Shown here: piece by piece, positions 1 to 64,000 of the stretch
How positions within the stretch are numbered: the first letter of the stretch is position 1
Layout: every line of letters starts with the position of its first letter
From: Methylotenera sp. G11
GTDB taxonomy: Bacteria > Pseudomonadota > Gammaproteobacteria > Burkholderiales > Methylophilaceae
DNA: 64,000 nucleotides
Direction of reading: 5' to 3'
Assembly: GCF_000799735.1 (NCBI RefSeq)
Contig: NZ_JUHH01000001.1
Location: 1,116,001 to 1,180,000 of the forward strand
Program-made: the position numbers and the translations under genes
The notes under the pieces: model-generated
What the model saw: the letters and a program-made list of their open reading frames with translations, nothing else
The model's database searches: none
What the model was told of the DNA's origin: nothing

Positions 1-627
1 ATGGCAGACAAACTAGAGAGAGCGATCGCCTATTTTAATGACAATAATGAATCGCAACTGCCCAGAGCCTATGGTAGTCGCACGCAGATAGTAGATGAAG
101 CACTGAACCCAGTTGGCTTCTCACCTGAATTCACGCTGCCAAGATCATTCAGGAACGCTTTAGTGCAGAGTATAGCTGGCGGAAACACCATGATGTTTAA
201 CCAAGCCGCTAAATCACTGATGGAACAAGCCGGCTTGCAAAAAGTAGTCGCCCACGACTGGTGGCTATACCAGTTGGTGAAAGGCGCTGGCGGCATATTT
301 TATTACGACCCTAAACCAGCATTGTTTTACCGACAGCACACACATTCCGTCATAGGTGCGAATACTTCATTAAAAGCCAGGATTGAACGGATATTCTTTG
401 TTTTTAATGACCGCTTCAAAATCTGGAATAACCTGAACTACACAGCCTTATGTAACAACCGCCACTTACTCACTAAAGATAACCAGGATGTTTTAGATGT
501 ATTCGGAAAATTCCGCGGTGCAAAACTAAAAGATAGAATTCGCTTATTGGAAGTATGCGGGCTTTATCGCCAGACTTGGCGAGGCACACTATCGCTTTGG
601 CTGGCGACTATTATTAATAAAATTTAG
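1..627 (+). CDS. Glycosyltransferase family 2, C-terminal part (gene cut by window edge)
   Basis: The visible 208 residues look like the second half of a GT2 sugar transferase of the rhamnosyltransferase type. A stretch with AGGNTMMFN is followed by HDWWLY, the usual acceptor-side motif of this family, and then by RQHTHSVIGA. The N-terminal GT-A nucleotide-binding half (DxD region) is absent. The reading frame is already open at base 1, and the opening residues (ADKLERAI) match the segment that normally follows the DQDDVW motif. The ATG at base 1 is therefore probably internal and the gene starts upstream. It would add a sugar to a lipid-linked O-antigen or exopolysaccharide precursor on the cytoplasmic face. 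It faces the rest of the polysaccharide cluster, which is on the minus strand. Confidence 0.75.
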   Translation: MADKLERAIAYFNDNNESQLPRAYGSRTQIVDEALNPVGFSPEFTLPRSFRNALVQSIAGGNTMMFNQAAKSLMEQAGLQKVVAHDWWLYQLVKGAGGIFYYDPKPALFYRQHTHSVIGANTSLKARIERIFFVFNDRFKIWNNLNYTALCNNRHLLTKDNQDVLDVFGKFRGAKLKDRIRLLEVCGLYRQTWRGTLSLWLATIINKI

Positions 628-817
628 ATTTTCTTGATAAGAACAGTACAGTATGCATGGAACTGTAGTAACGGCACTTCGCAACTAAAGTACCCCTACC
701 CTGCCCCATCAAACTGGAACCCTCAAGCAGAAAGTGCATACCTAACTAGATGGCGTTTTTTGTTCCGCCAATATCTTTGGGGGTATTCAAGGAATGTCAT
801 TCAGTTACATGAGGAAT

Positions 818-2695
818 TTAAGATTTATTTTTCAATCTAGGTGGCCATGCAAGGCTAAAATCCTCACGATCAGCTAAATTCAAATTGTAAGATGGATCAC
901 TGGCTAATAAGTATTGCCAGTTTTTCTTCATGTAATCAATTTCATTTTGAAATCGCTCCCTTTTTTCTTCAGTATCCTCTAACCCTCGAGTTGCTGACTC
1001 ATGATGGTATAACTCGGCATAGGGCGTCCAAATATTTTTATAACCTCTAATAAACAGCCTTAAACAGAAATCCACATCGTTAAATGCTACTTTGAGATCT
1101 GTTTCATTTAGTCCACCAACCTCTTCATAAAGAGATTTTCTTACAATTAAACAAGCCGCTGTAACAGCACAAAAACTTTGAATCAAATCCGCCCTTCCAA
1201 AGTATCCAGAACTCCCTCGTTTAATACCTTTGTGTGCATGTCCTGCAACTCCACTGACTAGTATTACACCTCCATGCTGAAGTGTATCATCTGGATACCA
1301 CAATCTTGCCCCAACAGCGCCAACCTCAGGGCGAACTGCATGGCTGACCATTTCAGTTAGCCAGTCTGGCGTTATCACTTGAATGTCATTGTTGACAAGA
1401 CCGATCAACTCACCATTCGCATGTTTAACAGCCTCATTATTAAGTGCAGAATAATTAAAAGGTCCCGCATCTCGCAAAACTTTAACTCTTGAGTCAGATT
1501 CTAATAACTGAAAATATTCAAGTGTTTTAGCTTCATCAGAGCCATTGTCTACAATAATAATTTCATATTCAGGATAGGCAGTATCAGCAAGGATGCTATC
1601 AATACACTGTTTTATGAGTTCATAACCATTTCTGGTTGGAATGATAAGACTGACCAAAGGCAGGTTATCAGGCAATGGGTATCGCACACGGAATCCGCTC
1701 GGCGTTAACTCGGCTTTAGCTCCCAAGTCTAGTCGCGACAAATGTTCATTCAATGCGGTAAGGCCTGCATTTAGTGCATATGACTTGTTGTCTATTGCTA
1801 GCGATGTACTTGCACTATGCATGCGCCAGTGATATAGCACCCTGGGGATGTGATGTATATTCTCAGCCCCAATTTTTTCTATACACCGCAAAGCTAAATC
1901 GTAATCCTGCGCGCCCTCAAAACCAAGCCTGAATCCGCCAATATCTCGCACAAGATCCGCTCTGTAAACTCCTAAATGCGTAATAAGATTATGTGAATAA
2001 AATAAATCCTGATTCCAATCACTCTTGAAATACGGGGCTTGCCTGTTTCCGTTTTCATCAATCTTGTCTTCGTCTGAGTATATAAGTTTCAAACCTGAAT
2101 TTTGATGAATGGCATCGGCCACCCAATACAATGCATGCTCACTCAATAGATCATCATGATCCAATAAGGCTAGCCATTCTCCAGTTGCCAATTCAAGCGC
2201 GCTATTTGATGCGGCAGAAATGTGCCCGTTTTGCTCACGAAAGACCACCTTTATACGAGGGTCTTCTTTAGCATAATATTCAAGAATCGACTTAACAGCT
2301 TTATCGGTAGAAGCATCATCAGCAATACATAATTCCCAGTAAGGATAAATTTGCTTGCGAACCGACTCGATAGCTTCAATCAACCACTCGGATTTAGGGT
2401 TGTAAGTTGGCATCACTACCGAAATCAGCGGCTTATGAGGCATATGCTCAATTTTTTGACGCATACAGTTGCGAGTGATATCAGAAAGCATGTCATAAAA
2501 GAGAATCCATTTTTGATAATTATTATTATCATTCGGGACAGCCAACCTGGCCGCAACACCCCTAAAGCCTTCTTGTTTCAACACAGCAACTGTTTTCCGC
2601 ATGGCCTGTAAAAACCCTCCGGAACGTCTGATATGCCGCGGTAAATGGATTGCTATTTGAACAAGTCGCCAAAACTTACGAGTAATGTGATTCAT
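818..2695 (-). CDS. Two-domain glycosyltransferase family 2 protein
   Basis: A 625-residue protein with two GT-A modules. The first opens with PLISVVMPTYNP near residue 90 and has DDASTD and LLDHDD (metal-binding DxD type). The second opens with LVSLIIPTRNG near residue 345 and has IVDNGSDE and a GLVNNDIQV motif. Such tandem GT2 enzymes usually build repeat units of O-antigens or rhamnan-type polymers. No signal peptide is visible, so a cytoplasmic, membrane-associated role is likely. The gene follows the methyltransferase (28 nt gap) as the last gene of a minus-strand polysaccharide operon. The ATG at 2695 lacks a strong ribosome binding site. Base composition is AT-rich compared with housekeeping genes in the window, as is common for O-antigen loci. 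The sugar specificity cannot be read from sequence. Confidence 0.8.
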   Translation of the reverse strand: MNHITRKFWRLVQIAIHLPRHIRRSGGFLQAMRKTVAVLKQEGFRGVAARLAVPNDNNNYQKWILFYDMLSDITRNCMRQKIEHMPHKPLISVVMPTYNPKSEWLIEAIESVRKQIYPYWELCIADDASTDKAVKSILEYYAKEDPRIKVVFREQNGHISAASNSALELATGEWLALLDHDDLLSEHALYWVADAIHQNSGLKLIYSDEDKIDENGNRQAPYFKSDWNQDLFYSHNLITHLGVYRADLVRDIGGFRLGFEGAQDYDLALRCIEKIGAENIHHIPRVLYHWRMHSASTSLAIDNKSYALNAGLTALNEHLSRLDLGAKAELTPSGFRVRYPLPDNLPLVSLIIPTRNGYELIKQCIDSILADTAYPEYEIIIVDNGSDEAKTLEYFQLLESDSRVKVLRDAGPFNYSALNNEAVKHANGELIGLVNNDIQVITPDWLTEMVSHAVRPEVGAVGARLWYPDDTLQHGGVILVSGVAGHAHKGIKRGSSGYFGRADLIQSFCAVTAACLIVRKSLYEEVGGLNETDLKVAFNDVDFCLRLFIRGYKNIWTPYAELYHHESATRGLEDTEEKRERFQNEIDYMKKNWQYLLASDPSYNLNLADREDFSLAWPPRLKNKS

Positions 2696-2723
2696 AAATT
2701 TAAAGGTATGTAAGCTTTTAGAA

Positions 2724-3719
2724 TTAATTATTTTTTATGGTTGGTTTTAAAAATTGTCGAAAAAAACGAGCCAAAAGGCGGAGTGGTCGTGTCATTCGCC
2801 ATGAGTGTGATGATGTGATTGCGTCTATTACGGCGTCACGTTCAGATACTTTTTGATTCAAGCTGACTATCTGGCTATTAATATCGGTTGCGATGAGCGA
2901 TATTAAATTCAAAAACTCAAGAAAAACAAGGTCGGCATGATTATTTTCATTTGATTCTATTTTCAATCCATCAAAAAACACTTTTAGTTTTTTAATCACA
3001 TTGGGTTCACAGCTACAAAATAAAAATTGACGGTATGTTTCTGAAGCAGAAAAGTCCCGCTCAAAAAGATAATTTCTATAATATTGATCCATCAAGGATA
3101 CAACTGGCTTCAGAGCATCAACACGCTCCTTGGCAAAATGCCCTTCCATAAGCGCAGTCCACAACCTGATATCCCCATGCTTAAGAGTGTGTAAATAGTA
3201 GCCCAATGAAGATACTGTCTGAATCGATGCATCAAGATTCGGCAACCCGTGTTCTGCATGTTCAACTAACCAGCGATAAGGTGAATGAAACAGGCTGTTC
3301 CAGTACTCCAAGGCCTTTTGCTCAGCTTTAACTGTTGAAGATGAATCAAATGGGGCTCCGATGATTGTAAGTAAACGCGCAACACGGCATGTATGTGCAA
3401 GAAAGGCTTCTCGACGTGACTCTGGAATATGCTCAAACACATCAAGCGCAACTACCACATCAAAACTTTCATTAGGCAAAATCAGATCTGTGGCATCGCC
3501 AAGAATCATATCGCCGGAATTACGCATCTCCAAAGGGATCTCACGGTCGAGATAGACGATATTGTCATGGGGTAATAATGAACCTAGTAGCTTGTGGGTA
3601 TTGGCACCTACTTCAAGAATGTTAAGTACATGCCCATTTTTACGCACGGCTTCAATCGCGCGACAAGCTATGCCGTAACGCTGATATTGATCGAAAGGAA
3701 TAGATGTATTCTTATCCAT
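2724..3719 (-). CDS. Class I SAM-dependent methyltransferase of the polysaccharide cluster
   Basis: The N-terminal half has the Rossmann-fold methyltransferase signature: motif I ILEVGANTHKL, an acidic residue after the next strand (VYLDRE), then GDATDL and SFDVVVALDVFEHI. This fits the methyltransferase 11/23 type. The C-terminal third is less conserved and ends in an arginine-rich segment (SWRMTRPLRLLARFF) often seen at the tail of O-antigen glycosyl- and methyltransferases. An upstream in-frame ATG exists at 3740, but the one at 3719 is preferred: it overlaps the stop of the wzt gene by 8 nt and has a GGAG upstream, suggesting translational coupling. Position directly after an ABC exporter with a sugar-binding domain suggests a role in modifying or capping the chain. 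That is inference; the substrate is unknown. Confidence 0.7.
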   Translation of the reverse strand: MDKNTSIPFDQYQRYGIACRAIEAVRKNGHVLNILEVGANTHKLLGSLLPHDNIVYLDREIPLEMRNSGDMILGDATDLILPNESFDVVVALDVFEHIPESRREAFLAHTCRVARLLTIIGAPFDSSSTVKAEQKALEYWNSLFHSPYRWLVEHAEHGLPNLDASIQTVSSLGYYLHTLKHGDIRLWTALMEGHFAKERVDALKPVVSLMDQYYRNYLFERDFSASETYRQFLFCSCEPNVIKKLKVFFDGLKIESNENNHADLVFLEFLNLISLIATDINSQIVSLNQKVSERDAVIDAITSSHSWRMTRPLRLLARFFRQFLKPTIKNN

Positions 3720-4935
3720 GGTGAATGGCTCTCCATTCATGATCTATGTACACAAGACCCTCACTGAAGTACTCTCCAGCTACGTTGATTTCAGAAGCAG
3801 CAGCAAGATAATCAACACATACCAAGCCGCCATCAGTAAATAACCCCACATCAATAACGAAAGTGCCTGTCAACAAAGGCAATCTAGGAATCACATATTC
3901 AACAATATGTGTACCGGATGTATAGGGTATGGCCACCTGATCAAGCCGGGTATTAGGACCAAATATATATACCCCCGCAATGTCACGAATTGCTACGCCG
4001 ATCAATAGTTTCGGTAACGGGAGTTTTCCAACTGAATAGGTGATACCTACCGAAAAAGGCTGAAAAGGCGCAAGATTAACAGCACTAACACTCACAGAAG
4101 ATATCATCGCAACTGAGCTGTTATTCGCTGTCAATCTGTTTAGCGATTGCTCTGAAATGGCTGATTTCCGCAGAGAGGCATCACGAAACTGATCTGTTAC
4201 ATAATTGGATTCGCCTGTTTGCTTAACCTTTCCTTGATCAATCCAAACTGCGACATCACAAAATCGCTTTATCTGTTCCAAACTATGAGAAACAAACAGT
4301 ACAGTAGTGCCAGAAGACCGTATTTTCTCCATTTTATCCAGGCATTTCATTTGAAATGCAATATCCCCAACTGCGAGAGCCTCATCCACAATCAAGATAT
4401 CCGGATCCACATGAATTGCAACAGAAAATGCCAACCTTACTGTCATGCCACTTGAATAGGTTTTGACTGGCTGCTCAATAAAATCGCCAATATCAGCAAA
4501 GACAGCAATATCGTCGAAACGCTTGCCTATTTCCTCTTGGCTTAAACCAAGGACGGCAGCATTCATATAAACATTTTCACGTCCCGTGAATTCGGGGTTA
4601 AACCCTGAGCCCAGTTCCAGCAGCGCAGCCACTCTACCACTGGTTTCCACATTGCCGCTCGTGGGAGCGAGCGTGCCGCAGATGATTTGCAGCAAGGTAG
4701 ATTTACCACTACCGTTGCGCCCTACAATCCCGACGGTTTCACCTTTTTTGATTTCAAATGACACATCTTTGAGTGCCTGGAATTCACGGTAATATTGCTG
4801 GGATGGTTTACCGAAAAAACGCTGCATACGCGTCAGCACGAATTGCTTAAGCCTGTCACGCGGTGTTTCATAGATTTGAAAGCATTTATTCAGGTTTTTA
4901 ACGCTGATCACAATATCATCAGAGGACATCAGCAA
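3712..4935 (-). CDS. wzt: O-antigen/polysaccharide ABC exporter ATPase Wzt with C-terminal sugar-binding domain
   Basis: The nucleotide-binding domain occupies about residues 1-250, with Walker A GRNGSGKST, a signature region YSSGMTVRLAFS, Walker B ILIVDEALAVGD and the H-loop VSHS. The remaining 150 residues form a beta-rich domain like Wzt_C, which in Wzt proteins recognises the finished, capped O-antigen before export. At 407 residues the length fits the long Wzt class rather than the short KpsT type. The gene overlaps the permease gene upstream by 17 nt and the methyltransferase downstream by 8 nt, so the three are one transcript. ATGs at 4935 and 4929 are both possible starts. The Wzt_C domain plus an adjacent methyltransferase suggests a terminally modified polymer (inference). 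Confidence 0.88.
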   Translation of the reverse strand: MLMSSDDIVISVKNLNKCFQIYETPRDRLKQFVLTRMQRFFGKPSQQYYREFQALKDVSFEIKKGETVGIVGRNGSGKSTLLQIICGTLAPTSGNVETSGRVAALLELGSGFNPEFTGRENVYMNAAVLGLSQEEIGKRFDDIAVFADIGDFIEQPVKTYSSGMTVRLAFSVAIHVDPDILIVDEALAVGDIAFQMKCLDKMEKIRSSGTTVLFVSHSLEQIKRFCDVAVWIDQGKVKQTGESNYVTDQFRDASLRKSAISEQSLNRLTANNSSVAMISSVSVSAVNLAPFQPFSVGITYSVGKLPLPKLLIGVAIRDIAGVYIFGPNTRLDQVAIPYTSGTHIVEYVIPRLPLLTGTFVIDVGLFTDGGLVCVDYLAAASEINVAGEYFSEGLVYIDHEWRAIHHG

Positions 4936-5767
4936 ACCCCTTCCTGGTCTTTTGAAACAATGCGTAGCCAGCCCAGGCGACTATGGTTGCGGCAACAGTG
5001 TAAATACCTAATCCAGCCCAGTCAGGCAAATGCCCAAAAATCATGACTTCCCGTGTCTGCTCAATCATGAAGGTAAGCGGGTTTGCCATAATCAATGGAC
5101 GGATATCTGCTGGCACTGCCGACACTGGATAAAATACCGGCGCCAAAAATAGCATTACCGTTGTAATCATGCCTATCACCTGACCGACATCACGTATAAA
5201 AACGCCTATAGATGCCAGCATCCAGGCAAAACCAAGTGTGAGAGTGACAAACGGCAGCAATACCAGTGGTATAAACATCGCCGTCCAATGCAAATAACCA
5301 TTGAAAACAACGAATGCAATAAGCAGCACACTCAAACTGACCATGCTATGGAACAGTGCAACAGCCATAGTGATTACGGGCAGGATTTCGAGCGGAAACA
5401 CTACTTTTTTAACGTAATTAACATTGGAAAGAATCAAGTTCGGTGCTCGATTGAGCGCTTCCGAGAACACACCATGTACGATCATGCCGACAAACAGCAC
5501 AAGTGCAAATAGTGTTTTACTATCTCCAGCACCGGTACCCCAACGTGCCTTAAATACGACCGAGAACACAAAGGTATACACCGCCAGCATAAGTACGGGA
5601 TTGAAAAAAGACCAGGCCAAGCCCATTACGGAGCCTTTATAGCGGCCAATAACTTCGCGCCTGGTCATTTGTATAATCAGCTGGCGATTACGCCGCAAGC
5701 TATGCAGCAAAGCCATAAGCGACGCAGGCTGCGCTGCATGCGGGTTGATCGTTGTAGTGTGGGTCAT
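4919..5767 (-). CDS. wzm: O-antigen/polysaccharide ABC exporter permease Wzm
   Basis: An ABC-2 type permease of 282 residues with about six membrane segments and the family hallmark near the N-terminus (REVIGRYKGSVMGLAWSFFNP). It pairs with Wzt to flip or export lipid-linked polysaccharide across the inner membrane. An upstream start is possible in frame at 5845, but the ATG at 5767 overlaps the stop of rmlC by 4 nt (ATGA), gives the usual Wzm length, and avoids a 26-residue extension lying inside rmlC. The chosen start is therefore 5767. It belongs to the minus-strand series rmlA-rmlC-wzm-wzt-methyltransferase-glycosyltransferase. Confidence 0.88.
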   Translation of the reverse strand: MTHTTTINPHAAQPASLMALLHSLRRNRQLIIQMTRREVIGRYKGSVMGLAWSFFNPVLMLAVYTFVFSVVFKARWGTGAGDSKTLFALVLFVGMIVHGVFSEALNRAPNLILSNVNYVKKVVFPLEILPVITMAVALFHSMVSLSVLLIAFVVFNGYLHWTAMFIPLVLLPFVTLTLGFAWMLASIGVFIRDVGQVIGMITTVMLFLAPVFYPVSAVPADIRPLIMANPLTFMIEQTREVMIFGHLPDWAGLGIYTVAATIVAWAGYALFQKTRKGFADVL

Positions 5768-6309
5768 GCAAAGGATTCCGATATGGCCAAGGTTTTGGCT
5801 TGCTGATCTTTCGCAGACAAAGTAGGTTTGCATTCTATAGGCCATTGAATGCCAATGGCCGGGTCATTCCAGGCAATACTACGCTCAAATTCTGGCGCAT
5901 AGTAATCAGTGGTCTTATATAAAAACTCGGCTGTTTCTGAAAGCACTACAAAACCATGAGCGAAACCCTCCGGTATCCATAGCTGTTTTTTGTTATCTGC
6001 AGACAGAATTTCGCCCACCCATTTGCCAAACGTCAGCGAACTTTCACGAAGGTCTACCGCTACATCAAACACTTCGCCTTGCACTACACGCACAAGTTTG
6101 CCTTGTGGCTGTTGAATTTGATAATGTAAACCTCGCAATACGTTCTGAACTGAGCGCGAATGGTTATCTTGCACAAAATTAACTTGCCGGCCAACAGCAA
6201 GCTCAAACTCCGCCTGATTAAAACTTTCAAAAAAGAATCCGCGATTATCACCAAATACTTTGGGTTCCACGATTAGCACTTCTGGGATAGCTGTAAGGGT
6301 AACTTTCAT
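5764..6309 (-). CDS. rfbC: dTDP-4-dehydrorhamnose 3,5-epimerase RmlC
   Basis: A full-length (181-residue) cupin-fold epimerase that converts dTDP-4-keto-6-deoxyglucose to dTDP-4-keto-L-rhamnose. Diagnostic segments are FFFESFNQAEF, VQDNHSRSVQNVLRGLHYQ (catalytic His in the LRGLHYQ motif), GEVFDVAVDLR and WIPEGFAHGF. It starts 2 nt after the rmlA stop and overlaps wzm by 4 nt. The companion genes rmlB and rmlD are not in the window, so they must lie beyond its left edge or elsewhere. The product implies that L-rhamnose or a related 6-deoxyhexose is a component of the exported polymer. Confidence 0.93.
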   Translation of the reverse strand: MKVTLTAIPEVLIVEPKVFGDNRGFFFESFNQAEFELAVGRQVNFVQDNHSRSVQNVLRGLHYQIQQPQGKLVRVVQGEVFDVAVDLRESSLTFGKWVGEILSADNKKQLWIPEGFAHGFVVLSETAEFLYKTTDYYAPEFERSIAWNDPAIGIQWPIECKPTLSAKDQQAKTLAISESFA

Positions 6310-6311
6310 GA

Positions 6312-7193
6312 TCAGATACTTTCCTTTAACAGCTGTAACAGATACTGTCCATAGCCATTCCTGGAAAGTGGAGTTGCAAGTCTTTGCAGTTGCTCAGCAT
6401 TAATATAACCACGTCGATAGGCAATTTCCTCTGGGCAGCAAACCTTGAGTCCCTGTCTGTGCTCTATAGTTTCAATAAAGTTACTGGCCTCGGCCAAGCT
6501 CTCATATGTGCCGGTATCTAGCCACGCATAACCACGCCCCATCACCTCCACATTTAATTGCTTACGCTCCAGATAGATTTTATTCACATCGGTGATCTCA
6601 AGCTCACCACGCGCAGAAGGTTTGATACTTGCAGCGATATCCAACACCTGATTATCGTAGAAGTAAAGTCCTGTCACTGCAAAATGACTCTTAGGCTGCA
6701 CGGGCTTTTCTTCCAGAGAGATGGCGCGACCTTCCTGATCAAAATCGACCACACCATAGCGTTCAGGGTCAGAAACATGATAAGCAAATACTGTAGCACC
6801 TTCATCGCGCATGGCCGCCTGCCTTAACTGATTATCAAAGTCATGACCATAAAAAATATTATCACCAAGCACTAACGCGCTCGGGTCATTACCCACAAAG
6901 TCACGGCCAATAATAAATGCCTGCGCAAGACCATCAGGTGATGGCTGCACTGCATATTGCAGGTTGATACCCCAGTCGGCTCCAGTCCCCAAGAGCGCTT
7001 CAAAGCGTGGCAAATCTTGTGGCGTTGAAATAATAAATATGTCCCGGATGCCAGCCAGCATTAAGGTGCTGAGCGGATAGTAGATCATCGGCTTATCGTA
7101 AATAGGCAGCAGTTGCTTGGAAACGACCTTCGTAACCGGATAGAGTCGTGTGCCGGAACCACCAGCGAGAATTATTCCTTTACGTTTGGTCAT
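6312..7193 (-). CDS. rfbA: Glucose-1-phosphate thymidylyltransferase RmlA
   Basis: The first gene of the minus-strand polysaccharide operon: 293 residues, the typical RmlA length. It has the nucleotidyltransferase signature [16 protein letters not shown] at the N-terminus, then [32 protein letters not shown] and YAWLDTGT. It makes dTDP-glucose from glucose-1-phosphate and dTTP, the first step of the dTDP-rhamnose pathway continued by the neighbouring RmlC. The ATG at 7193 is the only start that keeps the signature at the usual position. Transcription must begin in the AT-rich region between 7194 and about 7430. Confidence 0.93.
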
Positions 7194-7757
7194 GATTGTT
7201 TTTCCAGATTATCTAACAGCATACGTGTCACACCACTTTGCCAATTGAAGAAGTGAAGTTCAAAAGTATTCTTTAAATTTAAACGCGCTTTAAATCAAAA
7301 GAACAACCCCCAATTAATTTTGTAAACAACGAAACTATTAATATATATAAAAATGGAAAATAATTCCATTTATATTAAAAACACAACACCAATACGCTGT
7401 GCAAACTGATTTGCGGAAAAATCGAAAAAATACATGATTACTGAAGAATTACGTCAAGAAGCTGTTTATTGCAGCAGACAAAGCGCAAGCATGACATCTG
7501 CTGTAACAGAAATGAAAACCGAGGCTGGCTAAGCAAGGTAAGGCATCCACACAAAACAAGCGCGTGATTGGCAGCGGAAAACTAACACTTAAGCCCACTT
7601 GCGCTCGTTTGTATCCAGGATAAGCGCCTAAGTTCTGGCTAACGCAAAAATGACGAGGTGAATTGCCGTTTTGCGGCAAGAGAAGATGCCCCGGGCTACA
7701 GGGCTGAAAGGTTTTTAAGGTAAAAGTAAAATAAAGCATCCCTACGGATGCTTGTTG
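7194..7757. other. 564-bp intergenic region between the rml operon and the TauE-type permease
   Basis: Two parts can be seen. The segment 7194-7440 is very AT-rich and should hold the promoter of the minus-strand rml operon. It contains a small hairpin, AAATGGAA-AATAA-TTCCATTT (7351-7371), but no promoter I can name confidently. The segment 7441-7740 is more GC-balanced and rich in short inverted repeats, such as TTGCCG...CGGCAA at 7663-7679. A 96-codon minus-strand frame (7449-7739) begins inside the permease terminator and has a low-complexity Cys/Leu/Ser-rich product unlike a folded protein. I treat it as non-coding and possibly a repeated intergenic element. Confidence 0.5.
7734..7753 (-). 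terminator. Intrinsic terminator of the TauE-type permease gene
   Basis: A perfect 8-bp stem, AAGCATCC-loop CTAC-GGATGCTT, starts 4 nt after the permease stop codon. On the minus strand it is followed by TTTATTTTA. The stem is GC-moderate but the position is right. Confidence 0.7.
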
Positions 7758-8561
7758 TTACAGCAGGGAAACCAGCATTTTGATACTTAACACCAGGAGC
7801 AGTACGCCAAAGATCTTCTTCAGGGTCTGTACCGGCAAGCTTTGTGTCAGCCTTGCGCCTATCGGTGCAGTAAAAAAACTGGGGATAGTCACGAGCAGCA
7901 CGGCCGGCAGGTAAACAAACCCTAGCGTGTATTGCGGGGTGCTGCCCCCTGCCGCAATGCCGTTAATCAGATAGCCGAGCGTGCCGGTAATCGCAATCGG
8001 AAAACCAAGGGCGGCGGAAGTCCCGATCGCTTTGCGGATATCGATATTGCGCCAGTTCAGATAAGGCACCGTCAGCGACCCACCACCTATCGACACCAGC
8101 GCCGATATTGCACCGATACCGAATGCGACCAGGCCTAATTCAGCCTGGCCCGCATCCCTGCCGGAAGCTTGTATTCTTTTACTGCGAAACATCTGCGATG
8201 CCACATACGCCATGAATACGGAAAAGAATATGGCCAGGCCTTTAGAGCTGATTTGCGCTGCAATGAAAGTCGCCAGGAAAGTACCGGCTACAATCGCCGG
8301 CCACATGGCTTTCACCAGGTGCCAGATCACGGCACCGTTGGCATGGTGCGCACGCAGGCTTGAAAATGAAGTGACCATGATGCAGGCCATGGAAGTCCCC
8401 AGCGCGATATGCACCACATTATCGATAGGGAAACCCTGGTGGATAAAAATAGTCGTAAGCACCGGCACCAGTATGCCTCCGCCGCCGATACCCAGCAGAC
8501 CCGCCATAAAGCCGACAAATATGCCCAGCACGATAAAAACCAAAACCAGTTCGATGCTCAC
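7758..8561 (-). CDS. TauE/SafE-family membrane permease (sulfite/organosulfonate exporter type)
   Basis: A 267-residue polytopic inner-membrane protein with about eight hydrophobic segments and the two family repeats: GLLGIGGGGILVPVL near residue 22 and GAISALVSIGGGSLTVPYL near residue 150. Members export or move small sulfur-containing anions such as sulfite or sulfoacetate; the exact substrate cannot be assigned here. Cysteine synthase lies next to it on the same strand and cysE lies further along, so a link to sulfur metabolism is plausible but inferred. A strong hairpin at 8591-8634 separates it from cysK, so it probably has its own promoter. Confidence 0.85.
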   Translation of the reverse strand: MSIELVLVFIVLGIFVGFMAGLLGIGGGGILVPVLTTIFIHQGFPIDNVVHIALGTSMACIMVTSFSSLRAHHANGAVIWHLVKAMWPAIVAGTFLATFIAAQISSKGLAIFFSVFMAYVASQMFRSKRIQASGRDAGQAELGLVAFGIGAISALVSIGGGSLTVPYLNWRNIDIRKAIGTSAALGFPIAITGTLGYLINGIAAGGSTPQYTLGFVYLPAVLLVTIPSFFTAPIGARLTQSLPVQTLKKIFGVLLLVLSIKMLVSLL

Positions 8562-8590
8562 AAGCCGTTCCTTTTAAACCCGTTTCCTTA

Positions 8591-8634
8591 AAACATAGCA
8601 GCGCAGCCTGTTGCAAGGCTGCGCTGCTATGTTT
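8591..8634 (-). terminator. Long perfect hairpin, terminator of cysK
   Basis: A perfect 19-bp stem with a 6-nt loop (GTTGCA) lies about 80 nt downstream of the cysK stop. On the minus strand it runs into TTTTAAGG, which makes it a likely rho-independent terminator. It sits 30 nt upstream of the permease start, so it also insulates that gene. Confidence 0.65.
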
Positions 8635-8711
8635 GTGTTCTCTAAAATCATCCGTTAAGCCTGCAGGCCAATCCATGCAAGTCCCCGAACAATCCCCTGC
8701 GTTAAAATACC

Positions 8712-9689
8712 CTAGACTGCGATACCCTGCGCATCAAACAAGCCCTCAAACAAAATGGAGCTCAGATAACGCTCACCCGAATCAGGCAGGATCACGACGA
8801 TGGTTTTACCAGCATGCTCCGGTCTTTTAGCATAACGCACAGCAGCTGCCACCGCCGCGCCGCAGGAAATACCGGACAGGATGCCTTCTTCTTTTGTCAG
8901 GCGCTGCGCATAAAGCACCGCCTCTTCATTGCTTACCTGGGCAATATCATCTACCACTGATAAATCCAGCGTATCCGGCACAAAACCTGCGCCTATGCCC
9001 TGAATTTTATGTGGTGCCGGTTTCAGTTCCTCACCTGCCCGCTTCTGGCTTAACACCGGGCTGGCAGCAGGCTCTACCGCAACCGTCAATACGTTTTTAC
9101 CTTTGGTATTCTTCAGGTAACGCGACACGCCGGTGATCGTGCCGCCGGTGCCCACCCCGGCAATAAAGATGTCCAGCTTGCCATCGGTCGCATCCCAGAT
9201 TTCAGGGCCGGTGGTTTTTTCGTGAATCGCCGGGTTGGCCGGGTTTTTGAACTGCTGCAGCAGCACATATCGACCAGGATCAGAAGCTGCGATTTCCTCT
9301 GCCTTGGCAATCGCGCCACTCATGCCTTTGGCGCCTTCAGTCAGCACCAGTTTTGCGCCATAAGCCACCAGCAGCTTGCGCCGCTCGATGCTCATGGTTT
9401 CCGGCATGGTCAATGTGATCGGAATACCGCGTGCAGCGGCGACAAAAGCCAGCGCAATACCTGTGTTGCCGCTGGTAGGCTCGATGAGCTCTTTTCCGGG
9501 GCCTAACAAGCCACGCTGCTCCGCATCCCAGATCATGGCGGCACCAATGCGGCATTTAACCGAATAAGCCGGGTTGCGTCCTTCGACTTTTGCCAGCACG
9601 GTTGCCGCAGCGCCATCCGTGATGCGATTCAGCTTAATGAGCGGCGTATTGCCTATAGATTGGGCGTTATCTTCAAACCAGTTAGACAT
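8712..9689 (-). CDS. cysK: Cysteine synthase A (O-acetylserine sulfhydrylase)
   Basis: A PLP enzyme of fold type II that makes L-cysteine from O-acetylserine and sulfide. The PLP lysine is in [19 protein letters not shown] near residue 42. The O-acetylserine/sulfide loop [18 protein letters not shown], the [13 protein letters not shown] segment, the phosphate-binding [12 protein letters not shown] and the C-terminal [11 protein letters not shown] and [10 protein letters not shown] motifs are all present. The 325-residue length and the full set of residues are closer to CysK than CysM. The C-terminal glycine-rich motif has Cys where many homologues have Ser (GISSGAA). The substrate supplier CysE is encoded 4 kb away at 13759-14523. 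Confidence 0.92.
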
Positions 9690-9824
9690 GATGAATATTC
9701 CTTTGAATTCGGCAAGCGCTTAATCAGATTAAAACAATGAGACCAAGCAAAAAATAATACTCTAACAAAACCAGTTTACTGCAAACAATAGCTGTTACTT
9801 ATTTAAATAGCACGAAAAGTAATA

Positions 9825-11831
9825 TTAATCCGCATTCCTGGATTTCTTTGGCGGCAGAATAAATTCACCCGGGTGCTGGTTAATGCGCGTCGCCAGACTC
9901 CTGAGCAATTGCCGCCACTGCTTGAACCGCACTTTTCTTGACTTCATCGCCACGTAGAGCGCCAGGCTGAAACTGACGCCCAGATTCACCAGCCCGATCA
10001 GCACCAGGCCGAGCGCCGCATAGGCCGCAGCCTGCCAGCTGAGCATGAAATCAAGGCTAAAGCTGGCAAAGCCGACAAATGCAGAAGAAAATGTAATATG
10101 GCGGATATCGATCGGCAAGCCCAGCAATATGCCAAGCCCGCTCATGCCGCCCAGCAGGCAGCCAAAGTAAAAGTTACCCGCCAATGCCCCCAGGTTATTT
10201 TCTATGTACTGGGCAACGCGTTCCAGACGCGGAACACCCAGCAGCTTTTGCAGCCACGTCACCGCACGCAATCGCTGCGGGATCCTGTTATAGACAGCGA
10301 GATTATCATGATAACCCGCGATCAAACCCGACAAGAACAGACAGATGCCGGCCACACCGGCATAAACCAAAGACCCGCTGTGAACCGGGTCTATAGTTGC
10401 CAGCAGCTGATGCGCTTTATCCGGTGTAATGAAATGCTCACCGGTGTAATGGAGCACACCCCACGCCAGCAGCATGGCGACCGGGATAACGATCACCACA
10501 TTGCCAAAAATCGCAACCAGCTGACTGCGCATGGTGTTGGCAATCATCGCCACCAGATTATCCATCTCTTTGGATTTGCTGTCAGAGGCGTTATCGATCG
10601 TTGCGGCAATCGCTGCGGCCGTCATTGCCGGCTGCTTGGTGGCTACGGTGAAATGCAGGATATGGATCAGGATAAATCCAAGCCCATAATTCAGGCTGAA
10701 CACGATTGCTTCAGTCAGTGGCGCCAGATGCTGCTTGGCGAAAAAGAGTTTCAGTATCGCCATGAATGCGATGACCACCCCCGCCCCCATTGCCGAACGC
10801 ATCAGGGCGTAGTATTCACTGCGGTTCTCGGTGATATAGTGTTCGCCGGTGCGGCTTGCATTCTCGGTCACGCGCACCGCCATCACTTCCATGTTTTCAC
10901 GCCAGTGCTCATGCAGGTCGTTCTTGTGGCACTCGCTATATACCAGCGACTTGAATAGCCCGACGATTTCAATGTCGGCAGACTGCCCGTGCTGGAAGTG
11001 ATGCAGGATGTTCAGCAGTTCCTCCAGGCGCGCCACCTGCTGCAGCATGCGCTGCAAAAGCTGCGTCAGGTTGATGCTGGTGCCCGTCTGCGCACTGTTG
11101 CGCCTGATCTTCGTTACAATCGCCCTGCATTGATCCAGCATGACCAGGATGTGCTTGATGTCGATCTGCCCTGCATGGCCTGCCTGAGCGCTGAGCGCAT
11201 CCGCCAGCTCTGCCTGCTGCATCACAAATGGCGAGCTGTGCTGTTCAAGCTCAGGGTAATTGCGCAGCAACTCCGGCTCCAGTCCAAGCGCAGCAATTCG
11301 GTAAGAAAGCACCTGCGACGCAGCAAATAAATTCTGCTGGCAGGCCGCAGCCACGTCCTGGTCGGCCTGGTCAAAGCGCAAGGCATGGATCAGCTGCGCC
11401 CACACACTGTCCGGCACGGCGCTGACCCATTGCTCATCGGTGGTTTTGCAGAAGAACAACGCGAACAGATCAATCAGGTAGTCGCTATTGATCGCATCCG
11501 GCAACAGCTTATGCGAGATGCGCCTGCGCATCTCGGAAAAAAACCCCGTAAATACCGAGTGACGGGAAATCAGGAACAGGGAGATTGGATTGCGCTCACT
11601 CAGCAGTTGCAGCACGGCTTCACGCAACAACCGGGCTTTCTGCACATCGGTCGTCAGCAGATAGCAAAGCGCCTGGATCGCCTTTACCGCAAGCTCGGTC
11701 TGGTCAGGCCTGGCCGGCCGGATTTCAGCGATAAGATCGGTAATCAACTGCGGCGCATCATGATGCTGCGTAGCATACTGCTCAAACACCTGTTCCATGC
11801 CATTCAAGTTCCGGCTCACGTTCTTTTTCAT
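9825..11831 (-). CDS. Gcr-type 'site-specific recombinase' family membrane protein (SpecificRecomb)
   Basis: A 668-residue protein matching the family labelled site-specific recombinase (Gcr) in Neisseria and other betaproteobacteria. The first half is soluble and helical. The second half has about six membrane helices, e.g. VVIAFMAILKLFFA, GLGFILIHILHF, VVIVIPVAMLLAWGVL and LGLVLIGLVNLGVSFSLAL. I see no tyrosine- or serine-recombinase catalytic signature, so the database name is probably misleading and a membrane role is more likely. This is family knowledge plus inference; the function is unknown. It is a single-gene unit with cysK downstream on the same strand. Confidence 0.7.
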   Translation of the reverse strand: MKKNVSRNLNGMEQVFEQYATQHHDAPQLITDLIAEIRPARPDQTELAVKAIQALCYLLTTDVQKARLLREAVLQLLSERNPISLFLISRHSVFTGFFSEMRRRISHKLLPDAINSDYLIDLFALFFCKTTDEQWVSAVPDSVWAQLIHALRFDQADQDVAAACQQNLFAASQVLSYRIAALGLEPELLRNYPELEQHSSPFVMQQAELADALSAQAGHAGQIDIKHILVMLDQCRAIVTKIRRNSAQTGTSINLTQLLQRMLQQVARLEELLNILHHFQHGQSADIEIVGLFKSLVYSECHKNDLHEHWRENMEVMAVRVTENASRTGEHYITENRSEYYALMRSAMGAGVVIAFMAILKLFFAKQHLAPLTEAIVFSLNYGLGFILIHILHFTVATKQPAMTAAAIAATIDNASDSKSKEMDNLVAMIANTMRSQLVAIFGNVVIVIPVAMLLAWGVLHYTGEHFITPDKAHQLLATIDPVHSGSLVYAGVAGICLFLSGLIAGYHDNLAVYNRIPQRLRAVTWLQKLLGVPRLERVAQYIENNLGALAGNFYFGCLLGGMSGLGILLGLPIDIRHITFSSAFVGFASFSLDFMLSWQAAAYAALGLVLIGLVNLGVSFSLALYVAMKSRKVRFKQWRQLLRSLATRINQHPGEFILPPKKSRNAD

Positions 11832-12060
11832 ATTCTATATGGTTCCGAAATGTATTGCTGTTCGATGATGATAACTGACCGGCCATTCCAAATGGCCGAT
11901 TCAATCAGATAAACAAACAAGAGAAAAGTTTAAACCAATGCCGAGGAAACAAGAACCATCGGCAATGCAAGGCAAGTGAAAGAAAAGGAAACCCAGCTTG
12001 CAGGGATCGCATCTGCCGCTGATGGACAGATGCTGATTTGGGCGTTAAGCGTCGAATGGC

Positions 12061-12867
12061 TTACTTAGGGGTTTTAAGGCTCTCGGTCAGATGCGGGTCA
12101 AGCGTTTGCAGCATCTGTGCAAAAACCTTAGGGTTAGCCGCTACGATATTGCCGGTTTTCAGCCAGCTTTCATTGCCTTCAAAGTCACCCACGATACCGC
12201 CAGCTTCCTGCACCAGCAAACCACCGGCTGCAATATCCCAGGTCGACAGGTTGATTTCAAAGAAACCGTCTACCCAGCCAGCCGCTACATAAGCCAGGTC
12301 AAGCGCAGCAGAACCCGGACGGCGGATGCCTGTAGTTTTCTTGATCATATCTTTCAGCATACCCAGATAAGTATCCAGATGCGTAAAATCACGGAACGGG
12401 AACCCGGTGGCAATCAGTGAATCCTGTAATTTAGCGCGACTGGTCACACGAATGCGCTTGTCGTTCAAGAACGCGCCGCGGCCTTTGGTGGCGGTAAACA
12501 AATCGTTGCGCACCGGGTCATAAATCACGGCTTGTGTCAGCACGCCTTTTTGCTGCAGTGCGATTGAAATACAGTATTGCGGGAAGCTGTGCAGGAAATT
12601 CGTCGTGCCATCCAGCGGGTCGATGATCCAGATATTTTCAGCATCCTGATTGCTTTCGCCGCTCTCTTCACCTAAAAAGCCATGGTCAGGATAAGCATCC
12701 TTGAGGACATCGATGATCGCCTGCTCGGCAGCGCGATCCACATCGCTCACAAAATCGTTATAGGTTTTGGACTGAACCTTGAGTGACCCAACATCCTGGG
12801 ATGCGCGGTTGATAATACGGCCAGCTTCACGGGCGGCTTTAACTGCAATGATGAGCATTGGATGCAT
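12061..12867 (-). CDS. suhB: Inositol-1-monophosphatase SuhB
   Basis: A 268-residue Mg-dependent phosphatase of the IMPase family. Metal-binding motifs are GEESGES (about residue 68), [10 protein letters not shown] (about 84-93) and [15 protein letters not shown] (about 212-226). In bacteria SuhB also binds NusA and supports rRNA transcription and RNA processing. The start [14 protein letters not shown] matches the family. It is transcribed divergently from trmJ. A weak hairpin (GCATCTG...CAGATGC, 12009-12033) lies downstream without a clear T-tract. The 229-bp gap between it and the membrane protein gene at 11831 shows nothing else recognisable. Confidence 0.92.
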
Positions 12868-12970
12868 GACTAGATTTTCTTAAAGAACTGATAAAATGCT
12901 ATTTTAACTTTTATTGACCTTAACACCAAATCAAGTGTTAAGAAATCGTCGAGTCAGTCAGGCCATCCAA

Positions 12971-13714
12971 TTGGAAAAACAAAATATTTTCAACAACATC
13001 CGCGTCGTATTATGCCAAACCAGCCACCCGGGCAACATCGGTTCAACCGCCCGCGCCATGAAAACCATGGGCCTGCATCGCCTGTATCTGGTACGCCCCA
13101 AGCACTTCCCTGACGGCGAAGCCAAATCACTCGCCGTCAATGCCGCCGATGTACTGGATAGTGCCGTTGTGACGGCAACGCTGGAAGAAGCCATCGCCGA
13201 TTGCCAGTTCGTCATCGGCGTCAGCGGTAAAGAGCGCTCCCTGTCGCAGGAAGTGATGACGGTGCGGGAAGCTGCACACAAGGTACACCATATCGCCAGC
13301 CAGCAGCAGGTGGCACTGGTGTTTGGCACGGAAATGAGCGGCCTTACAAACGCAGAGGCCGACCGCTGCCAAGTACTGGCAACCATCCCCGCAAACCCCG
13401 ACTACACTTCGCTTAACCTTGCCCAGGCAGTTCAGGTCATGTGCTATGAAATTCGCATGGCGATTACCGAAGGCAAGCTGCACTATGATGAAAAGCAGGC
13501 AGAGTTAGCCACCCAGGATGAGCTGGAGCGTTTCTACCAGCACATGCAGGAAGTACTGGCGGAAATCGGTTACATCAACCCGCGCGCGCCAAAAAAACTG
13601 TTTGAACGCATCCGCCGCATCTATGCACGCGCCAAGCTGGAAAAAGAAGAAGTGAACCTGCTCAGGGGCATACTGACTTTATCGGTCACCCCTAAAAAAC
13701 ATACCAAATATTAA
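12971..13714 (+). CDS. trmJ: tRNA (cytidine/uridine-2'-O-)-methyltransferase TrmJ
   Basis: A SPOUT-class RNA methyltransferase that 2'-O-methylates position 32 of tRNAs. Motifs are NIRVVLCQTSHPGNIGSTARAM at the N-terminus and the knot region LVFGTEMSGLTNAEA followed by SLNLAQAVQVMCYEI. No ATG precedes the conserved start. The frame is open from a TTG at 12914, but homologues begin only a few residues before NIRVV, so the in-frame TTG at 12971 (giving MEKQNIFNN) is preferred; GTG at 12935 is another option. It lies next to cysE and iscR, an arrangement (trmJ-cysE-iscR) that I recall from other proteobacteria. Confidence 0.88.
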   Translation: MEKQNIFNNIRVVLCQTSHPGNIGSTARAMKTMGLHRLYLVRPKHFPDGEAKSLAVNAADVLDSAVVTATLEEAIADCQFVIGVSGKERSLSQEVMTVREAAHKVHHIASQQQVALVFGTEMSGLTNAEADRCQVLATIPANPDYTSLNLAQAVQVMCYEIRMAITEGKLHYDEKQAELATQDELERFYQHMQEVLAEIGYINPRAPKKLFERIRRIYARAKLEKEEVNLLRGILTLSVTPKKHTKY

Positions 13715-13758
13715 ACCTACTATTTTAGTCAACTTTAGATTTGTGGCATAATGACATT

Positions 13759-14523
13759 ATGTTCAACCATATAAAAGAAGATATCTCCATCGTGTTCGAG
13801 CGCGACCCCGCCGCACGCACGCACTGGGAGATTTTAACCACCTATCCTGGCGTGCATGCGCTACTGATGCATCGGTTCAGCCACTGGCTATGGAAAAAGG
13901 ATTTCTTCTGGCTGGGCCGCCTTTTTTCACATATCGGCCGCTGGCTGACAGGCATCGAGATCCACCCTGGCGCCACGATTGGTCGCCGCGTATTCATTGA
14001 CCATGGCATGGGCGTCGTCATCGGTGAAACTGCCGTTATCGGCGATGACTGTACGCTTTATCATGGCGTCACTTTAGGCGGCACCTCATGGAACAAAGGC
14101 AAGCGCCACCCGACTCTGCAATCCGGGGTTGTCATCGGCGCCGGCGCAAAAGTGCTCGGCCCGATCACGATTGGTGAAGGCGCAAAGATCGGTTCCAATG
14201 CCGTTGTGGTAAAAGACGTCCCGGCAAACGCAACGGCTGTCGGCATTCCGGCACGCATACTGGAAGAGGAAAAATCCAAACAGCGTGAAGCCACCGCGCA
14301 AAAAATAGGTTTTGCTGCCTACGCGGTCGGCAATGATGAAAATGACCCGATGATCAAGGCCATACACTCGCTTTTAGACCATGCAGCCAAACAGGATGTA
14401 GCGCTGCAGAACCTGCAGGCGCAGCTGGACCGGCTGAACATGGATGTAGAAACCGACACTGAAGTGGGCGACGCATTCAAAGTACAGGCAGCAAAGAAAA
14501 CATCCGCCGGCAACCAGGAATAA
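13759..14523 (+). CDS. cysE: Serine O-acetyltransferase CysE
   Basis: It makes O-acetylserine from serine and acetyl-CoA, feeding cysteine synthase. The N-terminal helical part (about 1-65) is short, as in epsilon/beta-type SATs that start with FNHIKEDI. It is followed by the left-handed beta-helix with hexapeptide repeats and the catalytic [21 protein letters not shown] and [11 protein letters not shown] segments. A long, low-conserved C-terminal tail (about 175-254) is helical and probably regulatory. The frame is open from a TTG at 13741, but the ATG at 13759 gives the family N-terminus. Its location immediately before iscR joins cysteine supply to iron-sulfur cluster assembly. Confidence 0.9.
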
Positions 14524-14570
14524 AGCAATACCGAGCAGCGGCAGCATGGCACAGTGAACTGGCACGCACA

Positions 14571-14603
14571 ATAGTTGACTAAAACTGTAGGGTATTTTAC
14601 AAT
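14571..14603 (+). promoter_or_regulatory. isc operon promoter with embedded type 1 IscR site
   Basis: A sigma-70 promoter with TTGACT (14575-14580), a 17-bp spacer and TACAAT (14598-14603) lies 38 nt upstream of iscR. Positions 14571-14595 also match the type 1 IscR operator: ATAGTTGACT, then a short A/T spacer and a right half ending in GGGTAT. The match overlaps the -35 and spacer, as in E. coli, so [2Fe-2S]-IscR would repress its own operon. Confidence 0.82.
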
Positions 14604-14640
14604 GCAGTCTCATCATTGATATTTTATAAAGTCGAAGATT

Positions 14641-15138
14641 ATGCGCTTAACTACCAAAGGTCGATTTGCCGTCACCGCAATGCTGGATCTGGCAATAAAC
14701 GAAACGCAGGACGCACTGGATAACAAACCGGTTACCCTTGCTGCGATCAGTGAGCGACAGGATATTTCGCTTTCTTACCTTGAGCAGCTGTTCAGCAAAC
14801 TGCGTCGCCAGGGTCTGGTGAAAAGTGTGCGCGGTCCGGGCGGCGGCTATAATCTGGCTAAAGCTTATACGGATATTTCAGTATCTGAAATCATCAATGC
14901 GGTAGATGAGCAGATTGATGCCACCCAATGTGGCGGCAATGAGAACTGCAAGGATGAAGGCCGCTGCATGACGCACGACCTGTGGACGGCTTTGAACAGT
15001 AAAATTCTGGAGTATCTGGCAGGCGTTACGCTGGCAGATATGGTTGCATCGCAGAAAGATGGCAAGAAGATCACCATCACGCCGCGCAACAGCGCCCTGA
15101 CAAGTGCCACCGCCTGCAAAAACGAGGTTGCCGCATAA
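14641..15138 (+). CDS. iscR: Fe-S cluster assembly transcriptional regulator IscR
   Basis: An Rrf2-family winged-helix regulator of 165 residues, starting with the usual [18 protein letters not shown]. The [2Fe-2S] ligands are visible as C97, C103, C109 and H112, the spacing found in E. coli IscR. The recognition helix region [20 protein letters not shown] and the wing [11 protein letters not shown] are conserved. It heads an operon of cluster-assembly genes and has a matching operator just upstream, so autoregulation by cluster status is very likely. Confidence 0.95.
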
Positions 15139-15160
15139 GCTAAACGCAGCTTGACGATAT

Positions 15161-16306
15161 ATGAGCAGCGTATACCTGGATCACAACGCCACAACTTCTC
15201 TGGATAGCCATGTGCTGGAAGCGATGTTGCCGTGGATGAAGGCGCAGGCTGGCAACCCGACCAGCCGCCATATTTTCGGCCGCACGGCGCGTACCGCAAT
15301 TGAACATGCCAGGGCACAGGTGGCTGAAGCGTGCGGCGCTTATACCTCGCAAGTAGTATTTACAGCAAGTGGCACCGAGGCCAATAATTTTGCTGTAAGA
15401 GGCATGACAGCCAACCAGGATGCGGCACAGATTCTATATAGTGCGATTGAGCACCCGTGTGTCAGCCGTCCGGCCGCGGCATTAAAGCAGTATGGTTATA
15501 AAAGCCAGTCGATCGCGGTAAACGGCCAAGGCAGACTGGAAACAGCGCACTTGGCGCTATTGCTGGAAAAACCGGCCAACCTGGTATCCGTGATGCTGGC
15601 CAATAATGAAACCGGGGTCATACAGGATATTGCGCAGATTGCAGAGCAGGTCAGACGCAGCGGCAGCTTGATGCATACCGATGCCGTGCAGGGCCTGGGA
15701 AAACTGGCACTCAGCTTTACCGACCTGAATGTGCATGCAATGACGGTTTCAAGCCATAAAATAAATGGCCCGCAAGGAGCGGCAGCGCTGATACTGGATA
15801 AGCGTGTAGATATCCAGCCGCTGCTGTACGGCGGCGGACAGGAAAGAGGATTACGCAGCGGTACGGAAAACGTCGCAGCGATTATAGGGTTTGGCATGGC
15901 ATGTGAACTGGCGGCAGCGAACCAGAGCAATTTCGCCAGCCACACCAGGGCATTGCGCGACGCGTTTGAACAAGGGTTGCGGTCACTGGATGCACAGATA
16001 TTCAGCGATCAAGTGGCACGCATACCTAACACCAGTTTTTTTGCTGTAAACGGTATTGAAGGTGAAACCCTGGTCACGGCATTGGATCGCAAAGGCTTTG
16101 CTGTTGCAAGCGGCTCTGCGTGCTCCAGCGACAGCACCGAACCAAGCCATGTACTGCTGGCCATGGGCGTAGGCCATGACCTGGCGCGAGGCGCGGTACG
16201 CGTGAGTTTCGGCAGCCACAATACGCTACAACAGGTATCTGGCCTTCTGGATGCATTGAAAAGTGAAGTTTTAAGATTAAGGCAACTGACGGGCGTGACA
16301 GCCTGA
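15161..16306 (+). CDS. Second cysteine desulfurase (NifS/IscS-like), between iscR and iscS
   Basis: A 381-residue PLP enzyme of the class V aminotransferase fold. It starts with VYLDHNATTSLD, has the PLP lysine in SSHKINGPQGAAAL, and carries the persulfide cysteine in the loop SGSACSSDSTEPSHVLLAMG. It is clearly different in sequence from the true IscS at 16370 (the ends and active-site loop differ), so it is a paralogue, not an assembly duplication. It lacks the IscS C-terminal tail that binds IscU, Fdx and other partners, so it resembles NifS-type enzymes more. It starts 22 nt after iscR. It may supply sulfur to a different acceptor or be a backup; this is inference. Confidence 0.88.
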   Translation: MSSVYLDHNATTSLDSHVLEAMLPWMKAQAGNPTSRHIFGRTARTAIEHARAQVAEACGAYTSQVVFTASGTEANNFAVRGMTANQDAAQILYSAIEHPCVSRPAAALKQYGYKSQSIAVNGQGRLETAHLALLLEKPANLVSVMLANNETGVIQDIAQIAEQVRRSGSLMHTDAVQGLGKLALSFTDLNVHAMTVSSHKINGPQGAAALILDKRVDIQPLLYGGGQERGLRSGTENVAAIIGFGMACELAAANQSNFASHTRALRDAFEQGLRSLDAQIFSDQVARIPNTSFFAVNGIEGETLVTALDRKGFAVASGSACSSDSTEPSHVLLAMGVGHDLARGAVRVSFGSHNTLQQVSGLLDALKSEVLRLRQLTGVTA

Positions 16307-16369
16307 TGCCGGTCAGCTGTCGATACGATTACTAAAGAAATTATTTAAATTGCAAGGACTAATAACACG

Positions 16370-17620
16370 ATGTCAGCATCAGTAGAATTACCCGTTTTAA
16401 AACAGCACGACGACGCTCATCCGATCTATCTGGATTACTCAGCGACGACGCCGATAGACCCGCGTGTTGCCGCAAAGATGATTCCATACCTGACCGAAGA
16501 ATTCGGCAATCCGGCGTCACGCAGCCACCCATATGGCTGGACAGCGGAAAAAGCCGTTGAGAACGCACGCGAAGAAGTCGCAAAACTGGTAGGCGCAGAT
16601 CCACGCGAGATCGTCTGGACCTCAGGCGCAACTGAATCAAACAACCTGGCCATCAAAGGCGCTGCAAACTTTTATTCCGCAAAAGGCAAGCACATCATTA
16701 CCGTTGCGACCGAGCATAAAGCAGTGATCGACACCGTGCGCGAACTGGAACGCCAGGGGTTTGAAGCGACTTACCTGCAACCGGAACCGAACGGCTTGCT
16801 GGACCTCGAGAAATTCAAGGCGGCCATTCGCCCGGACACCGTATTGGCATCCGTCATGCTGGTGAATAATGAAATCGGCGTGATTCAGGACATTACCGCA
16901 ATCGGCAATATCTGCCGCGAAAACGGCGTGATTTTCCACGTGGACGCGGCACAGGCCACCGGCAAAGTGCATATCGACCTGGAAAAACTGCCGGTCGACC
17001 TGATGAGTTTCAGCGCACACAAGACTTATGGCCCTAAAGGAATCGGTGCCTTATATGTACGCCGCAAACCGCGCATCCGCATTGAAGCGCAGATGCACGG
17101 CGGTGGCCATGAGCGTGGCATGCGCTCAGGCACGCTGGCCACGCACCAGATCGTGGGCATGGGTGAAGCATTCCGCATTGCCCGCGAGGAAATGAACGCT
17201 GAAAACGAACGTATCCGTTTCCTGCGTGACAAACTATTACATGGCCTGCAGGCGATTGAAGAAGTCTATGTGAACGGCGACCTCGAGCACCGCGTGCCGC
17301 ACAATCTGAACATCAGCTTCAACTACGTCGAAGGTGAGTCGTTGATCATGGCGGTTAAAGGCATCGCAGTATCCAGCGGCTCAGCCTGTACTTCGGCCAG
17401 CCTTGAGCCTAGTTACGTATTGCGTGCATTAGGCCGCAGCGATGAACTCGCGCACAGCTCGATTCGTTTTTCAATCGGCCGCTTCACAACTGAAGAAGAT
17501 GTCGATTACACGATAGAACTGATGAAGAGCAAGATTGGCAAATTAAGAGAGCTGTCCCCATTATGGGAGATGTTCAAAGATGGGATCGACTTGACCAAAG
17601 TAGAATGGGCAGCCCATTAG
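16370..17620 (+). CDS. iscS: Cysteine desulfurase IscS
   Basis: The housekeeping PLP cysteine desulfurase that passes persulfide sulfur to IscU. Features are [14 protein letters not shown], the PLP lysine in [15 protein letters not shown], the active-site cysteine in [21 protein letters not shown], and the full IscS C-terminus ([24 protein letters not shown]) used for partner docking. The protein is about 12 residues longer at the N-terminus than E. coli IscS. It is followed by an unusual 272-bp structured spacer before iscU. Confidence 0.95.
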
Positions 17621-17629
17621 AAATTGCTC

Positions 17630-17709
17630 TTTGTCCGTTTGGCGTTGTTAGCCGGCGGCTCATTTAGAAAACTAAATGTCGCCACCATCTGCCTAGCCAA
17701 ACGAACAAA
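17630..17709 (+). repeat. Nested inverted repeats just after iscS
   Basis: Outer arms TTTGTCCGTTTGGC (17630-17643) and GCCAAACGAACAAA (17696-17709) pair with one mismatch. Inside is a second hairpin, CATTTAG-AAAA-CTAAATG (17661-17678), flanked by GGCG/CGCC. The structure begins 9 nt after the iscS stop. It could be an attenuator, an mRNA processing element that sets IscS versus IscU levels, or part of a mobile repeat. It lacks a T-tract, so it is not a simple terminator. Confidence 0.6.
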
Positions 17710-17775
17710 TCATCAATTTCTTGTTGAAACTGTTTAAGTAATAGCGAGAATTATTTTTAGTAGTTAGATTATTTA

Positions 17776-17877
17776 GTGAATTAAGAGGCGAAGCAAAATC
17801 AAGGCAGCAAGCCGCAGACAGTACAATTAGTACGGCAAGGCTTGCTAACGCAGAGTTTGCGAGACGTTTTAATTCAC
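17776..17877 (+). repeat. Palindromic intergenic element upstream of iscU (MITE/REP-like)
   Basis: Terminal arms GTGAATTAA (17776-17784) and TTAATTCAC (17869-17877) are perfect inverted repeats. Nested inside are AGCAAGCC/GGCTTGCT and GTAC-AATTA-GTAC. The interior, with an AGTACGGCAAGG-type core, resembles dispersed palindromic repeats I associate with proteobacterial genomes; that is recollection, not a search. No second copy is obvious in this window. It ends 15 nt before the iscU start and so overlaps the iscU leader. Confidence 0.55.
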
Positions 17878-17892
17878 ATCAGGAGAAGTAAA

Positions 17893-18288
17893 ATGGCATA
17901 TTCAGACAAAGTTTTAGACCACTACGAAAACCCGAGAAACGTCGGTTCCCTGGACAAAAACGACCCGCAAGTGGGTACCGGCATGGTGGGTGCACCGGCA
18001 TGTGGTGACGTGATGAAACTGATGATCAAGGTCAACGACAGCGGCATTATTGAAGATGCAAAATTCAAGACTTATGGCTGCGGTTCAGCGATTGCTTCAA
18101 GCTCATTGGTAACGGAGTGGCTCAAGGGCAGGACCATTGAAGAAGCATACGCGATCAAGAATTCAGAGATCGCGGAAGAACTGGCTTTGCCACCGGTAAA
18201 GATCCACTGCTCAGTACTGGCAGAAGATGCCATCAAGGCAGCGGTTGCCGACATCAAAGCCAAGCAGGCAGCGAAAGAAAACGCTTAA
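17893..18288 (+). CDS. iscU: Iron-sulfur cluster scaffold protein IscU
   Basis: The scaffold on which [2Fe-2S] clusters are built from IscS sulfur. The three cluster-binding cysteines are in [10 protein letters not shown] (C37), [12 protein letters not shown] (about C63) and [11 protein letters not shown] (about C106). The LPPVK motif that HscA recognises is present just before the third. The frame is open from an upstream codon at 17842, but the ATG at 17893 gives the family start [18 protein letters not shown] and has an AGGAGA ribosome binding site at 17881. It is followed 14 nt later by iscA. Confidence 0.96.
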
Positions 18289-18302
18289 GCGGGAATCGGA
18301 TT

Positions 18303-18626
18303 ATGGCAATCACACTGACAGAAACTGCGGCAAACCGCGTAGAAAAGTTCCTCGCCAACCGTGGCAAAGGCATCGGCCTGCGCCTGGGGGTCAAAACTAC
18401 TGGATGCTCCGGCATGGCGTATACCCTTGAGTTCGTTGATGACATGCAGCCTGAAGACATCGCCTTTGACAGCCACGGCGTCAAGGTCATTGTTGACCCG
18501 AAAAGCCTGGTTTACATTGACGGCACCGAGCTCGATTTCACGAAAGAAGGCTTGAATGAAGGTTTTAAATTCAACAACCCTAACGTCAAGGATGAATGCG
18601 GTTGCGGTGAAAGCTTTACGGTTTAA
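18303..18626 (+). CDS. iscA: A-type Fe-S carrier IscA
   Basis: A 107-residue A-type carrier that receives clusters or iron and passes them to apoproteins. The three ligands are present: Cys in [14 protein letters not shown] near residue 35 and the pair in [11 protein letters not shown] at the C-terminus. It lies between iscU and hscB with short gaps, in the conserved isc gene order. Confidence 0.95.
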
Positions 18627-18637
18627 ATCGTTTCTGT

Positions 18638-19165
18638 ATGTCCAGCGCTCAAAACGATTATTTCCAGCTTTTCGCCCTGCCCGAGCAATTTGATATCGAC
18701 ACCCGATTGCTTGAAGCAAACTTCCGCAAAATACAATCTACCAGTCACCCGGATCGCTTTGTCACTGCCAGCGCCGCGGAGAAGCTCGCTTCGATGCAGC
18801 TGGCTACACTTTCAAATGAGGCGTACGGCACCTTAAAAAACACCGCACGCCGGGCAAAGTACCTGCTTGAAAAACACGGCATCGACGCTGTAGCGGATAC
18901 CAATACCGCACTGCCTATGGACTTTCTGATGCAGCAGATGGAATGGCGGGAACAGCTGGAAGATGCAAAAGCCGCAAAAGACATCCCGGGGCTGGATCAG
19001 CTGCACCATGAACTGCGTACGGAAGCCCGCGCGCTGGAAAGTGAACTGGCCGACTTATTTGATCATGCAAAAGATTACGCCACGGCAACCGAAGTGACGC
19101 GTAAACTCATTTTTATTGATAAAGTATGTACAGACATACAGCAGGCAATCGAATATTTAGACTAG
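18638..19165 (+). CDS. hscB: Co-chaperone HscB (Hsc20)
   Basis: A J-protein that delivers IscU to HscA and stimulates its ATPase. The N-terminal J-domain (about 1-75) has the HPD motif in STSHPDRF. The C-terminal three-helix domain (about 90-175) that binds IscU is present, with FLMQQMEWREQLEDA. Length 175 fits the family. It starts 11 nt after iscA. Confidence 0.93.
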   Translation: MSSAQNDYFQLFALPEQFDIDTRLLEANFRKIQSTSHPDRFVTASAAEKLASMQLATLSNEAYGTLKNTARRAKYLLEKHGIDAVADTNTALPMDFLMQQMEWREQLEDAKAAKDIPGLDQLHHELRTEARALESELADLFDHAKDYATATEVTRKLIFIDKVCTDIQQAIEYLD

Positions 19166-19225
19166 CATAACGGGTGAAACTGTTTATCATGCTCGTCAAA
19201 ACGTAAAATAGAACAACGACACCAT

Positions 19226-21121
19226 ATGGCATTACTCCAAATCTCAGAACCTGGCATGAGTGCCGCACCCCACCAGCACAAGCTGGCGGCAGGCATAGAC
19301 CTTGGCACGACCAACTCGCTGGTTGCCACGGTACGCAGCGGCATGAGCACGGTATTGCAGGATGACCACGGTCATGCACTGCTGCCGTCCGTCGTTCGCT
19401 ACGCGCCCGGCGGCGCAGTGGTTGTCGGGCATGAAGCCCAGGCACAGCAAAGCGCAGACCCGACCAACACCATCGTTTCAGTCAAACGTTTCATGGGTCG
19501 CAGCATTAACGACATTACCGACAGGGCGCATATCCCGTACAAGTTCGTGTCAGCCAGCGAAGACCAGGCTGCAAAAGTATTGCAGATCGAAACCCGCGCC
19601 GGACTAAAAAGCCCGATTGAGATTTCAGCAGAAATCCTCAAGTCACTCAAAAGCCGTGCCGAAAAATCATTAGGCGGGGAATTGGTCGGTGCCGTGATCA
19701 CCGTGCCCGCCTACTTTGACGATGCTCAACGCCAGGCCACTAAAGACGCAGCCCGCCTGGCAGGCCTGAATGTACTGCGCCTGCTTAACGAACCTACCGC
19801 AGCCGCAGTGGCTTACGGCCTGGATAATGCTTCTGAAGGCAATTTCGTGATTTACGACCTGGGCGGTGGCACCTTCGACGTATCCATCCTGCACCTGTCT
19901 AAAGGCGTATTCGAAGTACTTGCCACCAACGGCGACTCTGCATTGGGCGGTGACGATTTTGACCACCGTATCTATTGCTGGGTACTGGATAAAGTACGCG
20001 AGGTGACTGCCAATTTTGCTCCGCTGACAGAGGGGGATACCCGTTTATTGCTGACAAAGGCACGCCAGGCGAAAGAATGGCTGACGGATAACTTTGAAGC
20101 GCAGGTTCTGTGCAGGTTAAGTAACGGCATCCTTGTCGATGTCACGTTGACGGCAGACCAGCTCGTGGAAATCACGCAGCATCTTGTCATCAAGACCTTA
20201 TCGCCAACCCGCAAAGCGATGCGCGATGCCAACCTCAGCATCGGCGACATCTCCGGCGTGGTCATGGTGGGCGGCGCAACACGCATGCCACACATCCGCC
20301 ATGCGGTTGAAGCGTATTTCCAGCAGGAGCCGCTGACCAATCTGGATCCGGATAAAGTAGTCGCGCTCGGTGCTGCCATCCAGGCCAACGTGCTGGCCGG
20401 CAATAAAAACGATGATGATCTATTACTGCTGGATGTGACGCCGCTTTCCCTGGGCCTGGAGACCATGGGCGGCCTGGTTGAAAAAGTGATCCATCGCAAC
20501 AGCACATTGCCGATTGCGCGTGCGCAGGAATTTACCACCTACAAGGATGGGCAGACTGCCATGAGCATTCATGTCGTACAGGGTGAACGCGAACTGGTCA
20601 GCGATTGCCGCTCCCTGGCGCGCTTCGTGCTGCGGGGCATTCCACCTATGGCTGCCGGCGCTGCGCGGATACGCGTGACATTTACCGTAGATGCCGATGG
20701 CCTGCTTTCAGTTTCTGCACGCGAACAAAGCACCGGTGTGGAAGCGCATATCGAAGTGAAACCTTCGTACGGATTAAGTGAAAATGAAATTACCGATATG
20801 CTGAAAGCATCGTTCAGCAGCGCCGAAGAAGACAAAAAAGCGCGCATGCTGGCAGAGGCGCGCGTCAGCGCCGGTGCTATCATCAGCTCAGTCACCGCCG
20901 CACTTGCCGCAGATGGAAGCCTCATCAGCGAAGCTGAACAGAATGCGATCAAAGCGGAAATCGACCGCTTACAGGCCATTGCCGCAGCAGAGGATGCAAC
21001 GGCGATCAACCAGGCGGTCGACGCACTCAATCATGCCACGGAGGCGTTTGCGGCAGCTCGCATGAATGCAAGCGTAAGCCACGCCCTCAGCGGTAAAGCC
21101 ATTAACTCTCTGGAAATGTAA
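19226..21121 (+). CDS. hscA: Fe-S assembly chaperone HscA (Hsp70 family)
   Basis: A specialised Hsp70 that releases clusters from IscU. The start [17 protein letters not shown] is almost that of E. coli HscA. The ATPase domain (about 20-390) has [40 protein letters not shown] and [10 protein letters not shown]. The substrate-binding part includes [17 protein letters not shown] and a shorter helical lid than DnaK. Spacing from hscB is 60 nt, and fdx starts 1 nt after its stop. Confidence 0.95.
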
Positions 21122-21122
21122 T

Positions 21123-21464
21123 ATGCCACAAATTATCGTACTGCCGCATGTGGAACTATGCCCGGAAGGCGCTGCCTTTGAAGTCAACACCGGCGAATCG
21201 ATCTGCAACGCACTGCTGGATCATGATGTAGATATCGAACATGCCTGCGACCAGGTCTGCGCCTGCACGACTTGCCATGTGATTATCCGCGAAGGATTCA
21301 AATCACTGAATGCATCCTCAGATCAGGAAGACGACCTGCTGGACAAAGCGTGGGGACTGGAGCCAAACTCGCGCCTGTCATGCCAGGCAGTTGTCGGCAC
21401 TGAAGACATCGTCATTGAAATACCGAAATACAGTATCAACATGGCCAAGGAAGGCCATCGCTAG
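21123..21464 (+). CDS. fdx: ISC-type [2Fe-2S] ferredoxin Fdx
   Basis: A 113-residue adrenodoxin-type ferredoxin that supplies electrons for cluster assembly. The ligands are in HACDQVCACTTCHVI (Cys-X5-Cys-X2-Cys pattern) and SRLSCQAVV. It is the last gene of the isc operon. The small gene iscX, often found after fdx, is absent; a hairpin follows instead. Confidence 0.95.
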   Translation: MPQIIVLPHVELCPEGAAFEVNTGESICNALLDHDVDIEHACDQVCACTTCHVIIREGFKSLNASSDQEDDLLDKAWGLEPNSRLSCQAVVGTEDIVIEIPKYSINMAKEGHR

Positions 21465-21477
21465 CGGAGCGCCAACC

Positions 21478-21496
21478 AGGGAGGCCAAGCCTCCCT
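21478..21496 (+). terminator. Hairpin after the isc operon, between convergent genes
   Basis: AGGGAGGC-CAA-GCCTCCCT forms a perfect 8-bp GC-rich stem 13 nt after the fdx stop and 5 nt before the carbonic anhydrase stop on the other strand. The T-tract is poor in both directions, so termination may be bidirectional but leaky. Confidence 0.55.
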
Positions 21497-21501
21497 GCCG
21501 T

Positions 21502-22140
21502 TTACAGGCCTATTGCATTATCCATAAAACGCACTTCACCTGAAGCCAGGTCATAAATACCGCCCACGATCGCAATCTGCCTGTTTGCCATCATGTCCTG
21601 CAGGATCTCGCTACTGTGCATGATTTCATCCATCTGCACCTGCACGCTTAATTCACATACTTTTGCCACAAACTCTGGATTCGATGAATCACGCTGCCCA
21701 ATGATGCTTTTCTCCAGGCGCACCGCAGGCTTGATCAGGTTGGTAATCTCGCCGATATGCCCATCCTTGAAGTTATCACAAGCGGCTTTTACCGCGCCGC
21801 ATCCGGTATGCCCGAGCACGACAATCAGCTTGCTGCCCAGGTATTTACAGCCGAACTCCAAGCTGCCGATCGCTTTATCTGAAGCGATGTTACCGGCCAG
21901 GCGCACGCTGAAAACATCCCCCAGGGCCTGGTCAAACACCATTTCCACCGGTGCGCGTGAATCACTGCAACTCAGCATGGAAACAAAAGGATGCTGCTTG
22001 TCTTTTGTCATCATGACCAGGTTATGCAGGTCTTTATTGGCAGTCAGGTTATTGGCAAAGCGGTGATTACCGTCAATCAGAATATCAAGCGCTTCCTGTG
22101 GCGTCATTTTATCGCGGTCGAGTAATGGATGTTTATACAT
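21502..22140 (-). CDS. can: Beta-class carbonic anhydrase
   Basis: It interconverts CO2 and bicarbonate. The zinc ligands are present: Cys and the Asp/Arg dyad in MLSCSDSRAPVEMVFD (about residue 59), and His and Cys in VLGHTGCGAVKAA (about 110-113). The 212-residue length fits the plant-type beta class. It is a single gene, convergent with the isc operon. Confidence 0.9.
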   Translation of the reverse strand: MYKHPLLDRDKMTPQEALDILIDGNHRFANNLTANKDLHNLVMMTKDKQHPFVSMLSCSDSRAPVEMVFDQALGDVFSVRLAGNIASDKAIGSLEFGCKYLGSKLIVVLGHTGCGAVKAACDNFKDGHIGEITNLIKPAVRLEKSIIGQRDSSNPEFVAKVCELSVQVQMDEIMHSSEILQDMMANRQIAIVGGIYDLASGEVRFMDNAIGL

Positions 22141-22230
22141 ACTGAATTCCTGAGTTAAGTTTCAGGACGCAATTATACCTGACCACCAGCGTATCAATGA
22201 TGACCAATCGCAGCCCATTGCAATGCAGCC

Positions 22231-22258
22231 ATAAAAAAAGCCCGCTGTTAAGCGGGCT
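22231..22258 (-). terminator. Strong intrinsic terminator of the porin gene
   Basis: AGCCCGCT-loop-AGCGGGCT, followed on the minus strand by a run of seven T, begins about 34 nt after the porin stop. This is a textbook rho-independent terminator. Confidence 0.88.
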
Positions 22259-22291
22259 AAACGAGGTGCCAGAAGTAATCAGGCGATTAAA

Positions 22292-23785
22292 TTAGAACAT
22301 CCATTGCGCTCTGAAAATAAGTGCTTTTTCATCATCAACACGTTTATTATTGATAATCACGCCACCGGTAGCGCCACCAATAATATCGTTGTAATCAGTA
22401 GCCACGTAGTTCATCATCAAACGTGTGTTAGCTGTTGGCAGGAATTTCAAGCCCAGTGTCCAGGCATCCGCTTTTGCAAAGCCGGCCGCTTTAGTCGTAA
22501 TCTGGGCATCAGCAGCACCCACACCTTGACCAACGCCTACAGCGTTATAGTCTGAAGCATCGAACTCACTGTAACGCAAGCCCAGCTCCCACAAACCGCC
22601 TGTGAATGTTGTCGGGTCAAAGTCTTTTGCAGGTTTCAGGCCACCGAATACACCGCCTTTGTAGCTGTCAGCATATTTTTCACCTGTAATGGTCCACATT
22701 GCTTCTGCATACCAGTTCTCAGTGTTCAGGTCATAACTGCGGGTAGGTGTTTTAAATTCATTGTTCATCTGCATCCATTCAGCCTGCACTTTGAATGGAC
22801 CGTAGGCTACCGCGCCTTCCAGGCCAACACGGCTACGATCAATGCCGTTATATTGCGCTGCGGCATTTGCCAGGGTTGGTGCCCTGAAGAACGTTGCGCC
22901 CTTGCCTTCTGTCGCGCCGCTCACGCCTACCGTACCCTCAGGAGAGTCGCCTTCAGAGAATGAAGCGCCTGCATGCAGCACCATATCTTTATTGCCCATG
23001 ATTTCGGCAAAGTTGGCAGTTAAACGGCCGTAGATATCTTTGCCGTCTTCACGGATGTCAGACTCTACACCACCGTCTTTTACACCGTTTGATGCAGCCA
23101 GGGCATAAGTGATGCCTGTAAATGGTGCACCGTGAACCATGATACCGGTTTCCTTAGCTGGAGCCAGCTGGTTTACAAATGAACGCTCCATGAAATCGAT
23201 ATTGTTTGAGCTTGTCAATTCTTCCAGGTTCATCGGCATTTTGAATTTACCGAAACGGAACTGAACAGGCTTCCACCAGGCAACGTTCAGATAGCCAACG
23301 TCAAGTTTGCTGGCGCCGCTAGAAAGGTCAGCAACCACTTCAGCTTCGTAATAATCTTTCCATGCTGCTTTGAAACCTAAACGGGCACGGCGGATATCGA
23401 AGGTATCCGATACGCTGTTTGAATTTGAAATGGCATTGCCAGTCGTTAAAGCAGCATTGGTTTTGTTATCGTTATAGTCAAAGAAACGGTAATCAGCATG
23501 CACGCGGCCGTTGATTTGCGCTTTGAATGAACCATCACCGCTTTCAAACACTAAGCCATCCTTATATTTAGCAGAAACTGAACTTGCTTTTTTCTTCTCG
23601 GCAGCTTCTTTTTCACCGGCACGGCCTTTTTGTAACAGTGCACCTTCTTCTTCGGTCAGCACGCCCTTGGCAATCAATGCATTCACAATATCATCTGTTG
23701 AATCAGCGAATGCTTTTGCACCAAAACCCAACATCAATGAGCCTGCTACCGCTGCGGCTACTAAGCTACGTAATTTGTAATTCAT
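22292..23785 (-). CDS. OprP/OprO-type outer-membrane porin (phosphate-selective porin family)
   Basis: A 497-residue porin with a 27-residue signal peptide ending in AKAFA. A short coiled-coil/charged segment follows (EEGALLQKGRAGEKEAAEKKK), then a beta-barrel of alternating residues that ends in the outer-membrane signature ...IFRAQWMF with a terminal Phe. The barrel start DGSFKAQINGRVHADYRFFD is typical of the OprP/O family. A well-formed Pho box upstream (23854-23871) supports a role in phosphate or polyphosphate uptake under starvation. Anion selectivity itself cannot be proven from sequence. Confidence 0.85.
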   Translation of the reverse strand: MNYKLRSLVAAAVAGSLMLGFGAKAFADSTDDIVNALIAKGVLTEEEGALLQKGRAGEKEAAEKKKASSVSAKYKDGLVFESGDGSFKAQINGRVHADYRFFDYNDNKTNAALTTGNAISNSNSVSDTFDIRRARLGFKAAWKDYYEAEVVADLSSGASKLDVGYLNVAWWKPVQFRFGKFKMPMNLEELTSSNNIDFMERSFVNQLAPAKETGIMVHGAPFTGITYALAASNGVKDGGVESDIREDGKDIYGRLTANFAEIMGNKDMVLHAGASFSEGDSPEGTVGVSGATEGKGATFFRAPTLANAAAQYNGIDRSRVGLEGAVAYGPFKVQAEWMQMNNEFKTPTRSYDLNTENWYAEAMWTITGEKYADSYKGGVFGGLKPAKDFDPTTFTGGLWELGLRYSEFDASDYNAVGVGQGVGAADAQITTKAAGFAKADAWTLGLKFLPTANTRLMMNYVATDYNDIIGGATGGVIINNKRVDDEKALIFRAQWMF

Positions 23786-23853
23786 TTAAAATCCCTCTTG
23801 TTTAAGAATTGTTTACTGCGTTTTTTCAACAGGGTGGATTTTGCGGAGATTGT

Positions 23854-23871
23854 GTGACATTTTGATGACAG
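23854..23871 (-). promoter_or_regulatory. Pho box upstream of the porin gene
   Basis: Read on the minus strand it is CTGTCAT-CAAA-ATGTCAC, two 7-nt PhoB half-sites separated by 4 nt, close to the E. coli consensus. It lies 69-86 nt upstream of the porin ATG, a usual place for PhoB activation. Confidence 0.8.
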
Positions 23872-23982
23872 ATCATGATTTGGTAAAAAAAACGTCACTT
23901 ATGTTGTATTTATGCAACAGGCCATTTGTGCGACCGGCAACCATTGGCCTCAGGCGATCGCGGCCATGTCTCCAATAAGACA

Positions 23983-24000
23983 CGGTCACATGGTTGTCAC
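23983..24000 (+). promoter_or_regulatory. Candidate Pho box upstream of the EAL-CBS-GGDEF gene
   Basis: CGGTCAC-ATGG-TTGTCAC shows the 7-4-7 layout. The second half-site is near consensus and the first is weaker. It lies 48 nt upstream of the ATG at 24048 and faces away from the porin box, so PhoB could control both divergent genes. Confidence 0.5.
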
Positions 24001-24047
24001 ATTATCTAAATATGATGCCGTAAAGAATTTACACCTGGTCATAAATA

Positions 24048-25847
24048 ATGAGCGCCAACATTGCATTTCTCAATCATAAAAAACTGCAGGAAAATACCGC
24101 TGATGACATAGAAAACAAACTGCATGACATCATCAGGAACAAGCGCTTAAGTGCGGTGTTCCAACCCATCATTGATATACGAACTGCCACAATCATCGGC
24201 CACGAAGGCCTCATCAGGGGGCCGGCGGATAGCCCATTGCATTCCCCGATCAAGCTATTCAATACCGCGCGCCATTACGGCCTGATAGCCGAACTTGAAT
24301 ATCTGGCAAGGCACGAAGTGCTTCAATCCTTTTATGACCTTAACGGTGTAGGCAAAGTGTTTCTCAACGTCAGCCCGGATGTATTTTTAAGTAAATACTC
24401 CAGGGGTGGGGAAACGCTTAAATACATACACGAGATTGGCTTGACGCCACAGCAGGTTGTGATCGAACTGACAGAGAACACACCCAGCATTGATTACCAG
24501 CTGCTGCGCGAGGCCTCCTGCTATTACCGTGCAATGGGATTCGAGATTGCGATTGATGACCTGGGTGAAGGCTTCTCCAGCCTGCGCATGTGGTCTGAAC
24601 TGCGTCCCGACTACGTCAAGATCGACCAGCACTTCATCCAGGGCATCAATTACGACCCGCTGAAGCTGCAATTCGTACGCTCCATTCAGGAAATCGCAAA
24701 CAAATCAGGCGCACGCATTGTGGCAGAGGGCATTGAAACCGAAGATGAGCTCATCGCCATCCGGGACATAGGCATTGCCTTAGGACAGGGCTACCACATC
24801 ACCCGCCCGCAGCACTATCCGGTTAAAGCCGTCCCGAGCCATATTGAACAAACCCTGGGAGCAAAATACATCATCGGGCAGCAACAGCCGGGTCAGTCTT
24901 ATACCGTCGAAAGCCTGATGAAACACTCGCCATACGTCGCACCAGAATTATGCAACGACGCAGTGCTTCACCTGTTTGAGCTTCACCCCGAAATCAACTC
25001 GATCCCTGTCGTTAAAGATGGCATTCCGGTGGGCATCATCAGCCGTTATCACATCACCAGCCAGTTCTCCAAACAGTATTATCGCGAACTGTATGGCAAA
25101 AGCTCCTGCGATATTGCCATGGATGGCAAGCCGGTCATTGTAGAAAAATCGGTAAGCCTGCATGACTTGAGCGACCTCATGCTGCAAAGTGACCCGCAAT
25201 ACCTGTCTATCGGTTTTATTATCACGGAGAACGGCACATACGCCGGCATGGGCAGCGGGCATGACCTGCTGCGCCTGTTCACACAGATGCAGATCAGCGC
25301 AGCCCGTTATGCCAACCCATTAACGCTGCTGCCTGGCAACGTACCGATTAATGAGCATATTGACGGGCTTTTAGGTTCAAAAACAGCATTTACCGCATGT
25401 TATTTTGACCTGGATTTTTTTAAGCCTTTTAATGATATGCACGGCTATAAAAAAGGCGATGACGTGATTCAATTAATGGGCACGCTGCTCAAGGAAGAAT
25501 GCAGTAAGGAACTGGACTTCATCGGCCACATTGGCGGTGATGATTTTATTGTACTGTTCCAGATCCACAACTGGAAAGAACGCTGCGACACTATCCTGGC
25601 GCGCTTTGCGGAGGTCGTCAAATGGTTCTATAACGCTGAAGAACGGGAACGGGGCGGCATGGATGTTGAAGACCGCTTAGGTAACCGCACGTTTCAGCCC
25701 CTCATGAGCATCTCGATCGGAGCTGTCGTCGCGGAGCCCGGGCAATTTGAATCACCGCATGAGGTTTCAAGTGCTGCTGCCATTGCAAAAAAACAAGCCA
25801 AGAAAATAACAGGCAATTCATTATTCATTGAGCGGCGTCATTATTAA
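24048..25847 (+). CDS. EAL-CBS-GGDEF c-di-GMP signalling protein
   Basis: A 599-residue cytoplasmic protein. An EAL phosphodiesterase domain comes first (about 30-265), with EGL in place of EAL at residues 53-55, then NVSPD, ELTEN, the metal-binding IAIDDLGEGFSS, KIDQHFI and AEGIET. A CBS-pair region follows (about 290-415). The C-terminal GGDEF domain has GGDDF at about residue 496, a permitted variant. Most catalytic EAL residues are retained, so phosphodiesterase activity is likely. The CBS pair suggests control by an adenine nucleotide. No signal peptide or membrane helix is seen. The gene is divergent from the porin gene and has a Pho-like box, so it may tie c-di-GMP to phosphate status (inference). 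Confidence 0.88.
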   Translation: MSANIAFLNHKKLQENTADDIENKLHDIIRNKRLSAVFQPIIDIRTATIIGHEGLIRGPADSPLHSPIKLFNTARHYGLIAELEYLARHEVLQSFYDLNGVGKVFLNVSPDVFLSKYSRGGETLKYIHEIGLTPQQVVIELTENTPSIDYQLLREASCYYRAMGFEIAIDDLGEGFSSLRMWSELRPDYVKIDQHFIQGINYDPLKLQFVRSIQEIANKSGARIVAEGIETEDELIAIRDIGIALGQGYHITRPQHYPVKAVPSHIEQTLGAKYIIGQQQPGQSYTVESLMKHSPYVAPELCNDAVLHLFELHPEINSIPVVKDGIPVGIISRYHITSQFSKQYYRELYGKSSCDIAMDGKPVIVEKSVSLHDLSDLMLQSDPQYLSIGFIITENGTYAGMGSGHDLLRLFTQMQISAARYANPLTLLPGNVPINEHIDGLLGSKTAFTACYFDLDFFKPFNDMHGYKKGDDVIQLMGTLLKEECSKELDFIGHIGGDDFIVLFQIHNWKERCDTILARFAEVVKWFYNAEERERGGMDVEDRLGNRTFQPLMSISIGAVVAEPGQFESPHEVSSAAAIAKKQAKKITGNSLFIERRHY

Positions 25848-25901
25848 GCTGGATCTATTAAACCAGAATTGATCAACACCCATTTGACACCCGCATTAAC
25901 A

Positions 25902-25937
25902 GACAAGCCCCTCAGGTGGAAGCCTGGGGGGCTTGTC
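25902..25937. terminator. Bidirectional terminator hairpin between the EAL gene and lysS
   Basis: A 15-bp stem (one G-U pair) with a 6-nt loop sits between convergent genes, 55 nt after the EAL-gene stop and 33 nt from the lysS stop. The flanking T-tract is weak. Confidence 0.6.
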
Positions 25938-25969
25938 ATAAGTTTCACCGCGAATGAAACGCTATCCGG

Positions 25970-27526
25970 TCAGGCTTCTGCGCGCATATGCGGGAACAGG
26001 ATCACATCACGGATACTTGGGCTATCGGTGATCATCATGACTAGGCGGTCGATCCCGATACCGCAGCCGCCGGTCGGAGGCATACCGTATTCCAGCGCGC
26101 GGATGAAGTCAGCGTCGTAGTACATCGCCTCCTGGTCACCCGCCTCTTTTGCCTTCATTTGTGCATGGAAGCGTGCCGCCTGGTCTTCTGCATCATTCAG
26201 CTCACTGAAACCATTGGCAATTTCACGGCCGGTCACAAACAACTCGAAGCGCTCGGTGATTTCAGGGTTGGCGTCAGAAGCACGCGCCAAAGGCGAGACC
26301 TCAACCGGGTAATCAATAATATAAGTCGGGTTCCACAACTGTGACTCTGCCGTTTCTTCAAACAGCGCCAATTGCAGGGCGCCCAAACCTGCATGGTCAA
26401 ACGGCTTGGTACCGAACTTCAGGATTTCAGCACGCAGGAAAGCGGCATCATGCAACTGCTCCAGCGTATAGTGCGGTGCATATTTCTGGATCGCGCCAAC
26501 AATGGTCAGGCGCTCGAACGGTTTACTCAAATCCAGCTCACGGCCCTGATATTCAAGCACGGCTGAGCCTGTTGCGGCAATCGCTGCTGCACGGATACAG
26601 CGTTCGGTGAAATCCATCAGCCACAGGTAATCGGTATAAGCCGCATAAAACTCCATCATCGTGAATTCAGGGTTATGGCGCACGCTTAAACCTTCGTTAC
26701 GGAAATTGCGGTTGACTTCAAACACACGGTCAAAACCACCAACGACCAGGCGTTTCAGGTACAGTTCAGGCGCGATACGCATGTACATCTGCATATCCAG
26801 GGCATTATGATGCGTGATGAAAGGTTTAGCCGAAGCGCCGCCTGGAATCGGGTGCAGCATCGGCGTTTCGACTTCCAGGAACTGGTTCTCTATCATGAAA
26901 CTGCGAATTGCCGAAACCACCTTGCTGCGCGCTACAAAAGTCGCACGCGTTTCTTCGGATACAATCAGATCGACATAGCGCTGGCGGTATTTCACTTCCT
27001 GGTCCTGCAGGCCATGGAATTTTTCCGGCAACGGACGCAATGATTTAGTCAGCAGGCGCAGTTCCGATACCTTGACTGACAATTCACCGGTTTTGGTTTT
27101 AAACAAAACGCCATGAGCGGCAACAATATCGCCCAAATCCCAATGCTTGAATGCATCGTAAATGGCTTCGCTATCAGCAGAGGTCAGGTTATCTTTGGAT
27201 ATGAACAACTGGATACGGCCAGTACTATCCTGCACCGTAGCAAAGCTGGCCTTGCCCATCACACGCTTTAGCATCATGCGGCCGGCGATGCTGACGCGCA
27301 CCGCCTTGGGGTCCAGCACTTCGTTATCAAAACCGCCAAACTCGGCATGCAGTTCCGCTGCCTTATGCTCTGGTTTGAAGTCATTTGGGAATGCAGCGCC
27401 GCCATTGGCTTTTGCCGTTTCACGGATCGCCTTTAATTTTTCACGGCGTTCGGCAATGACATGGTTCTCGTCCTGCTGGACCACTTCGCTATTCTGCTGA
27501 TTATTTTCCGTATTACTCACACTCAT
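25970..27526 (-). CDS. lysS: Lysyl-tRNA synthetase, class II
   Basis: A 518-residue class II synthetase. The N-terminal OB-fold anticodon-binding domain has [23 protein letters not shown]. The catalytic core has motif 2 [20 protein letters not shown] and motif 3 [15 protein letters not shown]. Its start overlaps the prfB stop by 4 nt (ATGA), so the two are translationally coupled, as in many gammaproteobacteria and betaproteobacteria (prfB-lysS). Confidence 0.96.
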
Positions 27527-28627
27527 ACCCCCTGCTTCAAACTTTCTGTAATAAATGGATCAAGGTCGCCATCCAGCACCCCTTGCGTATTGCCTATTTC
27601 CACACCGGTCCGCAAGTCCTTGATCCTTGACTGGTCAAGCACATAAGATCGAATCTGATGCCCCCAGCCGATATCGGTTTTGGCATCTTCCAACGCCTGT
27701 TTTTCCTGATTACGCTTGTTCAGTTCCAGGTTATAGAGCGCGCCTCGCAGCATGCTCATCGCCTCATCCTTATTTCGATGCTGCGAACGGTCGTTCTGGC
27801 ACTGCACGACAACACCGGTAGGAATATGCGTAATACGCACGGCGGAGTCGGTCTTGTTAATATGCTGCCCGCCCGCACCGCTGGCACGATAAGTGTCGAT
27901 ACGCAGGTCGGCAGGGTTGATGTCAATCTGAATCGATTCATCCACTTCCGGGAAAACCTGCACGCTGGCGAAACTGGTATGGCGTTTGGCATTGGAATCG
28001 AACGGTGATTTGCGCACCAGCCGATGCACACCGTTCTCGGTTCTCAAGGTGCCATAGGCATAATCACCGCTTACTTTGATAGATGCGCCCTTGATACCGG
28101 CCACATCTCCTTCGGACTCTTCCAGCACTTCGACTTTAAAGCCCTTACGCTCACAATAACGCAAATACATACGCAGCAGCATATTGGCCCAATCCTGCGC
28201 TTCGGTGCCACCGCTGCCGGATTGGAACTCGACAAAGCAATTCGCGGCATCCAGCTCGCCCGAAAACATGCGCCTGAACTCCATTTCCGCTATCTTTTTT
28301 TCCAGCGCCTCGGAATCTGCTGCGATACTTAATAAAGTATCATCATCATTCTCCTCACGCGCCATTTCAAACAGCTCCTGCGCATCGTTAAGGCCGGTTT
28401 CAACACTCAACAGGGTGTTGACGACTGATTCCAGCTCACGCTTTTCTTTACCCAGCTTCTGGCTTTTGGCATTGTCATCCCAGATTTTCGGGTCTTCGAG
28501 CAGGCCATTTACTTCTTCCAGGCGCTGACTTTTGCTTTCAAAGTCAAAGATACCCCCGTAGGGCTTTGTTGCGCTCAACCAGATCGCTTAAGCGATTGGC
28601 GATAATATTGAGTTGTTCCGCTTCCAT
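27523..28627 (-). CDS. prfB: Peptide chain release factor 2 with programmed +1 frameshift
   Basis: RF2 releases peptides at UGA and UAA. The body has the tripeptide SPF in the anticodon-like loop ([11 protein letters not shown]) and the catalytic GGQ in [20 protein letters not shown]. The main frame alone opens at 28578, but the real start is the ATG at 28627. This encodes 27 residues (MEAEQLNII...ALRGYL) and then hits an in-frame UGA at 28546-28544. A +1 shift at CTT-TGA-C continues into [13 protein letters not shown] and gives about 367 residues. The shift site is the known autoregulatory device: low RF2 slows termination and favours the shift. Confidence 0.95.
28543..28560 (-). promoter_or_regulatory. 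RF2 programmed frameshift signal
   Basis: Read on the minus strand: GGGGGTATCTTTGAC. The internal Shine-Dalgarno-like G-run lies just before CTT, the slippery codon, which is followed by the in-frame UGA and C. This is nearly the same as the E. coli prfB site. Confidence 0.93.
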
Positions 28628-28820
28628 GACGCACACTTATTACAAAAAACGGAATTATACAGGAACTAATCTTGCTTATATTAACTTGCTGTTATTACAG
28701 TGACACTTGCTTGGTGCCGATATATCAAAACATTAAATACTGCCATCCGAATGAGAGTACTCGCCACAACTGCCGACTTCGTTATGCAAGAAATTCAATC
28801 CAATTGCCGTTAATACAAGT

Positions 28821-30174
28821 TCAAACTTCGATTGCAGATTGATTTTGCATAACTTCATTTATTCTGGCCTGCACTACAACCAGTTGTTGCTGATCCAAAC
28901 CTAAATCATGCAGATTTAGCAGGTCTGAGCTTAGCTGCGGGACTCCCTCCTGATTTGATACACTACTGCCATGAGAATCATTGATGCTGGGCATATCATT
29001 GATAGACACGCTTTCACCTCCATTACTTTGCTTTAATACAGCTATTTGATTGGATGAATTTATCTGCTCAACATCATTCATCACCCTATCAGAACGGCCA
29101 TCCGGAGCTGGCTGCTTACCCTTGAAATTAATTAAACAATGCGGGCCAGAGTCTATAATGTCAAAATCCCCAACCATGTATTGATACCCACGTTTTTCAA
29201 GAAACTTCTCAATTTGCTCATTGTAGCTGGCAGAGAATACGTTGCCATTCACCGTAACCAAATTGGTATCGGTATGAGGCGTACCGGTCGCCTTTAGCCC
29301 GCCTTTCTATTATTTCTGCCACTTCCGGTGTCGTGGCAGAAGGAATCAGAATCACCCCCCCGTCGGGCAATACCGACATGAATGTATCTAAATGATAATA
29401 ATCGTCTGGCATCTCGTTTCCATGGAATCCTGTTTTTGGAACAACAATAAGATTCATGTTTAGTTCTTTTGCCAAATTAGTTGCTGCCTTCTCTTGCTCG
29501 CAAAGAATTGGAAATTCTGGATGACTTGAATGTGGAAGATCCACATAAACTCCAACATAAACGGTATTTGATTTAGGGTCTTGGAGTACATCTCCTCCTT
29601 CAAGAAACCCATCTGTCACTACAGAAAAAATTCCTTGTTTTGTAAAATCTTTCTTCATTGCTTCTTGAACGCCAGATGAGCGTACCTCAACCTCAGTTTT
29701 CATGTCGCCTTGGGGATAAATTTGCGCACCATTAGGCGTCGCGACATAACGGTCTCTTGGCCATATCGTGCCGTGCAGACCACTAGTGCCATCACCCACA
29801 ACTGTCACATGCGCACCGGAAGCTTGCAATTGCGCATTAAGTGTATACCACCTCAGTTGATCACCAATCGCATATCCATTGGACTCGCCCATTACTACTT
29901 CAGGATGGCTGGTTTGCTGTGTTGTCTCTTTAATCCGTTCAATAATGGCATTTTGCTCGGCAATATACTCTGTTATTTTTTTCGACAGTTCCCCAAAATG
30001 CTGTTGAGGATTGATGGTTTTACCATCTAGCTGTCCAGTTTCCGCCAATACAAGATGCCCGTTTTTACTGTCTATGCTTATCCAACTGGCAATCGCTGAA
30101 CTCCCTGAATACTCATACATCAACTTAGTAATTTCATTCAACTTGGATTGAGAACCCATCTCTTCTACAGCCAT
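28821..30174 (-). pseudogene. Guanidino-modifying enzyme (deiminase/amidinotransferase fold), split by a frameshift
   Basis: Two overlapping reading frames together make one protein. The first, from ATG 30174 (GAGG site upstream; the frame is open to a GTG at 30186), carries WPRDRYV, GFLEGGDVL and YYHLDTFMSVLPDGGVILIP. These are the substrate-binding, acidic and H-x-D motifs of the arginine deiminase/dimethylargininase/amidinotransferase superfamily. The second frame (28821-29261) has no good start and carries SGPHCLINF, which looks like the missing catalytic-Cys strand, then an 80-residue polar tail. A one-base difference near 29298-29304 (AGGCGGGCTAAAG) would join them as ...ERR-LKATGTPHTDTN.... 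So this is a recent frameshift, a sequencing error or a programmed shift. The substrate is unknown. It is the last gene of the sigma-54-linked unit. Confidence 0.65.
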
Positions 30175-30428
30175 AACGCGCCTCACTATTTACTGGTAAG
30201 TAAAAAATATTACATGGGAAATATTACCATATAATATTGGTTAGCTATAAATGAGATAGTTACGCAGAATCATTCGTCTGGCCGATACCAAAATTAGACT
30301 ATTATCCGCCATGCCAGTTGGAGCTAAAATCTACCCCCTCGCATCATTGCAAGGTGCGAGCCCGTGGCAATCCAGCACGATGGAAACTATATCGGGTGAA
30401 TAAGGCGCAATAACCTTAGCATTGCCAT

Positions 30429-31001
30429 TTACTTCACTAAACTATGATCTTCACAAACCATAGCCATGCCGCTTTTTTCTCTGGCGTCTATTTCCCGCTT
30501 AAAACTGCCATCAGCCAGTTGTGAGGCTAACTTTGCTTTCACCCATGAAAGCTCCAGTTCAGACTGTGAATTGATGCCTTGGCTAGTATGATCGGCGTGC
30601 TGGTGATAATTATTGAAATTATTGTAATAAACAACTTCTTTGACATAATTTAGCACTTGAATTGCCTTGCTACCGGTAGCTTGATCTACCATTTTCAATG
30701 CCTCGTCAAAAGCTTTATTCGCGCTTGACCGTGCATCCAACATTAAATTTTTCTTGGCGTTTATAGTATCTGCCATCTTTATACTACCAGCTTCTTTTAA
30801 TGCATCAGTATTCACGTAAAAGATTGTCTCTTTTTTTAACATAAACTTGGTGTCATCTTCAGCTGGTGTGCCTTCCAAACAGCCGCCCACTAACTGCCTC
30901 TTACCTGCATCCAATACATCACTAATCTTAGCTTCAAGCCCTGCTTGAACTTCACCTAAAATAATAGTACCTGGCCCTATGATTTTCTCTTCATTATCCA
31001 T
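30429..31001 (-). CDS. Unrecognised 190-residue protein of the NifA-linked accessory operon
   Basis: I do not recognise this protein. It has no signal peptide or membrane helix and is mostly helical and polar in the middle (NAKKNLMLDARSSANKAFDEALKMVD). The N-terminus looks beta-rich (IIGPGTIILGEVQAGLEAKI), and a His/Asn-rich stretch occurs near residue 130. The start ATG at 31001 has a good AGAGGGG ribosome binding site 7 nt upstream. It follows the 662-residue gene by 68 nt on the same strand without an obvious terminator, so it is probably cotranscribed. It lies in a lower-GC stretch than the flanking housekeeping genes. Confidence 0.6.
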   Translation of the reverse strand: MDNEEKIIGPGTIILGEVQAGLEAKISDVLDAGKRQLVGGCLEGTPAEDDTKFMLKKETIFYVNTDALKEAGSIKMADTINAKKNLMLDARSSANKAFDEALKMVDQATGSKAIQVLNYVKEVVYYNNFNNYHQHADHTSQGINSQSELELSWVKAKLASQLADGSFKREIDAREKSGMAMVCEDHSLVK

Positions 31002-31069
31002 CGTGTTACCCCTCTATTAATTTGTATCACTTGATCTAAATTCTTAATCAATTACAAACACATTACTTT

Positions 31070-33058
31070 TCAATTAAGCGACAGTTCCTGACGAGGCGTG
31101 ACTTGCATATCATTTTTAGTGGCATTTCGTGCTTCATAATTTGCAACCACGCCTTGCAACTCGTTTGCACCCAGGGCTTTAGATAAATTATTTATCGCGA
31201 TGTCCAGGGCGCGGTCATCACTTGCATCGATTACGCCATCTTTAGTCACATGTCGATAAAGTTGCGAGAAACTATCCACCGCTGCTTTTAACGCCACAGG
31301 TTTATGTTCTGGCATATTAATGTTAACGTCACCAGTTTCTCGAATATAGGCGGCTGTCTTGACAAACTCCTCTTGAGGCGTGAGAGATACTGGCATGCCT
31401 AGAGCTTTTTGCACTGCATTAAGTTTTTCATTCGCCGCTACCGCAACATTTTTAACCGCTTCAATACCTGAGACACCGAAAGCTTCAACAAAACCCGGCG
31501 CCACATCAGTAGGTTTACCCGTTACAAATGCAACCAGTCTTTGCGCATACCGGTTAACCTCGCCAACTGGCGTCCAATCCAGCAATCGTGCAACAGCTTC
31601 ATTGGGCTTATCTTCTTGCTGCGCCTTTACGAAACTTACTATTGGAGCAATATCCGTTGCGGTATTCCCAGCCACTTTCATAAATACATGTGCTTTTTCT
31701 TCACTATCGCCATTAGTCGCGTAAGCACTTGCTGCACCAGAAGCTAATGCCAAACCAGAACCAATCAACAAACCAATTCCACCTTTACCAGCACCAGTTG
31801 CACGTGCGGACGCTGCTCTCGCCAGTTCCACATCTGTAATTGGAGTGCTGTATCCATTAAGATTAAGCTGCTGATTTGATATGCGCGTTACTGTTGGATT
31901 TGCCGCAGAAGCGTTAGCCATGCTTGTGCTTGCGGTTCTTTTTACATCGGCATCCGTGATTGGTGTGCTGTATGGTGTTAGATTTATTGGTTTATTAACA
32001 TTGTTGCCTGCGTTTGCATCTCGCATATCCAAAACATCCGGCATTTCATTCGCGGGGAAAAACTGTGTTGGGTAATCCACCTTTTTTTGTATGACAATGT
32101 TACGCGCATCCGCTGAACGTAAACCTTCAATGAACGGATGGCGGGATTTAGATAACTCTTCACGAGTTTTACCAGTAATATGATCAAGCGCTGATCTCTC
32201 GCCCTGCAATGAAACATCAGGAGCTGTCATTGCCCGAATATTTCCCTGTGCATATTTCTCAAGGTTTTCAGGTGTCCAGGCATTACCCTGATGTACCTGT
32301 TGCGCATCACCGACTGCTTGCAACATCTTGTTAAAATCAGCCACTGGAACCCGATGCTGAAACTTTTCAACGGTTGTTTGAATAATGTCATCCATTGACA
32401 ACGTGAGCCGAGCGCCACGACCATCAAACTCCACCAACTCATTGCTAGGCTTAAAGATAATAGTATTGCCACGCCCTTGTTCGAGGGCAAATCTTGAATT
32501 AGCAGAATAATGATCGACAATTAACGACTTCAAATTTTCTACATCAACATTGCCCACCAACCCACCACTGACGTTCACGTTAAAATCGTTCGCACTCAAC
32601 AGATAAATCTTGCCGGTAGCTCGTTCAGTGGCGGCCTGCATTGCCTCTATCAAATTCACTTTTGCGTCAATCAACTGCTCTGCTGTAAGCATTTGGCCAT
32701 CAACATGCACACCTAAATTCTTAGCGGTTTCAGCGGCAAGCTTCAGGTCTATATTGTTTTGAGGCTGATGATTGTACTTATCCAGCAATGACTGCGCCTC
32801 ACGATAAAGGTCTGGTTGATAAATTCGCAGGTAATGCTCCCCATGCCTATTGCCGGCCAAATCCTCTAAACTGAATTCGGCTACTAATCTATTCTCGTCC
32901 ATAGCAGCTTGGCGAAAACTATCGCTGGTATGAATAAAAACTGGCGATCTAACTTCACCTCTAGCGTATGGCGTTTGCAGTGTGTCTCTAGGTGTCGTCA
33001 TTAGTAAATTAGCGACGACTGCCGGATTGACACCGGTAGATGGTACGGTTGCACTCAT
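31070..33058 (-). CDS. Unrecognised 662-residue protein, first gene downstream of a sigma-54 promoter
   Basis: I do not recognise this protein. There is no signal peptide. It has a helical N-terminal half (about 1-330), then a tandem motif NLTPYSTPITDADVKRTAS / LNLNGYSTPITDVELARAAS (about residues 358-410). A glycine/alanine-rich hydrophobic helix follows (GGIGLLIGSGLALASGAASAYA, about 418-440), then a C-terminal helical part with an acidic DGVIDASDDRAL segment near residue 615. A single internal hydrophobic stretch in a large, signal-less protein recalls secreted effectors or toxins, but I found no known catalytic motif. The start ATG at 33058 has AAAGGAG 7 nt upstream. Divergent from the NifA-type regulator. 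Confidence 0.65.
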   Translation of the reverse strand: MSATVPSTGVNPAVVANLLMTTPRDTLQTPYARGEVRSPVFIHTSDSFRQAAMDENRLVAEFSLEDLAGNRHGEHYLRIYQPDLYREAQSLLDKYNHQPQNNIDLKLAAETAKNLGVHVDGQMLTAEQLIDAKVNLIEAMQAATERATGKIYLLSANDFNVNVSGGLVGNVDVENLKSLIVDHYSANSRFALEQGRGNTIIFKPSNELVEFDGRGARLTLSMDDIIQTTVEKFQHRVPVADFNKMLQAVGDAQQVHQGNAWTPENLEKYAQGNIRAMTAPDVSLQGERSALDHITGKTREELSKSRHPFIEGLRSADARNIVIQKKVDYPTQFFPANEMPDVLDMRDANAGNNVNKPINLTPYSTPITDADVKRTASTSMANASAANPTVTRISNQQLNLNGYSTPITDVELARAASARATGAGKGGIGLLIGSGLALASGAASAYATNGDSEEKAHVFMKVAGNTATDIAPIVSFVKAQQEDKPNEAVARLLDWTPVGEVNRYAQRLVAFVTGKPTDVAPGFVEAFGVSGIEAVKNVAVAANEKLNAVQKALGMPVSLTPQEEFVKTAAYIRETGDVNINMPEHKPVALKAAVDSFSQLYRHVTKDGVIDASDDRALDIAINNLSKALGANELQGVVANYEARNATKNDMQVTPRQELSLN

Positions 33059-33146
33059 GATGCATCTCCTTTAACAAATGATTTACGCAACCCACCTATA
33101 GATTATTTACTTACTTCTACCTAGAGCAGGGCGTTTAACCATCTAT

Positions 33147-33162
33147 TGCAATCGCCATGCCA
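33147..33162 (-). promoter_or_regulatory. Sigma-54 (-24/-12) promoter of the accessory operon
   Basis: Minus strand: TGGCAT-GGCGA-TTGCA, matching the TGGCAC-N5-TTGCA consensus with one mismatch and exact GG/GC spacing. It lies about 90 nt upstream of the 662-residue gene, leaving a leader of about 75-80 nt. Confidence 0.78.
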
Positions 33163-33230
33163 TTTTATATTTTTTATTGTAACCAATTGAAAAACAAGAT
33201 AATTAATTAAAATAGCAGCTATACAAAATA

Positions 33231-33246
33231 TGTAGGTTATGCAACA
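33231..33246 (-). promoter_or_regulatory. NifA-type upstream activator site 1
   Basis: TGT-AGGTTATGCA-ACA fits the TGT-N10-ACA NifA binding consensus and lies about 70 bp upstream of the -24 element. Confidence 0.6.
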
Positions 33247-33272
33247 ACCTTGTCTCAATCACTTCATTGTTA

Positions 33273-33288
33273 TGTAGGCTTTGTTACA
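33273..33288 (-). promoter_or_regulatory. NifA-type upstream activator site 2
   Basis: TGT-AGGCTTTGTT-ACA is a second TGT-N10-ACA match. It shares TGTAGG with site 1 and is centred 42 bp (about four helical turns) further upstream. Confidence 0.6.
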
Positions 33289-33436
33289 CACTTGCATTTT
33301 ATGCAATGATTAAAATGTGATTCTTGTTATTCATAGCCACCTTCGATGCTGCAATTTACATGATTGATCAAACCTCAAGCCGCGGCATATATATTGCTTA
33401 AATAAACCAATACAATTACTTGCAAGGTCAATCGAA

Positions 33437-35041
33437 ATGTTTTACCCATCGCCTGGTTTCAACCATATCGCGTTGATAACTATCTATGAAATAAGCAAGA
33501 TACTGAGTACTTCACTTGCGCTGGATAAAACCTTGAGGCAAACGCTTAATCTAATCGCCGCCCATTTAAATATGACTCGCGGCATGGTGTGCCTGATTCA
33601 GGCCTCCGGGCAATTGGCTACAGTTGCCTCTACCGGTTTAACTCGCGAAGAAATGCAACGTGGTGAATTCAAGATGGGCGAAGGCATTACCGGAAAAATA
33701 TTTCAGCATGCGATACCAGCAGTCATTCCCGACGTTGCTAATGAACCCTTGTTTCTGAACAAAACTGGTGCATTCAGGCAACTGGAAGGCAAATCTATCG
33801 CTTTTTTAGGCGTACCCATTAAAGTCGGCACAGAGTGCATTGGCGTACTCTCTTTTCAGTATGAAAAAGGAGAAGTTTGTAAGGAGTTTCAACCCAAACT
33901 TCAATTATTGATCATGGCTGCCAATCTAATAGGCCAGACTGTACGCCTTAATCAAAAAATCACGACCGAGCGGCATCAACTGATGCAGGAAAAATACCGC
34001 CTGCAAAAAGACCTTGCAAACAAATACAGCCTGGATGGTGTCATTGGTCAATCAAAACGCATGCAGGAAGTATTTACTGATGTACACATGGCAGCGCCCG
34101 GCAATAACACCATATTGCTGCGCGGGGAATCAGGTACCGGCAAGGAAGTAATTGCACGTTCAATTCATTTTCTATCTCCGCGTAAGAATAAGCCATTCAT
34201 CAAACTAAACTGCGCGGCACTTACCGAAAGTCTGCTGGAATCAGAATTGTTTGGGCATGAGAAAGGCGCGTTTACCGGAGCGCTGCATCACAGAAAAGGA
34301 CGTTTTGAACAAGCGCATGGCGGTACATTATTTCTGGATGAAATCGGTGATATATCCCCTGCTTTTCAAGTAAAACTACTGCGCGTGTTGCAGGAACGTG
34401 AATTTGAACGTGTAGGTGGCAATGATGCGATTAAGATAGATGTTCGCCTGATTTGTGCGACCAACCGCGATCTGGAGCAAGCGGTCAGTAGCGGTGGGTT
34501 TCGTTCAGACCTGTATTTTCGTATCAATGTAATTTCAATTTACCTGCCCCCACTCCGTGAGCGGCAAGAAGACATTCCGTTGCTGGTTGAAAATACACTG
34601 GCACGTTTCAATAAAGAAAATAACGTAAAAATTGAAATCACGCCTCAAGCACTACATATACTCATGAACTGTCAATGGCCTGGCAATGTACGCGAACTGG
34701 AAAACTGCGTGGCACGTTTTTGCACCTTATCCCATAGCAATCTAATTCAAGCTTCAGATATCCCATGCCAAGCCAACAATTGCCCGTCTTCAATACTTTG
34801 GAAACATCAGCCATATCCAATAACCACTGCGGCATTACATAGCACAGATCCTATACAACAGCACAGTATTACAAGCAATGAGGTACAAAACAGCCTGCCT
34901 GTAAACGAACGGCAGCGCATGATTAACGCAATGGAAAAAAGTGGCTGGGTTCAGGCAAAAGCGGCTCGCTCACTAAACCTGACACCTCGCCAAATGGGAT
35001 ACGCACTTAAAAAATACAAAATTGATATTAAAAAATTATAA
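33437..35041 (+). CDS. NifA-family sigma-54-dependent activator with redox cysteine motif
   Basis: Domains: GAF (about 20-165), AAA+ sigma-54 interaction domain (about 200-430) with Walker A GESGTGKE and GAFTGA loop, and a Fis-type HTH at the C-terminus (SGWVQAKAARSLNLTPRQMGYALKKY) that is typical of NifA. The interdomain region has C412-X11-C424-X19-C444-X4-C449, exactly the pattern of oxygen-sensitive NifA proteins. At 534 residues it has NifA length. No nif structural gene is nearby. The divergent gene has a sigma-54 promoter and two NifA-type sites, so this activator most likely drives that unknown operon. It could still be a true NifA whose nif genes lie elsewhere. Confidence 0.85.
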   Translation: MFYPSPGFNHIALITIYEISKILSTSLALDKTLRQTLNLIAAHLNMTRGMVCLIQASGQLATVASTGLTREEMQRGEFKMGEGITGKIFQHAIPAVIPDVANEPLFLNKTGAFRQLEGKSIAFLGVPIKVGTECIGVLSFQYEKGEVCKEFQPKLQLLIMAANLIGQTVRLNQKITTERHQLMQEKYRLQKDLANKYSLDGVIGQSKRMQEVFTDVHMAAPGNNTILLRGESGTGKEVIARSIHFLSPRKNKPFIKLNCAALTESLLESELFGHEKGAFTGALHHRKGRFEQAHGGTLFLDEIGDISPAFQVKLLRVLQEREFERVGGNDAIKIDVRLICATNRDLEQAVSSGGFRSDLYFRINVISIYLPPLRERQEDIPLLVENTLARFNKENNVKIEITPQALHILMNCQWPGNVRELENCVARFCTLSHSNLIQASDIPCQANNCPSSILWKHQPYPITTAALHSTDPIQQHSITSNEVQNSLPVNERQRMINAMEKSGWVQAKAARSLNLTPRQMGYALKKYKIDIKKL

Positions 35042-35072
35042 AATACATTAACGCATCAAGATTTTTACGATG

Positions 35073-35474
35073 CTAACCCACTAGTCCACCATCTTCTTTG
35101 GTAAAAATGCCTATGTCCGGATTCTCCAGGATTGTCAGCACCAGTTCAGACGGGCGGCATAATTTAGCGCCTTTGGCTGTAACGACAATCGGGCGGTTGA
35201 TCAACACAGGATGCTGCATCATGGCGTCGATCAAAGCGTTTTCAGTCAAACTCAAATCGTGCAACCCAAGTTCCTGGTAAGGCGCAGCTTTTTCACGCAG
35301 GATGTCGCGCGCCGTGCATCCCATCATCGAGATCAATTCCAGCAAGCGCTCACGGCTTGGCGGGGTTTTGAGGTATTCAATGACCTCCGGTTCGATACCG
35401 CTGGCACGTATCATGGCAAGCGTGTTGCGTGACGTGCCGCAGGCAGGGTTATGGTAGATCACGGTATTGCTCAT
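35073..35474 (-). CDS. arsC: Arsenate reductase (glutaredoxin-type ArsC)
   Basis: A 133-residue ArsC/Spx-fold reductase with the catalytic cysteine in YHNPACGTSRNTLAMI and the arginine motif in VLINRPIVVTAKGAKLCRPSE. It reduces arsenate to arsenite using glutaredoxin. The frame is open to 35507, but the ATG at 35474, with an AAAGGA ribosome binding site, gives the family start MSNTVIYHNP. It is convergent with the NifA-type gene (31 bp between stops), and no ars transporter or regulator is nearby. Confidence 0.88.
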   Translation of the reverse strand: MSNTVIYHNPACGTSRNTLAMIRASGIEPEVIEYLKTPPSRERLLELISMMGCTARDILREKAAPYQELGLHDLSLTENALIDAMMQHPVLINRPIVVTAKGAKLCRPSELVLTILENPDIGIFTKEDGGLVG

Positions 35475-35661
35475 AATTTTGTCCTTTTCTGATTGCTTGA
35501 ACAGCAAAATTCCGTACGGATTTTAACCTCAAAAAAACAACACAACTGCAAATAAGTTCAATTAATCAGCAATAATCACTCGCAGATTTAACCTTGGGCG
35601 GTTAAACTTACGAAAATTTTTATTTGCAATAAATCTGTAACAATTAGGGAGATTCCGCATC

Positions 35662-36318
35662 ATGGCGAATGCAACACTGGGCCGATTAATGGCAATGATT
35701 TCACCGCGCAATGACAATTACTTTGTGCTATTCAACAGTCTGGCAGACTGTGTCGTAAGAGGCTCAAAAGTATTAGCCATGATGTCAGCCGTAAAAGATC
35801 CTACAAAGTTCGATGAGCATTTTGCCGAACTCCGCAAGATCGAATCGGAAGCCGATGAATACACACGTGAGATCCTGCTCTCCCTGCACAAAACCTTCAT
35901 CACGCCGTTTGACCGCCGCGAGATCCGTGAACTGGCCATGGCGCTGGATGACATCATTGACTATATGGAAGACATTCCGCAAAGTGCGAAAATCTACGGT
36001 GAATCTGCATTTACGCCGGAAATGGTTGCGCTTAGCCAGATTCTGCTGCGCGCTTCAGAAAAAGTACGTGAAGCCGTGAGCATGCTGTCCGACATGAAAA
36101 ATTCCGAAAAAATCCTGCGCACCTGTGCCGAGATCAGCGGCATCGAAGGCGAAGCCGACCACGTAATGCGCGCCGGCATGCACCGCCTGTTTGCTGAGGA
36201 ATCTGACGCACGCACCTTGATCCGCTCAAAAGAGCTTTACGATATTTTCGAAGAGGCTGTCGACAGCTGTGAAGACGTTGCAGACGTCATTCACGGTGTA
36301 GTGTTAGAGCGTATTTAA
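35662..36318 (+). CDS. DUF47/PhoU-like protein paired with the Pit transporter
   Basis: A 218-residue, all-helical protein of the TIGR00153/DUF47 family. Conserved acidic and basic segments include IESEADEYTREILLSLHKTFITPFDRREIRELA, which likely bind metal clusters as in PhoU. Such proteins regulate or accompany Pit-type phosphate transporters. It lies 9 nt before the transporter gene and has a GGGAG ribosome binding site, so the two form an operon. Confidence 0.9.
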   Translation: MANATLGRLMAMISPRNDNYFVLFNSLADCVVRGSKVLAMMSAVKDPTKFDEHFAELRKIESEADEYTREILLSLHKTFITPFDRREIRELAMALDDIIDYMEDIPQSAKIYGESAFTPEMVALSQILLRASEKVREAVSMLSDMKNSEKILRTCAEISGIEGEADHVMRAGMHRLFAEESDARTLIRSKELYDIFEEAVDSCEDVADVIHGVVLERI

Positions 36319-36327
36319 GGGGTAATC

Positions 36328-37329
36328 ATGGATCACGCTATTCTAATTATGGCGTTGCTTGTCATCGTCGCCCTCATATTCGATTTTATGAACGGCTTTC
36401 ACGATGCAGCCAACTCTATTGCGCTGATGGTTTCAACGCGCCTGCTTACCCCGCAAGCCGCGGTGGCATGGGCCGCTTTTTTTAACTTCATTGCGTTTTT
36501 ATTCTTTGGCCTGCATGTCGCCGACACCGTTGGCAAAGGCATTATCGACCCAGACATTGTTAACAACGCCGTGATATTCGGCGCACTCAGCGGCGCCATT
36601 GCCTGGAACGTGATCACCTGGTGGTTCGGTATTCCGTCATCCTCATCCCACGCCCTTATCGGCGGCTTGCTTGGCGCAGGTGTCGCACATGCGGGCACCA
36701 AAGGCATTATCATCGGCAGCAAACTGATCACCACCGGGGTCGCGATCGTACTCTCCCCTTTATTCGGCATGCTGCTGGCGATGATACTGTCCGTCATCGT
36801 GCTGTGGCTATTTCAAAGATCATCACCTTATAAAACCGAGAACCGGTTTAATAAAATGCAGTTTATTTCGTCCTCTCTGTTCAGCCTGGGCCATGGCGCC
36901 AACGATGCGCAGAAAACCATGGGTATCATTACCGTGCTGCTGTTTGCCAACGGCTACCTGCAAGGTGATTTCCATGTACCGTTCTGGGTTGTCATTTCAT
37001 GCCAGCTGGCGATGGGCCTGGGTACGCTGATGGGTGGCTGGCGCATTGTGCGTACCATGGGCATGGGCATTACCAAAGTGCGTCCGACCGGTGCATTCTG
37101 TGCCCAGACTTCAGGTTCGATTGCGTTATTCCTGGCAACTTCGCTTGGCATCCCGGTATCAACCACGCACACGATCACTGGCGCAATTGTTGGTGTGGGC
37201 GTATCGCGCCGCGCTTCCGCAGTGCGCTGGGGCCTGGCTTCACGCATTGTATGGGCGTGGGTGCTGACGATTCCATGTGCAGGCCTGATAGCAGCGATGT
37301 CTTACCATCTGGGACGTACTTTCCTGTAA
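36328..37329 (+). CDS. pit: Low-affinity inorganic phosphate transporter, PiT/PHO4 family
   Basis: A 333-residue inner-membrane transporter with about ten membrane segments and the two family signature repeats: DFMNGFHDAANSIALMVSTRLL near the N-terminus and LGHGANDAQKTMGIITVLL near residue 190. It moves metal-phosphate with protons. It is coupled to the DUF47 gene upstream. A strong terminator follows at 37393. Confidence 0.93.
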   Translation: MDHAILIMALLVIVALIFDFMNGFHDAANSIALMVSTRLLTPQAAVAWAAFFNFIAFLFFGLHVADTVGKGIIDPDIVNNAVIFGALSGAIAWNVITWWFGIPSSSSHALIGGLLGAGVAHAGTKGIIIGSKLITTGVAIVLSPLFGMLLAMILSVIVLWLFQRSSPYKTENRFNKMQFISSSLFSLGHGANDAQKTMGIITVLLFANGYLQGDFHVPFWVVISCQLAMGLGTLMGGWRIVRTMGMGITKVRPTGAFCAQTSGSIALFLATSLGIPVSTTHTITGAIVGVGVSRRASAVRWGLASRIVWAWVLTIPCAGLIAAMSYHLGRTFL

Positions 37330-37392
37330 ATCACACCCGGCGCAGACCGGCCTGACTCGAGTCGGGTCCTGGTTTTTAAAGCCGATCCAGAC

Positions 37393-37423
37393 AGGGGCTC
37401 TTCATGAGCCCCTTTATTTTTTT
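37393..37423 (+). terminator. Intrinsic terminator after the pit gene
   Basis: AGGGGCTC-TTCAT-GAGCCCCT, followed by TTATTTTTTT. A perfect 8-bp stem with a long T-tract separates the pit operon from pstS. Confidence 0.92.
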
Positions 37424-37435
37424 CTAATTCAGAAT

Positions 37436-37453
37436 TTGTCATCAATTTGTCAT
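37436..37453 (+). promoter_or_regulatory. Pho box upstream of pstS
   Basis: TTGTCAT-CAAT-TTGTCAT, two identical 7-nt half-sites separated by 4 nt, lie 62-79 nt upstream of pstS. This is the PhoB layout, so starvation control of the pst operon is expected. Confidence 0.82.
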
Positions 37454-37514
37454 ATTCCATTCATAAAATGGCATTCAGTTTTATAACGTACTGAATATCA
37501 ACAAGGAGCATGGA

Positions 37515-38510
37515 ATGCGGTCTACCCTATTAAAAGCATTAACAATTGCAGGCGTATTAAGCACTACATTGTCAGTAGCCAATACAGCATTTGCAGCAGA
37601 GAAAATCATCAAAATTGACGGTTCAAGTACTGTCTACCCAATTACTGAAGCTGTAGCCGAAGAGTTCCAGAAAGCGCAAAAAGTTAAAGTGACCGTTGGC
37701 GAATCAGGTACCGGCGGCGGCTTCAAAAAATTCTGCCGCGGCGAAACTGATATCTCAAATGCATCACGCCCAATCGCCCAGAAAGAAATAGACGCATGTA
37801 AAGAAGCCGGCATCCAGTTTATTGAACTGCCTATCGCTTTTGACGCGCTGACCGTAGTTGTAAACGCAAAAAATGACTGGGTTAAAAGCCTGACTGTAGA
37901 TGAATTGAAAAAAATCTGGCAACCGGGTTCAAACGTAAAGAGCTGGAAACAGGTCAACAGCGCATATCCTGACAAGCCAATGGGTTTATATGGCCCAGGT
38001 ACGGCATCAGGTACTTTTGACTACTTTACTGAAGCCATCAATGGCAAATCAAAAGCCAGCCGTACAGACTACACGCCATCAGAAGATGACAACGTATTGG
38101 TACAAGGCGTTAGCGGCAACACCGGCGGCATGGCGTACTTCGGTTTAGCTTATTACGAAGAAAACAAAGATAAATTAAAAGCCGTTCCAGTTGCAGCCAA
38201 AGCAGGCGGCCCAGGTGTATTGCCTTCTGCAGCTACGGTAATGGATGGCACATACCAGCCGTTATCACGTCCGATCTTTATTTATGTGAACGCGACAGCC
38301 GCCGCTTTCAAACCGGAAGTAAAAGCATTCGTAAACTATTATCTTGAGCATGCTCCAGCGCTGGTCAAAGAAGTGAAATACGTACCGCTGACATCTGAAG
38401 ATTACGTTGCGGTAAAAGATCACTTCAAGGCCATGAAACCAGGCACTGGTTTTGGCGGCAAGAACGAAGTGGGCATTAAAGTGAAAGACCTGATCAACAG
38501 AATCAAATAA
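37515..38510 (+). CDS. pstS: Phosphate ABC transporter, periplasmic binding protein PstS
   Basis: A 331-residue binding protein with a signal peptide of about 28 residues ending in AFAAE. The phosphate-binding region has IDGSSTVYPITEAVAEEF and GESGTGGGFKKFCRGE. It resembles the longer PstS class rather than E. coli PstS. It heads the pst operon and has a good AAGGAG ribosome binding site. A hairpin after the stop could keep PstS levels above those of the membrane components. Confidence 0.93.
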   Translation: MRSTLLKALTIAGVLSTTLSVANTAFAAEKIIKIDGSSTVYPITEAVAEEFQKAQKVKVTVGESGTGGGFKKFCRGETDISNASRPIAQKEIDACKEAGIQFIELPIAFDALTVVVNAKNDWVKSLTVDELKKIWQPGSNVKSWKQVNSAYPDKPMGLYGPGTASGTFDYFTEAINGKSKASRTDYTPSEDDNVLVQGVSGNTGGMAYFGLAYYEENKDKLKAVPVAAKAGGPGVLPSAATVMDGTYQPLSRPIFIYVNATAAAFKPEVKAFVNYYLEHAPALVKEVKYVPLTSEDYVAVKDHFKAMKPGTGFGGKNEVGIKVKDLINRIK

Positions 38511-38525
38511 GTCAAAACAGAGCCA

Positions 38526-38547
38526 AGGAGCAGCCGTTGCTGCTCCT
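38526..38547 (+). terminator. Intra-operon hairpin after pstS
   Basis: AGGAGCAGC-CGTT-GCTGCTCCT is a perfect 9-bp stem followed by GTTTCTTATT. It may act as a partial terminator or mRNA stabiliser that raises pstS expression relative to pstCAB. Confidence 0.6.
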
Positions 38548-38603
38548 GTTTCTTATTCAACGGCAATAAAATCCAGAAGCCGTTACAATAAAAAGTCTAA
38601 ATT

Positions 38604-39569
38604 ATGATAAGTGCAGCAAACAAAGTACCTAAAAATTACAGCGCGGCAGTGACCGAGTCGACTACGGTAAGCCCACGCCTGGCGAAGAATGTGCAGCGGC
38701 ATTTCAAGGAACGCATTATTGAGTTTGTCCTGATGCTGGCCGCGCTATCTGCCGTTTTCACTACATTTGCGATTGTGGCGATTCTCTTATACGAATCATT
38801 AGGTTTTTTTAAGACAGTTTCGATTGTTGAGTTCTTTACTGCCAAAGAGTGGACCCCGCTGTTTGAAGATGCTCACTATGGCATCATGCCATTGGTAGCC
38901 GGCACACTGACCACATCTGCTGTAGCACTTGCTGTTGCAATACCAATCGGTACGGTTGCAGCGATTTACCTTTCAGAATTTGCTTCCCACCGTGCGCGTG
39001 AAATCGTGAAACCGATTCTGGAATTACTGGTTGGCGTGCCCACCATTGTATTCGGCTATTTCGCACTCTTGTTTGTGACACCGATTTTACAAAAACTCTA
39101 CCCTGAACTACCGGGCTTCAACATGCTAAGCGCCGGTATTGTGATGGGGATCATGATCATCCCTTACATTGCATCAGTCGCAGAAGATGCGATGCGTGCA
39201 GTACCCATGAGCATGCGCGAAGGCTCTTATGCTATGGGTGCAACACGTTTCCAGACCGCCATTCGCGTAGTGACGCCGGCAGCGGTTTCAGGCATTGTTG
39301 CCGCATATATCCTGGGTATTTCACGTGCCGTGGGTGAAACCATGGTAGTGGCGGTAGCCGCCGGACAGCAGCCTAACCTGACTTTCGACCCGACAGAGGG
39401 TGCCGCAACCATTACCGCCTATATCGTACAGGTTGCAATGGGTGACTTGCCGCATGCAAGCATCGGCTACCAGAGTATTTTTGCAGCTGGACTGGTCTTA
39501 TTTGCGATGACACTGGGCTTCAACATCCTCGGCCATATAGTGCGTAAAAAATACCGTGAGCAGTATTAA
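38604..39569 (+). CDS. pstC: Phosphate ABC transporter permease PstC
   Basis: A 321-residue inner-membrane permease with six membrane helices and the ABC coupling motif EDAMRAVPMSMREGSYAMGATRFQT. The N-terminal 35 residues are polar and extra to the helices. It pairs with PstA to form the channel. It lies 93 nt after pstS and 27 nt before pstA. Confidence 0.94.
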   Translation: MISAANKVPKNYSAAVTESTTVSPRLAKNVQRHFKERIIEFVLMLAALSAVFTTFAIVAILLYESLGFFKTVSIVEFFTAKEWTPLFEDAHYGIMPLVAGTLTTSAVALAVAIPIGTVAAIYLSEFASHRAREIVKPILELLVGVPTIVFGYFALLFVTPILQKLYPELPGFNMLSAGIVMGIMIIPYIASVAEDAMRAVPMSMREGSYAMGATRFQTAIRVVTPAAVSGIVAAYILGISRAVGETMVVAVAAGQQPNLTFDPTEGAATITAYIVQVAMGDLPHASIGYQSIFAAGLVLFAMTLGFNILGHIVRKKYREQY

Positions 39570-39596
39570 TCCAGCAACACTAAACGGACATCAGAT

Positions 39597-40550
39597 ATGA
39601 ATTCAAATACACCAAAAATAAAAGCCTCCGTGATTGAGAACCTGGGTGCTGTACGCGCGATGATCAAGCGCCATAAACGTAATGACATCCTGTTTGCCAC
39701 CATCGGTCTAGTGGCCATCATGTTCGGATTGCTGGCTCTGCTCACGCTGTTTGTAGACCTGGTGATGGATGGCTACCCGCGTTTCAACCTGCAGTTCTTC
39801 AGTGATTTTCCATCGCGCCGCGCCGGTAGTGCAGGCTTGCTTTCTGCATGGGTAGGTTCACTGCTGGTCATGCTGGTTACTTTCCTGACGGCTGTTCCTG
39901 TCGGCGTTGCAGCAGGCCTCTATCTCGAAGAATACGCCCCCAAGAACTGGTTCTCAGACCTGATTGAAATCAATGTTTCCAACCTGGCCGGCGTACCATC
40001 GATTATTTACGGTTTACTCGCATTAGGCTTGTTTGTTTATGGCCTTAACCTGGGTCAAAGCATCCTGACTGCAGGTTTAACGCTGGGCTTGCTGATTCTG
40101 CCGATCGTCATCGTCTCGACACGCGAGGCAATCCGCTCGATTCCGGTAGCGATACGCGAGGCTGCCTATGCGGTAGGTGCAACGAAATGGCAGGTAGTAA
40201 AAGACCACGTCGTTAAATACTCACAGGGCGGCATACTGACCGGTGTCATCATCGGCATGTCGCGCGCACTGGGTGAAACAGCCCCTATCATTACCATCGG
40301 CGCACTCACATTTATTGCATTCCTGCCGCCTTCACCGGTAACGACTGAAGTGCCTTTCATTAACTTTGAATGGCTTAGTTCCAGCTTTACGGTGCTGCCG
40401 ATCCAGATGTTCAACTGGCTGTCACGCCCTGACCATGCCTTCCACATCAATGCCGCAGCAACCGGTGCGATTATTATCATCGTCACATTGCTCATGAACG
40501 GCACAGCGATCTGGCTGCGTTACAAAATACGTAAAAACATTAAATGGTAA
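39597..40550 (+). CDS. pstA: Phosphate ABC transporter permease PstA
   Basis: A 317-residue permease with six membrane helices and the coupling motif STREAIRSIPVAIREAAYAVGATKWQV. The periplasmic loop near residue 250 contains FLPPSPV, seen in many PstA proteins. It partners with PstC and PstB. Confidence 0.94.
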   Translation: MNSNTPKIKASVIENLGAVRAMIKRHKRNDILFATIGLVAIMFGLLALLTLFVDLVMDGYPRFNLQFFSDFPSRRAGSAGLLSAWVGSLLVMLVTFLTAVPVGVAAGLYLEEYAPKNWFSDLIEINVSNLAGVPSIIYGLLALGLFVYGLNLGQSILTAGLTLGLLILPIVIVSTREAIRSIPVAIREAAYAVGATKWQVVKDHVVKYSQGGILTGVIIGMSRALGETAPIITIGALTFIAFLPPSPVTTEVPFINFEWLSSSFTVLPIQMFNWLSRPDHAFHINAAATGAIIIIVTLLMNGTAIWLRYKIRKNIKW

Positions 40551-40613
40551 TCAAGCACTTCGATTCCCGACATTAAAACAGCACATATAAAAATCGTAAA
40601 TTTAGGAAACTAC

Positions 40614-41393
40614 ATGATCAACGCGATAACCCCGATTAAAGCTGAATCAAAAGATCTGAACTTTTATTACAGCAATGGTACGCAAGCTTTAAAAGGCATC
40701 AACATGCCGCTATACGAAAACAAGATTACGGCATTGATTGGTCCATCCGGCTGCGGAAAATCTACATTCCTGCGCTGCTTTAACCGTATGCATGATTTAT
40801 ATCCCGGCAACAAATACGACGGCCAGATCATCATGCACCCGGACAATACCAACATCCTGGAAAAAGGGGTGGACCCGATTGAGGTGCGCATGCGCATCAG
40901 TATGGTATTCCAGAAACCAAACCCGTTTCCGAAATCAATCTATGAGAACGTGGCCTATGGCTTGCGCGTGCGCGGTGAAAGCAACAAACGCCTGCTTGAT
41001 GACAAAGTAGAAGAAGCCCTCAAAGGCGCCGCACTCTGGAATGAAGTAAAGGACCGCCTGCAGGATCTGGCATTCAACCTATCCGGCGGTCAGCAGCAGC
41101 GTTTATGTATCGCCCGCGCACTGGCAACCGACCCTGAAATCATGCTCTTTGATGAGCCAACCTCGGCATTGGATCCGATTGCCACTGCCAACATCGAAGA
41201 ACTGATGAGTGAACTGCGCACCAAACTCACGATCCTGGTCGTCACTCACAACATGCAGCAGGCAGCCCGGATTTCAGATTACACAGCTTATATGTATCTT
41301 GGCGACCTGATTGAGTACGGCGATACCGATATGATTTTCACACGTCCAACCCGCAAAGAAACCGAAGATTACATTACCGGTAAATTTGGCTAA
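40614..41393 (+). CDS. pstB: Phosphate ABC transporter ATPase PstB
   Basis: A 259-residue ATPase with Walker [14 protein letters not shown], the Q-loop [20 protein letters not shown] characteristic of PstB, signature [15 protein letters not shown] and Walker [14 protein letters not shown]. It is the last gene of the operon; phoU, often next to pstB, is not here. Confidence 0.95.
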
Positions 41394-41423
41394 CTCCCCT
41401 GACAGCCTGTTTACAAAGCCAGC

Positions 41424-41450
41424 AAAAAGCCAACCCAGCGTTGGCTTTTT
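41424..41450 (+). terminator. Intrinsic terminator of the pst operon
   Basis: AAAAAGCCAAC-CCAGC-GTTGGCTTTTT forms an 11-bp stem ending in a T-run 30 nt after the pstB stop. Confidence 0.93.
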
Positions 41451-41703
41451 TATTGGTAAACACCCCTCTATGCCATGATACGCTCAAGCCAAAACCCGGC
41501 TTGATTACGAAAAGTTTCAATCTATCCGCATGCATAAAAAACCGTTAAAAATACGGAAAAAACCTACTTTTTTGACTTCACCTATCATTACTGATAGTAA
41601 GGTTCCCGATACTTGCTAGAGGAGCCGTTTATAGGATAGAAGCGCTTGTTATGTACAATATCACCAGTCCCAGCAATCCAGATTCAGAAAGGAAATGGCC
41701 AAA
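41451..41703 (+). promoter_or_regulatory. Spacer and putative promoter of the DUF6502 gene
   Basis: With the terminator just before it, this makes a gap of about 310 bp after pstB. It contains TTGACT at 41572-41577 and a TAGTAA at 41595-41600 (17-bp spacing), a possible weak sigma-70 promoter. A short palindrome, CTATCA-TTAC-TGATAG, lies between these elements (41582-41597). Nothing else is recognisable. Confidence 0.4.
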
Positions 41704-42258
41704 ATGTATATTGACACTAGATCCTCTTCAGCGATGACTGAAATCGAGCATTACCTCAAACCCATGGCACGGCAATGCATTAATTCCAGATTGGATTACC
41801 GCCAGATCTCCGAAATATTCAAAACGGTACTGGTTTCAATCGCAGAAAGTGAGTTCACCATTGCGGGGAAATCTCAAACCGATAGCCGCATCTCGCTGCT
41901 TACCGGGGTACACCGTAAAGATGTGCGGCGCCTGCTTAGCCAGGTTCAAAACAAAACACTTGCCCGCCAGCATGGCTTGATTACCCAAATCATTACAGTC
42001 TGGCTCGAAACGCCGGAACTCATCGGCAAGGACGGCACCCCAAAACCGATACCACGCCACCCGCAAAAAGGTTATGCAACGTCATTTACCGAGCTTGCCG
42101 AAACATTAACCCGTGACATTCATGTACGTGCCTTATGGGATGAATGCATCAATAGCGGCGTAGTAAGCTTGACGGATGATGGCATGGTGCATTTACTGGC
42201 AACGAATGACTATATGGCAAACCAGAATCTGCTGGTCAAGCGGAAAGAAGCGGCATAA
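41704..42258 (+). CDS. DUF6502-family protein
   Basis: A 184-residue cytoplasmic protein like the DUF6502 family. It has the segment YRQISEIFKTVLVSIAESEFTIAGK followed by SRISLLTGVHRKDVRRLLSQVQ, which looks like a winged-helix DNA-binding unit. The function is unknown; a transcriptional or nucleic-acid role is possible. An in-frame ATG occurs at 41695, but it is only 2 nt from the AAAGGA site, so the ATG at 41704 with normal spacing is preferred. It is convergent with the fadL gene. Confidence 0.65.
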   Translation: MYIDTRSSSAMTEIEHYLKPMARQCINSRLDYRQISEIFKTVLVSIAESEFTIAGKSQTDSRISLLTGVHRKDVRRLLSQVQNKTLARQHGLITQIITVWLETPELIGKDGTPKPIPRHPQKGYATSFTELAETLTRDIHVRALWDECINSGVVSLTDDGMVHLLATNDYMANQNLLVKRKEAA

Positions 42259-42300
42259 TGCTGAAACCTGCCAGCATCAAACCTGTTGAGGCTGTATTTT

Positions 42301-42336
42301 CAGTATACGCATGCCTTAAAATACATGCGTATACTG
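42301..42336. terminator. Perfect inverted repeat between the DUF6502 gene and fadL
   Basis: CAGTATACGCATG and CATGCGTATACTG form a perfect 13-bp stem with a 10-nt loop. One arm lies inside the last codons of the FadL gene. It is placed as a shared terminator for the convergent genes, though T-tracts are poor on both sides. Confidence 0.5.
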
Positions 42337-43680
42337 CAGGCTTAATACATCCACATCACTGTCATAACCACCGGCGAGACTTTGAGTGATGGCAGGCTGC
42401 GCCGGGACTACCGGGTGATTGAGGTTAAGTGACGCATCCTTAAGAAAAACATGTAAATAGCCAATATCCAGGCTATCCGAGGCACTGGCTTTAAAGTTTG
42501 CGCCTAATCCCAACACCCACCGGTTTTGATCAGGAACACGCGGCGTGCGAAACATTTCCGGCACCGGCGATTCATCATAAGCCACACCGAAACGCAATTT
42601 CCAGGCATCACTGTATAGATAAGTGGCACCTAAAGCATAGCGCCTGACATTGCGCCAGTGCTCGGCAGTCAGCCCCAGGAGCGCGCCGTCATTGCGTTCA
42701 ACCCGTAACTCGTTAAATTGGCTCCAGCGTGTCCATAGCACATCGCCCATGATGCTCCAGCGATCGTTAAGCTGGTGCAGGACACTGATTAAAGCCGTTT
42801 CGGGCAAAGTGATATCAGCTTTAATCGCCCCATTAGCCAAGTCAGGCAAACCTGCCAATTCAGTCGGTACATTAGAAAACTCAGCATCGCCCTTCAAATG
42901 GTGGGCGACTTTGGACCGATAGGCAAGCCCAAGACGCGTCCCCGGCACAGGCTCAAGCAGCATACCAAGGTTATAGCCCCAGCTCCAGTCTTTACCCTTT
43001 AGCGCAAGATACCCATCACGCGCCTGAGGCGCAGCACAGCTGCCAACGCCTGCCATGGCACAGATAGAGCCAAAATCTACAGCATTGCTCAATTCTGCAC
43101 CAATATACTGCGCATTCAATCCGAAGCCTAAAGAAAGCCTGTCGCTCACTTGCAAAGACACGGCGGGATTGATATTGATGGTTTTCAAACCGGACTTGAT
43201 TGCCTCATAGCGCCCGACCCAGCGGCTATCGTATTCCGTTTTAAGGCCAAACGGAGAATGGACACCGAGCCCTGCTTTTACATGATCATTGACGTCGGCA
43301 GCCAGGTATAGATTCGGCACAAAAGCCAGGTCACCAGCATCTCCGCCCGAGCCACCGGACAAAAGAGGATCACCAACGCCTGCGCCGATGAGTGTTCTCG
43401 AGTCATGATCATGAAAATCAATAGAAGACCTGATTGCATATCCTGCCACCACAAGCTGGGTGCCACGTATCCGTGATAATCCGGCCGGATTAGAAAGAAT
43501 CGTGCTGGCATCTTCCGCAGCCGTACCTGCACCCGCAAATGCATTGCCTATACTGCTGCCACTTTTTTCCGTCAGCGCAAAGCCGGCAGCATGTATGTCA
43601 GTGGAGATTGCAAACAAGACTCCCAGCAGTATCCGGGGAATATAGCCATACGGCTTCGCGGAATAACTTTGGTTATTCAT
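42316..43680 (-). CDS. FadL/OmpP1/TodX-family outer-membrane channel for hydrophobic compounds
   Basis: A 454-residue beta-barrel with a signal peptide (about 1-32, ending in DIHAAG). The FadL N-terminus FALTEKSGSSIGNAFAGAGTAAEDASTILSNPAGL follows directly, and the C-terminus is the outer-membrane signature LQYTHVF. Members take long-chain fatty acids or other hydrophobic molecules through the outer membrane by a hatch-domain mechanism. It starts only 4 nt after the phcQ-like stop, so it is the last gene of the Phc-like operon. It could move the fatty-acid-derived signal made by PhcB (inference). Confidence 0.88.
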   Translation of the reverse strand: MNNQSYSAKPYGYIPRILLGVLFAISTDIHAAGFALTEKSGSSIGNAFAGAGTAAEDASTILSNPAGLSRIRGTQLVVAGYAIRSSIDFHDHDSRTLIGAGVGDPLLSGGSGGDAGDLAFVPNLYLAADVNDHVKAGLGVHSPFGLKTEYDSRWVGRYEAIKSGLKTININPAVSLQVSDRLSLGFGLNAQYIGAELSNAVDFGSICAMAGVGSCAAPQARDGYLALKGKDWSWGYNLGMLLEPVPGTRLGLAYRSKVAHHLKGDAEFSNVPTELAGLPDLANGAIKADITLPETALISVLHQLNDRWSIMGDVLWTRWSQFNELRVERNDGALLGLTAEHWRNVRRYALGATYLYSDAWKLRFGVAYDESPVPEMFRTPRVPDQNRWVLGLGANFKASASDSLDIGYLHVFLKDASLNLNHPVVPAQPAITQSLAGGYDSDVDVLSLQYTHVF

Positions 43681-43684
43681 GATG

Positions 43685-44692
43685 CTAATGGCTAAGCTGC
43701 CCGATCCATCTCACCAGGCTGGCAGGCGCATCTGTTGTCATGATAGGTTCAAGAGAAAACTGCACGCCTGTTTCCAGATTTTTAAGGCGCAATGTATACC
43801 TTGCGTCATGCAGCCAGATCAGAAACGCCAGCCATGATGCATGCTGTGTAGAAATTTCCGCATCGGTGCGTACTTCCAGAAACTCTGAAAAATTCTGCAT
43901 ATCACTAAAAGCGGCAATACCATTATCCGAGAGATGAACCTTATCCTTTAACACCTCTGCCAGCACCATGAGTGCGTCTGTTGCCTGGCTGCTGTGATGA
44001 TTTTTTTTAATTTCCTCCAGGCGCGTTTTCACTGCATGGCCAAACTTCCCGCTGCGAATCGATTCCACACTCACAATGTCCGAATAATCCATTGCATGCC
44101 AATCAGGTTCGGTAGGCAAAGTAATCCCTTTCGCCTGAGCGGTCGACAGGTAAGCCTCTACAGGCAACGCATCCGTTGATGCCGCAAGGCTGGCACAAAT
44201 TGAATATAAGGTGCCTATGCGGTTCGAAACAATGAGTTTCTTCCAAACCATCATTTTTTCACGCAGTAACTGTGCATGTTCCTTGCGCAAATTTGCCAGA
44301 TCCAGCGCCTGTTTCAACTCCATGCGAATCGCGGATATCTCCCATGGTTTCTGAATATAACGATGAATCTGTCCCTGGTTAACGGCCTCGACGGTTTGCT
44401 CCAGCTCTGAATAAGCTGTAGTCAGAATGCGGACGATATGCGGATATTTTGTGCGTGCATAAAGCAACAGCTCATTACCATAACCACCTGGCATGCGCTG
44501 ATCTGAAACCAATACCAGAAGTGTTGATGCATGTTCATCAAGCAAGCGCTTACCTTCTTCTACAGAACTGCCGGTCACCACCGGTGCAAGCGAATTGATC
44601 GCTCTCTGGAAATATTTAACGGCAGTTGCTTCGTCATCAACGAATAATATCTGCGGTGCAGTGATAGCTTGATTACTGATTGCTTGCTCCAT
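43685..44692 (-). CDS. phcQ: Response regulator with N-terminal receiver domain, PhcQ-like
   Basis: A 335-residue protein with a REC domain (about 14-130): ILFVDDEATAVKYFQRAI, phospho-acceptor Asp in VLVSDQRMPGG, conserved Thr/Lys in RILTTAYS and YIQKPW. The remaining 200 residues are helical and I do not recognise a DNA-binding or catalytic motif. Its REC domain resembles that of the PhcR-like neighbour, so the two are paralogues. Position as the fourth signalling gene, after a methyltransferase, a membrane kinase and a REC-kinase, matches Ralstonia phcQ. It is shorter than the Ralstonia protein as I recall it, so the name is tentative. Confidence 0.6.
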   Translation of the reverse strand: MEQAISNQAITAPQILFVDDEATAVKYFQRAINSLAPVVTGSSVEEGKRLLDEHASTLLVLVSDQRMPGGYGNELLLYARTKYPHIVRILTTAYSELEQTVEAVNQGQIHRYIQKPWEISAIRMELKQALDLANLRKEHAQLLREKMMVWKKLIVSNRIGTLYSICASLAASTDALPVEAYLSTAQAKGITLPTEPDWHAMDYSDIVSVESIRSGKFGHAVKTRLEEIKKNHHSSQATDALMVLAEVLKDKVHLSDNGIAAFSDMQNFSEFLEVRTDAEISTQHASWLAFLIWLHDARYTLRLKNLETGVQFSLEPIMTTDAPASLVRWIGQLSH

Positions 44693-44756
44693 TTTATTGC
44701 TCCATTTTTATTGATTTGAGTGCCATTAACATTTGCAGGGCATCAGATATTCAGTT

Positions 44757-45896
44757 TCAGGTCAGCCCGGATGGCTTTAATCTGCCTTTGGCAGCAGGAA
44801 ATTCCAGCGTAATCACCGTTCCGGATTCGGGTGCAGATGAAATGGCGATCTTGCCGCCAAAAGAATGCATGACGCGCCGGCAGAAGACCATACCCCACCC
44901 CTTGCCACCAGAGTCTGCGTGCGTGGTAATCGGGGTTTCCATTAAATTCACCAATATCTCCGGCGATATACACGGGCCATTATTGCCAATACGAATCTGC
45001 GGACTGTCATCCACCAGGATACTGAAGATGACTTGCGGTGATGCATGCCCTTTCAGCGCTCGCAGGGCATTGCTCAAGATGCTGGACAAAACCAGTGCAA
45101 CACAGTTGGGTAAGGCCGTCACCTTGAAATCCTGCTGGATATCAACATGGATTGCCGCGTGCTGCTCCGGCGTTAACGGATAAGAGTCAAGCAGGGACAG
45201 CACCATCTGGTGTGCCGTCATTTCACTATGAGAATTGAGGTGCGGATTGATACTGTGAATGGAATTCACAAACGACAGGAGCAAAGACAGGCAGTATTGC
45301 GCATTATCATTAATCGCCAAAGCCGCCTTGCAGATATCCGGCACCGACTGCTGAGACCGGCTTGCATCCGTCATGCGGCTTTGCATGCCTTGCGAGAAAT
45401 TGACAATCGAGGCTAGCGGCGTATTGAGTTCATGCGCAAGGAAATTAAGGGTTTCATTCATGGCACTCAGCCTTTGCTGCCTTGTCGTACGCTCCCGTGA
45501 TAATGCATAAGCCTGCCGCAATGTATTTTTGACATCATCCACATTCAGTGGCTTTTCCAGTATGCGGAACACCTCGCCCGAGTTGACGGTGTGCAGCAGC
45601 ATTTCCCGGTCTGCATAGGCGGTCACCAGAATACGGATCACATGCGGAAACTCACGCTCTATCTGGCACAACAGATCACCGCCATCACGTCCCGGCATCC
45701 GGTAATCGGTGACCAATATGCCGATGCTCAAAGATTTATCGCGCAGTATTTCAACGGCCTCATCCGCACCGGAAGCGGTCAACACATCAAACTCAGTGCC
45801 TACTGAACGCAGAAAGTATTTTTGTGCCATGTGCTCATCATCTACGTACAAGATAGAGATGGCACTAAAATCGTAAGAAGTCGGCAACGCTTTCAT
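44757..45896 (-). CDS. phcR: REC domain fused to a histidine kinase, PhcR-like
   Basis: A 379-residue protein with REC first (about 10-130; Asp in ILVTDYRMPGRDGG, Lys in RILEKPL). A HisKA-type region follows with the phospho-His in FLAHELNTPLASIVNFS, then a HATPase-like domain. This inverted order is the known layout of PhcR. The ATPase N-box is present (SNALRALKGH) and the G2 region is GGKGWGMVF. However, the G1 box reads GNNGPCIS instead of DNGPGIS, so the Asp that contacts adenine is lost and autokinase activity may be weak or absent. It overlaps phcS by 1 nt (TAATG). Confidence 0.68.
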   Translation of the reverse strand: MKALPTSYDFSAISILYVDDEHMAQKYFLRSVGTEFDVLTASGADEAVEILRDKSLSIGILVTDYRMPGRDGGDLLCQIEREFPHVIRILVTAYADREMLLHTVNSGEVFRILEKPLNVDDVKNTLRQAYALSRERTTRQQRLSAMNETLNFLAHELNTPLASIVNFSQGMQSRMTDASRSQQSVPDICKAALAINDNAQYCLSLLLSFVNSIHSINPHLNSHSEMTAHQMVLSLLDSYPLTPEQHAAIHVDIQQDFKVTALPNCVALVLSSILSNALRALKGHASPQVIFSILVDDSPQIRIGNNGPCISPEILVNLMETPITTHADSGGKGWGMVFCRRVMHSFGGKIAISSAPESGTVITLEFPAAKGRLKPSGLT

Positions 45897-47236
45897 TATG
45901 TTGCTCGCGGCAAATCAAAAATCATTCTTGTCCACTCACCCAAAGCACTCTCTGCGCGCAAGGTGCCTCCATGCCGGGCGATGACGCCATAGCTGATACT
46001 CAGCCCCAGCCCCAGCCCTTGCCCCACGGCTCTTGTCGTAAAGAATGGTTCGAATACGCGGGACAGGTTTTCAGGTGCAATACCGGGTCCATTATCCTGC
46101 ACGGTCACACGCAGCCGGTCGGCATGCCATACGGCAGATACATGAATACCCGGCTGTGCGCGGTTGACCTTGCGCAGCGCAAGCGCGGCATTGCTGAACA
46201 AATTAATCAATACACCAACCACAGCCGCCTCATCGCCGTGCACAAGGCTATCCTGGGGAATGTCTCGCGTAATCGCAATACCCTTGGTCTCATGCCCTAC
46301 CAGCCGCAGGGAGGAATTAACAGCCCGCTCCAGCATGAAATCAGCTTCACTGCGCTCAGCCTCACTTGGGCGATAAGCGAAAATCTTAAGATCGGAAACA
46401 ATATGCTGAATACGCTGCATGCCGTGCTGCGCATCGACCAGGCACTCTTTAAGCGGCTCGTTGGTTTTAACCATGGGGTCTTCCATCGCCACCCCGACCG
46501 CCATCAGGCAGTAATTGACCGGGTTATTGACCTCATGCAGCAGGCCTGCGGCTAGTGTGCCGATAGACGCCATTTTTTCCTGCTGCAGCATCTGGCCTTT
46601 GATTTCAGCCAGGCTTTTGTTGGTTTCTTCTAGCTGGATGTTTTTTTCAGCAACTTCTGACTTAAGACGGAACAGTGTGAAACGAGAGCGCTCATTAAAA
46701 TAGGAGCAGTAAGCTGCGATTGCAACTGACATGATTAAAAATATGGAATTAGTTCCAAATACACTTCCAATGCCACCCGAATGCAACACACAAGCTAAAA
46801 AGTAAAGTGAATATGTTGCCACACCTAAAATTACACTTTTCAAAATACCAAAGGTCATGACTATGCCGGAACCATATATCGCAAGGGTTAATGCAATGTA
46901 GTAGATTGAATTCTCTCCGTCAGCCATATAAATCATCCAGCAAATATGCATCTGGGGAAATAATAACCAAGTGAAAGCCAATTGCTGCCCCCTATTCTTG
47001 CCCCATCTGGTTCTAAGTAAACCAACCACACTGAAAATCAAAACAACACAGATAAACCGACCAACGACAAACAGAGTTAATAACTGTGGGTACAAGATAT
47101 AATCAAGAACAACTCCGAACAAGATAAGGACAATTGCTGTATACGCCCCACCTTCACTACTTTGATATTGGTCATCTGCAAGAGCGGTTTTATACCCAAC
47201 GTATAATTTCTTTTCTTTTGCGGAATCCCAATCCAT
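45896..47236 (-). CDS. phcS: Membrane sensor histidine kinase, PhcS-like
   Basis: A 446-residue kinase with about six N-terminal membrane helices (about 30-190) and a coiled coil (KNIQLEETNKSLAEIKGQMLQ). The HisKA box has phospho-His in TLAAGLLHEVNNPVNYC. A complete HATPase domain has NLFSNAALALRK, QDNGPGIAPENL and GQGLGLGLSISYGVI. In Ralstonia, PhcS senses 3-hydroxy fatty acid methyl esters made by PhcB. GTG at 47239 and ATG at 47236 are both possible starts; the ATG overlaps the phcB stop by 1 nt (TGATG). Confidence 0.72.
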   Translation of the reverse strand: MDWDSAKEKKLYVGYKTALADDQYQSSEGGAYTAIVLILFGVVLDYILYPQLLTLFVVGRFICVVLIFSVVGLLRTRWGKNRGQQLAFTWLLFPQMHICWMIYMADGENSIYYIALTLAIYGSGIVMTFGILKSVILGVATYSLYFLACVLHSGGIGSVFGTNSIFLIMSVAIAAYCSYFNERSRFTLFRLKSEVAEKNIQLEETNKSLAEIKGQMLQQEKMASIGTLAAGLLHEVNNPVNYCLMAVGVAMEDPMVKTNEPLKECLVDAQHGMQRIQHIVSDLKIFAYRPSEAERSEADFMLERAVNSSLRLVGHETKGIAITRDIPQDSLVHGDEAAVVGVLINLFSNAALALRKVNRAQPGIHVSAVWHADRLRVTVQDNGPGIAPENLSRVFEPFFTTRAVGQGLGLGLSISYGVIARHGGTLRAESALGEWTRMIFDLPRAT

Positions 47237-48627
47237 CACGCAACAGTAGCCTCCGCAAAGACATTGACGCCAGTGGCATCCACATAAATTTTGTGTTCAG
47301 TGGAAGCTTCGGGAAGGAGCCGTTCCATCTGCGCCTCATCGCGGTAAATCAGATACCACTCCAGTAAATGCTCCATGCCATATTTGTCAGGATTGCTGGA
47401 ATGCACATTTGTGATGAGCAACTGACCTTTGCTGCGCGTCCGGGCCGAGAAATGCAAAGTGAGCCTTGAACATACTTTGTCAGAGAAATAATCAAACAAA
47501 CCGGCACAATAGGTGGCGTCATATTCCCTCACATCCTGCGCGCTCTTATCAACACTGCGCTTTAATAATTGATGTACAGATTCATGAATGTAATTAATGA
47601 TGATTGACTTGCCTACTTTTGTTGCAATATCAGTAAGTATGCTGCGCGTCCGGGCTAAAGTTTCCTCGCTGAAGTCAACAAGATCAAAAGATAAGAACTC
47701 AGGATTAGGATGGCGCTGTAAAAAACGCTGGATTTCTATTGCAGGGCCGCAGCCAACATTCAATATACGGAATGGCCGGCCGGCTTTTTTAGCAGAGTCT
47801 GCTATACGTATTAGAAAATCCACCAATATATCAATGCGATTACAATGTGCAGCCGCTACCGCTGTTTTTAAAAATCCCGTATTCACAATCTGAAAATAAG
47901 TACTGGGACCTTCGCGTGAATCCCTCAACATTTGGTTAACCATCTCATAATCACCTGCATAGCCTAATGGTTTGGTAAATGAACGAAAAACAAATGGGGC
48001 CCTTAACAATAAAGGGTGTAAGGCGGCTTGCGCATATGCTCGGTGGGCGGGAGCCAACTCTGAATCAACTAGCGATGCCTCATTCATAAAATTGCCAAAA
48101 TAAAACTTAAACTTATCCAGCAAGGGAATGGCTAGCTCATAAAAAACATCACTTCTGAGCTGACCATCATCCCTCGGCAAAGCTTCTGTCAAATCAACTT
48201 GCTCTACCCAGCGCGACACATCAGATAGATAAGCCCGAAATTCATTCACTGCTATCTGGTAATCACGCCGAATCTGAAAGCGTTCGCTCCAGTCCTGCAC
48301 GAAGGCTTTGGCCTCCTCACCCACTGCACCCGGTGTGATCACCACGTCATACAAGTCCTGCCATTCATCGATCAGCGTCACAGACACAACGGCAGTCAGG
48401 CCGGTATTCACTAAGCTGATGACGACGGCTTTACCAAGATAGGCAACCTTGTTACCGATTCTGATCGTAAGCTCACCCAACACCTCACTGATTTGTACGA
48501 TGGAATAAGGGTTATAAACCTCCATCACCAGCGATTTCCTCTGCAGCTTGACGATTGTGCCGCGCACGGATTCACCCACGGTATTCTTGAAGATGATCAA
48601 TGGATCAATTTGTGATTGTGAGTACAA
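47236..48627 (-). CDS. phcB: SAM-dependent methyltransferase, PhcB-like signal synthase
   Basis: A 463-residue protein. Residues about 1-105 look like a beta-barrel of PilZ type (GTIVKLQRKSLVMEVYNPYSIVQISE), without the canonical RxxxR motif. After a helical linker, a class I methyltransferase domain starts near residue 250 with FRILNVGCGPAIEIQRFLQ and FDLVDFSEETL. The C-terminus has the DYFSDKV and TNVHSSNPDKYGMEHLLEWYLIYR segments I recall from PhcB-type proteins. In Ralstonia and relatives, PhcB methylates 3-hydroxy fatty acids to give a diffusible quorum signal. The operon context supports the same job. It is the first gene of the minus-strand operon. Confidence 0.7.
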   Translation of the reverse strand: MYSQSQIDPLIIFKNTVGESVRGTIVKLQRKSLVMEVYNPYSIVQISEVLGELTIRIGNKVAYLGKAVVISLVNTGLTAVVSVTLIDEWQDLYDVVITPGAVGEEAKAFVQDWSERFQIRRDYQIAVNEFRAYLSDVSRWVEQVDLTEALPRDDGQLRSDVFYELAIPLLDKFKFYFGNFMNEASLVDSELAPAHRAYAQAALHPLLLRAPFVFRSFTKPLGYAGDYEMVNQMLRDSREGPSTYFQIVNTGFLKTAVAAAHCNRIDILVDFLIRIADSAKKAGRPFRILNVGCGPAIEIQRFLQRHPNPEFLSFDLVDFSEETLARTRSILTDIATKVGKSIIINYIHESVHQLLKRSVDKSAQDVREYDATYCAGLFDYFSDKVCSRLTLHFSARTRSKGQLLITNVHSSNPDKYGMEHLLEWYLIYRDEAQMERLLPEASTEHKIYVDATGVNVFAEATVA

Positions 48628-48651
48628 GTTAAGATGCCTTTTGTCGTTTAT

Positions 48652-48681
48652 TTACCATAGAAACGCCAATTAATATGGTAA
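48652..48681. repeat. Inverted repeat between the divergent Phc-like and LuxR-type operons
   Basis: TTACCAT (48652-48658) and ATGGTAA (48675-48681) form a perfect inverted repeat with a 16-bp spacer in an AT-rich divergent region. It could be an operator for a dimeric regulator. It is not a canonical 20-bp lux box. Confidence 0.35.
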
Positions 48682-48778
48682 TATTTTCCATGCAAACGGG
48701 ATTTTTTTCCATTGTAGCAAACTATTTAATTTATCAATAAATTTTTTCACCGAATGCCAACACTTGCCGGATAAGACA

Positions 48779-49798
48779 ATGAACATACTCTTACCTATTT
48801 ATCAGCACCCAGTATTGGTAGTTTTGATAGATGACAGCCGGAGTTATCTGGACAGCATTACATTCCAGCTGGATTCAAGATTTCCCTGCAAGACCTTCAC
48901 AGATACCAAAGCGGCGATTGATTGGATCAAAAGCACGTACCAGCATTACATGGCCGATATAGCGCATCCTATCCAGGTAGGCTACGACGATGAAACCTCA
49001 TGCCTGGAACGACGCAATGCCGCAATCAACCTGCATGAAATTTACTGCGAGGTACTTAACAAACAGCGTTTTGACATTCCAGCGGTGCTGGTTGTTGATT
49101 ACGCAATGCCGCAGATGAATGGCGTGCAGCTTTGCGAAGCGCTGCAAAATATCCCCTGCAAGAAAATCCTGCTTACGGGGCAGGCAGATGAAAGAGTGGC
49201 CGTCGATGCATTTAACAACAAGCTCATTGACCAGTTCATCAAGAAAAATGACCCTGCCGCGATCCATCGCCTGGAACTTGCAATCAACTCACTGAAAAAG
49301 GTGTTTTTTACCGAGCAGACGAGCACGCTCAAAGACTTGCTGACAAGACACACCTACACATTCCTGGCAGACCCGGCTATCGCTTCACTCGTTGAACAGC
49401 TATATCAGGACTATGGGTTCGTAGAGCATTACTTATTCCCCAATCCGTCCGGCATCCTGTTCATTGATTTCAATGGCAATGCCAAATTAATGGTAATAGA
49501 AACTGAAGCCAGCCTGATGTCACATTATGAAATGGCACAGGTCCAGAATGCACCACTAGAACTTCTAGCGGCTTTAAAAGCGCAGCAGGTGATTCCCTTT
49601 TTCTCTGATAGTGACGGCATATACGACAGCAGCATGCGCAAAAAATGGATGAGCTACTGTCGGCCATCGCAATTATGCAAAGGGGCGCAAAATTATTACT
49701 GGTCTGTATTTGAGTTCCCTGTGCATTATCTGCAAGGTGACGTTTACTCATACGCAGCGTTCCTGGCTGACGCCGGTGAAAAAGATAAGACAGAATGA
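48779..49798 (+). CDS. Atypical response regulator coupled to a LuxR-type receptor
   Basis: A 339-residue protein whose REC domain (VLVVLIDDSRSYLDSITFQL at the start) carries an insertion of about 50 residues before the phospho-acceptor strand (PAVLVVDYAMPQMNGVQLC, then KILLTGQADERVA and QFIKKND). The C-terminal 170 residues are not recognised; they include a compact motif near PSGILFIDFNGNAKLMVIETEASL. The layout recalls LqsR-like regulators, but that is only a memory-based guess. The frame opens at a TTG at 48764, but ATG 48779 has a GGATAAG site. It ends in a 4-nt overlap (ATGA) with the LuxR-type gene, so the two are translated together. Confidence 0.68.
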   Translation: MNILLPIYQHPVLVVLIDDSRSYLDSITFQLDSRFPCKTFTDTKAAIDWIKSTYQHYMADIAHPIQVGYDDETSCLERRNAAINLHEIYCEVLNKQRFDIPAVLVVDYAMPQMNGVQLCEALQNIPCKKILLTGQADERVAVDAFNNKLIDQFIKKNDPAAIHRLELAINSLKKVFFTEQTSTLKDLLTRHTYTFLADPAIASLVEQLYQDYGFVEHYLFPNPSGILFIDFNGNAKLMVIETEASLMSHYEMAQVQNAPLELLAALKAQQVIPFFSDSDGIYDSSMRKKWMSYCRPSQLCKGAQNYYWSVFEFPVHYLQGDVYSYAAFLADAGEKDKTE

Positions 49799-50526
49799 TA
49801 AATTTTGATAGATTATTCAAGCTGATGGGATGTGACCGGGATGGAATCTGGTCAGACACCCTGTTCCGGCTGGCGAATAGCTATGGTTTTTCGCAGGTTT
49901 TCTATAGCATCAATGCAAACAAACAGGCTCCGCTTGCATCGGCATTGATCTATAGCAACTACAAACCGATATGGCTAAAAATGTACAAGGATACATTCTG
50001 GAACATAGACCCGATTACCAGGCACTGCATCAATAGCAACATGCCATTGATATGGGATCAGAAAACCTTTAAATCCCGCCAGGAAATACAATTGCATAAA
50101 ACAGCGCAGGCTTATGGCTTGAGCAGGGGAATCGCCTTTCCCGTTCATGGAGCGCACGCTGAGTTTGCCATGCTGAACCTGGCCATGAAGGAAACTGCCA
50201 GACCCCTATCACAGCAGAAGCTGGACGAGATACTATCCGACTGGGCACTCATCCGCGATTATGTATTTGAATCATCAAAGAAATTTACGCAGCTACAGAA
50301 CCATGACCTTTCGGAAAAGTCATTACTCACCCCGCGCGAAGTGCAATGCCTGCAATTGGCGGCTGAAGGCAAATCATCGTGGGATATGGCTGTAGTTTGC
50401 AAATGCACGGAGGCGACGGTCAATTTCCATTTTTCCAACATTCGCAAAAAATTTAAAGTCAGCACGCGCCAGCAGGCGATTGTTAAAGCCATGCAACTGG
50501 GGCTCATCTTCCCAGAGAACGACTAA
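49795..50526 (+). CDS. LuxR-family regulator with autoinducer-binding domain (LuxR solo)
   Basis: A 243-residue protein with an autoinducer-binding domain (about 1-165), including WLKMYKDTFWNIDPITRHC and IAFPVHGAH, where several of the ligand-pocket residues of LuxR proteins are kept (W, Y, D, P, G). A LuxR HTH follows (about 175-240: LTPREVQCLQLAAEGKSSWDMAVVCKCTEATVNFHFSNIRKKF). No LuxI-type synthase is in the window, so it is a solo. It may answer an acyl-homoserine lactone from elsewhere or a different ligand. It is coupled to the response regulator and faces the Phc-like operon. Confidence 0.82.
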   Translation: MINFDRLFKLMGCDRDGIWSDTLFRLANSYGFSQVFYSINANKQAPLASALIYSNYKPIWLKMYKDTFWNIDPITRHCINSNMPLIWDQKTFKSRQEIQLHKTAQAYGLSRGIAFPVHGAHAEFAMLNLAMKETARPLSQQKLDEILSDWALIRDYVFESSKKFTQLQNHDLSEKSLLTPREVQCLQLAAEGKSSWDMAVVCKCTEATVNFHFSNIRKKFKVSTRQQAIVKAMQLGLIFPEND

Positions 50527-50585
50527 AATCTGGCTTTTAAGAATCAACAGTAGCGGTCGAGGCAGCAAGACAGCGCCATCAATAA

Positions 50586-50615
50586 AAAACGCCCGATAAA
50601 ATCATCGGGCGTTTT
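50586..50615 (+). terminator. Intrinsic terminator after the LuxR-type gene
   Basis: AAAACGCCCGAT-loop-ATCGGGCGTTTT, a perfect 12-bp stem, sits between this gene and the convergent lipoprotein gene. With A-runs and T-runs on both sides it can work in either direction. Confidence 0.9.
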
Positions 50616-50681
50616 CAAGTCAATTCAGAACGGTTGAATAACGATCAACGCATCCCGGGATTGTAATTATAAAACCAGAAA

Positions 50682-50957
50682 CTACTCAGCAGCAGCCGGT
50701 GCAGCTTCAGCAGCTGGGGCAGCAGCTGCAGATTCGGCTGCCAATACTGCTGGATCGATCGTAATGCCCGGTACGCGCTCTTCAGCTGTTGGCTCATAAC
50801 CGCCTGGCTCGGCAGCAGCCGGTGCTGGAGCCGGTTCAACCGCAGCCGCTGGTGCAGGTGCCGCTTCAACCGGAGCCGCTTCTTCTTTCTTGCCGCAACC
50901 AACGACCAGCACGCCGGCAACACCCAAAACTAATAAAGAACGCAATAATGATGACAT
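50682..50957 (-). CDS. Small Ala/Pro/Glu-rich lipoprotein
   Basis: A 91-residue protein with a lipoprotein signal (LLVLGVAGVLVVGC, lipobox Cys at about 21). A basic KKEE segment and a low-complexity Ala/Pro/Glu tail follow. It probably sits in the outer or inner membrane as a spacer-type or structural lipoprotein; no function can be assigned. A second frame on the same strand (50645-50923) is a shadow of the repetitive codons. Confidence 0.65.
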   Translation of the reverse strand: MSSLLRSLLVLGVAGVLVVGCGKKEEAAPVEAAPAPAAAVEPAPAPAAAEPGGYEPTAEERVPGITIDPAVLAAESAAAAPAAEAAPAAAE

Positions 50958-51105
50958 AATAATTTCCTCTTCTTATTAAGAACTACAATCAATGATTTAA
51001 TTCAATAGCTTACTTATACAACTCCACCCATACGCGCTATTCTAGCGCATTCAAAGTTATCTGCAACAACATTAAATATTATTTTAAACAGCAGTCTGTC
51101 AGGCC

Positions 51106-51525
51106 TTATTCACCGATCAAGTGCAAAAGAACCCGGCGCTTGCCGGCGATATGCCTGTGCTCATACAGAAACACGCCTTGCCACTGCCCCAAGGCTGCCT
51201 GTCCATCCAGCAGCGGGATTGACAAGTGGGTCTGGGTAAGCGCCGTACGCACATGCGCAGGCATGTCGTCAGGCCCCTCGACCGTATGGATAAACAGCGG
51301 ATCACCGTCAGGCACCAGGCGATTAAAAAACGCTTCCATGTCTACCAGCACATCATGGTCATAATTTTCATTGATCAATAAACTGGCAGAAGTATGCTGG
51401 ATATACAGCGTCATCATGCCGGTCTTGATACCGCTGGATTTTGCCCAGCCCGTCACCTCAGCTGTGATGTCATAGAGTTTCCGGCCATGCGTGGGAACCG
51501 TGATCTGATGTGTTTTCTGCTGCAT
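51106..51525 (-). CDS. YjbQ/UPF0047-family protein
   Basis: A 139-residue single-domain protein of the YjbQ family, annotated in some genomes as a secondary thiamine-phosphate synthase. The conserved core HTSASLLINENYDHDVLVDMEAFFNRL, the HVRTALT segment and the C-terminal GQWQGVFLYEHRH with metal-binding His residues are present. It is small, cytoplasmic and monocistronic or grouped with the next two minus-strand genes. Confidence 0.87.
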   Translation of the reverse strand: MQQKTHQITVPTHGRKLYDITAEVTGWAKSSGIKTGMMTLYIQHTSASLLINENYDHDVLVDMEAFFNRLVPDGDPLFIHTVEGPDDMPAHVRTALTQTHLSIPLLDGQAALGQWQGVFLYEHRHIAGKRRVLLHLIGE

Positions 51526-51552
51526 TATAATTACCCGATGATGATTTAATCT

Positions 51553-52107
51553 TTACCAGCAGCCTAAAGGCCGGCCAATGCCCAAGCCCAGGCCAAAGGA
51601 CGAACCGTAGTGCCGGCCATACCCGCCGTAGCCGTATGGCATTACCCCATAATAGCCGCGGCAGAACGGGTCATAATAACGCTGCTGCTGCCACAGGCGG
51701 TTTTTAAGCCTGGCGACTTCAGCCTGCTTCTGTGTTTCGCGTCGGTTGATTTCGTCCGCCAGCTGGTTTCTCACGGCAGCCTCCCTGCTGTCATGGATGT
51801 AGTCCACCACCTTCGCATCCACACCCTGGCGGCTTAAATCGACGCTTTGACTTGGCGTCAGGTCATACATGGAGTCTGTTGCCTTGATTTGTGCGATGAT
51901 CTGCTCGGGACTGCTGCCCTCTTTCGTTAACCTGACCAGGTCTTCCAGCGCCAGCTTGGCAACCGGCTGTGGAATCAGGCGCGCCAGCTCTTCCGGTGAA
52001 ATCCTGTCAATTTTCGGGCCTTCAGCACTTGCATCACGGCCAGTCGAGGCACAGCCTGACATTAACAGCAAAGCGCTGCATATCAACAACAGCAAATGGT
52101 TCCGCAC
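51553..52107 (-). CDS. Predicted lipoprotein with Gly/Tyr-rich C-terminus
   Basis: A 184-residue protein with a lipobox signal peptide (LLLMSGC, Cys at about 19). A helical region with charged residues follows (EELARLIPQPVAKLALEDLVRLTKEG). The C-terminus is Gly/Tyr-rich (YGYGGYGRHYGSSFGLGLGIG). The function is not recognised. It lies 16 nt after the lytic transglycosylase gene on the same strand, so they may be one transcript. Confidence 0.65.
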   Translation of the reverse strand: MRNHLLLLICSALLLMSGCASTGRDASAEGPKIDRISPEELARLIPQPVAKLALEDLVRLTKEGSSPEQIIAQIKATDSMYDLTPSQSVDLSRQGVDAKVVDYIHDSREAAVRNQLADEINRRETQKQAEVARLKNRLWQQQRYYDPFCRGYYGVMPYGYGGYGRHYGSSFGLGLGIGRPLGCW

Positions 52108-52123
52108 TTTTGTTCCCTCAAAT

Positions 52124-53044
52124 CTAGCCGCGCCGTTTCAAAAAAGGCGAAGGCTCCGTTATGTTCACATCATATGGATGATGCGGCAGCGGATAACGCA
52201 GACGCACCTTTTGTACATACTGCCTGGTTTCCGCAAAGGGCGGAACACCTTTATATTTGTTGACCGCTCCCTCACCCGCATTATAAGCCGCAACGGCGAG
52301 GCTGACATCACCCTCGAAATACGCGAGCAGCCAGCGCAGGTAAGCAACGCCGCCTTTGATGTTCTGGCTGGCATTATAGGCATTTTTGACATTAAAGCGC
52401 TCGGCAGTATCCGGGATCAATTGCATCAGCCCCTGTGCCTGCCTGCTGGATTGTGCCGATGCCGAAAAATCGGACTCTACCGAAATAATAGACAGCACCA
52501 GCTTCGGGTCAACCTTGTGCCAGGAAGCGATGGTATCTACCAGGCGCACGATCCAGCGCTTGTTCGCCGGTAAGTTTGCAATATAACTATCGATCTCGCC
52601 TTTTGCCGGAGCCTTCTCCGGAGCTACGTCGGCGAGCACGCAAGGCGGCAGGTCGCCAGCAGCCAGCTCCAGCGTTTCCAGCATTTTCTGCGATTCAAAA
52701 TGCCCGTGCATGGATGCCGCAACGAACAATGAAGCCGCCAGATCCCGGTCAGCCGGCACACCTTTCCCGGCAGCATAGAGCATGCCCAGCCGGAACTGCG
52801 CCTCGGCACTGCCCTGGCGCGATGCTTCACAGTACAGTTTCGCAGCCTGCCATTCACCTTCGGGATTTTTCAGGTCACGTTCGGCAGATACTGCGCGCTT
52901 GAGCAAATCAGCGACGACTGGCGGTTCATTGTCAAAAGCTTCCAGTTCCTGCCGGCTGAATTCCGCGCGCGCAGCGTTCGCCGTAATCAGCAGCACGGCG
53001 AACAGCACGCGTTTCAACCCATCAGTAACCAGCTTCTTCAGCAA
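52124..53044 (-). CDS. SLT-type lytic transglycosylase with Sel1-like repeats
   Basis: A 306-residue exported protein: signal peptide (about 1-28, ending in NAARA), Sel1-like helical repeats (about 45-130; ASRQGSAEAQFRLGMLYAAGKGVPADRDLAASLF), then a C-terminal SLT domain (about 160-290). The catalytic Glu is in LSIISVESDFSASAQSS, followed by AQGLMQLIPDTAERF and AVAAYNAGEGAV. It cleaves peptidoglycan glycan strands in the periplasm. Confidence 0.88.
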   Translation of the reverse strand: MLKKLVTDGLKRVLFAVLLITANAARAEFSRQELEAFDNEPPVVADLLKRAVSAERDLKNPEGEWQAAKLYCEASRQGSAEAQFRLGMLYAAGKGVPADRDLAASLFVAASMHGHFESQKMLETLELAAGDLPPCVLADVAPEKAPAKGEIDSYIANLPANKRWIVRLVDTIASWHKVDPKLVLSIISVESDFSASAQSSRQAQGLMQLIPDTAERFNVKNAYNASQNIKGGVAYLRWLLAYFEGDVSLAVAAYNAGEGAVNKYKGVPPFAETRQYVQKVRLRYPLPHHPYDVNITEPSPFLKRRG

Positions 53045-53071
53045 ATCAACCTTTCTTAAGCCATTTAATGA

Positions 53072-55663
53072 TCAACTGCCCGCTTTTGAAAATACGAACT
53101 TACCGCTTTTAACATCGACCTTGACCGTATCTTTAGCCATAAAATTCCCGCCCAGGATCTCGCGCGCCAGAGGGTTTTCAATCTCGCTCTGGATAGCGCG
53201 TTTCAACGGACGCGCGCCATAAACCGGGTCAAAACCGGCATTCGCGATCTCGGTAATGGCCGCATCGGTCAATTCCAGCTGCATATCCATTGCCGCCAGG
53301 CGTTTAGCCAGGTACTGCAACTGAATGGACGCAATAGATTTGATATGTGGTTCACCCAGCGCATGGAACACCACGACCTCATCAATCCGGTTCACGAACT
53401 CCGGCCTGAAATGCGTTTTCACTTCCCCCATCACCGCCAGTTTCACCAGCTGGTAATCCTGGTCCGCCATACTCTGTATCATCTGCGAACCCAGGTTGCT
53501 GGTCATGATGATCACCGTATTCTTGAAGTCCACAGTGCGACCCTGGCCATCGGTCAAGCGTCCATCATCCAACACCTGCAACAGCACGTTAAACACATCC
53601 GGGTGCGCCTTTTCCACTTCATCCAGCAGAATCACGCTATACGGCTTGCGACGCACGGCTTCCGTCAGTGTACCGCCTTCTTCATAACCTACATAGCCCG
53701 GAGGCGCACCTATCATGCGTGCCACTGAGTGTTTCTCCATGAACTCACTCATGTCGATGCGGATCAGGTGATCTTCAGAATCAAACAGGAAACCTGCCAG
53801 CGCCTTGCACAATTCGGTTTTACCGACACCGGTCGGGCCCAGGAACAGGAAACTGCCATAAGGGCGGTTAGGGTCCCCCAGGCCGGAACGTGAGCGGCGA
53901 ATCGCGTCAGAAACCAATCTGACAGCCTCATCCTGCCCCACTACGCGCTCATGCAGCTTAGCTTCCATCGTGAGCAGCTTTTCACGCTCACCTGTCATCA
54001 TCTTGCTCACCGGGATACCCGTTGCACGGCTGACCACCTCGGCAATCTCATCCGCACCGACTTCAGTGCGCAGCATTCTGTTCTTGCTGTGCGCAGTGCT
54101 GGCTTCAGCATTCGAGGCCTGCTTCAGCTGTGCTTCCAGCTGCGGCAATTTTCCGTACTGCAACTCAGAGACTTTCTGCCAGTCGCCTTTGCGCGTGGCC
54201 TCTTCCATCTCGAACCTGATTTTATCAATCGCCTCTTTAATATGCGCCGAACCTTGCACCTGGGCTTTTTCCGCTTTCCAGATTTCCTCAAGGTCCGCGT
54301 ATTCTTTCTCGAGCTTGGTGATTTCTTCCTCAATCAGCACAAAACGCTTCTTACTGCCTTCATCTTTTTCACGACGCACCGCTTCACGCTCGATTTTCAA
54401 TTGAATCAAGCGGCGGTCGAGCTTATCCATCACTTCCGGCTTGGAATCGATTTCCATCTTGATGCGGCTGGCCGCTTCGTCTATCAGGTCAATCGCTTTA
54501 TCCGGCAGGAAACGGTCCGTAATATAACGATGGCTTAATTCGGCAGCGGCCACAATCGCCGGGTCGGTAATTTCCACGCCATGATGCAGCTCATATTTTT
54601 CCTGCAAGCCACGCAGGATTGCAATCGTGGCTTCAACGCTGGGCTCATCTACCAGCACCTTCTGGAAACGGCGCTCCAGCGCCGCATCTTTCTCGATGTA
54701 TTTACGGTACTCATCCAGTGTCGTTGCGCCTACGCAATGCAGCTCACCGCGCGCCAATGCAGGTTTCAGCATATTGCCGGCATCCATGGCGCCTTCTGCT
54801 TTGCCGGCACCCACCATGGTATGAATCTCATCGATAAAGAGAATAGTCTGGCCTTCATCCTGTGCCAGTTCTTTAAGTACCGATTTCAGGCGCTCTTCGA
54901 ACTCACCGCGATATTTGGCACCGGCCAGCAAAGCCGCCATATCCAGCGACAGCACTTTTTTATTGCGCAGGGAGTCAGGCACCTCGCCATTGACGATACG
55001 CTGCGCCAGGCCTTCAACAATCGCGGTCTTGCCCACACCAGGCTCACCAATCAATACCGGGTTGTTTTTAGTGCGGCGCTGCAATACCTGGATCGCGCGG
55101 CGAATTTCATCGTCACGGCCAATCACCGGATCCAGCTTGCCCAGGCGTGCCCGTTCAGTGAGATCAAGCGTGTATTTCTTGAGTGATTCGCGCTGGCCTT
55201 CCGCTTCCTGGCTATCCACGCTTTCGTTACCGCGCACTGCCTGAATCGCAGTCTCCAACGCAGGTTTCGTCAGGCCGTTCTGCTTGAGCAATCTCGCTGC
55301 CTCGCCTTTATCATCCGCCAGCGCCAGCAGGTACATTTCACTCGCGATATAGGCATCGCCACGTTTTTGCGAAAGTTTATCCGTCACATTCAGCAGGTTA
55401 TTCAAATCACGTGAGATCGCAATCTCACCGCTGGCATCCGTCGATTTTGGCAGGTTGGCAATCGCGGCATTCAGGCCGGTCTTAAGCTGGTTCAGCTGCA
55501 CGCCGGCACGCGCCAGCAATGATGCTGTACCGCCGTCTTCCTGGTTCAGCAAAGCCAGCAACAGGTGCTGCGGTTCAATCGCAGTATTATCCGCACCCAG
55601 CGCAAGGCTTTGCGCGTCACTGATCGCCTGCTGGAATTTAGTCGTTAATTTATCAAAGCGCAT
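53072..55663 (-). CDS. clpB: ATP-dependent chaperone ClpB
   Basis: An 863-residue Hsp104-type disaggregase. The N-domain (about 1-145) is followed by AAA-1 with Walker [14 protein letters not shown], the coiled-coil middle domain (about 405-525), and AAA-2 with Walker [19 protein letters not shown] start at 55669 is possible, but the ATG at 55663 has GGAG at the right spacing and gives the family start [13 protein letters not shown]. The middle domain distinguishes it from ClpA/ClpC. Confidence 0.95.
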
Positions 55664-55810
55664 AGTCACTCCAATTTACAAAGTTAATCTATGTTTACAT
55701 ATGGGGCTGATTAACCGCTTTTCAATATATAATCTCTCTTGTACAAAGTCATGTAAATCCCTGACCATTTTACCCCTCACCATTATCTGATTACCGTACG
55801 GAGTGAGTTC

Positions 55811-58159
55811 TTGCTTACAACCAATTTGACCGCCGAAGAAACCGTATCCAATCCCGCATGGAAGATTCTGGATACGGAAGAACAGTGGCAGGAATTCAGC
55901 GAGCCGTTTGGCAGCAACCCTGACCAAACACTGGTGCAATCAAATCTGCTGCTGGACGGCTTACGCTGCGCGGCCTGCTCAGGCATCATCGAGCAGGGCT
56001 TGCAGTCATCCCCCGGCATCGTCAGTGCGCGCGTAAGTATGTCGAAAAGACGCGCTGTTGTCGTGTGGTCGCCGTCACAGACATCTCCATCCAAGATACT
56101 GACCACGGTACAGGCCCTAGGCTACAGCGCGAGCCCCGCAACCCAGGGCGAAAGCGACCTGGCTGCCATTAAAAAGCAGCGAGCCGCTTTCTGGCGCTGG
56201 ATGGTTGCCGGATTCTGCATGATGCAGGTCATGATGTACGCAAGCCCCACTTATTTCACCGCCCCCGGTGAAATCTCGGCGGACATCCTGCACCTGCTTA
56301 ACTGGGCATCATGGCTGCTCAGTCTGCCGGTGCTGCTGTTTTCCAGCAGCTCGTTCTTCAGCAACGCCCTGCGCGACCTGAGAATGAAGCAGATCAGCAT
56401 GGACCTGCCGGTCGCTATCGGCATCGTGATTACGTTTGTGGTCAGCTCGGCCGCCACCTTCGAACCCAATAGCTGGTGGGGGCATACGGTCTATTTTGAC
56501 TCACTGACGATGTTCGTGTTTTTCCTGCTTTCGGCACGCCTGGTCGAGGTAAAACTGCATCGCAGGACATTAGGCGCGCTGGAATCACTGGTAAGCCGTA
56601 TTCCGGAAAACACCGAACGCCAGAACGCTGACGGCAGCTTCACGCGTGTATTGAACACCAGGCTTAAGATCGGTGACACGGTACGCGTCAACCTGGGCGA
56701 GGCATTTCCGGGTGACGGCAGGCTGATTTCAGGCAGCACCAGTGTTGATGAATCACTGCTCACCGGGGAATCGACACCGATACACAAGAATCTGGGCGAT
56801 GATGTGATTGCCGGCAGTTACAACCTGCGCCAGCCTGTCAACATCGTGCTGGAAGCCATCGGCGCTTCCACCAAGTACGGCCAGATTGTGAACCTGATCA
56901 ACCAGGCGGCCATTGAGAAGCCGAGATTATCAAAACTGGCTGACCGCGTAGCACGCCCATTCCTGATTTTTGTAATTCTGAGTGCGGCCGTTGCCGCTGC
57001 GCTGCTGTGGGATATCGACCGCGGACGGGCGCTCATGACTGCCGCCGCAGTGCTTATTGTCACCTGCCCTTGCGCTTTGTCGCTGGCGACCCCTGCCGCC
57101 ATGCTCTCGAGCGCCAGCGCGTTCGTCAAGCGCGGCATCCTGATCAAACGCCTGCAGGCGATTGAAAATATTGCCGATATCGACACGGTCATTTTTGACA
57201 AAACCGGTACGCTCACTGAAGATCATATCGAAATCAAGGCGATCCGACACAAAGCAGGATTGACAGAATCTACGGCGCTGGCTTTGGCTGCGGCAGTTGC
57301 ACGGCATTCATTCCATCCGGTTTCACGGGCACTGTTCAGTGCATATCAGGCACAGCAGCAGCCACCGCTGGCTCTGGATCTGGACGCTATTCAAGAAACC
57401 ATTGGCGCCGGGGTCAGTGCCGGCATCAGGCACTTTGCCGCCAATGAGGCTTGCGCACAGCCAGATCTGGTCAATGGCCAGCTAAAACTCGGTTCGGCAA
57501 AATTCTGTGCCGTTCACGAAGAAGACCTGCACACACAGCAGGTGCATTTGGTCGACAGCAATGGCTGGCTGGCAAGCTTTACGCTGCAGGAGGCGATCAA
57601 GCCGCTCGCGGCACAAACCATACAGCAACTGAAAGATGCCGGCATCGGTATAGAACTGCTGTCAGGCGACCGCTCCGATGCCGTAGAAAATACAGCAAAA
57701 GAAATCGGCATCTCACATTACCAGTCCGCATGCAATCCTGAAGACAAACTGCTGCGCCTGCAAACCCTCAAACAGCAGGGCAAGAAAGTCCTGATGGTAG
57801 GCGACGGCCTGAACGATGGCCCGATACTGGCAAGTGCGCATGTGTCCATTGCCATGGGCAAAGGCGTCCCGCTCACCCTTGCCCATGCCGATTACATATT
57901 CCTGAATGGTGACATCAGCCAGATACCCTACCTGATCCGCCATGCAAAACAAACGATGAAAATCATTAAAGAAAATATTGCATGGGCAATTGTGTATAAT
58001 TTGATCAGCATACCGCTTGCCTTCTTTGGCATACTGTCTGCATGGCTGGCCGGGCTGGGCATGGCTGTCAGCTCACTGATCGTGGTTGTTAACGCTTTGC
58101 GCCTGACCAAGTTCTCCACCTCTGCATTAACATTAGGAAAAACTCACCTGAAGGTCTGA
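55811..58159 (+). CDS. ccoI: Copper-translocating P-type ATPase CcoI (FixI-type)
   Basis: A 782-residue P1B ATPase with an N-terminal metal-binding domain containing CAAC (C53/C56). The metal-transport motif CPC is at 419-421, the phosphorylated Asp in DKTGTLTE is near 463, and the hinge GDGLNDGP is near 660. CcoI supplies copper to cbb3-type oxidases. The context (followed immediately by ccoS) supports this over a general copper exporter. The start is TTG at 55811 with a GGAG site; no in-frame ATG fits better. The ccoNOP structural genes are not in the window. Confidence 0.87.
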   Translation: MLTTNLTAEETVSNPAWKILDTEEQWQEFSEPFGSNPDQTLVQSNLLLDGLRCAACSGIIEQGLQSSPGIVSARVSMSKRRAVVVWSPSQTSPSKILTTVQALGYSASPATQGESDLAAIKKQRAAFWRWMVAGFCMMQVMMYASPTYFTAPGEISADILHLLNWASWLLSLPVLLFSSSSFFSNALRDLRMKQISMDLPVAIGIVITFVVSSAATFEPNSWWGHTVYFDSLTMFVFFLLSARLVEVKLHRRTLGALESLVSRIPENTERQNADGSFTRVLNTRLKIGDTVRVNLGEAFPGDGRLISGSTSVDESLLTGESTPIHKNLGDDVIAGSYNLRQPVNIVLEAIGASTKYGQIVNLINQAAIEKPRLSKLADRVARPFLIFVILSAAVAAALLWDIDRGRALMTAAAVLIVTCPCALSLATPAAMLSSASAFVKRGILIKRLQAIENIADIDTVIFDKTGTLTEDHIEIKAIRHKAGLTESTALALAAAVARHSFHPVSRALFSAYQAQQQPPLALDLDAIQETIGAGVSAGIRHFAANEACAQPDLVNGQLKLGSAKFCAVHEEDLHTQQVHLVDSNGWLASFTLQEAIKPLAAQTIQQLKDAGIGIELLSGDRSDAVENTAKEIGISHYQSACNPEDKLLRLQTLKQQGKKVLMVGDGLNDGPILASAHVSIAMGKGVPLTLAHADYIFLNGDISQIPYLIRHAKQTMKIIKENIAWAIVYNLISIPLAFFGILSAWLAGLGMAVSSLIVVVNALRLTKFSTSALTLGKTHLKV

Positions 58160-58160
58160 T

Positions 58161-58301
58161 ATGGACATCCTATTCGTACTTATACCACTCTCGGTCATCA
58201 TGGCGCTCGTCGTGCTTGCGGGGCTCTGGTGGGCGGTTTACCGCGGCCAGTTTGAAGATATCGAAGACGAAGGCAAACGCATCCTCGAAGATGACGATTA
58301 A
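58161..58301 (+). CDS. ccoS: Cbb3 oxidase assembly protein CcoS
   Basis: A 46-residue protein starting 1 nt after the ccoI stop. One membrane helix (LFVLIPLSVIMALVVLAGLWWAV) is followed by the family tail YRGQFEDIEDEGKRILEDDD, the CcoS signature. It helps assemble cbb3 oxidase, with CcoI delivering copper. It is too short for most ORF cut-offs. Confidence 0.92.
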   Translation: MDILFVLIPLSVIMALVVLAGLWWAVYRGQFEDIEDEGKRILEDDD

Positions 58302-58406
58302 CCGCAGCCGCCGCATTTCCGAGTTTTGTAATCGAAGCGCTTGGTTGTAATGGCAAAAAACCGCGCCGCAACGTCTGACAGATAAAAACGATAAAAGAAA
58401 CTGACC

Positions 58407-59048
58407 ATGGATTTTACAAGCATCATCGACATATTCCTGCACCTTGATAAGCACCTGGAGGCCGTAGCCGCTGCCTACGGCATCTGGATTTACGCGATTC
58501 TGTTCGCGATCATTTTTGTAGAAACCGGCGTTGTTGCCATGCCATTCCTGCCCGGGGACTCACTGCTGTTTGTAGCTGGCGCGATTGCGGCGATTGGCGG
58601 CATGAGCCTGCCGGTACTGATGATCCTGCTGACGATTGCAGCCATTGCCGGCGATGCGGCGAATTACTCGATAGGCCGGTGGTTTGGCCCAAAAGTGTTT
58701 GCCTGGGAGGACTCGCGCTGGTTCAACAAAGACGCTTTTAACAAGACCCATGACTTTTATGAAAAACACGGCCCGATCACGATCGTTGCCGGTCGTTTTC
58801 TGCCTTTCATCCGCACTTTCACGCCATTTGTGGCGGGTGTAGCGGACATGACTTACCCCAAGTTTGCTTTTTACAATATTATTGGCGGCATCCTCTGGGT
58901 ATGCGGCCTGACCGGACTAGGGTTCCTGGTGGGCAATCATCCGTGGGTCAAAGCCAATTTCTCACTGGTTGCGCTAGCCCTGGTGATCATTCCTACGCTG
59001 CCTGCAGCCTGGGTTGCGGCAAAACACTTCATCAAGTCCCGCTTCTGA
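58407..59048 (+). CDS. DedA-family inner-membrane protein
   Basis: A 213-residue membrane protein of the DedA/SNARE-associated family. It has FVETGVVAMPFLPGDSLLFVAGA, GDAANYSIGRWFG and EKHGPITIVAGRFLPFIRTFTPFVAGVADM, which include the conserved acidic and basic residues in re-entrant helices. Such proteins support lipid-carrier recycling and membrane-potential-dependent transport. It lies 105 nt after ccoS. Confidence 0.9.
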   Translation: MDFTSIIDIFLHLDKHLEAVAAAYGIWIYAILFAIIFVETGVVAMPFLPGDSLLFVAGAIAAIGGMSLPVLMILLTIAAIAGDAANYSIGRWFGPKVFAWEDSRWFNKDAFNKTHDFYEKHGPITIVAGRFLPFIRTFTPFVAGVADMTYPKFAFYNIIGGILWVCGLTGLGFLVGNHPWVKANFSLVALALVIIPTLPAAWVAAKHFIKSRF

Positions 59049-59419
59049 CTTTCATCGATTCCGGTGCAGAAACAGCGGAAGAAGCAGGACAGATGCCTGC
59101 CTCTTCAATCTTCGCCTAACCACGCCCTGTTGTTGCACGCCAATGCGCCCGGTCTTGCCCCGGCAGTCGAATCCGCTTGATCTTTAAAAAAACTCACTCA
59201 GATGCCAGGCAGCTGAGAGGCAGACAGACAGCGGCCCTCAACACATTCATTTGTAATTCAATTGTTTAAATTCCCGGCTAAAGGTTACGGCTTTGTTTCA
59301 AATCTGTAACAAAAACGCTTGAGACACACCTGTTTTTATGTTAGTTTTTGACATGCGTCAAATTGACGCACGTTAAAAATGTGTACGCAGGTCATCTTCA
59401 GATTGCTCACAGGTGATGT
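59049..59419 (+). other. 371-bp intergenic region upstream of the cox genes
   Basis: It contains an imperfect 11-bp hairpin (59078-59106) that may end dedA transcription. The FNR-like palindrome at 59348-59361 and an overlapping second half-site lie close to the DUF2244 start. The middle shows nothing recognisable. Confidence 0.5.
59348..59370 (+). promoter_or_regulatory. FNR/CRP-type palindrome upstream of the cox operon
   Basis: TTGAC-ATGC-GTCAA (59348-59361) is a perfect 5-4-5 palindrome of the FNR/DNR type. It overlaps a second exact palindrome, TGCGTCAA-A-TTGACGCA (59354-59370). Both lie 50-72 nt upstream of the DUF2244 gene, so an oxygen- or NO-responsive CRP/FNR-family regulator could act here. 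Confidence 0.5.
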
Positions 59420-59884
59420 ATGACGGTTTTTAGTGCTGACGGCAACATAATAGTGGCTAAGCCAAACAATTCCCTTACCCCCAGGGGGCTGGTGTGGCTT
59501 TTTATCAGCATCATGATCATTACCATGACCGTCGCACTTGGTGTGTCATTATCAGGAGCGTGGCTTGTATTACCGTTTGCCGGGTTTGAAGTTTTAGCTT
59601 TTGCATATGCGCTGCACCATGTCTATCTCCATTACGGGGATTTTGAAAAGGTCACGCTAGTTGATAATGAGGTGGTTGTAGAAAAACATAGTTATAAGAA
59701 TTCGGAGAAATTCACTTTTCAGCGTTATTGGGCAAAAGTTTCGCTGCGCAATAGTACTGACGGGACATGTAGTATCTTCATCGGCTCTCATGGTAAGGAA
59801 GTAGAGTTTGGCACTCGCTTTATGGACAATGATCAGCGCATAACGGTCGCCAGACAACTTAAACAACAATTAAACATCGTCTAA
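59420..59884 (+). CDS. DUF2244-family membrane protein
   Basis: A 154-residue protein with two membrane helices (LVWLFISIMIITMTVALGV and WLVLPFAGFEVLAFAYALHHV) followed by a soluble beta-rich domain. It matches DUF2244 proteins that are often encoded just before cytochrome c oxidase subunit II. The start has no strong ribosome binding site but the reading frame is clean. The function is unknown; an oxidase assembly role is inferred from position. Confidence 0.8.
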   Translation: MTVFSADGNIIVAKPNNSLTPRGLVWLFISIMIITMTVALGVSLSGAWLVLPFAGFEVLAFAYALHHVYLHYGDFEKVTLVDNEVVVEKHSYKNSEKFTFQRYWAKVSLRNSTDGTCSIFIGSHGKEVEFGTRFMDNDQRITVARQLKQQLNIV

Positions 59885-59907
59885 TAGTTTTTGTTTTGGG
59901 AGAAGGT

Positions 59908-61122
59908 ATGTTAAGGCAAGCAATGAAGAAGTTAAGTTTCTGTCTGCTGTTTTTACTAACGTCGCCAAAAGTGTTTGCTGACTTTAGTTGGAACTTCCCC
60001 GAGCCAGTCACCCCCATGGCGCTCGACACCTTGCACGTACACAACAAATTCATGGTGATTGTTGCCGTGATATTTGTCGTAGTGCTTGCAATCATGATCT
60101 ACTCACTGATAAAGCACCGCAAGAGTGCCGGTCACAAAGCCGTTGCAGATAAAGCGCCGTCCACGGCAACCGAGATCTTCTGGACACTGATTCCATTCGC
60201 AATCCTGTTACTGATTGACTTTGTCATCATGGGCATCCCGGCTTACCACAGCGTAGTCATGATGGAAGATACCCGCAACGAGTCCGACATGGTCATTAAA
60301 GTCACCGGCTCACAATGGCGCTGGCAGTATGAATACATGGGCAATACCGACAAGGGTAGCCAGTCCGGGCTGGAGGATGCCAAGGGCATCAAATTCGTCA
60401 GCAATCTTTCCACACCGCAAGATCAGGTCGAGGGTAAAGTCCCTCCCGTCAATGATCCTGCCAAACCATACCTGCTCGATGTCGACAATCGCCTGGTATT
60501 ACCTGTAGGGGCAAAAGTTCGCATCCTGATGACATCATCTGATGTATTGCATAACTGGTGGGTGCCGCAATTCGGTTCTTCACGTGTTGCCGTGCCCGGC
60601 TTCATCCGCGAAACCTGGGTACAGGTAGAAAAAGCAGGCACTTACCGCGGCCAGTGCAAGGAGCTGTGCGGCAAAGGCCATGGCTACATGCCTGTAGTGG
60701 TTGATGCCCTGCCCAAAGAAGAATACAAAACCTGGGTAGCGGCTAAACAGGCTGAAATTGCCAAGGCCGCTGCCGGCTCTGAAAAAGAGTGGACTAAAGA
60801 AGACCTGATCGCCGAAGGCAAAGCCGTATATGAGAAAAACTGTGCAGTATGCCACCAGGTGACGGGCGCAGGCCTGCCTCCCGCTTTTCCTGCACTCACC
60901 GGCAGCAAGATCGCCACTTCACCGATTTTCGGCGCAGACGGCAAATACCTGCCTGACAGCCATTTAGACCGCGTACTGAATGGTGTTCGCATGATGCCGG
61001 CATGGAAAGGCAATCTGAACGATACCGAAATCGCAGCAGTCATCACCTACGAACGCAACGCGCTTGGCAATAGTGTTGGCGATTTTCTTCAGCCGTCACA
61101 AGTAAAAGCAGCGCGTCAATAA
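59908..61122 (+). CDS. coxB: Cytochrome c oxidase subunit II with fused cytochrome c domain
   Basis: A 404-residue protein: signal peptide (about 1-24), two membrane helices (about 45-120), and a cupredoxin domain with the CuA motif CKELCGKGH (C250, C254, H258) and the earlier VLHNWWVP His. A C-terminal cytochrome c domain follows, with CAVCH (312-316) and a distal Met in GVRMMPAW. The frame is open from a TTG at 59896, but ATG 59908 has GGGAGAAGG. The fused haem domain marks a caa3-like variant of the aa3 oxidase. Confidence 0.93.
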   Translation: MLRQAMKKLSFCLLFLLTSPKVFADFSWNFPEPVTPMALDTLHVHNKFMVIVAVIFVVVLAIMIYSLIKHRKSAGHKAVADKAPSTATEIFWTLIPFAILLLIDFVIMGIPAYHSVVMMEDTRNESDMVIKVTGSQWRWQYEYMGNTDKGSQSGLEDAKGIKFVSNLSTPQDQVEGKVPPVNDPAKPYLLDVDNRLVLPVGAKVRILMTSSDVLHNWWVPQFGSSRVAVPGFIRETWVQVEKAGTYRGQCKELCGKGHGYMPVVVDALPKEEYKTWVAAKQAEIAKAAAGSEKEWTKEDLIAEGKAVYEKNCAVCHQVTGAGLPPAFPALTGSKIATSPIFGADGKYLPDSHLDRVLNGVRMMPAWKGNLNDTEIAAVITYERNALGNSVGDFLQPSQVKAARQ

Positions 61123-61148
61123 TTAAAGATTAGGTACAGGAGAAAGCT

Positions 61149-62741
61149 ATGAGTACAACAACAGTTGCACATCACGATGAGCACGCCGACCATCCGACCG
61201 GAATTATGCGATGGCTGACGACTACGAACCATAAAGATATCGGTACCATGTACCTGACATTCTCACTGATCATGTTCCTGGTCGGTGGCTCTATGATTCT
61301 GGGAATTCGTGCCGAGTTATTCCAGCCGGGCCTGCAATTAATGAAACCGGATTTTTTCAACCAGCTGATCGGCGTGCATGCACTTATCATGATTTTTGCA
61401 GCCCTGATGCCAGCCGCCACCGGTTTTGCGAACTGGATGATCCCTCTGCAGATCGGCGCGCCGGATATGGCGCTGCCCCGCCTGAATAACTGGGGCTTCT
61501 GGCTGCTGCCGCCATCTGCGATTCTGCTCACGCTGCCATTCACGCTAGCGCTGTTCGGCATCGGTGACGGTGCCCTGGCAACCGGCTGGACATTCTACCC
61601 ACCACTTTCAATACAAGGTGGCATCGGTGTGGACTTTGCCATTTTTGCAGTGCACTTGCTGGGTATTTCATCTGTTTTAGGTTCCATCAACATTATCGTC
61701 ACCCTGTTCAACATGCGCGCGCCAGGCATGACGCTGATGAAAATGCCGATGTTCGCATGGGGCTGGCTCATCACGGCTTTCCTGCTGATTGCTACGATTC
61801 CTGTATTAGCCGGTGCAGTCACCATGCTGCTGACAGACCGCCATTTTGGCACGCATTTCTTCAGTGCGGCCGGCGGCGGCGACCCAATCCTGTTCCAGCA
61901 CCTGTTCTGGTTCTTCGGCCATCCCGAAGTGTATATCCTGTTATTGCCGGTCTGGGGTTTCATTCCACAGATCCTGCAAACATTCTCACGTAAACCCATG
62001 TATGGCTACAAAGCACAGGTGTATTCATTCTGGGGTATCGGCGCCTTATCTGTAGTTGTATGGGCACACCACTTCTTCACTGCCGGGTTGCCGGTTCCTG
62101 CGCTGCTCTACTTCATGTACAGCACCATGGCGATTTCACTGCCATTGGCCGTGCTGTTCTTCTGCTGGATCAAAACCATGTGGCGCGGCTCCATGAGCTT
62201 CGAAACGCCCATGCTGTTCACGGTAGGCTGGATCATCCTGTTCGGCATCGGTGGCCTGACCGGCCTGGTGCTGGCCGACGTTGCGGCTGATGCGCAGTAT
62301 CACAACAGCTATTTCGTGGTCGCACACTTCCACTACACGCTGTTTGCCGGCGGCATCATGGGCATTATGGCCGGCGTGTATTACTGGCTGCCGAAAATGA
62401 CCGGCCATATGTACAACGAAAAGCTGGGTAAACTGCACTTCTGGTTAACGGCGATTTCCTTCAACCTGACATTTATCCCGCAGTTCTTCCTGGGTCTGGC
62501 CGGCATGCCACGCCGCATTCCTGACTATGCACTGCAATTTGCCGAATTCAATATGATTTCTTCAATCGCAGCGTTTGTACTTGGTTTATCACAACTCATC
62601 TTTGTGTATAACATCATCAGCACCGTCAAAGGTGGCAAGAAAGCAACCGACCAGGTTTGGGAAGGTGCGCAGGGCCTGGAGTGGACATTGCCATCACCAC
62701 CTCCATACCACAGCTTTACCGAGCAACCGGTAGTTAAATAA
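61149..62741 (+). CDS. coxA: Cytochrome c oxidase subunit I
   Basis: A 530-residue haem-copper oxidase core with about twelve membrane helices. The CuB/haem ligand regions are FFGHPEVYILLLP (His-Tyr pair), HHFF and HFHYTLFAGGIMGIMAGVYYWLPKM. The D- and K-pathway features of type A oxidases appear present. It lies 26 nt after coxB. Confidence 0.96.
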   Translation: MSTTTVAHHDEHADHPTGIMRWLTTTNHKDIGTMYLTFSLIMFLVGGSMILGIRAELFQPGLQLMKPDFFNQLIGVHALIMIFAALMPAATGFANWMIPLQIGAPDMALPRLNNWGFWLLPPSAILLTLPFTLALFGIGDGALATGWTFYPPLSIQGGIGVDFAIFAVHLLGISSVLGSINIIVTLFNMRAPGMTLMKMPMFAWGWLITAFLLIATIPVLAGAVTMLLTDRHFGTHFFSAAGGGDPILFQHLFWFFGHPEVYILLLPVWGFIPQILQTFSRKPMYGYKAQVYSFWGIGALSVVVWAHHFFTAGLPVPALLYFMYSTMAISLPLAVLFFCWIKTMWRGSMSFETPMLFTVGWIILFGIGGLTGLVLADVAADAQYHNSYFVVAHFHYTLFAGGIMGIMAGVYYWLPKMTGHMYNEKLGKLHFWLTAISFNLTFIPQFFLGLAGMPRRIPDYALQFAEFNMISSIAAFVLGLSQLIFVYNIISTVKGGKKATDQVWEGAQGLEWTLPSPPPYHSFTEQPVVK

Positions 62742-62750
62742 GACGGATAT

Positions 62751-62778
62751 GAAGGCCCGGCCACCAGGCCGGGCCTTC
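62751..62778 (+). repeat. GC-rich hairpin after coxA
   Basis: GAAGGCCCGGCC-ACCA-GGCCGGGCCTTC is a perfect 12-bp stem without a T-tract, 9 nt after the coxA stop. It may be an mRNA processing or stability element separating coxA from the next genes. Confidence 0.6.
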
Positions 62779-62788
62779 CGGGATCAAT

Positions 62789-62896
62789 ATGAAAAATCAG
62801 GAAATCAACAAAAGCAGCAATAAAAAAATAGCCATATTGCTGGGAGTGATCGCTTTCATCTGGTATCTGGCTTCCATGTTTACGCTTTGGAAATAG
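62789..62896 (+). CDS. Small single-helix protein in the cox operon (35 residues)
   Basis: A 35-residue ORF starting MKNQEINKSSNKKIA with one predicted membrane helix (ILLGVIAFIWYLASMFTLW). It occupies the position between coxA and ctaG where many betaproteobacteria encode a tiny oxidase assembly protein. I assign it by position and topology, not by a family motif. Confidence 0.7.
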   Translation: MKNQEINKSSNKKIAILLGVIAFIWYLASMFTLWK

Positions 62897-62950
62897 AACA
62901 TGGAAATTAAGCATAGCAACAAAACTCAGGAATAAGACACGGAAACAGAT

Positions 62951-63514
62951 GTGACGATAGATACTGACAATGACGGCTTAAGCCTGGCAGATCGCAGAAG
63001 GCTGGCGAATAAGAAGCTGGGTTTGAAAATGGTTTGGATTGTAGTTGGCTCATTGATATTTGCATTTGCGTTAGTGCCGCTTTATGACGTTTTATGCACG
63101 ATGACTGGTTTGAATGGAAAAACCGACACCAGTGCCTCTGTATTAAAAAGCAATAAAGTCGATACAACGCGCTGGGTCACCGTGCAGTTCACGTCCAGTG
63201 TAATGCCTGGGCTGGGCTGGAATTTTTACCCGAAACAGTCAAGCATTAAAGTACGCCCGGGACAAGTGGAAACAGTATTGTTTGAAGCTAAAAACATTAC
63301 CAGCCAGACCGTTGCCGGGCAGGCAATACCAAGCGTTACGCCAGGCCAGGCTGCCGCTTACTTAAAGAAAATAGAATGTTTTTGTTTTCAAAGGCAGGAG
63401 TTAAAACCAGGTGAAACAAAAGTCATGCCTTTACGGTTTTTTGTAAGCAGCGAATTGCCGGCTGATGTAAAGGAAATGACCTTATCCTACTCATTTTTTA
63501 GCGCTAAGGAATAG
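62951..63514 (+). CDS. ctaG: Cytochrome c oxidase copper assembly protein CtaG/Cox11
   Basis: A 187-residue inner-membrane protein with one N-terminal membrane helix (LKMVWIVVGSLIFAFALVPLYDV). A periplasmic immunoglobulin-like domain has the Cu-binding motif ECFCFQRQELKPGET. It inserts CuB into subunit I. The start is a GTG at 62951. A plasma-type DUF2970 gene, sometimes placed next, is not found before coxC. Confidence 0.93.
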   Translation: MTIDTDNDGLSLADRRRLANKKLGLKMVWIVVGSLIFAFALVPLYDVLCTMTGLNGKTDTSASVLKSNKVDTTRWVTVQFTSSVMPGLGWNFYPKQSSIKVRPGQVETVLFEAKNITSQTVAGQAIPSVTPGQAAAYLKKIECFCFQRQELKPGETKVMPLRFFVSSELPADVKEMTLSYSFFSAKE

Positions 63515-63668
63515 CAGGTGGAGTTAGCAAAAAGATTTTAAGTGTGTGGATTCAACGCCACAGTAAAGTAAAACTGATATTCATGAGTTGGTAGTTATGA
63601 CCGGTAGTGATGATTAGCAGTTAAGGCCGGTAGTTACGAATAGTTGCGTTAATTTAATATAAAACACA

Positions 63669-63689
63669 TTCAGTCAGGCACTGGCTGAA
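63669..63689 (+). repeat. Small hairpin upstream of coxC
   Basis: TTCAGTCAG-GCA-CTGGCTGAA (one G-U pair) lies 22 nt before the coxC start. It is in the leader, so it could affect coxC translation. The preceding spacer also carries two CCGGTAGT repeats. Confidence 0.4.
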
Positions 63690-63711
63690 TAATGCAATAG
63701 GGAGCTTACGC

Positions 63712-64000
63712 ATGACAACACATTCAAGTAATCATTATTTTGTACCGCATGGCGCTATCTACCCTGCCGTCATATCGGCAGGACTGATGTCACTGGCTGC
63801 GGGTTTTATTTTCAGTGTAGCGACAGATACCAACAAGGAACTCGCATACCTGCAAGCACCAGGCAAATGGATGATGTACATTGGTGCCGCGATTATCATA
63901 CTCATGACCTTTAAGTGGCTGGGGGCTGTGGTACTCGAAAGCGTGACGGGGCAATACCATAAATGGGAAGACAAATCATTCCGCATCGGCATGATCGTTT
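63712..64000 (+). CDS. coxC: Cytochrome c oxidase subunit III, N-terminal part (cut by window edge)
   Basis: Ninety-six codons are open to the end of the window. The start MTTHSSNHYFVPHGAIYP fits subunit III, followed by a first membrane helix (AVISAGLMSLAAGFIFSVA) and a second (MMYIGAAIIILMTFKWLGAVV), then the loop ESVTGQYHKWEDKSFRIGMI. A GGGAG ribosome binding site precedes the ATG. The remainder lies beyond the right edge. Confidence 0.93.
   Translation, partial: MTTHSSNHYFVPHGAIYPAVISAGLMSLAAGFIFSVATDTNKELAYLQAPGKWMMYIGAAIIILMTFKWLGAVVLESVTGQYHKWEDKSFRIGMIV

Follow-up and report, generated by a model that had tools for sequence, protein, structure and literature searches.

The window analysed here, a stretch of 64,000 nucleotides from the genome of Methylotenera sp. 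G11, contains at positions 33059-35041 a regulator gene together with the intergenic region that separates it from a divergent operon; the operon itself extends to 28821. The regulator gene (33437-35041, plus strand) is a lone nifA that encodes a protein of 534 aa. Downstream of the intergenic region, on the minus strand, four open reading frames (ORFs) of 100 aa or more were found: ORF1 (31070-33058; 662 aa), ORF2 (30429-31001; 190 aa), ORF3 (29218-30186; 322 aa, GTG start) and the ORF4 frame (28821-29297; 146 aa from a TTG at 29261). The preliminary description had a NifA-family regulator diverging from three genes. The regulator is indeed divergent from orphan ORFs, but these number four of at least 100 aa, of which the last two are seemingly one split gene. 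In the following, nifA, the operon and the region between them are referred to as the cassette.

By family score and motifs the regulator is NifA, as first described. It scored 698 bits against the TIGR01817 nifA model over residues 12-534, 169 bits above the cut-off of 528.85, and Pfam placed the domains in the order PF01590 (GAF), PF00158 (Sigma54_activat, the AAA+ sigma54 activator domain) and PF02954 (HTH_8, a Fis-type HTH). The translation is legible for stretches that we take to be the Walker A, GAFTGA and HTH motifs. Protein alignment further revealed the cysteine motif C-X11-C-X19-C-X4-C at the end of the AAA+ domain and in the linker; the same four-cysteine motif is present in 20 of 25 other aligned proteins, including all nine of the same family. 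The spacing is identical to that in NifA of Azospirillum and Herbaspirillum, where four cysteines (C414, C426, C446 and C451) are said to confer oxygen sensitivity (PMC9866876; see also PMC10590331).

In the intergenic region, on the strand of the operon (minus), lies the sigma54-type -24/-12 promoter of the operon, TGGCATGGCGATTGCA (33147-33162; TGGCAT-N5-TTGCA). It is free of mismatches to TGGCAYG-N4-TTGCW and carries T for C at one position relative to the consensus TGGCACG-N4-TTGCW (PMC4999443). Two TGT-N10-ACA sites on the same strand, the proximal TGTTGCATAACCTACA (33231-33246) and the distal TGTAACAAAGCCTACA (33273-33288), start 84 and 126 bp from this promoter, respectively; their starts are thus 42 bp apart, and they have in common the half-site CCTACA, which reads TGTAGG on the opposite strand. 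The promoter and the pair of sites sharing TGTAGG had been reported in the preliminary description, and on direct reading of the sequence all of their coordinates proved correct. A chance origin of these motifs was rejected on the basis of simulation, genome-wide counts and counts of a reversed pattern. Among 200,000 first-order Markov sequences modelled on the 378-bp intergenic region (33% GC), the strict promoter occurred on either strand in 0.08% and two or more TGT-N10-ACA sites in 0.9%, while the promoter and two sites together occurred in none (0/200,000). The strict promoter is present in 9 copies in the whole 2.55-Mb genome, compared with 2 copies for the reversed-pattern control. Within the 64-kb window TGGCA-N6-TTGC was found at three places, and a TGT-N10-ACA site within 160 bp upstream was found for the operon promoter only.

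The arrangement was compared with the nif regions of relatives. There, a promoter accompanied by a site was found in front of nifB, nifH and iscS genes as well as several further ORFs; NCBIfam was used to check one gene each of nifB, nifH and iscS, the rest being recognised by how similarly they start. All five nifB promoters examined have the start of the proximal site 84 bp upstream of TGGC (one of the five genes was checked as NifB), and the cassette promoter shows the same offset; at other promoters of these nif regions the nearest site lies at 73-100 bp, with one exception at 159. The second site is found 42 bp beyond the proximal one in the cassette, versus 28-30 bp in the nifB promoters. 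The earlier proposal that order, strand and spacing fit NifA-type (NifA/sigma54) activation holds. Nif-positive relatives also have a gene set headed by iscS that is preceded by a promoter and a site of the NifA type (L119 6651-7950, L121 about 11526, L123 about 8656); in the relative G071, the iscS-led set is divergent from nifA. Homology of the cassette intergenic region to this nifA-iscS divergent region was considered and rejected, as the two regions aligned poorly outside the surroundings of the nifA promoter element.

The nif structural gene sought in these genomes was nifH alone. Using PF00142 at E 1e-60 or better in 22 genomes (nine of the 26 nifA carriers lying outside this set), nifH was detected in all 16 of the other nifA carriers and in none of five nifA-less genus mates, and it was not found in the window's genome, which is a single contig rated 99.99% complete. 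At the permissive threshold of E 0.001, PF00142 gave three partial matches in the window's genome, none longer than 62 positions and two exceeding the Pfam cut-off. Given that 14 of 14 control genomes, E. coli included, also match at this threshold, we read these short matches as other P-loop proteins. RpoN is encoded in the genome (E 1.5e-67). As the genome is without nifH, any regulon of the lone NifA probably lies outside Mo-nitrogenase expression.

Candidate targets were searched for across genomes as GCAA-N6-TGCCA followed by TGT-N10-ACA within 50-110 bp. This pattern matched 3 times in the window's genome and 0-3 times in eight nifA-less genus mates; ten nifA carriers had 4-10 matches each, with some promoters contributing twice. 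By number the window's genome thus resembles a nifA-less one, and the count is no sign of a NifA regulon. The match at 1743279 was rejected as a NifA target since it sits inside a 614-aa ORF. The match at 426964, which precedes a gene for an EpsA-type regulator (TIGR03020), was set aside as probably a site of another sigma54 activator. The surrounding stretch (L124 9965-10893; G000:C1 426964-427892) shows a -24/-12 promoter and the near-palindrome TGTCATAAAACTGACA before the EpsA-type regulator gene. With three matches to the strict pattern, one of them coding and one before epsA, a larger NifA regulon was discarded; judged from the sequence pattern, the adjoining operon is plausibly the only convincing NifA target of the three, and it may be the sole one. 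The preliminary description had suggested a NifA regulon outside nitrogen fixation: the lack of nifH and the presence of RpoN agree with this, but for one plausible target the word regulon is maybe too large.

A sigma54-dependent operon promoter could also be run by another activator, with NifA acting elsewhere or on weak sites. Candidates exist: besides the regulator gene itself, the genome has ten places that match the regulator at an E value of at most 1e-3, and for nine of these E is below 1e-54. Moreover, the inner bases of both sites fit the NifA matrix of the relatives only moderately. With a matrix built from 20 distinct sites of relatives, whose own leave-one-out scores range from -7.7 to 9.2, the inner ten bases of each cassette site scored 1.7 bits in the orientation of the operon, a value that 1 of the 26 oriented background sites attained (the two cassette sites and the epsA site being left out); in the opposite orientation the distal site scored 4.6 and the proximal site 0.5. 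The epsA site scored 0.3 or 4.1 depending on orientation and is thus about as good a fit as the cassette sites, so that NifA sites are not told apart by the matrix alone. Against control by another activator, however, the cassette sites adjoin nifA itself at the offset seen in five of five nifB promoters, and the sole other intergenic match in the genome is the one before epsA. We therefore regard this alternative as unlikely, and infer from motif and position that NifA would bind the two TGT-N10-ACA sites and activate the operon.

A second -24/-12-like element, CGGCAT-N5-TTGCT, lies upstream of nifA on the plus strand (33383-33398); in it the initial base of TGGC is different. Its end is 38 bases from the nifA start, with gaps of 94 and 136 bases to the two TGT-N10-ACA sites, which owing to this element are situated between divergent sigma54-type promoter elements. 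Of 17 relatives examined, 5 have the motif [CT]GGC-N7-TTGC at 49-84 bp before nifA, among them G161 with CGGCATGTATTTTGCT; distances were counted from the ORF start or from the conserved start region. Autoactivation of nifA via the same sites is therefore plausible. The occurrence of the element just upstream of nifA, here and in those five relatives, would even be compatible with promoter and sites serving mainly nifA while the operon benefits little or is unexpressed. The operon-side promoter is, however, the better match (no mismatch) and lies nearer to the proximal site, which makes such a purely autoregulatory role very improbable.

Regarding the payload of the operon, ORF1 and ORF2 are without a known family or homologue in our searches. 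ORF1 displays an internal repeat at 31831-31984, with YSTPITD occurring twice, beside a glycine/alanine-rich hydrophobic stretch. ORF3 carries the motifs WPRD, EGGD and HLD and resembles the N-terminal part of an arginine-deiminase-superfamily-like protein; the ORF4 frame carries a C-terminal GPHCLI motif and seemingly continues ORF3 in another frame. Motifs of these types are presumably marks of the arginine deiminase/DDAH superfamily. The NCBIfam model for DDAH (dimethylargininase) matched ORF3 weakly (E 0.002). In hhalign comparisons with DDAH-type relatives, which were weak as well, EGGD of ORF3 aligned on EAGD and the cysteine of the ORF4 frame fell on the C-terminal cysteine of the DDAH-type alignment; E values were 0.0009 and 0.002 for the ORF3/ORF4 pieces, with the controls ORF2 and ORF1 reaching 0.17 and 0.0059, respectively. 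Classical ADI proteins gave no real match to ORF3/ORF4. The EGGD, catalytic His and C-terminal Cys motifs are ordered as expected, yet divided over two frames, and judging from these motifs ORF3 and ORF4 look like one deiminase-superfamily gene that has been split. The split lies somewhere upstream of 29261, where no slippery heptamer was seen by eye, and the frame break may represent a mutation, a sequencing error or design. The apparently broken state of ORF3/ORF4 argues against a working enzyme.

Searches for the identity of the payload in Pfam, NCBIfam, PHROGs and PADLOC yielded nothing strong, nor did a PDB sequence search of ORF1 and ORF3. Single-sequence fold predictions were unusable (mean pLDDT of 38.8 for ORF3 and 37.5 for ORF2), and an Rfam search of 28500-35700 gave no match. 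In the gap between ORF2 and ORF3, GGGCTCGCACCTTGCA (30348-30363, minus strand) resembles a -24/-12 element in which the first base of TGGC differs; it may be due to chance. Whole-genome searches were made with ORF1 and ORF3. Among 150 relatives, and likewise among 399 genomes of the order, the window's own genome was the only one with ORF1; the same held for ORF3 among 369 genomes of the class. No homologue was detected among plasmids for ORF1, ORF2, ORF3 or the ORF4 frame, among viral contigs for ORF1, ORF2 or ORF3, among phages for ORF1, or in a collection of named genomes for ORF1, the sole operon protein sent there.

The cassette occupies an island (28669-35079) between prfB and arsC, flanking genes named from NCBIfam, with its ends placed where the alignment to G011 stops. 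In G011, a near relative in which a 218-aa neighbour protein is 99% identical, about 45 bp separate the alignments of the prfB and arsC flanks, compared with 6,411 bp holding nifA and the operon in the window. The GC content is 0.35-0.47 in the island and 0.51-0.55 in the left flank; in the right flank it is 0.43 over the initial 500 bp and 0.51-0.53 thereafter. Six related prfB-region loci (G011, L115, L116, L117, L118 and L125) contained no match to the four operon ORFs at E 1e-3, and none to nifA was listed for them at E 1e-20. In L115 and L116 no arsC match adjoins prfB, and in L117 and L118 about 1.2 kb of other sequence lies beside prfB. The apparent start of prfB in the window is an ATG at 28627 (28545-28627), and CTT TGA C following a G-rich stretch is what we take to be the usual frame-shift signal of this gene. 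The simplest reading of these comparisons is that the island was gained in this lineage; the NifA cassette has probably moved horizontally, and that the transfer was inward is our inference.

The phylogenetic position of the lone NifA was evaluated in a tree of 26 rows (L037 and L038 were left out, and L042 had no usable ORF). It falls within the clade of its family (support 100/100) and outside the clade formed by the NifA of four genus mates (support 100/98). No other row of its clade lies deeper, though the difference is not gross: its summed tree length from the clade fork is 0.57, versus 0.21-0.47 for the other nine. A scan of named genomes with NifA kept 80 relatives at 36-57% identity over the best segment, three of which entered the tree, and the 80 included no close carrier. 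Of 182 columns invariant among 18 other NifA proteins, 174 are retained in the lone NifA. The 8 broken columns compare with 0-3 in its nine clade mates and 0-10 in nine more distant proteins, in a leave-one-out count in which some of the compared rows have near-copies in the set. Being the deepest of its clade with 8 of 182 invariant columns broken, the lone NifA has possibly undergone some loosening or change of function.

These features would be shared by a drifting remnant of a lost or only partly transferred nif cluster, whose neighbours and nearby motifs have no regulatory tie to it; the lack of nifH in the genome and the apparently broken gene at the end of the operon point in the same direction. 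On the other hand, the nifA ORF is full-length and has kept the Walker A, GAFTGA and HTH stretches, the four-cysteine motif and most of the invariant columns, while the promoter and its two sites are far beyond chance. In addition, the tree position differs from that of NifA in the four genus mates, and the locus is unlike the nif regions examined. On balance, we consider that nifA is rather unlikely to be a leftover of this kind.

Together, these data make it likely that the locus is a self-contained NifA cassette that, in a genome without nifH, drives an acquired operon at low oxygen and/or low nitrogen. In the mechanism that we propose from sequence comparison, NifA would become active when oxygen, and probably also fixed nitrogen, is scarce and would bind to both TGT-N10-ACA sites in the region separating the divergent genes. 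Bound NifA would then contact sigma54-RNA polymerase at 33147-33162 and drive the ATP-dependent formation of the open complex, so that the whole operon, from ORF1 and ORF2 to the split deiminase-like ORF3/ORF4, would be transcribed. From these sites NifA could also act on the element at 33383-33398, plausibly resulting in autoactivation of nifA. More tentatively, NifA may here have been freed from nitrogen fixation to become the private switch of a mobile low-oxygen/low-nitrogen operon, encoding a large orphan, a small orphan and a protein like a guanidino-modifying enzyme, that was moved into a nifH-less host; we advance this wider reading as a possibility with somewhat less than an even chance of being right.

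The cassette shares its regulator family (TIGR01817), cysteine motif, promoter, sites and 84-bp nifB offset with the NifA-RpoN systems at alpha- and beta-proteobacterial nif promoters. It differs from them in that the genome is without nifH and that the operon beside nifA, the sole adjacent target, is made up of unknown genes. Targets of NifA other than nif genes have been described within the NifA-RpoN regulon of Mesorhizobium loti R7A (PMC3538637), and auxin genes are given as NifA targets outside nif in Paraburkholderia phymatum (PMC9554594). As far as the consulted portions of these reports go, the likeness is that NifA and RpoN drive non-nitrogenase genes, as we propose for the cassette; however, the rhizobial hosts fix nitrogen, whereas the cassette genome lacks nifH and holds regulator and operon as a pair on one island. 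For Leptospirillum ferriphilum, a NifA-like regulator was annotated and no nitrogenase genes were identified (PMC2607301); the likeness is one of annotation. The Leptospirillum gene is located among flagellar genes, and a promoter or site is not described in the consulted portion of that report. Nlh1 and Nlh2, the latter from Aquifex aeolicus, are GAF-containing NifA-like sigma54 activators, of which Nlh1 is thought to act in nitrogen assimilation and not in fixation (PMC9866876). Compared by description, and within the consulted portion of that source, they are not presented as paired with a private operon on an island. Beyond the cases cited, no lone nifA was encountered in a literature survey that consisted mostly of listings. 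What seems to be new is the combination, on one island, of a NifA separated from nifH and a private promoter. NifA serves both as a marker of nitrogen fixation and as its master regulator. If our reading is true, the NifA/sigma54 switch would be separable from nitrogen fixation and reusable as a portable low-oxygen sensor, and the cassette would serve as a warning against inferring diazotrophy from nifA.
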